Assembly (NCBI GenBank): GCA_019429305.1
Contig: JAHYIR010000012.1
Location: forward strand, 1 to 52,926
Length of the DNA: 52,926 nucleotides
Direction: 5' to 3'
Source of the DNA: Candidatus Cloacimonadota bacterium
Lineage (GTDB): Bacteria > Cloacimonadota > Cloacimonadia > Cloacimonadales > JAJBBL01
A program made the position numbers and the translations under genes. Shown in pieces: positions 1 through 52,926 of this stretch (its first letter is position 1; every line of letters starts with the position of its first letter). The notes beneath the pieces were generated by a model. That model was not told where the DNA came from. It was given only the letters and a program-made list of their open reading frames with translations, and did not search any database.

Positions 1-43
<43 letters not shown>

Positions 44-46
44 ACT

Positions 47-97
<51 letters not shown>

Positions 98-529
98 AGT
101 TGAGCCGACATCGAGGTGCCAAACACCATCGTCGATGTGAACTCTTGGATGGTATTAGCCTGTTATCCCCGGAGTACCTTTTATCCTTTGAGCAACGGCC
201 CTTCCATTCAGAACCGCCGGATCACTAAGACCTGGTTTCCCACCTGCTCGACCCGTCAGTCTCGCAGTCAAGCTCCTTTATACCTTTACGCTCTAAGGTT
301 GGTTACCATACAACCTGAAGGAACCTTTGTAAGCCTCCGTTACTTTTTTGGAGGCGACCGCCCCAGTCAAACTGCCCTCCTGACAATGTCCGAATACCTG
401 TTTAAATACTCGTTAGAAATTCAATACAATAAGGGTGGTATTTCAACGTTGGCTCCCCTGATGCTGGCGCACCAAGTTCATAGCCTCCCACCTATCCTAC
501 ACATACCGCACCAAATCACAATATCAAGA

Positions 530-561
<32 letters not shown>

Positions 562-627
562 TTCGCGGGTAGGCGGCATCTTCACCGCCACTGCAATTTC
601 ACCAAGTCCCTGGTCGAGACAGCGCCC

Positions 628-724
<97 letters not shown>

Positions 725-1503
725 ATCTCAGAGCTTCGCCTTACAGCTAACCCCTCCATTTAACCTTCCGGCACCGGGCAGGTGTCAGTCTATATACTGC
801 GTCTTACGACTTCGCATAGACCTGTGTTTTTGATAAACAGTCGCTTGGGCCTCTTCACTGCGACCCCCTCTCGCTTAGTAAGTAAATTACCTCACGATAA
901 CGGGGCACCCCTTCTCCCGAAGTTACGGGGTCATTTTGCCTAGTTCCTTAACCAGAGTTCTCTTGAACACCTGAGGATACTCTCCTCGCCTACCTGAGTC
1001 GGTTTGCGGTACGGATTACAACAGATTAACGCTTAGAAGCTATTTCTCGGCAGCTCTCTAATTGGACTTTCGCCCTAAGGGGCTCGTCCCATGCCTCGGC
1101 CTTAATGACAACCGGATTTGCCTGATTGTCAGCCTACACACGTTCAACGGGATATCCAACACCCGTCTCCAACGCAAAACTGCGTCACTCCATCACTAGC
1201 TGTTGTAAGTACAGGAATATTAACCTGATACCCATCAGATACGCCTTCCGGCCTCTCCTTAGGATCCGACTAACCCTGAGAAGATTAACTTTACTCAGGA
1301 AACCTTAGGCTTACGGTGTCAAGGTTTCTCACCTTGATTATCGCTACTCATGCCGGCATGGTCTCTTCCAGCCGCTCCATAATACCTCACAGTACTACTT
1401 CTACGCAACTGCAATGCTCTCCTACCATAATGACCATATTAATACAATCACTATCCGCAGCTTCGGTAATATACTTGAGTCCCGCTCATCTTCGGTGCAT
1501 TAC

Positions 1504-1563
<60 letters not shown>

Positions 1564-2065
1564 TGGCTGTCTCTGCAATGAAACATCCTTTAGCACTTAG
1601 TATATATTTAGGGACCTTAGCTGACGGTCCGGGTTCTTGCCCTCTCGGATACGAAGCTTATCCCTCGCACCCTTTCTCCCAACAAACAAATTAAGGCATT
1701 CGGAGTTTGACTGGGTTCGGTAGACGGGTTAGCCCCCTAGCCCAATCAGTGCTCTACCTCCTTAATTCTATGTTGAGGCTCTGCCTAAACAGTTTTCGGA
1801 GAGAACCAGCTATCTCCTGGTTTGATTGGCCTTTCACCCCTACCCACACCTCATCCACCGATTTTTCAACATCGGTTGGTGCGGACCTCCAGTACGTGTT
1901 ACCGTACCTTCATCCTGGACATGGGTAGATCACCAGGTTTCGGGTCCGATCCAATCAACTAAACGCCCTGTTAAGACTCGCTTTCGCTACGGCTACATAC
2001 CTGTAATACTTAACCTCGCTGATTAAATCGACTCGCCGGCTCATTATGCAAAAGGCACGCCGTCA

Positions 2066-2116
2066 CCCTTCACCATATTGACCATTACTCTATAGTATGA
2101 TAAATATGGTGAAGGG
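2066..2116 (-). other. Expanded helix 25 of 23S rRNA (14-bp perfect arms)
   Basis: CCCTTCACCATATT at 2066-2079 is exactly complementary to AATATGGTGAAGGG at 2103-2116, with a 23-nt loop. In E. coli alignment terms the flanks place this at helix 25, near positions 530-560. That helix is a known hotspot for length variation and for RNase III-excised intervening sequences. At about 50 nt it is longer than the E. coli hairpin but shorter than a classical intervening sequence, so fragmentation is possible but not implied. Confidence 0.7.
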
Positions 2117-2399
2117 CTCCGACCGATGATAAGCATGCGGTTTCAGGTTCTATTTCACTCCCCTCCCGGGGTGCTTTTCACCTTTCCCTCACGGTACTAA
2201 TTCACTATCGGTCACCAGAAGTATTTAGCCTTACGAGATGGTCCTCGCTGATTCACCCAGGATTTCTCGTGCCCCGGGCTACTCGGGTGCTCGCTACATC
2301 TTTAACTCTATTTCGGATACGGGACTATCACCCTCTACGGTCATACTTTCCAATATGTTCTCCTATAAAGATAAAGACGATGTCGCAAGTCCCACTACC

Positions 2400-2467
2400 C
2401 CCTTCACCTATCAGTATCTCTTGTAGTAATTATTACGCTAACTACCGAAAGACTGATAGGTGAAGGG
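2400..2467 (-). other. Expanded hairpin in 23S domain I (16-bp perfect arms)
   Basis: CCCTTCACCTATCAGT at 2400-2415 pairs perfectly with ACTGATAGGTGAAGGG at 2452-2467 across a 36-nt loop. The flanking conserved sequence puts it near E. coli 23S position 270-300 in domain I. Its outer nine base pairs (CCCTTCACC/GGTGAAGGG) are identical to the outer nine of the helix 25 expansion at 2066-2116. A third, smaller AT-rich hairpin with TTAAGTAT/ATACTTAA arms lies near 2588-2607. Confidence 0.65.
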
Positions 2468-2772
2468 TTTAGGCTATTTCCCGTTCGCTCGCCACTACTT
2501 AGGAAATCGTTGTTACTTTCTCTTCCTGCGGATACTAAGATGTTTCAGTTCTCCGCGTATGCCTCCCTGACCACTAAAATGCTCACTTAAGTATCTTAAA
2601 TACTTAATAAACACTTTAGCGGTCAGGGATGTCATAGTTCTAGCTATGACGGGTTGCCCCATTCGGATACCCCCGGATCTAAGCTCGCTTACAGCTAGCC
2701 GAGGATTTTCGCAGTTAACCGCGTCCTTCTTCGCCTTCTAGTGCCAAGGCATCCACCACATGCTCTTTCCTC

Positions 2773-2883
2773 TTCGCACCTTTCTTCTCTTATCTCTTTG
2801 CATTTCACTTTTATGTACCTGGTAAAGATCTGTAAAATATTATATAAATCGTAGAGAGTGAAAACAAAGAGTGTTCTCCTTAA
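2773..2883 (-). other. 16S-23S internal transcribed spacer without tRNA genes
   Basis: Only about 110 nt separate the 16S 3' end from the 23S 5' end. I see no cloverleaf, no CCA end and no GGTTCAA-type T-arm, so the tRNA-Ile and tRNA-Ala genes common in bacterial spacers are absent. Pyrimidine- and purine-rich segments close to both rRNA ends could form the processing stems. Confidence 0.85.
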
Positions 2884-4446
<1,563 letters not shown>

Positions 4447-4523
4447 CTTTCAAAAATATTCTCCTTGCTCACTCTCCACGAATATGTACCTTATTAAGAA
4501 CTACCTGATTTATCAGGTTCAGC

Positions 4524-4552
4524 AATATTTTTTAGCTCGGTTTTATTGTCAA
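4524..4552 (-). promoter_or_regulatory. Sigma70-type promoter of the rRNA operon
   Basis: On the minus strand a perfect TTGACA (-35, 4547-4552) is followed after 17 nt by AATATT (-10, 4524-4529), about 80 nt upstream of the 16S 5' end. Just downstream lies a palindrome, ACCTGA-TTTA-TCAGGT (4504-4519), at or near the expected start of transcription. A weaker candidate further upstream (TTGAAG then a TATATA-like box near 4570-4610) could be a second promoter. No clear terminator for the 4662-8705 gene is seen in this gap. Confidence 0.6.
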
Positions 4553-4661
4553 TAGTTTTTTAAAGATAGTAGATCTTTTATATAAAATATAGCTAAATAT
4601 TGCTTCAAAGCAAGAAAAAAATACAAAAAAATTTGTTAGAAGACGAAGATATGTTCGGTAA

Positions 4662-7600
4662 TTATTTCATTAGGATCATTTTTCTGATTGAAGAAAAGGA
4701 GTTAGTTTTCATCTTATAGAGATATATTCCACTCCCCACATCTCTTCCAAGTTCATCTTTACCGTTCCATGAAATTTGATGATGACCGGCAATTTGATAA
4801 CTATCGAGCAATGTTATGATATGTTGACCACGGATATTGAACACTTCAATAATTACATCGTCATCTTTATCTATTGAATAGTGAATGACCGTTTCTGGAT
4901 TAAAGGGGTTTGGATAGTTACTATATAGGGTTGTTATTAACGGATTATTTAGTGTCTCTTCGCCAGTATCTAAAGTCACCACAACTTCTATAGTCAACAT
5001 GTTAGTAGTTCCGTTAGTATATTCACCGATTACAGAATAACTATATTCACCGGCGGCTAATCCCTCATCATTATAGAAAGTGTTAGTAATACCTTCTGCT
5101 ATTAGCAAATCATTCCGTATGATCTTGAAACCCAAAAATGCCCGGTTGTTGTTGTTGAATCTATCCTCTTGAGAACTAGTTCTATATGTTTGAATTCTCT
5201 TGCTCTTAGAATTACTACCCCACTCCCATGAGAGATATACATCATTACCATCAACATTTGCCTGAAGATTAGTGATCGTAGGAATTGCTTCTTGGTATTC
5301 TATTGTATTAGAGAAAGATGCTTCTGACAGAAGATTATTAGAATAAACCGAGCGCACAGCATACAGATAAGAGCCATCAAAAAGATAGGGTAATTCAACA
5401 TCAATATATGAATTGTATTCATAAGATACTGTACCGATCTCACTCCAGTTATCAATATTTTGTTCATTCCCTGGTTGTAAGCGGTATATAATAAAACCAA
5501 CCAAAGCTCTGTTGTATTTTCCAGTTGAGGTGTTCTTGAAGTGTTCGTTCCTGATATAATTAATCAATTCTTTATCTGAGTTTCTATTAGATAAACCTGA
5601 AGGATGGTTTTGAATATTGTATTGTCCTGACATCTTAAAGAAATGATCTTCATCTTCAGAGTTATCTTGAGTTACTTTTTTTCTTGAATAGATTGATTCT
5701 GGAGATATCCACTCTATATGCACTTCTGTATTATCAGATAGTAGTACTGCTGTAACATCCGAAGGTGGAAAAGTTAACTCCAAAATCACTATATCTCCCA
5801 AGTCTAAGTCAATATCTTCAACTACTACTTCTTGGGTCAGTTCAGAGTAATCACTCCTTTGCACCGACATTGTATAGATGTAATTTGCATAAACATCAGA
5901 AATTGTAAAGATCCCATCATCACCACTGTATGCTTCATAATAGTTATAACCATCGAGTGTGATCAGTGCATTTGCTAAGCCGATATCCGGCTGATCACTA
6001 CCTACTATCCTACCCGTAACAGTAACCATCAATAAAGGATCCAGAGTTATGTTCACCGTAGTAGTATCATATTCTTCAACTACTATGTTCTCTACAGTAC
6101 TTTCATTGTAGCCATGATAAGTAGTTGTTAGTGAATATACCCCTTCGCTAATAAAAGGGAAAAGAAAATAACCATCGATATTTGTGAATGCTTCAACGAA
6201 CAATTCGTTAACAATTACCTTAGCTCCTCTTAAAGATTGATTTTCCTCATTGAAGACATAACCGCCAATAGATCCGATGCCATCTGAAATTAGATAAATA
6301 CCCGTATTAGGTACACGATTAGTTAGAGTTCCACCAGTAGGTTCAGCGGGATCAAAGTCAATGGTCTGAGATTGCAAATTTCTGGAACGTTGTGGATATT
6401 CAGGAGTTAAGGTATAAAAAAAATGATTGAAAGTCGAATAGTTCTCTTGATCCAATTCACGTTTCAGCATGATGACAAGGTTCTGGTTGCCTGAGTAGTA
6501 AAAGAGATCATCTAATGGAATGATTATCTCATTTTGTCCTGCCGGTAAATCAATAAATCCATCGAAAACGAGTTGCATTTCTGTTGAGGAAATCCAGCCA
6601 GTTGCCAAATTTGTACGGGTCGTTTCTCCAATCCAAATGCGAATATGCTTATCAAAGATGTCTTGTGTAAAATTATTATAGTATCGTAGTTCGGAAATTG
6701 TCCCTACCATATTGATCTCATCTGACATATAGATCGTCTGAGTCAAACTGCATCGATAGAAGAAGTTCAATGGTAGCGTATTGGCTGTTAATGTGTCTTC
6801 ACCGATTTTTTTTAATTGATTAACTCCCGGAGTAACCGACACCGAATTCGAAGGCTCGGATTCCGTTAATGTATATATTGCAGTAACTTGATAAGTATAG
6901 GTACTGTCATTTTCCACGGTTAAATCATAAAAGAGTGTATCAATAAGTGGTTCGGAATTGATCATCAGATCATCCCGAAATACATTATAGCCCAATAATG
7001 CTCTATTACTACGTGGATTAGGAGTTTGCCAATAGAGAAACACAAGATCATTTCTCGCAATATAAGATAAATTTAGTGGTGGGAACGGAACCTCTTCCAA
7101 TGTAACACTAATAATTTCAGGATCGTGAATAGCAAAGTTCGATATAGAATAGTCAGCAAATCCCTGTTTTCTGATCTCTAAAATATACGTACCTTTGAGA
7201 ATATTAGCAAAGCTAACTATAGCAGGATCGTCACCAACAGCAGTTTGAGAATAGAGGGGACTATTACCATCAGGGTCTTGGTTCTGATATCGTAGAAGAG
7301 CATTAGCTCCTGTTGCACTGTCCCCTGTATCAGTGTTTATGAAAATAGTCAGATCGGTTATCATATCTTTACCGAGCCAGTTGGAGACAGCCGGTGGTGA
7401 TAGCACACTACCTGTATAATCAGCTTTGACGGCATAATTATAAAAACCGTATTGTAAATTCCCCCAATCAAGTTCAATGTATGTCGTATCGTTTAGAACA
7501 GCTATTTCATCCCAGACAAATTGATTATCAATATCATCACTTTGAAATCTATAGATACGATAATTCTCTAAGATCCTCTGTTCTTGGAAATATGTTTCAT

Positions 7601-8705
7601 CTTTCTCACTCAGTTGATCTAAATCCCCGGAATTATTCCTCACATTATCATATTTTTGTCTAAATGGTGGATAGCTTACTTCAGGACCGATAAAGACATC
7701 ATCAATATACCATCCTGCATAGTTAATAGTCGTCGAGGCATAATGTTCAAAGATTATTTCTACTTGAGAGAATCCATCATATGCGGACAGATCAATGATC
7801 ACCTCCTGCCATTCCGTATTCTGATGGTTCCAAGAGGGTCCCCATACTATTTCGCCATCTACCCTTACTTGCCCATAATCGAATGATCCGTATGAATTAT
7901 TCCAACTTTGAAAACATAATATAGTATCGATAAAACCGCTCAAATCGACTGTCTTGCTCAAGTAACTAAAACCGCCAGAATTTGTATGATTAGTATTAAT
8001 TTTCGTCCCCCATAATCCGGTGCCGGAATAGGCGTTCGGAGGGGGAGTAGCATTAAAAGACCCTGAATTATACCAGTTATCAACATCATATTCACTTGTC
8101 CATTCCCAGTCACCAACCGGGTCCCAATTTGCCGTAGGTAACCATCCCCCATCATTATGATCAAAATTAAAGAAGAGATAGTCAACTACTAAAGGTGAAG
8201 ACCAGAACAACTCAACGTATTCTTCGTCAGCACTTGGTATAGCAGTTAAACTATGCGGTGGATATAAGATTTCAAAAAGGATAATTATACCCAAATCTAT
8301 ATCGTAATCTTCTGCCATCACCTGTTCATAATAAGGTGCAAACCCTGATACGAAGATAGATAGTTCATAAATTTGGTTAGCAGTAACTCCCTCCAAAGAA
8401 AAGTGACCTGCAACATCAGAAACTGTAGAATAACTATCGTCCCCAATCAGTTCTACTTCAGCCCCCTCTATACCAACAGAAGGCATATCATTTCTTACTA
8501 CCTGACCTGAGATAACTAAATCCTCACGCAGAATTTTTTCTGGACTACCTGCTAAGGATTCTTGAAAAACTAAATATGAATTATCATCATCATTGACTAT
8601 CTTGACATGACTATGGGTAAAACTCCAAGAATGGTCTTTTTCGCTAAATAGCAGCGTCATAGTCATCAGAAGAAGAATTACTCTGTGCAGGTGTTTTATA
8701 CTCAT
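4662..8705 (-). CDS. Giant secreted multidomain surface protein with T9SS sorting domain
   Basis: This 1347-residue protein begins with a signal peptide (about residues 1-27, hydrophobic LHRVILLLMTMTLLF). Next comes a carboxypeptidase-regulatory-like beta-sandwich (about 48-125, 'ISGQVVRND...GAEVELIGD'). A MAM/jelly-roll-like domain (about 155-345) ends in the typical 'GWYIDDVFIG'. Fibronectin-III-like modules ('RALLGYNVFRDD', 'RALVGFIIYRLQ') alternate with two more regulatory-like repeats. The last 85 or so residues are a FlgD-Ig-type sorting domain with NYPNPFNPET and SGIYLYKMKTNS. I see no catalytic domain, so an adhesive or structural surface role is inferred. It is a single gene between the rRNA promoter and the glycan operon. 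A TATAAT on the minus strand near 8730 may be its -10 box, but the spacing to the nearest TTGACA is too short to be convincing. Confidence 0.85.
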   Translation of the reverse strand: MSIKHLHRVILLLMTMTLLFSEKDHSWSFTHSHVKIVNDDDNSYLVFQESLAGSPEKILREDLVISGQVVRNDMPSVGIEGAEVELIGDDSYSTVSDVAGHFSLEGVTANQIYELSIFVSGFAPYYEQVMAEDYDIDLGIIILFEILYPPHSLTAIPSADEEYVELFWSSPLVVDYLFFNFDHNDGGWLPTANWDPVGDWEWTSEYDVDNWYNSGSFNATPPPNAYSGTGLWGTKINTNHTNSGGFSYLSKTVDLSGFIDTILCFQSWNNSYGSFDYGQVRVDGEIVWGPSWNHQNTEWQEVIIDLSAYDGFSQVEIIFEHYASTTINYAGWYIDDVFIGPEVSYPPFRQKYDNVRNNSGDLDQLSEKDETYFQEQRILENYRIYRFQSDDIDNQFVWDEIAVLNDTTYIELDWGNLQYGFYNYAVKADYTGSVLSPPAVSNWLGKDMITDLTIFINTDTGDSATGANALLRYQNQDPDGNSPLYSQTAVGDDPAIVSFANILKGTYILEIRKQGFADYSISNFAIHDPEIISVTLEEVPFPPLNLSYIARNDLVFLYWQTPNPRSNRALLGYNVFRDDLMINSEPLIDTLFYDLTVENDSTYTYQVTAIYTLTESEPSNSVSVTPGVNQLKKIGEDTLTANTLPLNFFYRCSLTQTIYMSDEINMVGTISELRYYNNFTQDIFDKHIRIWIGETTRTNLATGWISSTEMQLVFDGFIDLPAGQNEIIIPLDDLFYYSGNQNLVIMLKRELDQENYSTFNHFFYTLTPEYPQRSRNLQSQTIDFDPAEPTGGTLTNRVPNTGIYLISDGIGSIGGYVFNEENQSLRGAKVIVNELFVEAFTNIDGYFLFPFISEGVYSLTTTYHGYNESTVENIVVEEYDTTTVNITLDPLLMVTVTGRIVGSDQPDIGLANALITLDGYNYYEAYSGDDGIFTISDVYANYIYTMSVQRSDYSELTQEVVVEDIDLDLGDIVILELTFPPSDVTAVLLSDNTEVHIEWISPESIYSRKKVTQDNSEDEDHFFKMSGQYNIQNHPSGLSNRNSDKELINYIRNEHFKNTSTGKYNRALVGFIIYRLQPGNEQNIDNWSEIGTVSYEYNSYIDVELPYLFDGSYLYAVRSVYSNNLLSEASFSNTIEYQEAIPTITNLQANVDGNDVYLSWEWGSNSKSKRIQTYRTSSQEDRFNNNNRAFLGFKIIRNDLLIAEGITNTFYNDEGLAAGEYSYSVIGEYTNGTTNMLTIEVVVTLDTGEETLNNPLITTLYSNYPNPFNPETVIHYSIDKDDDVIIEVFNIRGQHIITLLDSYQIAGHHQISWNGKDELGRDVGSGIYLYKMKTNSFSSIRKMILMK

Positions 8706-9029
8706 AATCTCGTCCCTTATCTAAGAATCATTATATCTTTATTGTATGTCAAGTAAGATTTATGATCTATTTGATTACTCTTAGAATAACTTAAACAACT
8801 GAAAAGTAGTTTCACTTGATAATTATTATGAGTTAAGAAATTGATATTTAACCTGCTTAACATATCAATTGATCAACAAAAAAATACTCAGTTTTATCCT
8901 ATGGGTTAACCTTAGGGACCCTACGAGTCGGCTAGAGCCGACTCGTAGGGTCCCTAAGGATTGACGCAAAGTATTACAATGATCTAAAAGATATCGCAGC
9001 ATGTCAGATAGTGATTATTTGAGGAAAGA
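8706..9029. other. 324-bp gap holding a large perfect palindrome
   Basis: This gap lies between two minus-strand genes. Apart from the palindrome at 8910-8959 it is AT-rich, shows no ORF of note, and carries only weak promoter-like sequences for the 4662-8705 gene. The hairpin sits about 70 nt past the stop of the upstream gene. It lacks a following T-run, so it is not a standard intrinsic terminator. Confidence 0.6.
8910..8959. repeat. Perfect 24-bp inverted repeat, 2-nt loop (TACGA hairpin family, copy 1)
   Basis: CCTTAGGGACCCTACGAGTC-GGCT (8910-8933) is followed by a 2-nt centre and then by its exact reverse complement (8936-8959). It is far longer than needed for a terminator and has no T-tract on either side. 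It aligns with a second hairpin at 38317-38354. The shared core is GGGA-n-n-n-TACGA-n-T-n-n-GCT and its mirror, and the differing positions change on both arms. Confidence 0.9.
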
Positions 9030-10103
9030 TTAAAAGATAATCTGGCAGAGAGGGTGATGAGCGAGTTTAGTGATGATCTCTTCAGCTGAATAGCCGGCTT
9101 TTTTCTCACAGGTAAGGATCTCCCCTACTTTGAGACTGGCAGTATGCAATTCAATCAAGGGACGCATGCCTAAGTAATCGAGCGTTTGAGACATTCTTTG
9201 CCTATATCCTTTTTTTTCAGGGTAGCAGTAGATATGATTTTCTTGGAGATAGACGTTATCAACTTCACCGACTAAATGAATAATCATGGTGTCGGGAAAA
9301 TACATATGTAATATCTCGGCACTAATAACTCCTGCTTCGGCAACAAGCGGGTTGTCATAATAAAAGTCTGCAATGATTATTGCTTGATAATTGTGTTCAT
9401 GCGTTAGCAATTTATGAAAATCTGCAGGACTTTTCAAGTTTACAGAAGAACCGTGAGCTAATAAAGAATCATTGATGACCTTCCCGAACTTATCGGAACT
9501 AATAACAAGAAAGCTGTTGTTATAAATCTCTAAGCCGGCTTCCATGATCAATTTCATCGTCAGAAAACCGACATACTGGAATATATTCACATAAGAGGAC
9601 TCTTCATTGACAGCACCAACCAAGATCCCTCTTCTCCGACATTCTTCAAGATCAATGTCCTCTGCCCTCACTTCCCAATCCTCACACATAGAAGTTATCA
9701 CTGCCTGTGGGTTCATTCTCCCGATAAATGAGGCATCAAGAGGTCTCAGATGACCGAGATTAGTTACAATATCACTTTTAAATATTAACTCGTCATTTAG
9801 ATCATAGATTATTTTTATCTCGTTATCTAAAGAAAATTCTTTGATCTTATGAGATACATAATCAGCAACATCATCTTTACTACCGAAGTTAGAATCTCTC
9901 GCCAGAGCTAAAACTCGTGCCCCTGATAGTGCTGCAATTACCGGAGTGATATAGTAGTTACCATTTGCTGCCTCGGTCAGGATAGTTAACCCCGATAGAT
10001 CAAGGTTAAATAAGTGTATGGCTTGATCGATCAAACTCTTGACCTTAGCGTTGGAAACTAATTCTTTTTCATCTGATAACATAGTCTTTCTATTCTCATC
10101 CAT
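9030..10103 (-). CDS. NAD(P)-binding Rossmann-type protein, possible dehydrogenase, last gene of glycan operon
   Basis: The protein has 357 residues from the ATG at 10103. A TTG five codons upstream (10118) is also in frame but is the poorer choice. The sequence alternates beta strands and helices, as in two-domain proteins of the D-2-hydroxyacid dehydrogenase or adenosylhomocysteinase fold. It has 'NYYITPVIAALSGARVLALARDS' in the first domain, 'SDIVTNLGHLRPLDASFIGRMNPQAVI' in the middle, and 'FLVISSDKFGKVINDSLLAHGSSV' as a degenerate nucleotide-binding strand-loop-helix. No clean GxGxxG is present, so activity is uncertain. It is the last gene of the polysaccharide run, 46 nt after the flippase stop region. 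A role in making or modifying a nucleotide sugar is inferred from context only. Confidence 0.55.
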   Translation of the reverse strand: MDENRKTMLSDEKELVSNAKVKSLIDQAIHLFNLDLSGLTILTEAANGNYYITPVIAALSGARVLALARDSNFGSKDDVADYVSHKIKEFSLDNEIKIIYDLNDELIFKSDIVTNLGHLRPLDASFIGRMNPQAVITSMCEDWEVRAEDIDLEECRRRGILVGAVNEESSYVNIFQYVGFLTMKLIMEAGLEIYNNSFLVISSDKFGKVINDSLLAHGSSVNLKSPADFHKLLTHEHNYQAIIIADFYYDNPLVAEAGVISAEILHMYFPDTMIIHLVGEVDNVYLQENHIYCYPEKKGYRQRMSQTLDYLGMRPLIELHTASLKVGEILTCEKKAGYSAEEIITKLAHHPLCQIIF

Positions 10104-10164
10104 ATAATATTCTACCAACTACTATATCGGATTAGTCAAGATATTAAATATCTTTCAAGTTGCC

Positions 10165-11595
10165 TCATGGTAGTTTCCTATCTCTGGTCATTAACCGGAA
10201 AAAACTCTTTATCGACATCTTACTTAACCTCAGACAATAGATAATGAATAAAATAAGCAATAGTAATCTAACAAAGAATAAATCGCCAAGTGATGCCGCA
10301 TAGAGAGAGATCAAACAACCGATGATGATCAAAAGGTTCTCTTTACCGAACAGGTTTTCTTTCATCTCCTTGGTAAAGACAAAGTACATATAGAGCGCTG
10401 CTGTATAAAAGCCAACCAGTGTAGCTAAAGCAGCACCCATTATTCCGTAGATAGGTATTATCAGGAGGTTTAGTACTATATTTACTGAAAACCCTATCGC
10501 GTCAGAGATAATAAAGTGATAGCTTTTCCCAGAAACGTATGGTCCGAGCGAGAAGAAAGCTGCAAAACCGTTGAATACATAAGCCAAGAGAATGAAAGGA
10601 ACAATAGCTGCAGCTGAAATATAATCAGGATTGAGTAAGAAAAAACCGTTGAATTCGATATGGAAGAGATATCTCAAGAAGAGAGTAACGGCAAGAAAGA
10701 GAATTGACATTAACCCGACAAGTTTGATCAGAGTTTGTTTTAATTCCCGGTTATAATTTTCTGTTTTGTTCATGTTCAAAAAATAAGGGAGATATGCTGT
10801 TCGGAAAGCTATAACAAAGACATTCATTAAAAGACCTAATTTATAAGCGACCCCATAAACACCCAAATGACTCCGATCAAGAAAGAAGTTGATGATAAAT
10901 CTATCGGCTACATCCATCATAATGCCAAAAGCTCCGGCAATGACTAAGGGAAGTGAGAACAACATCAGTCTTTTGAGCAAAATCCAGTCAATCAATGCCT
11001 GATATAATCCCTTGAAATGTCTGAGACAGAGAAATAGGAGTAAGAGATTAGCTATTCCCTGGGCGAGCAAAATACCCAAAATATTCAAATCCCAAAGAAC
11101 AAGGAAAATCACATTCAAGAGGAGATTACAAACCGAAGTAATGAGAGAATATGTCACGGCAATCCTGGCAAATTGACGGGTTCTCAGAAAATGTAGTCCG
11201 AAGTAAGCCAGAGTATCAAAGAAGATCAGCCAGAAAAGGATCAGAATAAAGGAACTGAGCTCTTGATTTATCTGAAAAAGAGAGATCAAAGGTTTATTCA
11301 ATAGTGAGAGCAAAACCGCTATAAAAAAACCAAAGAGAATTATTGTGTTTAGAGTTGTAGAAAAAACTCTCTTTGTATCGGCTTGCTCATCATAAAAGAA
11401 TTTGGTAAACCCCTGAAAAATTCCGGCTTGATAGAGAACATTAAGAATGGCATAGATCGCCATGAGGAGTGTATAACTACCAAATTCGTCTGTTGAAAGA
11501 ACGTTCGTATATAGCGGTAGGAGAAAGAACCCCACAAAGCGGGTCATGATATTCCCGACAAAATACACGAAGGTATTGCGGTATAATCTCTGCAT
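10165..11595 (-). CDS. Wzx-type polysaccharide flippase (MOP superfamily)
   Basis: The 476-residue protein is almost entirely transmembrane, with 12-14 hydrophobic helices and short charged loops. It opens with 'RNTFVYFVGNIMTRFVGFFLLPLYTNVLS', the usual N-terminus of O-antigen/teichoic-acid flippases. The family moves undecaprenyl-linked glycan units from the inner to the outer face of the cytoplasmic membrane. Gene order (epimerase, then flippase, then the Rossmann protein) and the matching strand place it in the glycan operon. The length is normal. Which glycan it carries cannot be told from sequence. Confidence 0.9.
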   Translation of the reverse strand: MQRLYRNTFVYFVGNIMTRFVGFFLLPLYTNVLSTDEFGSYTLLMAIYAILNVLYQAGIFQGFTKFFYDEQADTKRVFSTTLNTIILFGFFIAVLLSLLNKPLISLFQINQELSSFILILFWLIFFDTLAYFGLHFLRTRQFARIAVTYSLITSVCNLLLNVIFLVLWDLNILGILLAQGIANLLLLFLCLRHFKGLYQALIDWILLKRLMLFSLPLVIAGAFGIMMDVADRFIINFFLDRSHLGVYGVAYKLGLLMNVFVIAFRTAYLPYFLNMNKTENYNRELKQTLIKLVGLMSILFLAVTLFLRYLFHIEFNGFFLLNPDYISAAAIVPFILLAYVFNGFAAFFSLGPYVSGKSYHFIISDAIGFSVNIVLNLLIIPIYGIMGAALATLVGFYTAALYMYFVFTKEMKENLFGKENLLIIIGCLISLYAASLGDLFFVRLLLLILFIIYCLRLSKMSIKSFFRLMTRDRKLP

Positions 11596-11636
11596 GGTTA
11601 GCTACGCAGCTTAGATTTCATTCTGGTTGTTATCTG

Positions 11637-12587
11637 CTATTCGTATAAACTTGGATTGTTTATGATATCTTGAACAAGTTCTTCTATCCCCTCTTCCACA
11701 GGAATTAGTGGCTGCCAGCCGAGCATTCTTTCAGCTTTGGAATAATCCGCTCTTCTCTCTCTGACGATGCTCTTCTTACCTGTAAACTCTACAGCTATAT
11801 TCTCTTTGCCACTTGACCTGAGAAGCAGAGAAGCTAATTTGGCTATCGTAGTAGCTCTGTTTGTCCCCAAATTGAATATCTCATTTTTAACTGGTTGCTC
11901 TAAAGCCAGAACATTGGCTCTGGCAATATCTTCAACATGGATAAAATCCATGGATTGTTTGCCTTCACCATCTATCAATGGTGACAGATCATTGATGATC
12001 CTCTTGAGAAAGAGGATGACTACATTGGTATAATAAGCATCAATATTCTGCCTTGGACCATATACGTTAAAATAGCGAAAACCGATGTAATCAATATCAT
12101 GATAACGGGCATAATAACCGGCAATTTCTTCACCGGCAAGTTTCCCAATGCAATAAGGGGTTATCGGTTTTATGGGAGCCTCTTCGGTAATGGGAAGTTT
12201 ATCGGGATCACCGTAAACTGAAGCCGAACTGGCAAAGATAACTTTTTTGATATTACTCAAACGGGCTGCTTCGAAGACATTCGTTGTGCCCATTACATTG
12301 ATACTAAAAGATTCTGCAGGATTTTGCAGACTCTTATTGATACAATCTGCTGCCTGATGGAAGATTGCTTCCACATCATGACAGGCATCGAGAAGCCGGG
12401 ACAAAAATCTGATGTCACCTTCTACAAACTCAACTTTCCCTTCTTTGATCCAATTTTCAAGCTTTTTTTTGTCTCCACGAATAAGATTATCAAACACTCT
12501 TACAATCCATCCCTTTTCCACTAACTGCTTTGTGATATGATAACCTATAAATCCCGCTCCACCGGTTACTAAAACTCTTTTTGCCAT
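11637..12587 (-). CDS. NAD-dependent nucleotide-sugar epimerase/dehydratase (extended SDR)
   Basis: The 316-residue protein starts 'MAKRVLVTGGAGFIGYH', the extended-SDR NAD-binding glycine motif (residues 9-15). It has the catalytic pair Tyr145/Lys149 (YCIGK) and the upstream Ser of 'FASSASVYGD'. Downstream come 'RYFNVYGPRQN' and 'DFIHVEDIARA', typical of UDP-glucose 4-epimerase-like enzymes and their relatives acting on UDP-GlcNAc or uronic acids. A GAGGA ribosome site precedes the ATG. It probably supplies an epimerised or oxidised sugar nucleotide to the neighbouring transferases. The exact substrate is not deducible. Confidence 0.88.
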   Translation of the reverse strand: MAKRVLVTGGAGFIGYHITKQLVEKGWIVRVFDNLIRGDKKKLENWIKEGKVEFVEGDIRFLSRLLDACHDVEAIFHQAADCINKSLQNPAESFSINVMGTTNVFEAARLSNIKKVIFASSASVYGDPDKLPITEEAPIKPITPYCIGKLAGEEIAGYYARYHDIDYIGFRYFNVYGPRQNIDAYYTNVVILFLKRIINDLSPLIDGEGKQSMDFIHVEDIARANVLALEQPVKNEIFNLGTNRATTIAKLASLLLRSSGKENIAVEFTGKKSIVRERRADYSKAERMLGWQPLIPVEEGIEELVQDIINNPSLYE

Positions 12588-12644
12588 TTATTCCTCTATT
12601 TGATAAATTTGCTGATTTCCTTTCACTGGATATCTATATAATGT

Positions 12645-13781
12645 CTAAGACTTATTTTTAACTTGTTTTTCGATGTGATGGTTTAATCTATCAACCACAT
12701 AGATTACTTCCTCTTCCTTGAGATCATAGTATAGCGGTAGTGCCAATGAATGATAATAGAGAAAGAGCGAATTCGGACAGGTATCCTCAACATCTTCATA
12801 AACCGGTTGAATATGAGAAGCATAGGTGCCGATATTCGTTTGGATATCATCCTCTCTGAGAGCTTTGATCAGAAGATCTCTATCGATCTTACCATCAAGA
12901 ACTACGGCATAGGTTTGATAAACATGAAAACAATCTTTGCTCTCTATCGGAGTAGTGACATATTTATTAGCTTGTAATGAACTGTTGTAAAGCTCAACCA
13001 ATTTTCTTTTTCGTTCTATTATCTCTGGATATTTTCGAATTTGTTCGATAATTACAGCAGCATTAAGATCGGCTAATTTATAATTATAGCCAAGATCATC
13101 AAATGAGGGGATTGAAAAATCTTCCTGACGAGAATAGGCAGATTGCATTCCAAAACAAGATAGTGATTCGATTTCAGATGCATATTTACCGTTATTAGTA
13201 ACCACAGCACCACCCTCTCCACAAGTAACATTTTTCCGCCCATGAAAAGAGAAAACGGCAATATCACTCCAGAAACCGGGTTGTTTTTCTTTATATCTAG
13301 CTCCTAAAGCACAAGCAGCATCTTCAATGATCTTTAGTCCATGCTCACGGGCAATCTTCATTATCGGCTCCATTTCTGCTATTAATCCGAACTCATGTAC
13401 TACTATGATCCCCTTTGTTTTACTGTTTATCTTGCCTAAAATAAGTTCAGGTTCCATGTTGTAGGTATTAATCTTTACATCTGTGAATCTCGGTTTTGCT
13501 CCACAAAAAAGGACTGCATGTCCGGCTGCTGGAAAAGTGTAATCGGATACTATCACTTCATCACCAGGTTTAATACCCAAAGCAAGTATTGCCAGATGCA
13601 AACCTGAAGTACAGTTGCTTACAGGTATAACATGTTTAATATCGAGATAATCTCGTAATAAACCCTTTAATTCTTCTCCTTTAGGTCCTTGTCCGGCAAC
13701 CCATCCGGAAGCTAAAACCTGCTTGAGTGCCTCGAGTTCTTTTTCATCAAAATATGGTTTAGTAAGATATATCACATTCAC
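12645..13781 (-). CDS. DegT/DnrJ/EryC1-family sugar aminotransferase (PLP)
   Basis: The 378-residue length is standard for the family. It starts 'IYLTKPYFDEKELEALKQVLASGWVAGQGP', the typical opening. The PLP-binding aspartate is in 'IIEDAACALGA' (Asp154) and the Schiff-base lysine in 'SFHGRKNVTCGEGG' (Lys183). The family transfers an amino group from glutamate or glutamine to a 3-keto or 4-keto nucleotide sugar. The SGWVAGQGP opening resembles 4-amino-forming members, while the acetyltransferase encoded upstream (13920-14546) resembles 3-amino-sugar enzymes, so the position on the ring is unresolved. A GGAG site lies just before the ATG. A 38-codon ORF separates it from the acetyltransferase. 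Confidence 0.9.
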   Translation of the reverse strand: MNVIYLTKPYFDEKELEALKQVLASGWVAGQGPKGEELKGLLRDYLDIKHVIPVSNCTSGLHLAILALGIKPGDEVIVSDYTFPAAGHAVLFCGAKPRFTDVKINTYNMEPELILGKINSKTKGIIVVHEFGLIAEMEPIMKIAREHGLKIIEDAACALGARYKEKQPGFWSDIAVFSFHGRKNVTCGEGGAVVTNNGKYASEIESLSCFGMQSAYSRQEDFSIPSFDDLGYNYKLADLNAAVIIEQIRKYPEIIERKRKLVELYNSSLQANKYVTTPIESKDCFHVYQTYAVVLDGKIDRDLLIKALREDDIQTNIGTYASHIQPVYEDVEDTCPNSLFLYYHSLALPLYYDLKEEEVIYVVDRLNHHIEKQVKNKS

Positions 13782-13795
13782 TCCGTGATTTAGAC

Positions 13796-13912
13796 TCAGA
13801 TCAATATAGGGATGTCCAAATAGCGTTCCAGTCTATCCAGTTTTTTTGTGAGGAAAGAGTAATCTCGCATATGAGCATCTAGATCTTTTTGTCTCTTGAG
13901 CAGTTTAAACAT
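13796..13912 (-). CDS. Possible 38-residue charged peptide inside the glycan operon
   Basis: An ATG at 13912, seven nt after the acetyltransferase stop, opens a 38-codon ORF ending with TGA at 13796-13798. Its product starts MFKLLKRQKDLDAHMRDY and continues as an amphipathic, charged, coiled-coil-like helix ending LDIPILI. No Shine-Dalgarno is evident, so it would depend on translational coupling. It fills almost the whole of an otherwise unexplained 138-nt gap in a tightly packed operon. It may be a real microprotein, the remnant of a longer gene, or chance. Confidence 0.3.
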   Translation of the reverse strand: MFKLLKRQKDLDAHMRDYSFLTKKLDRLERYLDIPILI

Positions 13913-13919
13913 TTTTTTA

Positions 13920-14546
13920 TTAAGAGTTATTTTTCATTCCTTCATTGACCTGACGATAAAGCTGCAAATCAATTTTTTGCAGTTCACCATTCTTGCTGCA
14001 GCGTAACAAAGCATACTCGTCAGTTAGTTCCACCACTTCATCGAGTTTTTGACCTGACTTACAGACAAATCCGGTGATCTGAGCAGGATTACCGACAACC
14101 AGACAATAGGGGGGCACATCCTTTGCTACAAGACTACCGGCACCGATCATGGCAAATTCTCCGATAGTTACACCACAAACTATCGTTGAATTTGCTCCTA
14201 TAGAAGCCCCTTTTCTCACATAAGTAGGATATACCTGAAATTCAAATATCCAAGCTCGGGGATTAAGGTCGTTGGTAAATGCGACATGAGGTCCGACAAA
14301 AACATCGTCTTCAATTACCACGCCATGATAAACGGAAACTCCGTTCTGTATTTTAACATTATTTCCGATTATCACATCGATATCTATGTAGACATCTTTG
14401 CCGAGATTGCAGTTTATTCCTATCTGTGCCATTTCTCTGATATGGCACTGATTCCAGATAGCTGTACCTTTTCCGATAGTAGCATCTTCAGATACTTCGG
14501 CAGTAGGATGAACAAAAACCCCTTTGATCTTACTTATATTTTCCAT
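13920..14546 (-). CDS. Left-handed beta-helix sugar N-acetyltransferase (WbpD/WlbB/QdtC-like)
   Basis: The ATG at 14546 is preferred over a TTG one codon upstream because GGAG sits 7 nt before it. The product has 208 residues. Hexapeptide repeats run from about residue 10 to 165 ('[25 protein letters not shown]', '[13 protein letters not shown]', '[19 protein letters not shown]'). '[10 protein letters not shown]' and '[29 protein letters not shown]' closely follow the WbpD/WlbB pattern for acetyl-CoA-dependent N-acetylation of an amino group on a nucleotide sugar. The C-terminal 40 residues after 'VCKSGQKL' extend beyond the core family. It presumably acts on the product of the aminotransferase encoded next. 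Confidence 0.85.
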
Positions 14547-14608
14547 CAATTAACTCCGGGAACCAATAAATGACTTGTATTATATAACTTTGCATCTAGT
14601 TTTCTCTA

Positions 14609-15697
14609 TCAAATAACACCATATTTTTCATAAAGTTCGTATAACCTTTTATTTACGTTGCTGAAACCGTGATACTTGTCAACCCAATATTTACTTTTCG
14701 CTCCCAGTTCTTGACGGTATTCATGATTATCGATCAGGGATAGGAGCTGATCATATAACTCATCCTCACTGTTAGCAACAACAAAAGGATTTTCCGGTAA
14801 CCAGTTTCTATACTCATCCGGCATGGAAGTTACTACTGGTATCCCCATACCCATCATTTCTAAACCGGACTTACCGTATCCATAACCACCCATTTCACCA
14901 CAGACACATTCAATCCCGATATCACACCCTCTTTTAATTTCCAGAACTTGCTGACGTGGAACATTTTCAAGTAGATAAAAGTCGAAATTTTTCTTTTCTT
15001 TCAACCTGTTGATAACTCTTATTATCAGATCAGTTCCTTTGAATTTCCTGTTAGTAGGTGAATGTACTATTCTAACTCTTCCGGAATCATTCTCAATTTT
15101 TTCCGGTAGTTCCGAAGTATCATAGGGATAAAACATAAATTCGAGATCGCTCTTTAAAGCTAAATGATCATATTCAGCCGTGATATTTAGATCGGATAAC
15201 TCTTCCATCTCTTTAATGATCCCTCTGATCCTGAGATCACTGCCATAATAGCAACAAACTATTTTCTTCCCAGCATTTTTCCATTTTTTTGCCTGTGAGG
15301 AATTACGGTAGAAATCGAGTCCAAAATCATAATGTATTATTTCAAATTGATCAAGATCGTGTTCTTTTATTGTTTTATTGACTTGCGGTTCTCTGAGTTT
15401 ATCATTGATAGCAAAGTAGAGCTTCTCGGCATAGTTATGAGGTCGAAAATAATGGGCTTTACGGTCTTTATCTGTACTGATAGTTCTTTCCTTCTTCTTA
15501 CGCCATAAACTGACTAAACTGCCCTGAGGAACTAGCCAATCCATGCAGATATCTTCCGGGAAGCCAAAAGTATTTTTATAAAAGGTCACTAATCTCGTGA
15601 GATCACCATTTCTTCTATGCATTTCACAGAAATCGGAGGGGAAACCGGCATTTACTACTGCGATATGAAGGATCTTTAGTTGTTCTTTGATCGTCAT
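14609..15697 (-). CDS. Glycosyltransferase, GT-B fold, family 4-like
   Basis: The 362-residue protein has an N-terminal Rossmann domain ('LKILHIAVVNAGFPSDFCEMHRR') and a C-terminal donor-binding domain. That second domain has 'RIVHSPTNRKFKGTDLIIRVINRL', 'YGYGKSGLEMMGMGIPVVTSMPDEYRNWL', and a final alpha/beta segment ending in helix 'KRLYELYEKYGVI'. The E-x7-E-like acidic motif of GT4 enzymes appears in modified form around 'GKSGLEMMGMGIPV'. It should transfer a sugar from a nucleotide donor to the growing lipid-linked glycan at the inner membrane. Seventeen nt separate it from the upstream FemAB-like gene, consistent with one transcript. Confidence 0.8.
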   Translation of the reverse strand: MTIKEQLKILHIAVVNAGFPSDFCEMHRRNGDLTRLVTFYKNTFGFPEDICMDWLVPQGSLVSLWRKKKERTISTDKDRKAHYFRPHNYAEKLYFAINDKLREPQVNKTIKEHDLDQFEIIHYDFGLDFYRNSSQAKKWKNAGKKIVCCYYGSDLRIRGIIKEMEELSDLNITAEYDHLALKSDLEFMFYPYDTSELPEKIENDSGRVRIVHSPTNRKFKGTDLIIRVINRLKEKKNFDFYLLENVPRQQVLEIKRGCDIGIECVCGEMGGYGYGKSGLEMMGMGIPVVTSMPDEYRNWLPENPFVVANSEDELYDQLLSLIDNHEYRQELGAKSKYWVDKYHGFSNVNKRLYELYEKYGVI

Positions 15698-15713
15698 TAA
15701 GCAAAAGTCCTGT

Positions 15714-16691
15714 TTATAACTTTAGATACATTGTGTCGCGAAATACTCCATAGGCAGTGTATTGTTCTTTGAATTTGATCAATCCACGGTTGACTTCCAT
15801 ATTGATCGAACTTGTTCCAAAATCGAGATATTTACTACCTTGCTGGTGAGAGTGATCAGTAAATTCGTAATAGAGACGATTGAGAATCCTATAAGAACTC
15901 AATTCCTGTTGATAACAACTATAAAACAATAGCCAGTATCCCGGTTTTACCTCCCAGTTGCAGATACCACCGATGTAATCTTTTCCCAGATATGCACTCC
16001 AAAGAGTTATCTGTTCCGGGAAAAGTTCTTTTAATTTCATTAACTCATCATAAGTATGAGTTGGGGTACTAGATTTGACCATAAGATTTGATGATAAGAG
16101 TTGATAGAATTTTTCCCAATCATTCGAATTTGGGATTACTTCTACACCTAACCGTTGTGATTTATTAACTGCCTTTCGCCGCAATAAATTATCCGCAGAG
16201 TAAGCAGAGAGAGAAGTACTATCATTGGTAAACTTAATAACACTGGTCAGATCCCTCTTCAGATAGGTAAAACCGTTCTTAAACAGATGAAAAGTAAAAT
16301 AATCGTTAGGGGTTTGTTGATAAATTATTGGAGCTAATCTAATCTCTATACCATTACATTCTTCCTTTTCAGCATTTTTGATTATATTTTGGCATATCTC
16401 TTCCGCATCATCATTCATCAAAAGACGCTCCCACACTAAACCACCCCAAGAACTACCGGGATGAGACGAAAAGACCTTTTCTTTTCCTGACAAGATTATG
16501 GTTGCCGGTAATAGAGCAATGATCTGATCTTTCTTAAGAAATACTAAAGAATGGTCGGCAAACTTTCTCTGCTGGTGGTAATCTAAGAATTTTCTGCTAT
16601 GAAATATCGTGCCGTTATTTGCTCTAATTACAAATTTATCCCACTCTTCATTGGTCAAACCGCTATCCTTAAAAGTCAGACAATCAATCAC
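15714..16691 (-). CDS. FemAB/GNAT-like aminoacyl- or acyltransferase
   Basis: The 325-residue protein resembles the FemAB-like double-GNAT group: 'WDKFVIRANNGTIFHSRKFLDYH' at the start, 'HPGSSWGGLVWERL' near residue 80, a 'RRKAVNKSQRLGVEV' basic linker, and 'YLDFGTSSINMEVNRGLIKFKEQYTA' near the C-terminus. FemX-type members add amino acids from aminoacyl-tRNA to an amino group. Other members acylate sugars or lipids in polysaccharide loci. No signal peptide or membrane segment is visible, so it acts in the cytoplasm. Its position among amino-sugar genes suggests it acylates or aminoacylates that sugar, which is inference. Confidence 0.7.
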   Translation of the reverse strand: MIDCLTFKDSGLTNEEWDKFVIRANNGTIFHSRKFLDYHQQRKFADHSLVFLKKDQIIALLPATIILSGKEKVFSSHPGSSWGGLVWERLLMNDDAEEICQNIIKNAEKEECNGIEIRLAPIIYQQTPNDYFTFHLFKNGFTYLKRDLTSVIKFTNDSTSLSAYSADNLLRRKAVNKSQRLGVEVIPNSNDWEKFYQLLSSNLMVKSSTPTHTYDELMKLKELFPEQITLWSAYLGKDYIGGICNWEVKPGYWLLFYSCYQQELSSYRILNRLYYEFTDHSHQQGSKYLDFGTSSINMEVNRGLIKFKEQYTAYGVFRDTMYLKL

Positions 16692-16731
16692 TGTTCTTCG
16701 ATCTCCTTTTATCTTAAATGATAACTACTAA

Positions 16732-17859
16732 TTACTTCAATAATATCTTTGCCAAGAGAGTTTTTTTAATATACACAGCATTATGCGGGCAGAATTCATG
16801 GCAGCACATACATTTGATACATGTTTGATAATCTATTTCTGGCGTCAGGTCTTCCTTTTCAAGTGTAATAGCTTTTACCGGACAACTATCTACACAGATC
16901 CGGCAAAGACGACAGTTTTTGTTAAAGGCAGGATAATAATTATACAAACGGTTAAAGAGTTTTTGAATGGATTCTGGTACTTTTTTCATAAAAGAGCTAT
17001 ATAAACTGACTCTGCCTAACCTAACTTTAGGAAACTGAAATTCTTGCCATTTTTCATCCAGCACTATGTCTTCAGGGGATAAATTGTCGGCTTCCATACT
17101 CATCCTTACAGTCGGGATTCTCTCACTTCTAAAACTCATCATTTTTGCCGCAGTAAAGTCAAGAGCAGATGCAGATCGAGAAGCCAACATAACTCCGAAA
17201 TTACGGGGAATTCCTGCCGAAGGTCCTTCACCTTCCATACCCCAAATCCCATCAATTACATTAAGTACAACTTGCTCCTTTAGAACTTGATAAATGGCAA
17301 CAAGTAGCTCAGCAAACTTTTCCGAATCGGGATAAAGTCGGTGATAATCCGATTTAATCAGACCGGGAACCGAACCAAAGAGATTCTTAACGGCACCGGT
17401 AAACATAGTTAAACTGTGTGTCTTATATTTGGCAATATTGATTATAGCCGGAAATTGAAGAACCTGTTTGTCTATCATGAGTTCGAAATCACCGGTTGTG
17501 ATCTTTTCTATACCTTCTGTACCAAAATTGATTAATTTGATATCTAATTTGGTGGCTACTTCTTTCATTCCTGTTATCTGCCAGACATTTTCGGTTCGAA
17601 AAGTTCCTCCGGGACTATCACCCAGGAAGATATTGCTAATGCCATTAACTTTTAGAACACGTACCAAACTCTCAATGACAACTGGATGAGTTGTGACTGC
17701 TACTTCGGGAGTATGAGTACCGAGCAGATTAGGTTTGAGGAGTACAGAGTTTTTCGAAGCTAATATCTCCCCCAGTCTTTCTTCTTGAAAAACGTTAGAG
17801 AAGTATTGATATAGCTGCTCCGGAGAGTAATCTTCAATTTGTTCAATATAAACTTTCAT
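16732..17859 (-). CDS. DUF362 protein with C-terminal two-cluster ferredoxin domain
   Basis: The ATG at 17859 gives 375 residues. A GTG two codons upstream is also possible. Both starts lie inside the 3' end of the preceding gene, so translation is probably coupled. The body is DUF362 ('VLLKPNLLGTHTPEVAVTTHPVVIESLVRVL', 'IFLGDSPGG', 'INIAKYKTHSLTMFTGAVKNLFGSVPG'). Near the C-terminus two CxxCxxCxxxC motifs, CRLCRICVDSC and CIKCMCCHEFC, would each bind a [4Fe-4S] cluster. The function of DUF362 proteins is largely unknown and redox activity is expected. A second member of the family lies at 48575-49672. Confidence 0.85.
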   Translation of the reverse strand: MKVYIEQIEDYSPEQLYQYFSNVFQEERLGEILASKNSVLLKPNLLGTHTPEVAVTTHPVVIESLVRVLKVNGISNIFLGDSPGGTFRTENVWQITGMKEVATKLDIKLINFGTEGIEKITTGDFELMIDKQVLQFPAIINIAKYKTHSLTMFTGAVKNLFGSVPGLIKSDYHRLYPDSEKFAELLVAIYQVLKEQVVLNVIDGIWGMEGEGPSAGIPRNFGVMLASRSASALDFTAAKMMSFRSERIPTVRMSMEADNLSPEDIVLDEKWQEFQFPKVRLGRVSLYSSFMKKVPESIQKLFNRLYNYYPAFNKNCRLCRICVDSCPVKAITLEKEDLTPEIDYQTCIKCMCCHEFCPHNAVYIKKTLLAKILLK

Positions 17860-19240
17860 TGCCACGCTTTCCGTAACTGATTTGCAGATAAAATTCCGGT
17901 TTTATGCCTATAAATGAATTCTTGGCTTCTAAAAATGAATAAGAAAATCCAGTCTCAAGTATTATACTCTTCCATTTAGTATATCTATAACAGATCTCTG
18001 TCAGCAGGTAGCTATCTGTAAACTCTTCTATTCCAAACTCCCGGCGCCTTTTTATTCTCTCCTGATAGTTGTAGTTAATACCAACAGTAAACTCATTGAA
18101 GACATCAAGGATCGCTTTTTGGGTAATACCAGCAACCAATAATGGTTCGAAATCAACTTCTGTTGTTGGTACTAAAGACAAATTGATGTTTGTGTGTTTA
18201 TAGGATGCTGAATAAGCAAGTTGTAATACCTCATGTCGTTCATCAAATCTATAAATGCTAAATTCATCGTCTAAAAACCAATAGAAATCATATAACTCGT
18301 CTGACAAACGATACTCAAAAGCGAATTTATGGAGAATGCCTTTAGTGATAAAGTCAGTTCCTAAAGTTATTTTTTTAACAGGATAGGGCTCGAAGTGCTG
18401 CTCATCAACCGACAGCGAACTTTTCCATAAGAATGGTCTTGGAAGAAAGTAGGAATGAAATGGATATGATACAAAATCCTCTTCCAGTTTAAACCTGATT
18501 ATCAAACGATTATCCAAATTAAATCTCGCAGTGAAAAATAGATATATATTAGTTGAGTTATTGTTGATAATGGATAATCCACTACCTAATAAGAATGATT
18601 CCCAGTGCCTATAATAAACTACTGCAGATCTGTTCTTCTCCCATTGATGCTGATAAGGAAAGTTATAAGTAGAGATCAGACCCCATTGAGAAGCAAAGAA
18701 GGCAATATCGCCGCTAAAAGAAAAATCTGTTAATTCAGGCATAGCTGAAGAAGAAGATGAATCATACTGATGAAATAGATAACGCAGATTGCTCTTCCAA
18801 AGAAGATACATGTCGTTTTCGCTATATAGTCTAAGATTATTAGTTAATACGATATCACCAAACTCTAAGTTAACTTTGTGATCCCAATCATAATAATGAA
18901 TAGAGATCAGATGTTTTTTGTCATATTCAAGAAACAAGTTTCCTTGATGATATTTTTTCCAATAATAGTTCTGCAGGGAAAGAGAAAATGAAGAACTTTC
19001 CCAATCAAGAAAAGAATAGTGATAGTTGCTTAAATTATATCCTTGTTTCCAGGTTAATAAAAAATCTCTCTCTTCTGTCTGTTTCTCTGGAGCTAATAGA
19101 TAATCATAGCGTAGATCCTTGATCAGAAATTCCTCGTAATCATAAACTGGCTCAGCTCCTTCAATACTGGCAAACATTAATCCATTATCGATAAAAGAAA
19201 TGGGAAAAATAAGAAGCGTTAGTAGCAAGAATGTTTTCAT
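17843..19240 (-). CDS. Putative outer-membrane beta-barrel protein
   Basis: The 465-residue protein starts with a signal peptide (MKTFLLLTLLIFPISFI, followed by NGLMFASIEGA). The rest is a series of alternating aromatic/polar strands ('SSFSLSLQNYYWKKYHQGNLFLEYD', 'LIIRFKLEEDFV', 'VGINYNYQERI', 'GIKPEFYLQISYGKRG'), as in porin-like barrels. I do not recognise a named family. It overlaps the start of the DUF362 gene by 17 to 23 nt. It may be the outer-membrane partner of the exported glycan or simply share its transcript. Confidence 0.6.
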   Translation of the reverse strand: MKTFLLLTLLIFPISFIDNGLMFASIEGAEPVYDYEEFLIKDLRYDYLLAPEKQTEERDFLLTWKQGYNLSNYHYSFLDWESSSFSLSLQNYYWKKYHQGNLFLEYDKKHLISIHYYDWDHKVNLEFGDIVLTNNLRLYSENDMYLLWKSNLRYLFHQYDSSSSSAMPELTDFSFSGDIAFFASQWGLISTYNFPYQHQWEKNRSAVVYYRHWESFLLGSGLSIINNNSTNIYLFFTARFNLDNRLIIRFKLEEDFVSYPFHSYFLPRPFLWKSSLSVDEQHFEPYPVKKITLGTDFITKGILHKFAFEYRLSDELYDFYWFLDDEFSIYRFDERHEVLQLAYSASYKHTNINLSLVPTTEVDFEPLLVAGITQKAILDVFNEFTVGINYNYQERIKRRREFGIEEFTDSYLLTEICYRYTKWKSIILETGFSYSFLEAKNSFIGIKPEFYLQISYGKRGNESLY

Positions 19241-19267
19241 AATAGAGCCAACACTTCAATCAAGTAT

Positions 19268-20083
19268 TTACATAACTTCCGGTTGTTGTTCTCTATCTCT
19301 GTCTTGATCGAACAGACCATATTTATCCATTTGCAGATAATATCTTTCTAATACAGCAATACTGAAAGGTATCGTAATTATCAATCCAACACCCAGAGCA
19401 GCTAAACCGATTGCATTTATCATGAACAGATAAACATAAGTGAAAAACTGCTGCCAACGTGTTTCTTTACCTGCTCTATAAACAATCATTACAGCTTTAA
19501 AAGGATTTACTTTTTTTCTCAGTAATAAATGAGGTAAGGGGACAATAATTGCCAACCAGTACAAAACCATGATCAATCTTACTAAATTGAGTATCGGATC
19601 AACACTATCAGTTATCATCTTTAATAAAAAGAAATAGATGATATTAATGAGGATAAAGATCAATAATCTTGGATAGTACTTTAAGCTTTGCAAATAGTTC
19701 AATACTGAGAGTTTTGCTTTGTCAGCAACAATAGGTACGGCAAAAGGGATGAAAAGCAGAGGCAAAGTAAACAGATATATAAGGTTACTTACCAAAGACA
19801 ATCCTGCTTTGTCTATTGTGATAAAATATCTAGGGAAAAAGTGAAAAAAAACAAGAGGTATAAAGATTGCGAAGATAAAAAAGATAGCAAAAGGATAGTT
19901 ATCACTCTTTCTATTCTTATATTCAGCCCATGCTTCCCGTAAATTATTTTGCGCTGATAACTCTGCTTTTAATAATTTAGTTGGCTCTCCGCAACCATAG
20001 CAATAAAGTTGATCAGGTACTATATCTTTTAAGCACTTTGAACAAACTAATTCCTTTCTGAACTTCTTCTTACTTTTCTTCAT
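19268..20083 (-). CDS. Zinc-ribbon membrane protein, first gene of the glycan run
   Basis: The 271-residue protein has an N-terminal zinc ribbon (Cys14-x2-Cys17 and Cys28-x2-Cys31 in 'CSKCLKDIVPDQLYCYGC'). A short helical stretch follows, then about six transmembrane helices from residue 65 onward. The C-terminus is polar (QMDKYGLFDQDRDREQQPEVM). Such zinc-ribbon/integral-membrane proteins are common and mostly uncharacterised. It is the first gene of the minus-strand run, with 800 bp of repeat-bearing DNA behind it, so the operon promoter should lie upstream near 20090-20200. Confidence 0.6.
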   Translation of the reverse strand: MKKSKKKFRKELVCSKCLKDIVPDQLYCYGCGEPTKLLKAELSAQNNLREAWAEYKNRKSDNYPFAIFFIFAIFIPLVFFHFFPRYFITIDKAGLSLVSNLIYLFTLPLLFIPFAVPIVADKAKLSVLNYLQSLKYYPRLLIFILINIIYFFLLKMITDSVDPILNLVRLIMVLYWLAIIVPLPHLLLRKKVNPFKAVMIVYRAGKETRWQQFFTYVYLFMINAIGLAALGVGLIITIPFSIAVLERYYLQMDKYGLFDQDRDREQQPEVM

Positions 20084-20220
20084 TGTTTCATCAAACTCCT
20101 TCTGTTTTCTTCGTTAGGTTAATATTTTTTTCAGTTAGAGGTATAAATCTTGTAGGAAATTAATTTGTCAATACAAACTATTATTCTCAAATCCCCCCTT
20201 TTTTTACAGCAACTAAGTAT

Positions 20221-20433
20221 TGTCATCTCGACTGAAGCGAAGCGGAACCGAGGAAAACACTTCCTTGTGGCTGCTTCCGATCCTTCGTCAAGCTCAGGAC
20301 AGGGTTGACGAAGTCAACAAAGGATGGCTAAAACAGACTAGTTTTTGTATCTTCACACCCTTCGATACAATTCATGGTAGGGAAAGCAGGATGCTACTCC
20401 AAGAATCACTCAGGGTGACACCAGTCAGTATTA
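20221..20433. repeat. TGTCAYC-bounded interspersed repeat, about 210 bp
   Basis: The left end reads TGTCATCTCGACTGAAGCGA and the right end TCACTCAGGGTGACA. These are imperfect inverted termini of the form TGTCAYCYYGASTGA. Internally there is a nested inverted pair around 'CCTTCGTCAAGC...GGGTTGACGAAG' (about 20281-20318). The outline is that of a small non-autonomous element. A segment with the same 'ACCGAGGAAA..CTTC.T.GTGGCTGC' wording is embedded in the array at 47946-47975. Confidence 0.6.
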
Positions 20434-20490
20434 TACAATTGTCTGCTAGACTGATCACCTTTCCATTGTCATTTTAACCGAGCACCTTTC

Positions 20491-20646
20491 TTTGTCATCT
20501 CGACTGAACACCCTTCCTTTGTCATCTCGACTGAAGCGAAGCGAAATGGAGAGATCTCAACACCGACTCAAATTAATAAAGCAAAATTATGTATGCTTAG
20601 CTAAAATCAGTGATGAGATGACTCAACTTCGCTCGGCATGACAAAG
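20491..20646. repeat. Second TGTCATCTCGACTGA element, with inverted ends
   Basis: Two tandem left ends (TTTGTCATCTCGACTGAA at 20491 and again at 20518) are followed about 100 bp later by an inverted copy, ending CGCTCGGCATGACAAAG (20630-20646). CTTTGTCAT and ATGACAAAG form the outermost inverted termini. The doubled left end suggests one copy inserted into, or recombined with, another. A degraded single end is visible at 46893-46911 and another near 52288-52301. Confidence 0.55.
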
Positions 20647-20901
20647 AGAGGAGGAAGTTTCTCTGGGTGAGAATGTACTATTGCTACTCAAAAAAGGAAA
20701 CTAGTTTTCTGCATGGGTTGTCTTCTTAAGAATTTCACATCTATAAATCGTAATAAACAGTACAGGTAAAGCCATTCCTACATCTTGAATATGAATTTTG
20801 GGGGGGGATGTGTGAAACTATTATTCTTTAGATGAACTTTTGATCGAGAAGTTTAGATCATGAAAAGATGTTTGATGCAGTTAGTAAAATAATTCTTTGC
20901 T

Positions 20902-21471
20902 TTAGTTAAGCATATCTATTGTAACTTCTCCTGATTGAAGATTGAATGTGGTTTTATAACAGACTAAACCCTTACTGCCCCGTCTACCACTACCATCAGG
21001 GAATAAAAATGTACTGTTACCCCAACTGTGAACGTTTAGATAGCTCTTATCCTTACCACTTACTTGACCGGCAGCATAGATGACTATAAAAGAAGTAGGT
21101 TGGTACTCTTCCGAAGATTTTCTATATTCTGTCGTCACCGTAAATACACCATTTTTGGAGCTAAAAAAACTACCAGGATGAGCTGCATAAGTAAAATCAT
21201 CATACCCCAACCAATCCCCCCAAGAAACATTTTGTGAATCATCATTAGTATCGTCGCATAACTGATTCCAGTAGTTAGAAGCATTATGTTCCATGGCAGT
21301 AGTTCGGATCCAATGGACATAAGTTCTTAAATGGATATAGTTCAATTCAGATATAAGAGCATCTCTTTGAGCCGCTTCATAGTGCATTCTAAACATAGAA
21401 ACACCGTATAAAATGGCTATCAAAACCATTATTATGCTCAAAATTATCAATAATATCTGCTTATATCCCAT
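20902..21471 (-). CDS. Pilin-like membrane-anchored protein
   Basis: The 189-residue protein starts MGYKQILLIILSIIMVLIAI, a single N-terminal transmembrane helix. It continues as an amphipathic helix with 'RDALISELNYIHLRTYVHW', the layout of type IV pilin-like proteins found across the FCB group. The canonical G|F-x4-E prepilin cleavage site is absent. The C-terminal part is beta-rich ('NGVFTVTTEYRKSS', 'KGLVCYKTTFNLQSGEVTIDML'). It stands alone, 282 bp from a divergent gene. The gap between them has a TTGACA on each strand (minus near 21580, plus near 21698) but no convincing -10 boxes. Confidence 0.5.
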   Translation of the reverse strand: MGYKQILLIILSIIMVLIAILYGVSMFRMHYEAAQRDALISELNYIHLRTYVHWIRTTAMEHNASNYWNQLCDDTNDDSQNVSWGDWLGYDDFTYAAHPGSFFSSKNGVFTVTTEYRKSSEEYQPTSFIVIYAAGQVSGKDKSYLNVHSWGNSTFLFPDGSGRRGSKGLVCYKTTFNLQSGEVTIDMLN

Positions 21472-21753
21472 TAATTACCTCATAACTAATGCTTGCAATA
21501 GGCATGCCATTCAGTAGTGAATTGCTCTGAAGCATATTAATTACAGTAAATTATCTTAATTATTATGATATTTATTTTGTCAAGAAATATGACACCATAA
21601 TATGTCATCCTTAGTAATTGTCACTATTTTATGTCTTATCACTTCGCATGATGATTAAGTGCCTTCACTAATATAAAATACTGCACATATCTTTTTCTTG
21701 ACACATTTATAGTTTTCTACTCTTTAAAAAGCATTAACGAATGGAGGAGATTT

Positions 21754-22041
21754 ATGCAAGAAAATTACCAATCAGAGTCAAACTATCAACAAAGAGAGAC
21801 CGGTTTTATTCATACTCCTGTGTCAGTAGGAGAATGGATGGTTACTTTACTTATAATGGCAATCCCCCTTATCAACATTATCATGTTATTTGTATGGGCT
21901 TTTTCCGGAAATATCAATATCAGTAAGGCAAATTGGGCAAAGGCATCGTTGATCTGGACTCTTATTATTATCATCTTCTATGCAATAATATTGATCATTT
22001 TTGGTAGTCTTATTGCTAGATGTATGAAGATAGGCTATTAG
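21754..22041 (+). CDS. Small two-helix membrane protein
   Basis: The 95-residue protein is preceded by a strong GGAGGAG ribosome site at 21743-21749. The N-terminal 20 residues are polar and rich in Gln, Asn and Ser. Two transmembrane helices follow ('WMVTLLIMAIPLINIIMLFVWAF' and 'SLIWTLIIIIFYAIILIIFGSLI'), separated by 'SGNINISKANWAKA'. This matches a widespread family of small bacterial membrane proteins of unknown role. A TTGACA at about 21698 may be part of its promoter. The next gene starts 22 nt downstream, so they are probably co-transcribed. Confidence 0.7.
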   Translation: MQENYQSESNYQQRETGFIHTPVSVGEWMVTLLIMAIPLINIIMLFVWAFSGNINISKANWAKASLIWTLIIIIFYAIILIIFGSLIARCMKIGY

Positions 22042-22063
22042 AGAAGCAGTAAAGAATAATATC

Positions 22064-22540
22064 ATGATCAGAACTGAAATACAACAAGTCATAGAATACG
22101 TTAAGAATCCCGTAAAAATCGCCTTAGCTGTGGTTAGGGATCCTAATGGGAAAGATAATGCCATTACACTCGAATGGTATATGCGAACGTCTATCACTCC
22201 ACCTATGTTTGCTATCTCTGTTGGGTTAACCCGTTTTTCTCATTACTGCTTACAGAATTTTCGTTATTTTAACCTCTGTTTTCCCTCACCGGAGCAGATT
22301 GAAGCAGTAAAAATCTGTGGTTCAAAATCAGGAAGCGATATAGATAAATTTGCTCTCTGTAATTTTGATATATTCCCCGGCAAATTGGCTAAATTGCCTG
22401 TTATTCGTAATGCTGCAGCTAATTTCGAATGTGAGATGATCTCTCAATTAAGGAGTGGAGACCATACAATTTTTACCGGTGAAATAAAATATGCTTGGTA
22501 TGATAATACCAAAAGAGTCATTACTTATCAGGACTTCTAA
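22064..22540 (+). CDS. Flavin reductase-like FMN-binding split-barrel protein
   Basis: The 158-residue protein has the flavin-reductase-like layout: 'VKIALAVVRDPNGKDNAITLEWYMRTSITPPMFAISVGLTRFSHYCLQNFRYFNLCFPS'. Then come 'ICGSKSGSDIDKFAL', where the GxxSGxxxDKF pattern is typical of this split-barrel FMN family, and 'ECEM....GDHTIFTGEIKYAW'. It would bind FMN and possibly reduce it with NAD(P)H. The partner is unknown. It ends 29 nt before a bidirectional terminator shared with the convergent C25 peptidase gene. Confidence 0.85.
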   Translation: MIRTEIQQVIEYVKNPVKIALAVVRDPNGKDNAITLEWYMRTSITPPMFAISVGLTRFSHYCLQNFRYFNLCFPSPEQIEAVKICGSKSGSDIDKFALCNFDIFPGKLAKLPVIRNAAANFECEMISQLRSGDHTIFTGEIKYAWYDNTKRVITYQDF

Positions 22541-22569
22541 ACAAGCTGTTAGTTAACTAATCATATAAA

Positions 22570-22603
22570 AAGAACAGGCAGATAGATATATCTGCCTGTT
22601 CTT
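22570..22603. terminator. Bidirectional intrinsic terminator
   Basis: A perfect 15-bp stem (AAGAACAGGCAGATA / TATCTGCCTGTTCTT) closes a GATA loop. T-rich sequence follows on the plus side (AATTTTATTA) and AAAA precedes it, giving TTTTT on the minus strand. It sits between the convergent flavin-reductase gene and the C25 peptidase gene, so it can serve both. Confidence 0.9.
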
Positions 22604-22629
22604 AATTTTATTACTTATGAAGATGATCG

Positions 22630-25600
22630 TTATTTCATAAAGATCATCTTTCTCGTTCGATTATAACTATCAGTCTGCATCCTATAGAAATAAACACCAC
22701 TGGCGGCATAACCTCCAGTTTCATTTTTACCATCCCAAATAACACTGTGTATGCCAGCTTCTTTTTCTTGATTAACCAGAGTCTTTACCTTTTGACCAAG
22801 AATATTGTACACCTCTATACTGACATGGCTTCTCTCTTGTAATGAGAAGGATATATTGGTCGATGGATTAAACGGATTGGGATAGTTACTTCTTAATTCG
22901 GTAACATAAGGAACATATTCGATATCTTCATCTACCGAAGTAACATATACCTCTTCAATATTTGAGGGAGAAGACTCACCAAGATTATAAACCACCGTTA
23001 CAAAGTAATGGTATGTTTCATATGTTTCGAAATCTGGATCATGATAAACTTCTTCAGTTACAAGCTCATCATTGATTTGAACATCATCTTTGTATATATT
23101 GTATCCCAATATTTCAACGTTTCTATGTCCTGTTGGAAATTCCTTGATATCCACTTTGCCATTATTCCTCTTACTCAGATCAAATTCCGGACTTTCCCAA
23201 TACAAAATGATATATTCATTAGTCACTTCTCCAGTTAAATTAACAGGGGGAAGCAATATAAATCCATTTGCTACTACATTCATATAGTACTCTGAAATGT
23301 TTTCAGCGTCACTGGTTATGAGAATCTCTCCACTGTAATCAATCGCTTCTGTTGGCATGAAAAAGAGATTAAACTGGATATTGCTCAGCGGAGGTACTGC
23401 ATAATTATACAAGGTTCTACCTGATTCAGAGGGTTCACTTCCTGTAATGATATCTGGCATAACGCTTTCTATTTCAAAACCCTCGTATGTCTCTATAGTT
23501 CCTGTCATTTCTTCATTACCGAAGTTTCTTATCCAGAATGGTTTAATAGCTATGTCGTCAACTACTACTACTTCAAAATCAATATGGGCTGGATTAGCTA
23601 AGAAAACAGGACCACCTTGAATCTGCCCTGCTGATGGAAATTCAATGAAATCAACCCAAGCACAATCTTGTCCGGCACTAACTATAAAGTCCTTAATATA
23701 AGTCCAAGTAAAGGTATTAGTACCTGCAGATACCGGATAAGAAACTTGTGACCAAGCAACTTCACCAGACCATTGTCCAACCATACTTCCATTAATGAAA
23801 AATCTGAGGAAGTCATAGTTATTTTCAGAAGAAACTCTGCGATAGAAGCTTATATTACCAGCAGCAGCAACATCTAATGTCAAACTCATAGTTGAAGATT
23901 GACTATGACCAATAGTCCCAGATTTAGCGGCATAAGTTCCTTCATAAACAGAATCTGTTACAATTTGCCAAGGCTGATTACCACTAAATTGCCAATTATG
24001 TGCTGTAAAATCTCCTGTCTCAAAATCTTCAAGTACTGGTCCAACATTTAAGGCATAAGAGTGTTGGAAGGAATATTCACCTCCGGTTATCAACAATCCC
24101 AATGTAAAGATCGAACCTAACTCAATATCTCCTGATGCTGTGACAGTAAATGTCGGATAGAGAGTATCGTCAGCATTGATAACACCAATATCTATTGTCG
24201 ATTCTGTATCAATCGTGATATAAGGAGAACCGCTGACTAATGTTACTGTCGTTTGAGGACTAATAGCACTACCGATGTTCTGGACAGGAATAGTTAAGAC
24301 TACTGTTTCCGATGGGTCTAAGTAACCATTATTATTCCCATAGGTAGAGTCATCTATGGTAAACGATCCGGCATCATATTCAGGTGCATTAATCAAAGTA
24401 TTAAAACTACTATTCCAAGTATTGCCGTTATCATCTGTAATCTCTAAGTTAAAAAATGCTCTGTGTTGATCAGGTATTGCATCACTAATGAGCAAAGAGT
24501 AAGCATCTGTTCTCAAAACACTACCATCCGGTTGAATATGTCCAAATGTCTCATAATCATCAAGAATAGTTACATAAGGATCATCATTTGTAAGAGTTGC
24601 TGTAACCTCTTCTGCAATCTCAATACCGACATTTCTTAAAGTAACATTTATAGTAGCTTGATCACCGTAAAGCACGGCGTTATTTTCTCCACTTCCCATA
24701 ATATTGACTTGTTGAATCACTACATAGGGTCCATCACTGGGAATAACGTTTATTGGAGCAATGTAAGTTACTTTGTTGTATCCAGTAACGGTGAGAGTTA
24801 ACTCCATAGGTTCAACAGGTGGGTTCTCGAAATTCAGAATAACAGAACCGTCCGACTCTGTATAACCCGCAGCTAATATTTCACCTTCATATGTTATTGC
24901 TACAAGAAGATCAGGGCTATCTGTATCTACTTCAAAATAATCAAGCCCGATAAATGTTTCATTTAGATGGGTAATTTGCATCTCTTGTGGAGTGTCTGAT
25001 CTCACTTGTAAGGAAGCATCTCCAAAAATATGCCAGTTTTTGAATTCATTGGGGCCTTGTGAAGGATAATCATCAATCATTTGAAACGAACCGTTAAAAA
25101 ATAGTCCACCTATAGTATTCTTTTGATCATTTACCAGTAATTGAGCTATTTCTTGTTGTCCGGACATTGGCGGTGCCCAAGACTGGTTTACTGACGAAGC
25201 ATACATGGCAATAGCACCGGTCGGATTATTTGTTGCATTGTTTGTTGCTCTTAACCAAGCTTCTGCAAAGCAGGTTGTACTGGTAAAATTACCATTAACA
25301 CAAGCAACTGAAACAATAAAAGGCAACTTATAATCATTGGTTAGAGCATTGACATGAGTATTGGAAAAACCGGTCGTACTCCATGTAGTATTAGATCCAT
25401 GGCCAGTATAATTAGCAAACCCTCGGCCAGCGTTTACTGCATTTGTAACCATAGCTGCGGTTGCTGTTGGAGCATAAATCTGATCTACGTGAGTATAGGT
25501 ATATCCTAACAACCAACCTCTGATCAGGTTTAAATGTTGAATATCTGATAAACCGCCATGACCAATACCGGCACCTTCATTAGAAGCAACACCCATTGCT

Positions 25601-26691
25601 TGATTAAGCCAATTATCATCAGTAGTCATATCTCTTTCGTAGTGAATGGTTCTTTCAACCTGAGTTTGCACTTGAGCTATATTTTCTGCTGAAAATCTGC
25701 CGACAAAGATATCGCCGTAAGCATCATTCCCTTCTAACAGAGAATATGAAGGGTCAGAACCACCACCACCAACCATGAAGGTTGGAACTTGAGCAGCATC
25801 TCCAACAATCTGTAAAAAAGTGAGACCATCATCGAGATCATATTCTGCCTGAATAAAATTCTTGATGGCAGCAGCTGTCGTTCCAATTGTAGAAACTGGA
25901 TAGATATCAGTTCTAATACCTTTCTGTATTTTCCAATCCACATACGGCTGCATTGCATCCATAAAAGCATCATAACAGATAACGATCATTCGTCCTTGTT
26001 CTTCTAATGGGGTATACCTATAGTGATGAAAATTGATAAATCTGTTTTGATATATTGAAGCATATTCTCTACTATATGTTGTTCTTGGATTCATTTTGAC
26101 ATTAACATGACTTGACCCAACAGTTCTTACCTCGACAATCAGTTTAGTATATACTCTTAAAGTATGGTTTACCGGATTGTATTGGAAGGGGAAAACTCTG
26201 ACAGTTTGACCACGGAAATCCCTTAAAATATAGGGTTCTTCCAGCTCTGCTAAAGAACCTGGATAAAACTCGTTCTGTTCATATACAGCCGAAAAACTGT
26301 AGGGGATCGAATCCGGGTCCTGATTTCTAAAGAGTAATCCCTTAGAGGGTATAACCCTCATCTCTAAATCAACATATTCAGCATCTCTGATGAATACTTC
26401 CTTTTCTGCTTGATTTGGTATAACTATACTTCTAGCAAGCAAAGGCAATTCAGGTTCACCTTCTTGAAGTAAGATACCCTCTTTACCAAGATATGTTTTG
26501 TAATAATCTTCTCCGTTAATCTCAATAAGATCACGGTTAAAGCTTCCTATGCGATATTCAATTATCGTACTCATCTCATTACTGCTTAAAACATCAATAC
26601 TGTAATCTCTTTCAGATGACACGAATATCGTTTCAGCTAACAAAAATGAAGCCACAAATAGAATCATCAGGGATAAGTATATTCTTTTCAT
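22630..26691 (-). CDS. Gingipain-type C25 cysteine peptidase with T9SS sorting domain (paralogue 1)
   Basis: The 1353-residue protein has a signal peptide (MKRIYLSLMILFVASFLLAE), then a propeptide-like region. The C25 catalytic domain (about 225-570) has His431 in 'NYTGHGSN' and Cys464 in 'SVACVNGNF'. The 33-residue spacing between them equals that of His211/Cys244 in RgpB. Ig-like and CARDB-type modules follow, then a jelly-roll domain ('LEDFETGDFTAHNWQFSGNQPW...DCAWVDFIEFP', about 930-1070), an Fn3-like module, and the FlgD-Ig sorting domain (NYPNPFNPST ... YFYRMQTDS). It is a secreted, surface-attached or released peptidase, probably degrading extracellular protein. It is the most divergent of the three paralogues. 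Its substrate specificity is not readable. Confidence 0.92.
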   Translation of the reverse strand: MKRIYLSLMILFVASFLLAETIFVSSERDYSIDVLSSNEMSTIIEYRIGSFNRDLIEINGEDYYKTYLGKEGILLQEGEPELPLLARSIVIPNQAEKEVFIRDAEYVDLEMRVIPSKGLLFRNQDPDSIPYSFSAVYEQNEFYPGSLAELEEPYILRDFRGQTVRVFPFQYNPVNHTLRVYTKLIVEVRTVGSSHVNVKMNPRTTYSREYASIYQNRFINFHHYRYTPLEEQGRMIVICYDAFMDAMQPYVDWKIQKGIRTDIYPVSTIGTTAAAIKNFIQAEYDLDDGLTFLQIVGDAAQVPTFMVGGGGSDPSYSLLEGNDAYGDIFVGRFSAENIAQVQTQVERTIHYERDMTTDDNWLNQAMGVASNEGAGIGHGGLSDIQHLNLIRGWLLGYTYTHVDQIYAPTATAAMVTNAVNAGRGFANYTGHGSNTTWSTTGFSNTHVNALTNDYKLPFIVSVACVNGNFTSTTCFAEAWLRATNNATNNPTGAIAMYASSVNQSWAPPMSGQQEIAQLLVNDQKNTIGGLFFNGSFQMIDDYPSQGPNEFKNWHIFGDASLQVRSDTPQEMQITHLNETFIGLDYFEVDTDSPDLLVAITYEGEILAAGYTESDGSVILNFENPPVEPMELTLTVTGYNKVTYIAPINVIPSDGPYVVIQQVNIMGSGENNAVLYGDQATINVTLRNVGIEIAEEVTATLTNDDPYVTILDDYETFGHIQPDGSVLRTDAYSLLISDAIPDQHRAFFNLEITDDNGNTWNSSFNTLINAPEYDAGSFTIDDSTYGNNNGYLDPSETVVLTIPVQNIGSAISPQTTVTLVSGSPYITIDTESTIDIGVINADDTLYPTFTVTASGDIELGSIFTLGLLITGGEYSFQHSYALNVGPVLEDFETGDFTAHNWQFSGNQPWQIVTDSVYEGTYAAKSGTIGHSQSSTMSLTLDVAAAGNISFYRRVSSENNYDFLRFFINGSMVGQWSGEVAWSQVSYPVSAGTNTFTWTYIKDFIVSAGQDCAWVDFIEFPSAGQIQGGPVFLANPAHIDFEVVVVDDIAIKPFWIRNFGNEEMTGTIETYEGFEIESVMPDIITGSEPSESGRTLYNYAVPPLSNIQFNLFFMPTEAIDYSGEILITSDAENISEYYMNVVANGFILLPPVNLTGEVTNEYIILYWESPEFDLSKRNNGKVDIKEFPTGHRNVEILGYNIYKDDVQINDELVTEEVYHDPDFETYETYHYFVTVVYNLGESSPSNIEEVYVTSVDEDIEYVPYVTELRSNYPNPFNPSTNISFSLQERSHVSIEVYNILGQKVKTLVNQEKEAGIHSVIWDGKNETGGYAASGVYFYRMQTDSYNRTRKMIFMK

Positions 26692-26741
26692 AAATCCTCC
26701 ATTGATTTTCCTTTTATCTATATTAACAATAAGTTATAAAA

Positions 26742-29700
26742 TCATTTCAATAAAATCATCTTGCGAGTTTCTACATAATTATCAGTACTCATTCTGTAAA
26801 GATATATTCCGCTAGCAAGTGGCTTATTAGCATTACCCATTCCATTCCAAACTACTTGGTGTATGCCTGCATCTAATACTTCATCAACAACTACTCTGAC
26901 CAGCTGTCCTGAGATGTTATAGATTGCTATCTTAACCGGTTGACGAACATTAAGTGTAAACTCAATTGTTGTATCTGGATTGAATGGATTGGGATAATTT
27001 TGATTCAGTTTAGTCACAAAGGGTAATATAGTATCCTCATCAGCAGATAATAGATCAACCTGAACGATATTTGAAGGTTCTGATTCACCTTCATCATAGA
27101 CAGCTGTTACGTAATATAGATAACTACCCGGTGAAGACAGAGTATCTTCATAAGATGTATCTAAAATAAGTTCCTGATTGATGATCTGATCATCTCGATA
27201 GACATTAAACCCTAATAAATCAAGTCTTAGATCCTCTGCTCGCTCTCTACTGCCCGGTTGTATTAATGATTCCCAAGATAGCATTACCAAATTGCCTTGT
27301 ATTGTTGCTTGTAAATTTATTGGTGAGAGCAAAGCTGAGGTTCCATAAGCCATAACGTCAATCAGCATCTCTTGATGAAGTGGATCATTACTGGTAATAT
27401 TGATCTGACCACTATAATCAATTTCTTCTTCCGGGACGAAGAGCAGTTGTAGCGTCAGATAGCTCTCTGTTGGAACGCTATAATCGTATTCCATTCGTTG
27501 TTTTATAGCGCTTCTGTCATTATCTCTATTTAAATGGTTCTCTCTCTGATTATCAATTCTTAGATCGTTATCCTTCTCAAGTATCTTCCCGTCTATACTT
27601 CTCAGGGTATAGTCTTCAATAATAAAACCTTCATAGCTAATTATAGTGCCAGTCAATTGTTCATCACCAAAATTGCTGATTGTTATCTGTTTTGAATCAG
27701 ATAGACCTACTGGAACTCCACCAAAATCTAATTCTAAGGGATAGGCAGCAAATATAGGACCAGAGGATGCTGTCCCTGCTGCAGGGAAAATAATATAATC
27801 AATCCAGGCACAATCAGAACCTGAAGAAACCGAATAGTCTTTTATGTAGGTCCAACGGAAAGTGTTATTCCCTGCTTGTACGGGGAACGAAACCTGTTGC
27901 CAAACTACATTTCCTGACCATTCGCCTTGTTGTTGATTATTTATAAAGAATCTCAGAAAATCGTAATTCGCTTCAGAAGACACTCTCAGATAGAAACTAA
28001 TTTCTCCAGCTGCTGGACTGTTCATTGTTACACTTAAGGAAGTTGATTGATTATGAGTAATGGTACCTGACCTCGCTGAATAGCTTCCTGAATATGACTG
28101 TGAAGTATCAATAAACCAATTAGCATTACCTGAAAATTGCCATGGATAAGAAGAGAAATCACCAGTTTCGAAATCTTCTATCAATAAGCCAATCGGTAAT
28201 ACTATAGTTTCTTGTGCTGCATAAGCATCTGAGAATAGATTTACACCTGTTGTAATACTTGTGCCAATGGGTAAACTACTATCAACAGCGATATTGAATT
28301 CAGCTTGTAAGGTCATGCCAACACCAATAAAGCCAATATTAACAAATTCATCACTCAATAGTGTCAGATAGGGAGAGCCACTAGTAAATCTAATGATAGT
28401 ATCCGGAGACATTGCATTTCCATTGTTAGAAATAGGAAATACTAAAGTGGCTGTTTCACCCGGGTCTAATAACCCGTTATTATTTCCACCCGGTGCCGGA
28501 TCATTTATTGTAGGATACTCTATTACCAAGTCAGGAGCATTAACAACAATATTAAAGTTCGTGGTCCAAACCTCTTCGTTATCTGTAATACTAATAATGA
28601 AAAACACACGATGCTGATCAGGAATGTTATTCGCTATTTGTAGTTGGAATGCATCTTCAAAAACTAGTGCTGTTTCGGCATCTATGTCTCCAATAAGTTC
28701 GTAACCATCAACGATCGTTATATATGTATCTTCTGTTGACAACTGGGCTGCAACACCAGTAGCTGACTCAACTCCGACGTTTTCGAGAGTAATATGAAGA
28801 TTGACTGTGTCTCCAAATTGAGGGGTATTGTTTGTACTCCCAACAACATCTATCTCAAAATCACTCATGATAACGTAAGGACCTTCATTGGGGATAACTT
28901 GTACTTCGGCAATAATTGGGGCATGGTTTTGCAGAGTGATTACTATATGAGCAATTCCCGGGGTAGTAAAGGGGGTAATCTCTAAAGTCATTTGACCTGA
29001 TGCATTGATTAATCCTGCTCCATGTAACTCACTATCCATGGAAACACCTACATAAGAATAAGGTGTAGCAGATATCTGGATCTGACTCTGACCTAAAAAG
29101 ATTTGCTGTGGGAAAATAGCAATATTCTCTAATGGCTCCCGCATATAAGGGGTTAAAGAGGGGTCTCCCATGAGAGAGTAAATTTCCCAGTAATAATTTT
29201 TCATTGTGCTGTTAGATTGCTCCACTGCCATGTTGCCGGCATAAATCATAGCTCCACCTGTAGTGTACCAGTTAACAAAATCTTCTCCGTGTGTATGAAA
29301 CAGCCCGTCAAACATTCCGGGTCCGGTAGAAGCATATGGTAAAGCGTTCCCATGGTTAGGGATATTTGCTATATGTCCAACACCCCACCAGAAATCTTCA
29401 TTCCAATAAGTGTTGTCCGTTCCACCTACATAACCAATAGCACCTTTATTTGGTGCTCTTAACCATGCTTCACCAAAACACTCATATACATCAAATTTAT
29501 TGGTGATACAACAGTTACCAACAACAAAAGGATATTTGTTTTCATTCTGTAGACTGTATATATTATTAATCGTAAAGCTCGGATCTGACCAGGAAGTTGG
29601 TGAACCATGTGCTGTATAGTTAGCATATCCGACACCATTACTGACGTTGTTGATTATCGCTTGAGAACTGCTTCCTGAAGCAGGATAGAGATACGCATGA

Positions 29701-30968
29701 GCTAATATTCCGTTAGAAGCATTGAAGTAATGCTCTGTTCCATAATTGATATGCCCGTTACCGTGTGATGTTGCCCACCAAGAGTCAACTCCGGCAATAA
29801 GAACTGCTTCTCCTAAATAGGAGGGATCCGGTATGAGCAATTTTTCATAAACCAATGTTTTATCAATCTGTGGTTGTAGTTCATTTAGATTGTTAGCTGA
29901 AAACCTACCATAAAACATTTCAGGCAAGAAATCAGTACCCTCTAATCGAACATAATGCAAATCTGTTATGTGTGAACCGGTCTGTCCATTATACGCCGGG
30001 ATTTGCGCTGTATCTCCTACAAAGAGCACAAAGGATGGTGCCGGATCTTCCGGGGTAGCAGCATCCCAGATACCCTGGATATAGTTTTTGATTGAAGTTG
30101 TTGTTGAACCTACTTCCGGACTACCTATAACTCCGACAATTGTTTCGAAACCCTTCATTAACTTCCATTCGATAAAAGGTTCTAAAGCATCTGTAAACAT
30201 TGAATGAGTAATTATAATATACTTTACCGGATAGCGAGTCAGGTTTTGTCTCTCTGCTATCGGTTCAAAATTCATTATCTGTTCTTGGTATAAAAATTCA
30301 AAATACGGTGAATAAGTTCTCTGTCTCAGCTCCTCAGTAGCAGCAAAATCACTTCCGACATAATTTACTTTTACTTCAATATCATTATAAACCTTCAAAG
30401 TACCTGCTTGGGGAGCATAATCAACAGGATAGAGTTCAACAGCAAAGAGTCTAACCCCTCTCATTATACCGATCTCTTCTACTAATACTAAAGGATGATC
30501 AAAATAGGTTGCTCTGCTATAAGTTTCAGAATTGTATTCAAAAGGTATCGGTTCTGCATCCGGACACTTTGGTACAGGATGCTGGACAGGAATGATAGGG
30601 TATTCAATTCCATAATCGGATAACTGGTATTCAGACACCTGATAGTTAACAGTTCGCACTAATACTTCAGCTCCCAATGGAACTGCTATAAAACGACGAC
30701 TCATAGGGAGTTTCGGTTCACCAATAACGTTGGTATGAGCAAGTTCATTGATAAAAATCTCCGTAAAATTCCCTTGGTCTGTTGCAACAGTAAAAAAATT
30801 TAAACGGTCAAATTGATAATACAAAGATACTCCACTTTGGTCACTGGAAAGTACCTCAGTAATTGATTCACGATTCTCAAACTCTATTGCCTGAAAGACT
30901 GCATAGTTACATGAAATAAAGACAAACAGCAATATCGTTAAGAATACTGGTTTACTCCTAATAAACAT
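26742..30968 (-). CDS. Gingipain-type C25 cysteine peptidase with T9SS sorting domain (paralogue 2)
   Basis: This 1408-residue protein has an N-terminal signal helix (SKPVFLTILLFVFISCNYAVF). The C25 domain has His454 ('NYTAHGSP') and Cys487 ('VGNCCITNKF', second Cys). A stretch of Ig-like repeats follows, then the same jelly-roll block as its neighbours ('LEDFETGDFSSYPWQFSGN'). After a charged Arg/Asn/Asp-rich insertion near 1140-1175 ('KDNDLRIDNQRENHLNRDND') comes an Fn3-like module, and the protein ends in the FlgD-Ig sorting domain (NYPNPFNPDT ... SGIYLYRMSTDN). Its first 600 residues are close to those of paralogue 3. It lies 50 nt upstream of paralogue 1, so read-through is likely. A terminator separates it from paralogue 3. 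Confidence 0.92.
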   Translation of the reverse strand: MFIRSKPVFLTILLFVFISCNYAVFQAIEFENRESITEVLSSDQSGVSLYYQFDRLNFFTVATDQGNFTEIFINELAHTNVIGEPKLPMSRRFIAVPLGAEVLVRTVNYQVSEYQLSDYGIEYPIIPVQHPVPKCPDAEPIPFEYNSETYSRATYFDHPLVLVEEIGIMRGVRLFAVELYPVDYAPQAGTLKVYNDIEVKVNYVGSDFAATEELRQRTYSPYFEFLYQEQIMNFEPIAERQNLTRYPVKYIIITHSMFTDALEPFIEWKLMKGFETIVGVIGSPEVGSTTTSIKNYIQGIWDAATPEDPAPSFVLFVGDTAQIPAYNGQTGSHITDLHYVRLEGTDFLPEMFYGRFSANNLNELQPQIDKTLVYEKLLIPDPSYLGEAVLIAGVDSWWATSHGNGHINYGTEHYFNASNGILAHAYLYPASGSSSQAIINNVSNGVGYANYTAHGSPTSWSDPSFTINNIYSLQNENKYPFVVGNCCITNKFDVYECFGEAWLRAPNKGAIGYVGGTDNTYWNEDFWWGVGHIANIPNHGNALPYASTGPGMFDGLFHTHGEDFVNWYTTGGAMIYAGNMAVEQSNSTMKNYYWEIYSLMGDPSLTPYMREPLENIAIFPQQIFLGQSQIQISATPYSYVGVSMDSELHGAGLINASGQMTLEITPFTTPGIAHIVITLQNHAPIIAEVQVIPNEGPYVIMSDFEIDVVGSTNNTPQFGDTVNLHITLENVGVESATGVAAQLSTEDTYITIVDGYELIGDIDAETALVFEDAFQLQIANNIPDQHRVFFIISITDNEEVWTTNFNIVVNAPDLVIEYPTINDPAPGGNNNGLLDPGETATLVFPISNNGNAMSPDTIIRFTSGSPYLTLLSDEFVNIGFIGVGMTLQAEFNIAVDSSLPIGTSITTGVNLFSDAYAAQETIVLPIGLLIEDFETGDFSSYPWQFSGNANWFIDTSQSYSGSYSARSGTITHNQSTSLSVTMNSPAAGEISFYLRVSSEANYDFLRFFINNQQQGEWSGNVVWQQVSFPVQAGNNTFRWTYIKDYSVSSGSDCAWIDYIIFPAAGTASSGPIFAAYPLELDFGGVPVGLSDSKQITISNFGDEQLTGTIISYEGFIIEDYTLRSIDGKILEKDNDLRIDNQRENHLNRDNDRSAIKQRMEYDYSVPTESYLTLQLLFVPEEEIDYSGQINITSNDPLHQEMLIDVMAYGTSALLSPINLQATIQGNLVMLSWESLIQPGSRERAEDLRLDLLGFNVYRDDQIINQELILDTSYEDTLSSPGSYLYYVTAVYDEGESEPSNIVQVDLLSADEDTILPFVTKLNQNYPNPFNPDTTIEFTLNVRQPVKIAIYNISGQLVRVVVDEVLDAGIHQVVWNGMGNANKPLASGIYLYRMSTDNYVETRKMILLK

Positions 30969-31089
30969 TAATTACCTCTCATTTATGTTTTTTAAATTAC
31001 CTTCTATCTTTAATATACAATACTATACTTTAATATAGCAATTTGTATGCCATCCTTTTAATTAAATGAAAGCAATGACGTAATTTCCA

Positions 31090-31125
31090 TAAAAATTGAG
31101 CGGAGAGTTAACTCACCGCTCAATT
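31090..31125 (-). terminator. Intrinsic terminator after C25 paralogue 3
   Basis: On the minus strand, AATTGAGCGG (complement at 31116-31125) pairs with CCGCTCAATT (31094-31103). GAGTTAACTC in the middle can extend the stem, and a TTTTT run follows at once. It lies 27 nt past the stop of the 31152-35441 gene, which suggests that paralogue 2 has its own promoter in 30969-31089. Confidence 0.85.
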
Positions 31126-31151
31126 AACTTAATACTGATTGTGATGTTAGG

Positions 31152-34100
31152 TTATTCTCTGCTACCCCTAATTGTTTTGTTTAGATCAGGATATCTTGAT
31201 ACTGGGGGCGTTATAAGAGCTTTTACTCTGTAAAATCTCATCGGGTCTGTTATAGGACTTTCCCAAGTTACAATATTCCCCTCAACGCTGAATATCCCCT
31301 CTGGGGTATGAGGAAGAAACTCATCTTCTATCGAATCACTTGACTCGACTAGATAATCCGTAGCACCAATAACTTCTACCCACGATATATAAATATTACC
31401 GTTTTCAACATACACATCAATGATTTCCGGGACATCTAAATATGGCGGCTCTGATTCATCAACGAATTGCATTCTTATCTGAGGTTTATAATTCGCTGTG
31501 GTTGTTGTAGTAGAATTAGTTTGGTCGGAATTATCATTCCAAACATACCTGAACCCATTTGAAGAATTGAATATCCTCTGCTGACCTGAGGCATTATAGT
31601 TAGGTACTAAGCTGAAAGCTGTATCAACTAAAATGTTATCTACTCCATTCCATTCAAATGGTTCTGATAATTCCAGCATATCCCAACCACCGGCATTTGG
31701 AGTGTATGAGGCAGTAGTGTAAACTGCCTGATATGGTCCCGGATCATGAGCAGAAGCATTAGTTGCTGTTGTATGCTTCATTCTGATTAAGAAGTTTGGT
31801 AAACTATAGAGTGGTGTTTGGGTTACATAAAATCCGAGATGAGTAATTAGACCCGGTCCTTGAAATCCTGCTGAATTGATCTCTGCAGCCGTGTAAACCA
31901 TCTGACCTCTTAAACTTCTATACCAGATATTTATTGGAGCTGCTGAACTAGTTCCATTAACACTGGTACCTGTACCAATATCTACTATCTGGATAGTATT
32001 CGGTATTGCCTGAACTGTATTGGAAGGTCCTGATTCATAGGTCGGATAAACAGCAGTTACATAGTATGTATAGGTAACTCCATTAATAACACTGTTATCT
32101 GTATAAGTCAAATTTCCTGTATTATTTACAAGTGAACCATTCTTATATATATTATAAGATGAAGGAACTCCATCAACTGGAGTAGACCAAGATAGGTCTA
32201 CATATCCATTACCAGCGTGGGCTATTAGATTACGAGGTGAGTCTTGCGGTATAAGAGCCGGAAAGACAATATAATCTACCCAAGCACAATCTGAACCTGA
32301 ACTTACAGATCCGTCTTTCATATAGGTCCAGCGGAAGGTTCGTTCTCCGGCATTGACAGGATATGATACTTGCGACCAGTCAACTTCTCCCGACCATTGG
32401 GCTTGCTGTACTCCATCGATGAAGAAGTAGAGGAAGTCATAATTCGCTTCTGAAGATACTTTGCGATAAAAACTGATCTCACTATTAGCTGCAACATTCA
32501 GTGTCACTTCCATTGCTGTGTTTTGATTGTGAGCAATAGTGCCCGATTTGGCTGAGTATAGACCTTCATAAACATTATCTGTGACAATAGTCCAGTCAGC
32601 ATTTCCGGCAAATTCCCAGGGGAACGAACTGAAATCACCCGTTTCGAAATCTTCTAAGACCAAACCTACCGGTATATAGCGATAATACACAGTAGTATAA
32701 GCACCATAATCCATTGTTTTGGTAAACTCAACAACAGTACCCGGATTGATGCTTTCATCAACGGTTACTGTATAGATAGTTTGAATATTAGCACCCGGAG
32801 AAATTGCTGTAATATTATAGACAGGTGTTGATATGTCGACAAGAGGATTATTAACCTCTAAAGTTGCAGTACCGGCTTGAGATGCTGCTTGTCCAATATT
32901 TTCAACAGTGAACACCATGGAGACTGTTTCACCGGGATCTAATCTACCATTATTATTACCACCTGGTGGTGGATCTTGGATCATTAGATTGCTCACTTCA
33001 AGTACAGGAGAATTTACATAGAAGTTGAAATTGGAAGACCATTCATTATCATTATCTGTTATCTGGAGTGTAAAGAAGACCCTGTGCTGGTTAGTAATAC
33101 TATCAGCAATCAGAATCTGATAAGCATTGTTAACTGTAGTTGTCGATCCTGCATTTATATTCCCAAAAAACTGATAATCGTCAACAATTGTAATATATGT
33201 ATCTTCTGTTGACAGTTGAGCTGAAACATTAGTCGCTGTCTCGATTCCAAGGTTTTCTAAAGTAACATGGAAATTGACTGTTTCACCATACTGTGGTGTA
33301 TATTCCATATTACCAACAATTTCATAATCGTTCAGAACGACAAAGGGACCTGCCAATGGTAAAATCTGTAACTCACTGATAATAGGAGCATGGTTTTGAA
33401 GCGTTATTACCAGAGTAGCTTCACCAAGAGAAGTAAATGGTGTAAACTCTAATGTTAATTGACCAGCTGCATCTACCAATCCGGCACCGTATAGTTCTCC
33501 ATCCATAGAAAGTCCAACATAAGAATAGGGCTCAGCAGTGATCTGTATCTCACTTTGTCCCAAAAAGATCTGTTGCGGATAATTAGCAATATTTTCCAGT
33601 GGTTCTCGCATATATGGGGTTAATGATGGATCACCCATCAGAGCATAGATCTCCCAATAATAGTTTTTCAGTGAACTGGTCGATTGCTCAACGGCTAAAT
33701 TACCAGCATAGATCATTGCCCCACCGGTAGTAAACCAATTTGTAAAACTCTCACCATGAGTATGAAAAAGCCGGTCGAACATACCAAGTTGTGCTGAGTT
33801 ATAAGGTACAGCGTTACCGTGACTCGGAACCGAACCTATATAACCTACTCCCCACCAATAATCTTCATTCCAATAAGTGTTGTTTGTTCCTCCAATATAG
33901 CCAATAGCTCCTTTATTGGGTGCTCGAAGCCAAGCTTCACCGAAACACTCAGTTACCTCAAACTTATTTGTTACACAACAATTGCCAACTGCGAAGGTGT
34001 ATTTACCATCATTTTGCAGATTATATACATTAGATATCGTGAAGCTCGGATCTGACCATGATGTTGATGAACCGTGAGCTGTATAGTTTACGTAACCAAC

Positions 34101-35441
34101 CCCATTACTAACATCATTAATTATTGCTGCTGAGCTGCTACCCGATGCAGGATATAGATATGTATGTGAATAAATGCCGTTTGATGCATTAAAGTAATGT
34201 TCTGTGCCATAATTAATATGCCCATTCGCATGAGAAGGTGCCCAACTTGCATCAACACCAGCGATAAGTACCACTTCTCCTAAATAAGAGGGATCAGTTG
34301 TTTGTAATTTCTCATAAAATAGAGTTTTATCTATTTGTGGTTGTAATTCAGTAAGATTATTAGCGGAAAACCTGCCATAAAACATCTCTGGTAAATAATC
34401 GGTACCCTCTAACCTGACATAATGCAGATCAGATATGTGGTTCCCCACCGTATCACCGCCGCTATAAGCCGGTATTTGTGCTGTATCGCCTACAAACAAG
34501 ACAAATGAGGGTGCAGGGTCTTGCGGACTGGCAGCATTCCAGATACCCTGAATATAATTCTTGATAGAGGTTGTCGTTGACCCTACTTCAGGACTGCCTA
34601 TTACACCGACAATTGTTTCAAATCCTTTCATTGTCTTCCAATCAATGAAAGGATCTAAAGCATCAACGAACATTGAATGAGTAATGATGATATATTTCAC
34701 CGGATAACGAGTCAGATTTTGTCTCTCTGCTACCGTTTCATAGTTCATGATCTGCTCTTCATATAAGAACTCGAAATACGGGGAGTGAGTTCTTTGTCGT
34801 AACTCTTCCGTTGCAGCAAAATCTCCACCAATAAAGGTCACTTCTACTTCGACATCGTTATAAACTCTAATTGTTCCTGCCTGAGGGTTATAATCAATCG
34901 GATAAAGTTCAACAGCAAATAGTCTAACACCCCGCATAATGCCGACCTCTTCTGCCTTCACTAAAGGTTGACCAGTATAAGAGATACGATTATATGCCTG
35001 TTCATTAAACTCAAACGGCGGTGGCTCAATATCTGGACACTTGGGTACTGAATGCTGAGCCGGCATGATCGGATAGGAAATTCCAAAATCAGCTAAAACA
35101 AATTCAGCTACCTCATAGTTTAAGGCACGTATAGCTACTTCTGCCCCAAGTGGAACAGCAATAAATCTACGGCTTATAGGTAGTTTCGGCTCTCCGATAT
35201 CATTTGTCTGACCCATGGAATCGATCAGAATCTCAGTGAATTCTCCCTGTTCGGTTGAAACAGTAAAATGGTTCAAACGATCAAATTGATAAAACAGAGA
35301 AAGACCATAAAGATCACTGGAAGTCACTACAGTTCTAGTTTCACGATTTTCGAATTCGATTGACTGAAAAACTGCATAATTAAAGGATATGAAGACTAAC
35401 AGCAATAACAAAAGGAATAATACTTTTTTGTTGTTTAACAT
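31152..35441 (-). CDS. Gingipain-type C25 cysteine peptidase lacking the FlgD-Ig sorting domain (paralogue 3)
   Basis: The 1429-residue protein has a signal peptide (VLFLLLLLLVFISFNYAVF). The C25 domain carries His456 ('NYTAHGSS') and Cys489 ('VGNCCVTNKF', second Cys), again 33 apart. Ig-like repeats and the shared jelly-roll ('LEDFETGDFSSFPWEFAGN...DCAWVDYIVFP') follow. The C-terminal third differs from its paralogues. It has an Fn3 module ('GVPSSYNIYKNGSLV'), a beta-sandwich domain ('IGTGTSVNGTSSAAPINIWYRSLRGQMVYTA'), which resembles one in the 4662-8705 protein, and a final module with 'FYRVKALIT'. No NYPNPFNP-type sorting signal is present, so it may be released rather than anchored, or use another signal. 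A GAGG ribosome site precedes the ATG. Confidence 0.9.
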   Translation of the reverse strand: MLNNKKVLFLLLLLLVFISFNYAVFQSIEFENRETRTVVTSSDLYGLSLFYQFDRLNHFTVSTEQGEFTEILIDSMGQTNDIGEPKLPISRRFIAVPLGAEVAIRALNYEVAEFVLADFGISYPIMPAQHSVPKCPDIEPPPFEFNEQAYNRISYTGQPLVKAEEVGIMRGVRLFAVELYPIDYNPQAGTIRVYNDVEVEVTFIGGDFAATEELRQRTHSPYFEFLYEEQIMNYETVAERQNLTRYPVKYIIITHSMFVDALDPFIDWKTMKGFETIVGVIGSPEVGSTTTSIKNYIQGIWNAASPQDPAPSFVLFVGDTAQIPAYSGGDTVGNHISDLHYVRLEGTDYLPEMFYGRFSANNLTELQPQIDKTLFYEKLQTTDPSYLGEVVLIAGVDASWAPSHANGHINYGTEHYFNASNGIYSHTYLYPASGSSSAAIINDVSNGVGYVNYTAHGSSTSWSDPSFTISNVYNLQNDGKYTFAVGNCCVTNKFEVTECFGEAWLRAPNKGAIGYIGGTNNTYWNEDYWWGVGYIGSVPSHGNAVPYNSAQLGMFDRLFHTHGESFTNWFTTGGAMIYAGNLAVEQSTSSLKNYYWEIYALMGDPSLTPYMREPLENIANYPQQIFLGQSEIQITAEPYSYVGLSMDGELYGAGLVDAAGQLTLEFTPFTSLGEATLVITLQNHAPIISELQILPLAGPFVVLNDYEIVGNMEYTPQYGETVNFHVTLENLGIETATNVSAQLSTEDTYITIVDDYQFFGNINAGSTTTVNNAYQILIADSITNQHRVFFTLQITDNDNEWSSNFNFYVNSPVLEVSNLMIQDPPPGGNNNGRLDPGETVSMVFTVENIGQAASQAGTATLEVNNPLVDISTPVYNITAISPGANIQTIYTVTVDESINPGTVVEFTKTMDYGAYTTVYYRYIPVGLVLEDFETGDFSSFPWEFAGNADWTIVTDNVYEGLYSAKSGTIAHNQNTAMEVTLNVAANSEISFYRKVSSEANYDFLYFFIDGVQQAQWSGEVDWSQVSYPVNAGERTFRWTYMKDGSVSSGSDCAWVDYIVFPALIPQDSPRNLIAHAGNGYVDLSWSTPVDGVPSSYNIYKNGSLVNNTGNLTYTDNSVINGVTYTYYVTAVYPTYESGPSNTVQAIPNTIQIVDIGTGTSVNGTSSAAPINIWYRSLRGQMVYTAAEINSAGFQGPGLITHLGFYVTQTPLYSLPNFLIRMKHTTATNASAHDPGPYQAVYTTASYTPNAGGWDMLELSEPFEWNGVDNILVDTAFSLVPNYNASGQQRIFNSSNGFRYVWNDNSDQTNSTTTTTANYKPQIRMQFVDESEPPYLDVPEIIDVYVENGNIYISWVEVIGATDYLVESSDSIEDEFLPHTPEGIFSVEGNIVTWESPITDPMRFYRVKALITPPVSRYPDLNKTIRGSRE

Positions 35442-35553
35442 GGCAAACCTCGCACTTTTATTTAGCTTCTTTTAAAAGTTCATAAAGAATCAAAAATCTA
35501 TAAACAAATCAGCAAATCTTGTGCCAAGAAATACTAATTTTCTTATTTTTTGT

Positions 35554-35582
35554 AAGATATTTGTAGAAGTAAAATTTGGCAA
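35554..35582 (-). promoter_or_regulatory. Candidate promoter of C25 paralogue 3
   Basis: On the minus strand TTGCCA (35577-35582) and TATCTT (35554-35559) are spaced by 17 nt and lie about 112 nt before the start codon. A second weaker pair (TTGGCA near 35521-35526 with TATAGA downstream, 19-nt spacing) is closer to the gene. Confidence 0.35.
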
Positions 35583-35643
35583 GTTATTTCTAATATTTAG
35601 GTTCTATTGTGATCGTTTAATACTTATGAAATTGTTTGTCTTA

Positions 35644-35677
35644 TAAAAAAAGGACGATCATTGGTCGCCCCTACAAG
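35644..35677 (-). terminator. GTAGGGGC-family hairpin repeat acting as copA terminator
   Basis: On the minus strand TTGTAGGGGCGACCAATGAT continues into CGTCC and then TTTTTTT. The arms GGCGACC/GATCGTCC pair with one mismatch and one G-U. Position (about 80 nt after the copA stop) and T-run fit an intrinsic terminator. The GTAGGGGC lead is shared with the two hairpins at 38405-38437 and 38514-38546, so the terminator may be a domesticated copy of a repeat. Confidence 0.65.
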
Positions 35678-35754
35678 CTGTGTTTTCTCTTTTTTTTAGA
35701 CCACTATTTTCAGGACTCCTCATTTGATCCTATCACCTAAAACCTAATTTACGA

Positions 35755-38208
35755 TCATCCCTCTCTTAGCCGGAACTTTTTCAATCTCAGAGAATTGTAA
35801 ACGACATTCAAGGAACTCATCGACATAGCAGCAGCCCCTATCATGGGATGAAGAAGTCCGAGCATTGCCACTGGAACGGCTATAAGATTATAGAACCATG
35901 CCCAGAAGAAATTTTCCTTTATTTTTCTAAATATAGCTTTGGATAGCTTGATAGCATAAACTACATTGACCAATTCACTGCGAATAAGAGTAACGTCAGC
36001 CGATTCGATCGCAATATCGGTCCCAGTGCCTAATGCTATCCCCACATTGGCTTGTTTAAGAGCTGGAGCGTCATTTATCCCATCACCAACCATGGCTACG
36101 ATCCCGAATTCTTTTTGGAGTTTAATGATTTCATTGACTTTCCCTTCCGGTAAGATCTCAGCAGCAATTTTCTTGATTCCGGCTTTCTCAGCTATAGCTT
36201 GGGCGGTTTTATAGTTATCCCCGGTCAGCATGATAGTAGTAATACCCATTTCGTTTAATCTGCTAATAGCTGTTACCGAATCCTCTTTTATTTGATCGGC
36301 TACTGCTAAGAGCCCAGCCAATTTTTTATTAATAGCAACCAATAACAATGTTTTCGCTTCTGCTTCCAGCTTTTGAATATCGGATTCTGCAATTTGATAA
36401 GAAATTTGATGATCTTCCAGCATTCTTCTATTACCGGCAAGCACTTCTTTACCTTCAATCAATCCTTTAATACCTTTACCGGATATGGCACTGACCTCTT
36501 TTACAGGCAACAAATCTATCTCATACTCTTTGCTTTTATCTATTATTGCTTGTGCTAAAGGATGTTCAGAACTGTTCTCCAATGAAGCTGCATAGAGCAA
36601 TAATTCTTGCTCTCCATAATTATTGTAGGTAATTACATCAGTCACTACCGGTTTACCGGAAGTGATCGTTCCTGTTTTATCAAAGGCAACCGCCTTTACC
36701 TCTCGAAGTGTCTGGACAGCTTCTCCGCTTCTGATCAAGATCCCGTTTTCTGCTCCCAGTCCGCTACCAACCATAAGAGCTGTCGGGGTTCCTAAGCCGA
36801 GAGCGCAGGGACAGGCAATGACCAAAACAGCTGTGGCTGTAATAAAGGCGAGTGTTAAGTTTGTCAGATCGGGATTGACCCAAGGAAGAAAAGTTGCACC
36901 CCATTCAATAATGATCCTGTGGAATGAGGGAAAGATATTAAAGGAAAGAAAGGTCAGAAAAGTTAAAACAAGGATTATGGGAACAAAATAACCAGTTACC
37001 CTATCTGCAAAATCTTGGATCGGAACTTTCGAACCCTGACATTGTTCGACAAGTTTGATTACCTGGGCGAGAAATGTTTCTTTACCTGTTTTGGTAACTT
37101 TTGCTTTTATATAACCCTGCTTATTGATCGTTGCGCCAATAATTTCATCACCCTCTTGCCTGAAGACCGGCATCGATTCCCCGGTTACCATCGACTCATC
37201 TATATTCGTATTTCCCTCTATTATTATGCCGTCGATGGGGATCTTTTCACCCGGTCTGATGATCATCAAATCACCTATCACCAACTCTTTAACGGAAACT
37301 TCTATCTCCTCATCTCCCCTCTGGATACGGGCTGTCTTAGCTCCCAGCTTGATCAGTTTCTTTATCGCCTCTGAAGTTTTCCCTTTGGCTTTTGTTTCCA
37401 AATATTTACCGATCAGATGAAAAGTCATGATCGTTGCCGCCATCTCTATAAAGGTCTGTACTTGCCAAAAGAATCCCGAAAGCCCTATAATAAAAGGGGG
37501 CAGAGACCCAAGACTGACCAATACATCCATATTAGCGACTTTGTTTTTGATAGAAAGCCAGCTGGAATGGTGAACTTTACTACCGAGAATGAAAACAACC
37601 GGGAAGCCGAGAAGAACAGTTAACAGGTGATATGCAGGGATCTTCACTCCGAACATTCTGATGATCATAAGTGTCATAATCGTACCGGCTAAGATCGCTG
37701 CATATAGCATCTTTTTATAAGCTATTTGAATGCTTTTATCTTTCTCTTCCACTACTGTATCATCTTGAACTTCGGCTTCATAACCGACAGAGGCAACGAT
37801 TTTCTTAATGTCTGCCAATTTAATAACTGTGGGGTCGTAAGTGATAATCCCTTTTTCATTGGCAAAATTGATATCAACCTTCTTGATCCCTTCACTGTTA
37901 CCGAGAATACTTTCTATATTGGAGACACAACTTGTGCAGGACATCCCCTTGATATTTAATGTTATAGTTTCTAATTCTTCGGCTTGATGTAATGCCGCTT
38001 TATAACCTATTTTGGCTACTTGCTTGGCTATCTCATCAGCTGATATCTTTGACTCATCTAGTGTTATATAAGCTTTGGCTGTAGCAAAGTTGACATGAGC
38101 TTCGGAAATACCCGGTAACTCATTAAGTCTTTTCTCTATCGTAGCGGCACATCCTGCGCAGGTCATCCCTTCGATATCAAATATCCATTTATCTAAATCC
38201 TTGTTCAT
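35755..38208 (-). CDS. copA: Copper-exporting P1B-type ATPase
   Basis: The ATG at 38208, with GGAGA just upstream, is preferred over more distant in-frame starts and gives 817 residues. Two heavy-metal-associated domains come first, with GMTCAGC (Cys17/Cys20) and GMSCTSC (Cys91/Cys94). Eight transmembrane helices follow, with the ion-channel motif Cys466-Pro-Cys468 in 'VIACPCALGLGTPTAL'. The phosphorylated Asp510 is in 'FDKTGTITSGKP', followed by the 'SEHPLAQAI' nucleotide-binding motif and 'MVGDGINDAPAL'. It pumps Cu(I) out of the cytoplasm at the expense of ATP. It is a single gene with its own terminator, divergent from the translation operon. No copper regulator is visible next to it. Confidence 0.95.
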   Translation of the reverse strand: MNKDLDKWIFDIEGMTCAGCAATIEKRLNELPGISEAHVNFATAKAYITLDESKISADEIAKQVAKIGYKAALHQAEELETITLNIKGMSCTSCVSNIESILGNSEGIKKVDINFANEKGIITYDPTVIKLADIKKIVASVGYEAEVQDDTVVEEKDKSIQIAYKKMLYAAILAGTIMTLMIIRMFGVKIPAYHLLTVLLGFPVVFILGSKVHHSSWLSIKNKVANMDVLVSLGSLPPFIIGLSGFFWQVQTFIEMAATIMTFHLIGKYLETKAKGKTSEAIKKLIKLGAKTARIQRGDEEIEVSVKELVIGDLMIIRPGEKIPIDGIIIEGNTNIDESMVTGESMPVFRQEGDEIIGATINKQGYIKAKVTKTGKETFLAQVIKLVEQCQGSKVPIQDFADRVTGYFVPIILVLTFLTFLSFNIFPSFHRIIIEWGATFLPWVNPDLTNLTLAFITATAVLVIACPCALGLGTPTALMVGSGLGAENGILIRSGEAVQTLREVKAVAFDKTGTITSGKPVVTDVITYNNYGEQELLLYAASLENSSEHPLAQAIIDKSKEYEIDLLPVKEVSAISGKGIKGLIEGKEVLAGNRRMLEDHQISYQIAESDIQKLEAEAKTLLLVAINKKLAGLLAVADQIKEDSVTAISRLNEMGITTIMLTGDNYKTAQAIAEKAGIKKIAAEILPEGKVNEIIKLQKEFGIVAMVGDGINDAPALKQANVGIALGTGTDIAIESADVTLIRSELVNVVYAIKLSKAIFRKIKENFFWAWFYNLIAVPVAMLGLLHPMIGAAAMSMSSLNVVYNSLRLKKFRLREG

Positions 38209-38316
38209 AATATCTCCACTTAGAAACTTCATATTTAAAAAATATAACTGATTTAACCACTTGAGCAAAAGAGAATCCTTTTCTTGATCTATGATTTACC
38301 AATGATTGACCTCAGG

Positions 38317-38354
38317 GGAGCATACGAATAAGCTATAGCTAATTCGTATGCTCC
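38317..38354. repeat. TACGA hairpin family, copy 2
   Basis: Two 19-nt arms starting GGAGCATACGAAT are perfectly inverted with no spacer, except for one A-A mismatch (38330 against 38341). The core matches copy 1 at 8910-8959, and where the two copies differ (for example CCC against GCA before TACGA) both arms differ in the complementary sense. Confidence 0.85.
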
Positions 38355-38404
38355 TTATTGGTTGAAATATAACAGATTTGTTTTCAAAGCAAAGTATTCG
38401 TTCT

Positions 38405-38437
38405 CTGTAGGGGCAATTCACGAATTGCCCTTTTTTT
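38405..38437 (+). repeat. GTAGGGGC hairpin repeat followed by T-run (copy 2)
   Basis: GTAGGG-GCAATTC-AC-GAATTGCCC is followed by TTTTTTT. The 9-bp stem GGGCAATTC/GAATTGCCC is perfect. On the plus strand it has the shape of an intrinsic terminator although no plus-strand gene lies upstream. It is inverted relative to the copy at 38514-38546. Confidence 0.75.
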
Positions 38438-38513
38438 ATTTATAATCTCATCTGAATTATTGATGCCCAGTTCTTCTATAAATTAACAAAGAAACCCGCA
38501 AATTTCTTTTAGT

Positions 38514-38546
38514 TTAGTGTGGGCAATTCGTGAATTGCCCCTACAC
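38514..38546 (-). repeat. GTAGGGGC hairpin repeat (copy 3, inverted)
   Basis: GGGCAATTC-GT-GAATTGCCC (38521-38540) is flanked by GTGT on the left and CTACACTC on the right. Read on the minus strand it starts GAGTGTAGGGGCAATTCACG, the same as copy 2. It lacks the T-run. Confidence 0.75.
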
Positions 38547-38780
38547 TCAATTTAAGGCGATTTTGTGTAAACATGCATCAGTAACTGCTGATAAATCATA
38601 GTTAGATGATTAAAAAAAATGGATTTTATTTAAAAAACTCTTGACTAACTATCCCCACTGAAAAAGCTGTTACTGAAAAATAAGTAGTAGAAATGAAGCT
38701 GCCTGCTTCTACCTAACGAGTAAAGATAGCTTGTTAAGGTTGTGGATAAGAAAAAGAAATAGCAAAAGACTATTTTTCTG

Positions 38781-38815
38781 AAAAGCGGGTGGACTTTGTT
38801 CACCCGCTTTTTTTT
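38781..38815 (+). terminator. Terminator-like hairpin directly before infC (likely attenuator)
   Basis: An 11-bp stem AAAAGCGGGTG / CACCCGCTTTT with a 9-nt loop runs into a T-run (to 38815), only 15 nt before the infC Shine-Dalgarno. The upstream gene is divergent, so no plus-strand transcript needs ending here. The hairpin therefore sits in the infC leader. Leader attenuation of infC-rpmI-rplT (L20 feedback) or of pheST is known in other bacteria. The mechanism here is unresolved. Confidence 0.7.
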
Positions 38816-38842
38816 ATGAAAAAGCGTATAAGGAGGTGTTAT

Positions 38843-39424
38843 ATAATACGCATAAGAAAAGGTAAGGCAAAATTAAAGATCGAGGTACCTAAGGAGAGGA
38901 TAAATGAACAGATATCCGCTACTAAGGTACGACTCATTAGTGCCGATGGTAAACAAGTTGGAATTGTAGATCTTGACAGAGCTTTGCAAATGGCAGACGA
39001 TGCCGAACTTGATTTAGTAGAAATTGCTCCCGGAGCTGATCCTCCGGTGTGCAAGATAATGCGATTCGACAAATATTATTACAACAAAGAGAAGGGTGTT
39101 AGAGAAGCTAAAAAACGACAACATGTAGTACAACTAAAAGAGATCAAAATGGGTCCTAATACCGAAGAACATGATTTCGAGTTTAAGAAACGTAATGCCA
39201 TTAAGTTCTTGAAACAGCAGAACAAGGTAAAATTCACCATCCGTTTTAAAGGACGACAAATTGCTCATAAAGATTTGGGTTATCATCTTTTAGAACGTCT
39301 GATCGAAGATTTAAAGGATTATGCTGAGGTAGATACAAAACCGACTGAGGAAGCGAGAACAATATCCATGATCATGGTAGCTCGCAAAGATATTGCTAAT
39401 GCCGAAGAAGAGTCAACAGCATAG
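38843..39424 (+). CDS. infC: Translation initiation factor IF-3, probable AUA start
   Basis: The 193-residue protein contains the complete IF-3 N domain ('ERINEQISATKVRLISADGKQVGIVDLDRALQMADDAELDLVEIAPGADPPVCKIMRFDKYYY'). The basic linker and C domain follow ('VVQLKEIKMGPNTEEHDFEFKKRNAIKFL'). The only AAGGAGGTG lies at 38830-38838, and the codons 6 and 9 nt after AGGAGG are both ATA (38843 and 38846). The in-frame GTG at 38789 lies inside the leader hairpin, and the ATG at 38816 has no ribosome site and would translate the Shine-Dalgarno itself. IF-3 rejects non-AUG starts, which in E. coli (AUU start) makes infC self-regulating, and an AUA start would work the same way. It is the first gene of the translation operon. 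Confidence 0.85.
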   Translation: MIRIRKGKAKLKIEVPKERINEQISATKVRLISADGKQVGIVDLDRALQMADDAELDLVEIAPGADPPVCKIMRFDKYYYNKEKGVREAKKRQHVVQLKEIKMGPNTEEHDFEFKKRNAIKFLKQQNKVKFTIRFKGRQIAHKDLGYHLLERLIEDLKDYAEVDTKPTEEARTISMIMVARKDIANAEEESTA

Positions 39425-39474
39425 ATTGAACGTAATTTTAAATTAAGAATATAGATGATAAAAAGGAGGATTAA

Positions 39475-39669
39475 ATGCCTAAGATGAAATCGAGAAAAGG
39501 TGCTGTTAAACGTTTTAAGATGTCAGCCACCGGTAAGATCAAGCGTGAACATGCATATTTAGGGCATATCTTAACAAAGAAAACCAGGAAGCGTAAACGA
39601 CAATTACGACAAGCCGGTTATGTTGTAGCAGCAGATGTACCCCGTGTTAGAAAAATGATAAGTTCATAA
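39475..39669 (+). CDS. rpmI: 50S ribosomal protein L35
   Basis: The 64-residue protein begins [20 protein letters not shown] and ends RVRKMISS. Length and sequence are typical of L35, a small, strongly basic protein of the large subunit. AAAAGGAGGA precedes the ATG closely. It lies between infC and rplT, the standard order in most bacteria. Confidence 0.97.
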
Positions 39670-39696
39670 ATTTTTGAGAATTAAAAGGAGAAAAAA

Positions 39697-40053
39697 ATGT
39701 CACGTGCAGTAAATAATGTAGCAGCTAAAAAACGTAGAAAGAAATATTTAAAAGCAGCCAAAGGATATTTTGGAGCTCGCAGCCGTCAATATCGAGTAGC
39801 TCGTCAAGCAGTAGAAAAGGGTTGGCTCTATGCATATCGCGATCGCAAAAATCGAAAACGGGAATTCCGTAAATTATGGATTCTTAGAATCAATGCCGCA
39901 GCTCGCTTAAACGGACTTACATATAGTGCCTTTATTAATGGCTTAAATAAAGCTAATGTAGATATTGATCGCAAAGCACTTGCTTTTTTAGCAATGAACG
40001 ATCCGGATGCTTTTGTTAAATTATGTGATTTAGTGAAATCTAATGCTAATTAA
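39697..40053 (+). CDS. rplT: 50S ribosomal protein L20
   Basis: The 118-residue protein matches L20 end to end: '[70 protein letters not shown]', then the globular C-terminal part. L20 is needed for early 50S assembly and in several bacteria represses its own operon by binding the leader mRNA. The hairpin and stems upstream of infC are the natural place to look for such a site here. AAAAGGAG is the ribosome site. Confidence 0.98.
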
Positions 40054-40067
40054 TATCAGGTGTAATA

Positions 40068-41114
40068 GTGGAAAGTGAACTGAGAGAATTACTGGAACAG
40101 CTCAAACACGAGATAGCAGCAGCTCAGAATGAATACGAACTAAATAATGCCAAATCGCACGCATTAGGCAAGAAAAGTTTATTAACCGAGTTAATGAAGA
40201 AACTCGGTACTCTTCCACCTGAAGAGAGACCACTTTTTGGTAAGGCAATAAATGATGTAAAGCGTGAGATCGAGAGTCTGATAGAGAATAGAGCTCAAGA
40301 GATTCTTAATCAGCAATACCAGCAAACTATCCAACAAGATAAGGTTGATCTGACACTCCCGGGGTTTATTCCGGAAAAAGGTAATTTGCATCCATTAACC
40401 TTGATCTGGCGTAAAATTGAGGATATTTTCATCAGTTTGGGATTTGATGTTGTAGAAGGTCCGGATATAGATGATGAATATCATAACTTCGACGCCTTAA
40501 ATACCCCACCGGATCATCCCGCCAGAAATGAGATGGATACCTTTTATCTTAAACAATCTACTGAGAGTACCCCCAATAATAGACTATTGCTACGCAGCCA
40601 GACTTCAACGGTTCAAGTGCGCACTATGGATCAACACCGTCCACCATTAAAGGTTATCTCAATTGGCAGATGCTATAGAAATGATAAACCGGATGCTTCT
40701 CATTCACCATTTTTTCATCAATGTGAAGGATTGGCAGTAGCTAAAGGTATTACCTTTGGAGACTTACGAAGCATTCTTAATAGCTTTGCGGTTAAGATGT
40801 TCGGAAAAGAGATCAAATCACGCTTTCGTCCTCATTTTTTCCCATTTACGGAACCAAGCGCAGAATTTGATCTGATCTGTTTCAACTGTTATGGCAAGGG
40901 TTGTAATATCTGTAAGAACAGCGGCTGGTTGGAAATTGGTGGTGCCGGGATGGTAGATCCAAACGTCTTTTCGATGTTGAACATAGACCCTGAGATCTAC
41001 AGCGGTTACGCCTTTGGCTTGGGTATTGACCGCATAACTATGCTCAAGTATCAACTACCCGACATCAGATTATTGTTTGAGAATGATCTTCGCTTCTTAC
41101 AGCAATTTTCATAA
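40068..41114 (+). CDS. pheS: Phenylalanyl-tRNA synthetase alpha subunit
   Basis: The 348-residue protein starts at a GTG, 14 nt after rplT. An N-terminal coiled coil (about 1-90) is followed by the class II catalytic core. Motif 1 is near 'HPLTLIWRKIEDIFISLGFDVVEGPDIDDEYHNFDALNTPPDHPARNEMDTFYL'. Motif 2 is 'RTMDQHRPPLKVISIGRCYRND' and motif 3 'GYAFGLGIDRITML'. The segment 'CFNCYGKGCNICKNSGWLEIGGAGMVDP' has four cysteines that could bind zinc, a common variant in this subunit. It forms an alpha2-beta2 enzyme with PheT that charges tRNA-Phe. Confidence 0.96.
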   Translation: MESELRELLEQLKHEIAAAQNEYELNNAKSHALGKKSLLTELMKKLGTLPPEERPLFGKAINDVKREIESLIENRAQEILNQQYQQTIQQDKVDLTLPGFIPEKGNLHPLTLIWRKIEDIFISLGFDVVEGPDIDDEYHNFDALNTPPDHPARNEMDTFYLKQSTESTPNNRLLLRSQTSTVQVRTMDQHRPPLKVISIGRCYRNDKPDASHSPFFHQCEGLAVAKGITFGDLRSILNSFAVKMFGKEIKSRFRPHFFPFTEPSAEFDLICFNCYGKGCNICKNSGWLEIGGAGMVDPNVFSMLNIDPEIYSGYAFGLGIDRITMLKYQLPDIRLLFENDLRFLQQFS

Positions 41115-41200
41115 ATTTAGGCGTTAGGTTATAGGTTGTAGAGTATTTCATTAACGTAAGTTAGATATCAACGATCACATTCACAAATAAAGGATAATTT

Positions 41201-43645
41201 ATGATTTTCAGTTATAACTGGCTAAGAGAGTTTGTTGAATTACCGCAAGATCCGTCTGAATTAGCCAAAATAATGACCTTCGGTGGGATCGAAGTAGAAG
41301 GTTATCACTCTCCAGCTGAGCAGTTAAAAGAGATTATTATCGTTAAAATAGTTAAAGTTGAGAAACATCCCGATGCAGATAAGCTTCATGTTTGCTTGAT
41401 TGATACCGGTTCAACAACAAAACAGGTCATTTGTGGTGCCCCTAACTGTCAGCAGGACATGTTAACTGCCTATGCTCCTGTCGGGGTGAAGTTAGGTAAC
41501 AGAACAATAGAAAGAGTCAACATCCGCAGTGTTGAATCAGAAGGAATGCTCTGTTCAGAGAGCGAGTTAGGTATTTCGGAAGATCATTCAGGGATCTTAT
41601 CCCTACCCCAAGATGCCCCATTAGGAAAAGATCTGCGTAGTTATTTAGATATTTCTGATACCATTTTCGAAGTGGAGATAACACCTAATCGTCCAGATTT
41701 ATTGGGTATCTTAGGTTTAGCCAGAGATGTAGCTGCTCTTACAAAAAAGGCACTTCACCTTCCTGATAGATTTCCTACTGATGGATATATATACCCTCCG
41801 GGATTTTTATCAACCATAACAGCCGATAATGTTCCCTTTAATCTGACAAATGAAGCGACAAACCTATGCCCACGCTATATCGCTCAAGTGATAACCGGAG
41901 TAAAAGTAAAAGAATCTCCTAATTGGCTGAAGAGAAAATTAATGGCAGTAGGGATAACTCCCATCAACAACATAGTTGATATAACGAATTATGTTATGAT
42001 GGAGTTTGGACATCCTCTGCATGCTTTTGATTATTCACTCTTAGAAGGCAAGCAGATCAGAGTCAGAAGAGCTCAGAAAGGTGAAACTATTTCTGCTCTT
42101 GATCATAAAGATTATGTATTGTTAGAAGATGATTTAGTTATAGCTGATGGTACTAAACCGGTAGCCATAGCCGGAATTATCGGCGGTAAGAACAGTGCTA
42201 TTTCCCCTGCAACACATACAATAGTTTTAGAGGCGGCGAATTTCTCTAATTTATCCATTCGGCATACTGCTGCCCGGTTGAAGATCAACACAGACTCTTC
42301 ATATCGCTTCGAACGTAATTTATCTGATGAAACTGTAGCTTTGATCAGTCAAAGAGCTGCCGATCTGATTACTGAACTCTGCCAAGGGGAAGTCGTTGTG
42401 CTTAGAGATTCTTATCCGTCACCCAACCCGATCACAGAGATCGGATTAAGGGCAAAAAGAGCTAATGAGCTTCTGACTACTGAGTTATCAAATCATGACA
42501 TTTGGGAGTATCTGAGACCTTTAGGATTAATTGCCAATAACATCTCTAATCAGAAAGATTGCGAGACGATCTCTGAAGAACAAACCATTACTTTCACTAT
42601 TCCCCCTTATCGAAAGGATTTAGCAAGAGAAATTGATTTGATCGAAGAGATCATTCGTCTTCATGGTTATAACAACATCCCGGAGAAACCGGAAAGAGAG
42701 ACTATAACCGATCTGGATTGGTTCTATACAAAAAGAGAGATTGCTGATTATCTTGTTCATAATGGGTTTTATGAAGCTATAAATTCTTCTTTTTCAGAAC
42801 CGGCTATCCTAAAAACTTTGGCATTAGCTGAAGATGATTATCGTACCCCTTATTTTGAGTTGATCAATCCTTTGGGAGCAAGTTTTTCTATAATGAGAAC
42901 CTCTCTCTTGCCGGGTTTGTTAAAGAATGTGCAGTTCAATCTCTCGAATGGGCAAACCGATATCAAACTCTTTGAACTGGGAAAAGTATTCTTAAAACAA
43001 GATGATAAACCTGCAGAGCGATACTTCTTAGCCGGAGCAGTTGTTGGCAATATCAATAAACTTCATTGGAAATACAAGACAGACAGATCAAGCATCTTTG
43101 CCGTGAAAGGTTATGTTGAAGGACTTGTATCACTGATAACGGATAATCAGGTAATATTCCAACCTACCGAGATGAAATATTATCAGCAAGAATCTGCTAT
43201 TGATATATTAGTTAACGGACAGAAAGTTGGTAATCTTGGTAAATTCGATCCTCTATTGGCAAAGAAACTGGAGATCGAAAATGCTCTCTTTCTCTTTGAC
43301 ATTGATATTTCTCAAATCCTACAATGTGGAATAAAAAAATCGCCGGTCTATCAGGAAATAAACAGATATCCTGCAGTAATACGAGATATCTCATTCATTA
43401 TAGATAAGAAGTTTGAACATCAGAGTATTGATAATACTATAAGATCTGCGGATAGAGATGTAATTAAGAATATTACTCTCATTGATGAATTCACAGGTAA
43501 GAATATTCAGGCTGGATACCGTAGTTTAACATACAGTATCATCTTTAACTCAAATCAAGGGACTCTAACCGACGAGTTCGTTAACAACTCGCTGCAAGAG
43601 ATCAAAAGCAGATTAGAAAAAGAATATAAGATAGAAATGAGGTAA
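41201..43645 (+). CDS. pheT: Phenylalanyl-tRNA synthetase beta subunit
   Basis: The 814-residue length is standard. It has the N-terminal EMAP-type tRNA-binding domain ('IIIVKIVKVEKHPDADKLHVCLID', about 40-150) and the B3/4 editing region. It continues with the B5 domain ('EIGLRAKRANELLTTELSNHDIWEYLRPLGL') and the class II-like inactive core ('KREIADYLVHNGFYEAINSSFSEPAIL'). The C-terminal anticodon-binding FDX-ACB domain is 'YQEINRYPAVIRDISFIIDKKFEHQSI'. The 86-nt gap from pheS contains a short TAGGTTATAGGTTGTAG run like those at 35730 and 48531. Confidence 0.97.
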   Translation: MIFSYNWLREFVELPQDPSELAKIMTFGGIEVEGYHSPAEQLKEIIIVKIVKVEKHPDADKLHVCLIDTGSTTKQVICGAPNCQQDMLTAYAPVGVKLGNRTIERVNIRSVESEGMLCSESELGISEDHSGILSLPQDAPLGKDLRSYLDISDTIFEVEITPNRPDLLGILGLARDVAALTKKALHLPDRFPTDGYIYPPGFLSTITADNVPFNLTNEATNLCPRYIAQVITGVKVKESPNWLKRKLMAVGITPINNIVDITNYVMMEFGHPLHAFDYSLLEGKQIRVRRAQKGETISALDHKDYVLLEDDLVIADGTKPVAIAGIIGGKNSAISPATHTIVLEAANFSNLSIRHTAARLKINTDSSYRFERNLSDETVALISQRAADLITELCQGEVVVLRDSYPSPNPITEIGLRAKRANELLTTELSNHDIWEYLRPLGLIANNISNQKDCETISEEQTITFTIPPYRKDLAREIDLIEEIIRLHGYNNIPEKPERETITDLDWFYTKREIADYLVHNGFYEAINSSFSEPAILKTLALAEDDYRTPYFELINPLGASFSIMRTSLLPGLLKNVQFNLSNGQTDIKLFELGKVFLKQDDKPAERYFLAGAVVGNINKLHWKYKTDRSSIFAVKGYVEGLVSLITDNQVIFQPTEMKYYQQESAIDILVNGQKVGNLGKFDPLLAKKLEIENALFLFDIDISQILQCGIKKSPVYQEINRYPAVIRDISFIIDKKFEHQSIDNTIRSADRDVIKNITLIDEFTGKNIQAGYRSLTYSIIFNSNQGTLTDEFVNNSLQEIKSRLEKEYKIEMR

Positions 43646-43648
43646 ACA

Positions 43649-43972
43649 ATGGAGAAACAACCTATATCTCAGTTGGAAGAAAAGATTCTGCTGCTCATAG
43701 AAAACTACAAGTCGCTGAAAAAGGAACATGCAACCCTACTCGATGAAGCGGAAAAGCTAAAAAAACAGAATAGTGACAATAGCGGTACTATAGATACATT
43801 ACAAAAGAAATTAAGTGAGTTAGAAAAAGATTTAGCGGAAAAATCTAAGTCTCTTGATATAGCAGAGAAAAAATGTGCCGAATACGAAGACAAGATCGCT
43901 AATTATGAAAGTGTTACCAAGACGGCATCCACCAGAATTGACGATATCTTGTCTCAGCTAAGCCAATTATAA
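43649..43972 (+). CDS. Small coiled-coil protein, ZapB-like
   Basis: The 107-residue protein is almost wholly a predicted coiled coil, with heptads of Leu/Ile through 'LEEKILLLIENYKSLKKEHATLLDEAEKLKKQ...LQKKLSELEKDLAEKSKSLDIAEKK'. Its ATG lies 4 nt after the pheT stop and uses a GAGGT site inside pheT. Position immediately before zapA and the coiled-coil nature suggest a cell-division factor of the ZapB type. Low-complexity coiled coils make homology hard to prove from sequence alone. Confidence 0.6.
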   Translation: MEKQPISQLEEKILLLIENYKSLKKEHATLLDEAEKLKKQNSDNSGTIDTLQKKLSELEKDLAEKSKSLDIAEKKCAEYEDKIANYESVTKTASTRIDDILSQLSQL

Positions 43973-43989
43973 TCTAACCCAGAAGAGAT

Positions 43990-44268
43990 ATGCAGACAGT
44001 CGAAGTTGTAATACTCGGAAAGAAATACCGCTTAAGGTCAGATGATCCCGATAAATTACATGAATATGCTGAATATCTGAATAACACACTTGATGAGATT
44101 ATTGCTAAATACGGTTTAGTAGATGCCAAAGATACTTTAACACTTGCAGGAATGATTTTAACAGAGCAACTGTTTCATCTGACTGAAGACAGTGATCATT
44201 TAAAGAAAGAAATTGACAAATTACATAGCAAAATTTCTTCTTTTATTAAAGATATCGCTAAGAAATGA
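43990..44268 (+). CDS. zapA: Cell division protein ZapA
   Basis: The 92-residue protein matches ZapA: 'VEVVILGKKYRLRSDDPDKLHEYAEYLNNTLDEIIAKYGLVDAKDTLTLAGMILTEQLFHL', a small N-terminal beta-alpha domain followed by a long dimer/tetramer-forming helix. ZapA bundles FtsZ filaments at the division ring. It is preceded by the coiled-coil gene 18 nt upstream and followed directly by the 6S RNA candidate, an arrangement shared with many bacteria. Confidence 0.9.
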   Translation: MQTVEVVILGKKYRLRSDDPDKLHEYAEYLNNTLDEIIAKYGLVDAKDTLTLAGMILTEQLFHLTEDSDHLKKEIDKLHSKISSFIKDIAKK

Positions 44269-44270
44269 AA

Positions 44271-44441
44271 CTCCTGCGGTATGCGTGAATATATTTGTAA
44301 TTGAGCCAATATATAATCTGGGAATCGATCCACTTGTGGCTTACATGCCCGGCAACAAGACCGGGACTTAAAAAGCAAGAAAGGTAGAAGCCCATCTTGA
44401 ATTTAGGTTCAAGAAGTACAAATAGCACGGTACCGCAGGTA
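44271..44441 (+). ncRNA. ssrS: 6S RNA (global regulator of RNA polymerase)
   Basis: The 200-nt gap between zapA and rny is not empty. Its ends pair perfectly: CCTGCGGTA (44273-44281) with TACCGCAGG (44431-44439), giving an RNA of about 171 nt. Inside are features lined up with E. coli 6S RNA: CATGCCCGGCAACAAGACCG then GGACTTAAAA (E. coli GCATGCTCGGTCCGTCCGAG then AAGCCTTAAAA), and CTTGAATTTAGGTTCAAG (E. coli CTTGAACCAAGGGTTCAAG). The location right after zapA is the classical one. 6S RNA mimics an open promoter and sequesters sigma70-RNA polymerase in stationary phase. Here it seems to be processed from, or transcribed within, the operon, since rny follows after 27 nt. Confidence 0.88.
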
Positions 44442-44468
44442 ATATAAATCACAAAAACGAGGTAATAA

Positions 44469-46040
44469 ATGACAGAAAATATACAATATATATACTTGCT
44501 TATTGGTGCTGTTTTAGGATTTTTTCTGACCGCATTAATTTTATTTGTTATTAAACGAAAAGCGCTAACCATCATATCAGAAGCAAAGAATGAAGCATCA
44601 CGACTGATAGAAGAGACACGCCAAAAAACTCAGATAGAAAAGAAAGCTGCCCTCCTTGAGGTAAAAGATGAATGGTATAAAACAAAGAAAGCCCATGAGG
44701 AAGAGATAAATCAACGCAAGAAAGAGATCAGAATTCTGGAGAAGAAGTTTAATGAACGGCTCTCTGTTCTTGACAAACGTTTTGAAGGTTTAGATAAAAA
44801 AGAGAACCGGGTCAATGAGCTGGAAAATCGCAATAAGATGCGGGAATCAGAGCTGGAGAAGAAGAAACAAGAGTTGGAAGAATTGACAGTCCAACAGCAA
44901 CAGAAGCTTAGTACGATAGCCCAAATGAGTAGAGAAGAAGCTCTGCAAATGCTCAAGACACAACTACTAAATGAGGCACGTAATTTTGCTGCCAATGATG
45001 TCAAACAAACTCTTGAGCAGATCAAGCTCGACGCTAACAAGATCTCAGCCGAGTATCTATCAACAGCTATCCAAAGAATGTCTGTAGATTACGTTTCTGA
45101 GAATACTGTATCAGTAGTTACAATTCCGAGTGAAGAGATGAAAGGAAGAATTATTGGTCGTGAAGGAAGAAACATCCGCACGTTTGAAAAAGCATCCGGA
45201 GTTGATCTGATCATTGATGATACACCTGAAGCAGTAGTTCTCTCATGTTTCGATCCGGTAAGAAGAGAAATTGCCCGGCTGGCTCTGGAAAAATTGATCG
45301 TTGACGGTAGAATTCATCCCGGCAGAATAGAAGATCTGATTGAGAAAACCCGCAAAGATATGGATAAACATTTGATCGAGTTGGGTGAAAAAGCTTGTTT
45401 AGATCTCAATGTACATAACGTATCTCCCAATATTATCAAGCTCATTGGTAGATTGAACTACCGTACCAGTTATGGACAGAATGTTCTTCAGCATAGTAAA
45501 GAAGCTGCATGGATCTGTGGTATCTTAGCTGCAGAATTGGGACTAAATCAGGAAATAGCACGCCGTGCCGGTTTCTTGCACGACCTGGGAAAAGCTATCG
45601 ATCATGAATTTGATGGTTCTCATGCTCATTTAGGTGCCAGTTTCGCCCGAAAAAATGGAGAAAGTCCCCTCATTATCAATACTATCGAAGCGCATCACGA
45701 AGAAGTTCCTGCTGAATCGGCTTATGCCCCACTTGTGCAAGCTGCAGATGCTATCTCTGGTGCTAGACCGGGAGCAAGACGCGAAGTACTGGAATCGTAT
45801 ATGCAACGTCTGGAGAAACTGGAAGAGATCGCTAATTCTCTGGAAGGGGTCAATAAATGCTATGCGATCCAAGCTGGAAGAGAATTAAGAATAATCGTTG
45901 ATCCTATTGCCGTGGATGATGCCAAATCGGTTTACATTGCCTCTGACATTGCCCGTAAGATAGAGCAAGAGATGCAATATCCCGGTCAGATCAAAGTCAC
46001 TGTTATCCGCGAAACGAGATTTCAAGAAGTTGCTAAATAG
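44469..46040 (+). CDS. rny: Ribonuclease Y
   Basis: The 523-residue length is typical. It has an N-terminal membrane helix ('YIYLLIGAVLGFFLTALILFVI'), a long coiled coil (about 35-205), and a KH RNA-binding domain around 'GRIIGREGRNIRTFEKASGVDLIIDDTPEAVVLS'. The HD hydrolase domain has His371-Asp372 in 'GFLHDLGKAID'. It is a membrane-bound endoribonuclease that starts mRNA decay. A GAGG site precedes the ATG. It is followed without a gap by the ymdB-like phosphodiesterase gene, a pairing conserved across many bacteria. Confidence 0.96.
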   Translation: MTENIQYIYLLIGAVLGFFLTALILFVIKRKALTIISEAKNEASRLIEETRQKTQIEKKAALLEVKDEWYKTKKAHEEEINQRKKEIRILEKKFNERLSVLDKRFEGLDKKENRVNELENRNKMRESELEKKKQELEELTVQQQQKLSTIAQMSREEALQMLKTQLLNEARNFAANDVKQTLEQIKLDANKISAEYLSTAIQRMSVDYVSENTVSVVTIPSEEMKGRIIGREGRNIRTFEKASGVDLIIDDTPEAVVLSCFDPVRREIARLALEKLIVDGRIHPGRIEDLIEKTRKDMDKHLIELGEKACLDLNVHNVSPNIIKLIGRLNYRTSYGQNVLQHSKEAAWICGILAAELGLNQEIARRAGFLHDLGKAIDHEFDGSHAHLGASFARKNGESPLIINTIEAHHEEVPAESAYAPLVQAADAISGARPGARREVLESYMQRLEKLEEIANSLEGVNKCYAIQAGRELRIIVDPIAVDDAKSVYIASDIARKIEQEMQYPGQIKVTVIRETRFQEVAK

Positions 46041-46826
46041 ATGAATATTCTGTTTATTGCCGATGTTTTCGGCAGACCGGGCAGACAGGTAGTAAAAAAC
46101 CGAGTACCGGAGCTAAGAGCGGAATTGGCAATTGATGTCTGTATCGCTAATTGTGAAAATAGTGCTTCCGGGTTAGGTATAACCGAAAAAACTGCTGACG
46201 AGTTGTTTAATGCCGGGATTGATGTCTTGACCGGTGGTAATCATCTCTGGGATAAGAAAGAGGTGCTCAGCTATCTCTCTATAGAAAATAGGATCCTGAA
46301 ACCGGCTAATTATCCACCTAAAGCTATCGGTAGCAAATATTTCATCAAGAACCTACCAAATAATCAGAAGCTTGCCGTAATTACCCTTTGCGGACAAGCT
46401 TTTATGAATCCGACCAACTCTCCATTCTTAGTAATGGAAGAGATGCTTCCTCTCTTGAAGCAACAATCAGATTTCATTTTTGTTGACTTTCATGCCGAAG
46501 CTACAGCAGAAAAGAGAGCATTCGGACTCTATTTTGATGGTCAGGTTTCCGCTATTATTGGTACTCACACTCACGTCCAAACGGCTGACGAAGAGATCCT
46601 CCCCGGTGGGACTGCTTATATTACAGATGCCGGTATGACAGGTCCTCACTCTTCTGTAATTGGTATGAAAAAGGAGATCATCTTTGAAAAGATGATGACC
46701 GGTATGCCGACCAAATATGAAGTTGCCGAGCGAGGCAAGCAATTAAATGCTGTCTTTATCTCCGTTGATGATAATAGTGGCAAAGCAACCAGGATTGAAC
46801 GCATCCGAGAGAAAATATCTGATTAA
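46041..46826 (+). CDS. ymdB: YmdB-family metallophosphoesterase (TIGR00282)
   Basis: The 261-residue protein starts the very next base after the rny stop. It shows the metal-binding signature 'MNILFIADVFGRPGR', 'ANCENSASGLGI', 'TGGNHLWDKKE', 'FHAEATAEKRAF' and 'GTHTHVQTADEEILPGGTAYITDAGMTGP'. Family members are di-iron 2',3'-cyclic nucleotide phosphodiesterases that affect biofilm and motility decisions in Bacillus. Neighbourhood with RNase Y suggests a shared role in RNA turnover. Confidence 0.92.
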   Translation: MNILFIADVFGRPGRQVVKNRVPELRAELAIDVCIANCENSASGLGITEKTADELFNAGIDVLTGGNHLWDKKEVLSYLSIENRILKPANYPPKAIGSKYFIKNLPNNQKLAVITLCGQAFMNPTNSPFLVMEEMLPLLKQQSDFIFVDFHAEATAEKRAFGLYFDGQVSAIIGTHTHVQTADEEILPGGTAYITDAGMTGPHSSVIGMKKEIIFEKMMTGMPTKYEVAERGKQLNAVFISVDDNSGKATRIERIREKISD

Positions 46827-46995
46827 GTTATCCACCACTTGATAGACTTGGAATTATTATATATCGCTTAGAAACATTTAGTTAACCGAAGAGTGTCATC
46901 CTGAGTGTTCTGCTGATTACTGCTTGCTTAAACTGGCAGCAGAATGTATCGAAGGTTGAAAGAATACAAAAAAAACAACTTATGAGGACAGATAT

Positions 46996-47853
46996 ATGGA
47001 AAAAGAACTAAGAGCTAAACCACTGGTAAAGTCAATCTATGAAGATTTAACTAATGAAATCTCATCTTTAGAGATCAAACCACAACTGACGATCCTTATG
47101 ATCGGTGAAGACCCTGCTGCTGAGTTTTACGTCAGTAACATCCAAAAAAACAGCGGTAAAGTCGGCATTTTAGCAGATTTGCAGAAACTCCCCCCTGATC
47201 TTTCAGAAGATGATCTGTTAAGAATAATTCATGACCTTAATAATGATAGTCAAGTTCATGCCATAATGGTTCAAAAACCTCTCCCAAAGCACATAAACGA
47301 TAATCTTGTAGCAGCAACGATTTCACCTTTCAAGGATGCAGATGGTTTTAATCCGGTCAATTTGGGTAATATGCTCCTTGAGGCAGAAGCACTTCTCCCC
47401 TCTACACCTGCGGCAGTCATAGAAATGATCCGTTATTATCAGATAAACTTAACCGGTAAACATACTGTACTTTGTGGCAGGAGTCATATCGTTGGTAAAC
47501 CTTTAGCAAATCTCTTGCTTAACAAGCAAGAACCGGGAAATGCCACCGTCACCGTCTGCCATAGCAAGACAGCAAATTTAGGCGATTATACAAAGCAGGC
47601 AGATATTCTCATCACAGCCCTTGGTATTGCACGGTTTATCAAAGGTGATATGATAAAAGATGGTGTTATCATACTTGATGTAGGAACTAATGAAGTAATC
47701 GAGAATGGTAACCGTTTCTATACCGGCGATGTTGATTATGAAGATTGTTATCAAAAAGCTGCTGCTATAACACCTGTGCCGGGCGGCATTGGAAGTGTTA
47801 CTACTGCCATGTTACTCAAAAATGTTTGGAAAGCATATCAGATGCAGAAATAG
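46996..47853 (+). CDS. folD: FolD-type methylene-THF dehydrogenase, catalytic lysine apparently replaced
   Basis: The 285-residue protein follows the FolD pattern: 'LTILMIGEDPAAEFYV', 'IMVQKPLPKHI', 'KDADGFNPVNLG', 'PSTPAAVIEMI', 'GKHTVLCGRSHIVGKPLANLLL', 'GDVDYEDC', 'ITPVPGGIGSVTTAMLLKN'. It should interconvert methylene-, methenyl- and formyl-tetrahydrofolate. In the usual Y-V-x-x-K-x-K-x(5)-G motif the first lysine is the general base of both steps (Lys56 in the human enzyme). Here the motif reads Y45-V-S-N-I49-Q-K51, so that position is isoleucine. The Gln of 'VQLPLP' is kept but the following Leu is Lys. The protein may be a dehydrogenase-only or otherwise specialised variant. It lies 169 nt after ymdB. 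Confidence 0.85.
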   Translation: MEKELRAKPLVKSIYEDLTNEISSLEIKPQLTILMIGEDPAAEFYVSNIQKNSGKVGILADLQKLPPDLSEDDLLRIIHDLNNDSQVHAIMVQKPLPKHINDNLVAATISPFKDADGFNPVNLGNMLLEAEALLPSTPAAVIEMIRYYQINLTGKHTVLCGRSHIVGKPLANLLLNKQEPGNATVTVCHSKTANLGDYTKQADILITALGIARFIKGDMIKDGVIILDVGTNEVIENGNRFYTGDVDYEDCYQKAAAITPVPGGIGSVTTAMLLKNVWKAYQMQK

Positions 47854-48086
47854 CTATTAGCTATTAGCTATGTAGCTATTAGTTCTCTAGAAGGTAGAGC
47901 AAGTCCATCGGAAGCATAGCTCCGAAGAGATAAATAACCACAGAACCGAGGAAATTGCTTCTTCGTGGCTGCATCCGAGCTCGGCGAAGCCATCCACGGA
48001 GAACACAGAGGACACAGAGAAAAAGTGGAAAAGAGATAAATTATGACGCCCCAGCAGCAGTATAGCAAGAAGAAATAAATCTTTTT

Positions 48087-48314
48087 CATACCCCGAATGG
48101 GGTATGATATAAAATAGCATGACACTTCAGTGTCTGGTAAAAGGGCACAAAAAAAATCATGCCCCGCATGGGGTATGAAATATGATAGCCAGACACTTCA
48201 GTGTCTGGTATAGATTGGATCGAATCCCACCCGCCACCCAATGGGTCTTCAACCCATTACCAGCGGTTAAAACCGCTGGCTATTATATTGCACCCGTCGC
48301 TATGTTTAGGGTGC
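48087..48314 (+). repeat. Palindrome cassette A1 (five modules)
   Basis: In order: CATACCCCGAATGGGGTATG (48087-48106) with a second copy at 48158-48177; an imperfect and then a perfect CCAGACACTTCAGTGTCTGG (48118-48137, 48189-48208); a linker with CCCACCCGCCACCC; AATGGGTCTTCAACCCATT (48240-48258); CCAGCGGTTAAAACCGCTGG (48260-48279); and GCACCC...GGGTGC (48291-48314). The same modules in the opposite order and orientation make up the cassettes at 50071 and 52715. Confidence 0.85.
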
Positions 48315-48466
48315 TGCAAGATGCAAAACAAGTCCATCGGAAGCATAGCTCCGAAGAGATAAATAACCACAGAGACACGGAGAGCACAGAGGACACAGAG
48401 AAAAAGTGGAAAAGAGAAAAATGATAACGCCCCAGCAGCAGTAAAGCAGAAGAAATAAATCTTTTT

Positions 48467-48528
48467 CATGCCCCGAATGGGGTATGTAATATGATAACCA
48501 GACACTTCAGTGTCTGGTATAGATTGGA
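48467..48528 (+). repeat. Palindrome cassette A2 (two modules)
   Basis: CATGCCCCGAATGGGGTATG (48467-48486) and CCAGACACTTCAGTGTCTGG (48498-48517), followed by TATAGATTGGATC as in cassette A1. The remaining modules are missing, as if the copy were truncated. Confidence 0.8.
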
Positions 48529-48574
48529 TCCATCACCTATCACCTATAACCTAAAACCTATAACCTTTTTTTAC

Positions 48575-49672
48575 TCAGAAACTCAATTTCTCCAGTTCAT
48601 AAGTCATCGAACCTAACCCAATACTCTCACCATATCTCAGCTGATGTAGAGGATCGACATCTTTGTACATCGTTCGGAAAGGTTCTCCTTCCCTACCCTG
48701 CAGCACTGAGTTTTGTAGTTTACTTGATTGACTCACCAGATCGAAGCTTGCTTTATCTATCGCTACTGGGTCAGAAGAGGCTAAGATCCCGATATCTTCA
48801 ACAATGGCATTATCTGAAACACCGAAACAATCACAATGGGGTGTTATATTTATCAAGAAATTGAAATAGAACAATTTCCTTTTGAGAAACTCCACAGCTC
48901 CGAGTGCAGTTTCAGCTAACTTCTCAGACATATTATCCGGAGTCTCATTCCACAGGATCCGTAAAGCTCCCGTTGGGCAATTAGTAATGCATTCAGCGCA
49001 ACCTATACATATATTTAGATCTAAGAGAAACTTATCTTCTTCCCAGTTAATAGCACTGACAGGGCAAATTTGTGAACAGATCCGACACTTGATACACTTT
49101 TTTTCTACATATTCAGGTTTTACGTCGGCATGCATTAACTGCTTCTGCTTACGAGTTCCCAACCCCATTGCCAGATTCTTGATCGCTCCGCCAAATCCTA
49201 CTGCCAAATGCCCCTTAAAATGTGACATCACTATCATACTATCCATATCACCCAGCGTGCCGGCAAGACTGATCTCTCTAAAATGCTTATGCTTAACAGC
49301 AATAGTTCTGCGATACTGATCCTGCAAACCATCAAGAATAACCAATGGTGCTTTTACTACTGAATAATCAAAACCATGTTCAATAGCTAATTCTAAATGA
49401 GTCACCCCCTGTTTTCTCCTTCCGGAATAGAGTGTGTTCGTATCTCCAATGAAAGGATAAACCCCTTGTCGTTTGAGATGATCAACCACTTTCCTTATAT
49501 ATAGAGGTGATATAAAAGTAGTATTGCCATCCTCACCAAAATGGGTCTTGATACAAACAGTATCTTTCTCTTTTAAGAAACCAATTTCTACTCTTCCCAA
49601 CAATTCGATAAACTTATCCATCAAACCCTGATTATTCTCTACCCTCGATGTAATATAATAAACTTTGCTCAT
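48575..49672 (-). CDS. DUF362 protein with internal two-cluster ferredoxin domain
   Basis: The start at 49672 (MSKVYYITSR) is chosen because AAGGAGAAAAGG lies directly before it. The reading frame extends 25 codons further into repeat-like sequence without a ribosome site. The product is 365 residues. DUF362 features are 'TVCIKTHFGEDGNTTFISPLYIRKVVDHL', 'PFIGDTNTLYSGRR' and 'SHFKGHLAVGFGGAIKNLAMG'. Two cluster motifs in mid-protein, CIKCRICSQIC and CIGCAECITNC, would bind [4Fe-4S]. The function is unknown and redox activity likely. It is flanked by inverted copies of the repeat cassette (arrays A and B). Confidence 0.85.
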   Translation of the reverse strand: MSKVYYITSRVENNQGLMDKFIELLGRVEIGFLKEKDTVCIKTHFGEDGNTTFISPLYIRKVVDHLKRQGVYPFIGDTNTLYSGRRKQGVTHLELAIEHGFDYSVVKAPLVILDGLQDQYRRTIAVKHKHFREISLAGTLGDMDSMIVMSHFKGHLAVGFGGAIKNLAMGLGTRKQKQLMHADVKPEYVEKKCIKCRICSQICPVSAINWEEDKFLLDLNICIGCAECITNCPTGALRILWNETPDNMSEKLAETALGAVEFLKRKLFYFNFLINITPHCDCFGVSDNAIVEDIGILASSDPVAIDKASFDLVSQSSKLQNSVLQGREGEPFRTMYKDVDPLHQLRYGESIGLGSMTYELEKLSF

Positions 49673-50447
49673 CCTTTTCTCCTTATTTTCTGGTCCACCT
49701 ATTTCAGTACAGTACATTTTTTTCTGATCACTGATTACTCTTTTCATCTTAGCTTGCTATCCCTTCCTTCGCTTTGTTCACGTAACTCGTAACCATTTCG
49801 CTTGCTTCCCCTTCCGCAGGTTTTACTAATCACTACATAGCTAATAACTCTTTTTTTTCCTGCTACTCCTACCCATGGACTTGCTATTCCTTCCGCTGGT
49901 GCATCATAACATTTTTCTTTTCCCTCTTTTTTCTCCGTAACCTCTGTGTTCTCTGTGCCTCTGTGGTCATACATTTTCTCCCTGCTTCTCTTCCCATGGA
50001 CTTGCTCTCCCTTCTATAGAACTAATCACTACATATCTAATAGCTATTTTCCCCTTGCTTAGCTCCGGTAGCACCCTTTATGGGTGCCATATGATAGCCT
50101 GCGACTTCAGTCGCAGGTAATGGGTCGAAGACCCATTGGGTGGCGGGCGGGAATAGATCCATCCTATACCAGACACTGAAGTGTCTGGCTATCTTATTAC
50201 ATACCCCATTCGGGGCATGAAAAAATCTTCTTTTCTTATGGAGCATCATAATATTTTTCTTTTCCCTCTTTTTTGCTCCGTGTGCTCTGTGCCTCTGTGG
50301 TAATACATTTTCTCCTTGCTTCTCTTCCCATGGACTTGCTCTCCCTTCTATAGAACTAATCACTACATATCTAATAGCTATTTCCCCCTTGCTAATCATC
50401 CGCTGGAGCATCTGTGTTCATCCTTTTTAATCTGTGTTAATCCGTGG
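49673..50447. repeat. Repeat array B between DUF362 and rnhB
   Basis: About 775 bp without a credible gene. It holds several copies of a CTTGCTTCTCTTCCCATGGA...CTTGCT unit (49982, 50317) and CTATAGAACTAATCACTACA runs. CTCTGTG-rich segments that are inverse to those of array A lie near 49933-49972 and 50282-50304, with the cassette at 50071-50219. The final TTAATCTGTGTTAATCCGTG segment runs into the 3' end of rnhB. Confidence 0.8.
50071..50219 (-). repeat. Palindrome cassette B1 (five modules)
   Basis: In order: GCACCCTTTATGGGTGC (50071-50087), CCTGCGACTTCAGTCGCAGG (50098-50117), AATGGGTCGAAGACCCATT (50119-50137), a linker GGGTGGCGGGCGGGAATAGA, CCAGACACTGAAGTGTCTGG (50169-50188), CATACCCCATTCGGGGCATG (50200-50219). 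This is the mirror order of cassette A1. The second module replaces the CCAGCGGTT palindrome of A1. Confidence 0.85.
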
Positions 50448-51083
50448 TCAATGCTTGCTTCGCTTCCATTGGACTTTTTCCCTCTCAGCTTCCTTCACCG
50501 GCTTATAACTCCGTCGGTGATGTTCAGTTATCCCGTATTCTACCAGAGCTTTGCAATGTTCTCTTGTGGGATACCCTTTATTTTTAAGGAAATTATATGA
50601 CGGGTATAAGTTATGGATCTCTCTCATTATTCTGTCTCTGGTGACTTTTGCCAAGATAGAGGCAGCAGCAATAGAGGCATATTGACTGTCACCTTTGATG
50701 ATCGGTAAGGCATCCGGAAGACCAGTTGGTTTTCTATTTCCATCGAGCAATACCAAATCTGGTTTTATTCGCAGACCTTTTACTGCCTCTTCCATCCCCT
50801 TCATAGTAGCTCCCAGAATGTTAAGTTGGTCTATCTCATCAACAGAGATGATAATTACTTGATAATCGATAGCAGTGTCTATGATCTGCTCATAGATAGT
50901 CTCTCTAATCCTTTCGGATATTTTTTTGGAGTCATTAAGATCGGGAATACTGTATTGCAAGTCCAAAATGCAGGCAGACACAACCAAAGGTCCTGCTAAA
51001 GGACCTCTCCCTGCCTCATCAACACCGGCAGTAAGACCAAACTGCTCCCTTAATTCCAGTTCATTAGTATAGAGCAGTTTCAT
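50448..51083 (-). CDS. rnhB: Ribonuclease HII
   Basis: The 211-residue protein carries the RNase HII signature 'TAGVDEAGRGPLAGPLVVSACIL' with catalytic Asp22-Glu23. 'LLDGNRKPTGLP' and 'KGDSQYASIAAASILAKVTRDRIM' are also typical. It cuts RNA in RNA/DNA hybrids and removes misincorporated ribonucleotides. The last few residues (QWKRSKH) are encoded by sequence resembling the CTTGCTTCTCTTCCCATGGA repeat of arrays B and C, so the native C-terminus was probably altered by a repeat insertion. It starts 21 nt after pdxA and is likely co-transcribed with it. Confidence 0.95.
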   Translation of the reverse strand: MKLLYTNELELREQFGLTAGVDEAGRGPLAGPLVVSACILDLQYSIPDLNDSKKISERIRETIYEQIIDTAIDYQVIIISVDEIDQLNILGATMKGMEEAVKGLRIKPDLVLLDGNRKPTGLPDALPIIKGDSQYASIAAASILAKVTRDRIMREIHNLYPSYNFLKNKGYPTREHCKALVEYGITEHHRRSYKPVKEAEREKVQWKRSKH

Positions 51084-51104
51084 CTATCTTTGTCTTTATT
51101 CTGA

Positions 51105-52097
51105 TCATAGAGTTTCTAATATCTGGTTAGTTAAATCCAGAGCACTGATCAAACTCTTCGGCGATGCTATCCCCTTGCCGGCAATGTCATAGGCAGTACC
51201 ATGATCTACTGAAGCCCGGAAAAAGGGCAACCCTAAAGTAACGTTAACACCCTCTTCACCGGTTATCATCTTAAAGGGTATCAGCCCCTGATCATGATAA
51301 CAGGCAATAATTTGCCGATATTCCCGAAGCTTGTATTTAAAAAAGGAATCTGCCGGATAGGGACCATCAATGATTATCCCTTCTTTAGCAAGATCATTGA
51401 CAGCTTTATGCAATACCTCCTCTTCTTGTCCGAATAGCCCCTCTTCCCCACAATGAGGGTTTAGCCCTAAAAGTGCTACTTTCTCCTTTGGATAACGTTG
51501 TTGCGCAAAATTATAGACCAACCTCATCTTGGGAACGATTAACTCTTCTTTAATATGACCAGAAATATCTTTTATAGCCACATGAGTAGTTAGAAGAGCT
51601 ACATCGAATTTGCTGGAAACAAAATTCATGACAAAATTCCGGCAATCAAACTCCCGAGCCAAGAATTCTGTGTGACCAATGAATTCGGGATCAAATTCCT
51701 GGATTGATTTTTTAGCCACCGGACCGGTCACCAGTGCATCAATTTTGTATTTTTTGATATCTGCAACTACTCTCTGCAGGATCTGATAACTAGACTTGCC
51801 GGATTTTTGATCCGGTTTACTTAAAGTAACACCACTTGCCGGGATCAGTATAGCATAAAGGTGATGTTTTTCTGTAACCTGACCGGGATTATCGATCAGC
51901 ATGATCTTTGTTCTGTCCCGTGCTGTGCCATCCAGATCTTTGAAAGATCGAATGTAAGTAAAACCAGCCGGTAAAAAAGAGTCCCCATATATTATATAGG
52001 CATCACTTTTTTTTATCTGATATTGTCGAAAACACTTTTTAACTACTTCTGGTCCTATTCCCGCAGGATCTCCGGTTGTTACAGCAATAATCTTCAT
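51105..52097 (-). CDS. pdxA: 4-hydroxythreonine-4-phosphate dehydrogenase
   Basis: The 330-residue protein starts 'MKIIAVTTGDPAGIGPEVV', the PdxA opening. It has the metal-binding histidines in 'FIGHTEFLAREF', 'IIACYHDQGLIPFKMI' and 'FFRASVDHGTAYDIAGKGIASPKSLISAL'. It oxidises 4-phosphohydroxy-L-threonine (NAD-dependent) in the DXP-dependent route to pyridoxal phosphate. Length and motifs are normal. The PLP-dependent DegT aminotransferase of the glycan operon would use the end product, but no link in regulation is visible. Repeat arrays flank the pdxA-rnhB pair as direct copies. Confidence 0.95.
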   Translation of the reverse strand: MKIIAVTTGDPAGIGPEVVKKCFRQYQIKKSDAYIIYGDSFLPAGFTYIRSFKDLDGTARDRTKIMLIDNPGQVTEKHHLYAILIPASGVTLSKPDQKSGKSSYQILQRVVADIKKYKIDALVTGPVAKKSIQEFDPEFIGHTEFLAREFDCRNFVMNFVSSKFDVALLTTHVAIKDISGHIKEELIVPKMRLVYNFAQQRYPKEKVALLGLNPHCGEEGLFGQEEEVLHKAVNDLAKEGIIIDGPYPADSFFKYKLREYRQIIACYHDQGLIPFKMITGEEGVNVTLGLPFFRASVDHGTAYDIAGKGIASPKSLISALDLTNQILETL

Positions 52098-52926
52098 CTC
52101 AACTCCTTTCCCATTTTTTCTTTTCTCCTTGCTTTACTTCCGCTGGAGCATCATAATATTTTTCTTTTGCCTCTTTTTTTCTCCGTGTGCTCTGTGCCTT
52201 TGTGGTCATACTTTTTTCTCCCTGCTAATCCTTCCCATGGACTTGCTAACCCTTCGATATAATCCGGCAAATGAGCCGGACCACTCAGGGTGACAATTTT
52301 TATAAATAGACTTAAGTCTGTTTATTATTTTGCTTCAGAGACCGGCTGAAGCCAGTGATACTGCCAGCTGAAGCCAGCGTTCCGGTAACTTGCTCTTCCT
52401 TCCCTTTTTTTTCTGATCACTGATGACTGATTACTGATCACTCTTTTTCCCCTTGCTTCTCTTCCCATGGACTTTTCTTTCACTCGTAACACGTGACCCT
52501 TTTTTACTGATCACTATATAGCTAATAACTATTCCCCCCTGCTTCACTTCCGCTGGAGCATCACAATTTTCTCTTTTTCTCCGTGCCCTCTGTGCCTCCG
52601 TGGTCATACATTTTCTCCCTGCTTCTCTTCCAATGTACTTGCTCTGCCTACTATAGAACTAATCACTACATAGCTAATATCTAATAGCAATATTCCCCTT
52701 GTTTGGCTCCGGTAGCACCCTTTATGGGTGCCATATGATAGCCTGCGACTTCAGTCGCAGGTAATGGGTCAAAGACCCATTGGGTGGCGGGCGGGAATAG
52801 ATCCATCCTTTTACCAGACACTGAAGTGTCTGGCTATCTTATTACATACCCCATGCGGGGCATGATTGTTTTGATCCATCCTTTTACCAGACACTGAAGT
52901 GTCTGGCTATCTTATTACATACCCCA
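52098..52926. repeat. Repeat array C, running off the window end
   Basis: About 830 bp without a credible gene. It repeats the vocabulary of array B in the same orientation: CTTCCGCTGGAGCATCA (52138, 52548), CTCTGTGCC segments (52190, 52580), CTTCTCTTCCCATGGACTT (52456), TAGAACTAATCACTACATAG (52653-52672). Then come the palindrome cassettes. A CACTCAGGGTGACA end of the TGTCA-type element lies at 52284-52297. A GGCTGAAGCCAG pair occurs near 52343-52378. Confidence 0.8.
52715..52926 (-). repeat. Palindrome cassettes C1 and C2 (C2 cut by window edge)
   Basis: C1: GCACCCTTTATGGGTGC (52715-52731), CCTGCGACTTCAGTCGCAGG (52742-52761), AATGGGTCAAAGACCCATT (52763-52781), CCAGACACTGAAGTGTCTGG (52814-52833), CATACCCCATGCGGGGCATG (52845-52864). 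Across about 165 bp it is nearly identical to B1. C2 repeats the last two modules in tandem (52887-52906 and 52918 onward) with the same GATCCATCCTTTTA lead, so the array grows in units of those two modules. Confidence 0.85.

Follow-up and report, generated by a model that had tools for sequence, protein, structure and literature searches.

A non-AUG start codon and a diverged L20-type leader at infC in Cloacimonadota: two probable feedback controls on one operon

The infC locus of a Candidatus Cloacimonadota bacterium raises two questions: where translation of IF3 begins, and whether the hairpin preceding the gene regulates it. A first-pass annotation had proposed an AUA start behind an attenuator-like hairpin. 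The window (the whole 52,926-nt stretch analyzed) contains the operon order infC-rpmI-rplT-pheS-pheT, with pheS and pheT named from their translations. The upstream neighbor, a heavy-metal-type ATPase gene (35755–38268), is transcribed in the opposite direction, which makes infC the first gene of the operon. Its product is IF3, scoring 211 bits against a cut-off of 60 for NCBIfam TIGR00168. A sigma-70 consensus scan 5′ of the leader found no promoter. The features of the start region and the following genes are:

38830–38838, + strand, Shine-Dalgarno (SD) sequence AAGGAGGTG, a perfect complement of the 3′ end of the organism's own 16S rRNA
38843–38845, + strand, predicted infC start codon ATA, from SD spacing and phylum comparison
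38843–39424, + strand, infC (IF3, 193 amino acids from the ATA), from TIGR00168
39475–39669, + strand, rpmI (L35), ATG start, from the ORF list and start comparison
39697–40053, + strand, rplT (L20), ATG start, from the ORF list and start comparison

Two other elements flank this region. A 6S RNA gene (44268–44445, + strand, 68.3 bits) lies shortly 3′ of pheT. A 140-bp element (38406–38545) with 25-bp inverted ends, TGTAGGGGCAATTCACGAATTGCCC, occupies part of the spacer that separates the ATPase gene from the infC leader. There are 12 end-like matches genome-wide, several of which recur as facing pairs ∼120–145 bp apart (C1, C2, and C29), so that it resembles a mobile element of the small, non-autonomous kind.

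The start codon of infC

The 3′ end of the 16S rRNA gene, which also lies in this window, reads ...GGATCACCTCCTTT, making AAGGAGGTG a perfect 9-nt (9/9) complement that points to the ATA at 38843, the first of a tandem ATA ATA (38843/38846). This arrangement, together with an in-frame GTG (38789) and ATG (38816) further upstream, is present as first annotated, and the GTG does lie inside the leader stem (38781–38811).

Comparison across the phylum addresses which codon is used. An IF3 match was found in 117 of the 125 Cloacimonadota genomes searched, and the upstream DNA, anchored on the IF3 protein, was readable for 113 infC genes. All 113 have a GGAGG with a start codon 4–6 nt further on, which is ATA in 67, ATT in 24, TTG in 17, and ATC in 5; ATG or GTG follows the GGAGG in none. 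Because this layout is present in every member of the phylum with a readable start, it is not a chance arrangement, and the conservation of ATA or ATT after the SD, the comparison proposed in the first-pass annotation, is borne out. By genus, 26 use only ATA, 11 only ATT, 10 only TTG, and 1 a mixture of ATC and ATT. A quick IF3 tree, of modest support, implies ∼10 start-codon changes, none of them to ATG. As a control, rpmI and rplT of the same operon begin with ATG at 30/30 loci each. The TTG starts all fall in one family, f10, whose other members use ATT (TTG loci L009, L012, L022, L031, L079, L082, L087, L097, L099, L100, L115, L118, L121, L122, L132, L138, and L139).

IF3 might instead start at the upstream ATG or GTG, with the ATA codons read as internal isoleucines; the frame is open from GTG 38789, and a conserved internal isoleucine column would likewise show ATA, ATT, and ATC. 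However, the sequence further upstream shows no protein-level conservation, and 68 of the 113 genes have an in-frame stop upstream of the start column with no ATG, GTG, or TTG in between (CTG was left out of this count). Among the ATA/ATT/ATC genes this holds for 54 of 96, in which a start other than ATG, GTG, or TTG is consequently forced. An in-frame upstream ATG of any kind occurs in only 15/113 genes, at scattered distances, contrary to what homologs beginning at such a codon would show. In the window, ATG 38816 has no SD and lies directly 3′ of the terminator U-tract (38808–38815). In 17 genomes, moreover, the start column is occupied by TTG. The internal-isoleucine reading fails because it leaves the upstream stops, the TTG lineage, and the constant spacing unexplained, and we regard it as very unlikely.

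The second ATA (38846) is also a workable start, being part of the tandem and 9 nt from GGAGG. Among relatives, however, the first codon is invariant while the second is ATA, ATC, or ATT, and the lineages with ATT, ATC, or TTG have their start column 4–6 nt past GGAGG, which makes initiation at the second codon improbable. The start column thus corresponds to the first ATA. On these comparative grounds, a non-AUG start for infC is close to certain, and its assignment to 38843 rather than 38846 is somewhat less sure. The AUA start first proposed is therefore upheld, by its phylum-wide conservation and by the genes in which an upstream stop leaves no ATG, GTG, or TTG. Standard gene callers would misplace it at GTG 38789 or ATG 38816; the start is now fixed. 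More broadly, infC avoids AUG across a whole, mostly uncultured phylum, with a start codon that shifts between ATA, ATT, and ATC.

AUA was initially taken to be rare on infC, which is not right. At loci of other phyla fetched by IF3 similarity, Clostridia have ATA or ATT after the SD, KSB1 has ATT or ATC, and Gemmatimonadota have ATA, ATC, or CTG, although the SD-to-start assignment is ambiguous in a few of them. Retapamulin ribosome profiling places ribosomes on AUA at Staphylococcus aureus infC (PMC13009471), and infC starts with ATC in Streptomyces, ATT in Escherichia coli (PMC5472188), and ATT in Listeria (PMC13068326). IF3 discriminates against initiation complexes formed on any start codon but AUG, GUG, or UUG (PMC5472188, PMC13009471). 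The window's infC combines a strong SD with a start codon outside that set, as expected of an IF3-discriminated start, and autocontrol of infC through its start codon is most likely, given the established IF3 rule. As IF3 is said to accept UUG, the TTG lineages of f10 should escape such control and may have lost it. Start-codon autocontrol is accordingly not universal in Cloacimonadota, since TTG is the start in 17 genomes of a single family, and these lineages provide a natural test of its worth.

The leader upstream of infC

The first-pass annotation had recognized a terminator-like hairpin as a possible attenuator but not the receptor domain (38689–38743) that we find upstream of it. The two together make up a candidate L20-type attenuator spanning 38689–38815, with the following parts:

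38695–38709, + strand, H1 hairpin (GAAGC-UGCCU-GCUUC), its 3′ part forming half of the putative antiterminator, from the RF00558 alignment, phylum alignment, model R1, and fold
38711–38740, + strand, H2 hairpin (ACCUAACGAG...CUUGUUAAGGU), from the RF00558 alignment, phylum alignment, R1, covariation, and fold
38751–38779, + strand, H3 hairpin, variable, between the receptor domain and the terminator, from the fold
38781–38815, + strand, intrinsic terminator (hairpin 38781–38811, U-tract 38808–38815), from sequence and fold
38699–38708, + strand, antiterminator 5′ half CUGCCUGCUU, pairing with 38783–38792, from truncated-transcript fold and coevolution
38783–38792, + strand, antiterminator 3′ half and terminator 5′ arm AAGCGGGUGG, from fold and coevolution

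The Rfam L20_leader model (RF00558) aligns over its full length (model 1–127) to 38685–38821 with 43.7 bits (E 1e-7); the gathering cut-off of 58.7 is not reached here or in any of the 125 phylum genomes. At E up to 1e-3, 74/125 genomes have matches, the strongest just 5′ of infC, and the weak ones away from infC are probably chance. H1, H2, and the terminator follow one another in the L20_leader order, and the leader occupies the L20_leader position directly 5′ of infC-rpmI-rplT. A terminator scan missed the hairpin at 38781–38811, probably owing to the overlap of its stem with the U-tract.

Across the phylum the leaders share a common plan: H1 (GAAGC..GCUUC), a U, H2 (RCCUUA..UAAGGY), a variable spacer, the terminator, and the SD. 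A model of H1-H2 with its conserved junction, R1, matches 87/89 infC leaders; training rows match by construction, and 47 of the 49 untrained leaders match, many of these being close relatives. Within the window's own genome R1 has a single match (38689–38743, 53.1 bits). It does not generalize beyond the phylum, as loci from Clostridia, Gemmatimonadota, and KSB1 gave no clear match. The H1-H2 alignment, which was fitted to the structure and so favors it, is 91.7% paired and contains 58 double-change cells versus 16.1 in shuffles (0/500 as high), with far fewer also in slid controls.

Folding of successively longer transcripts reveals two alternative structures. A transcript ending at 38792 forms the antiterminator (38699–38708 with 38783–38792), whereas one ending at 38816 forms H1, H2, H3, and the terminator (z −4.9). 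Complementarity between the H1 region and the terminator 5′ arm averages −15.7 kcal/mol within genomes versus −12.3 between genera, a difference equaled in 0/20,000 permutations over 44 genera, with relatedness only partly removed. Fold and coevolution thus both point to the alternative pairing that characterizes L20_leader. The antiterminator partner seems to lie in H2 rather than H1 in family f11 (L027, L090) and, by eye, in genus G052 of f4 (L137).

These results bear on two simpler interpretations. A hairpin that served solely to end transcription from upstream, without any switching, would account for a strong stem followed by a U-tract, but the upstream gene has the opposite orientation, and in 44 genera the terminator arm changes in step with the receptor domain and the antiterminator partner; we judge this reading quite improbable. 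The position of pheS and pheT after rplT might suggest a Phe attenuator or T-box serving those genes, but the leader matches L20_leader instead. Neither the gathering nor a relaxed threshold gave an Rfam T-box match, inspection by eye revealed no Phe-rich leader peptide, and only L20_leader stood out among other Rfam regulators at relaxed threshold, so that control by phenylalanine is highly improbable. The first-pass annotation had allowed for a second control layer responsive to L20 or Phe-tRNA; the L20 part is supported, and the Phe-tRNA part, lacking T-box or Phe signals, is not. Its attenuator-like hairpin can be assigned to the L20 type from the RF00558 alignment, R1, covariation, coevolution, and fold. 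We describe the element as a probable diverged relative of L20_leader, and an L20-type attenuator at infC is likely.

A further hairpin may surround the ribosome-binding site:

38824–38851, + strand, possible hairpin GCGUAU...AUACGC with the SD in its loop and the second AUA paired (fold −5.4 kcal/mol, z −2.2)

The SD lies in the loop of differing stems in families f2, f9, f6, and part of f4. In ATA genera, a genome's own arms fit each other better than swapped arms (2/20,000 permutations), a result that relatedness may inflate. Since several lineages are without the hairpin and kinship may inflate the test, we keep it as a suggested third element.

A combined model and its relation to known systems

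Considered together, these data are consistent with two feedback devices in a single infC-rpmI-rplT leader, an L20-type attenuator and IF3 start-codon autocontrol. At low levels of L20, the rplT product and presumed ligand, the 3′ part of H1 would pair with the terminator 5′ arm, allowing RNA polymerase to read through. Free L20 bound at the H1/H2 junction would hold H1, letting the terminator fold and turning the operon off. In read-through transcripts, infC would be translated from the AUA at 38843 on its perfect SD, and high IF3 would repress its own translation, because IF3 rejects starts other than AUG, GUG, or UUG. What is observed comprises the sequences themselves, the lack of an AUG or GUG start throughout the phylum, conservation of the leader, and coevolution of the pairing that forms the switch. 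L20 binding, attenuation, and IF3 autocontrol are the predicted parts of the model, to which, as a joint explanation, we assign a probability of roughly 0.8.

The L20 RNA has been described as narrowly confined to Firmicutes (PMC6097659), and we found nothing linking it to Cloacimonetes in the openly readable literature. Separately, an L20-leader-like layout (GAGGC..GCUUC, GCCUGAC..GGGU, terminator) precedes infC at a Gemmatimonadales locus, L043, ∼26 nt from the infC match; RF00558 scores 33 bits in that genome, and loci L042 and L044 have a similar layout 5′ of infC. The L20 leader may thus be distributed more widely than Firmicutes and Cloacimonadota. A broader scenario would make it old and widespread (Bacillota, Cloacimonadota, probably Gemmatimonadota), and not an innovation of Firmicutes, with ATA-start Cloacimonadota coupling to it a lineage-variable SD-loop hairpin that tunes IF3-sensitive initiation, and with TTG lineages having given up autocontrol; as a whole this is tentative and rather doubtful.

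The infC starts of E. coli (AUU), Streptomyces (AUC), and S. aureus (AUA) likewise combine a strong SD with an IF3-discriminated codon, and differ in that the Cloacimonadota case is known from sequence alone and part of one family uses TTG. The leader resembles the Bacillus subtilis L20 RNA in its operon, H1, H2, variable H3, terminator, antiterminator pairing, and conserved H1/H2 junction, which by analogy would correspond to the B. subtilis L20 site (PMC6097659). It differs from that RNA and RF00558 in having diverged below the Rfam cut-off, in occurring outside Firmicutes, and, in two genera of f11 and in G052, in the apparent location of the antiterminator partner in H2. The E. coli L20 operator of rpmI-rplT also imposes L20 feedback on the same genes, but it acts inside the operon, on translation and by a pseudoknot, and infC there is not under L20 control (PMC10931766). 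Both types of device have precedents. The new finding is that they are documented, and conserved, across Cloacimonadota, which extends the L20 RNA beyond Firmicutes, with two known feedback controls retained in a lineage for which we found no prior description of either.
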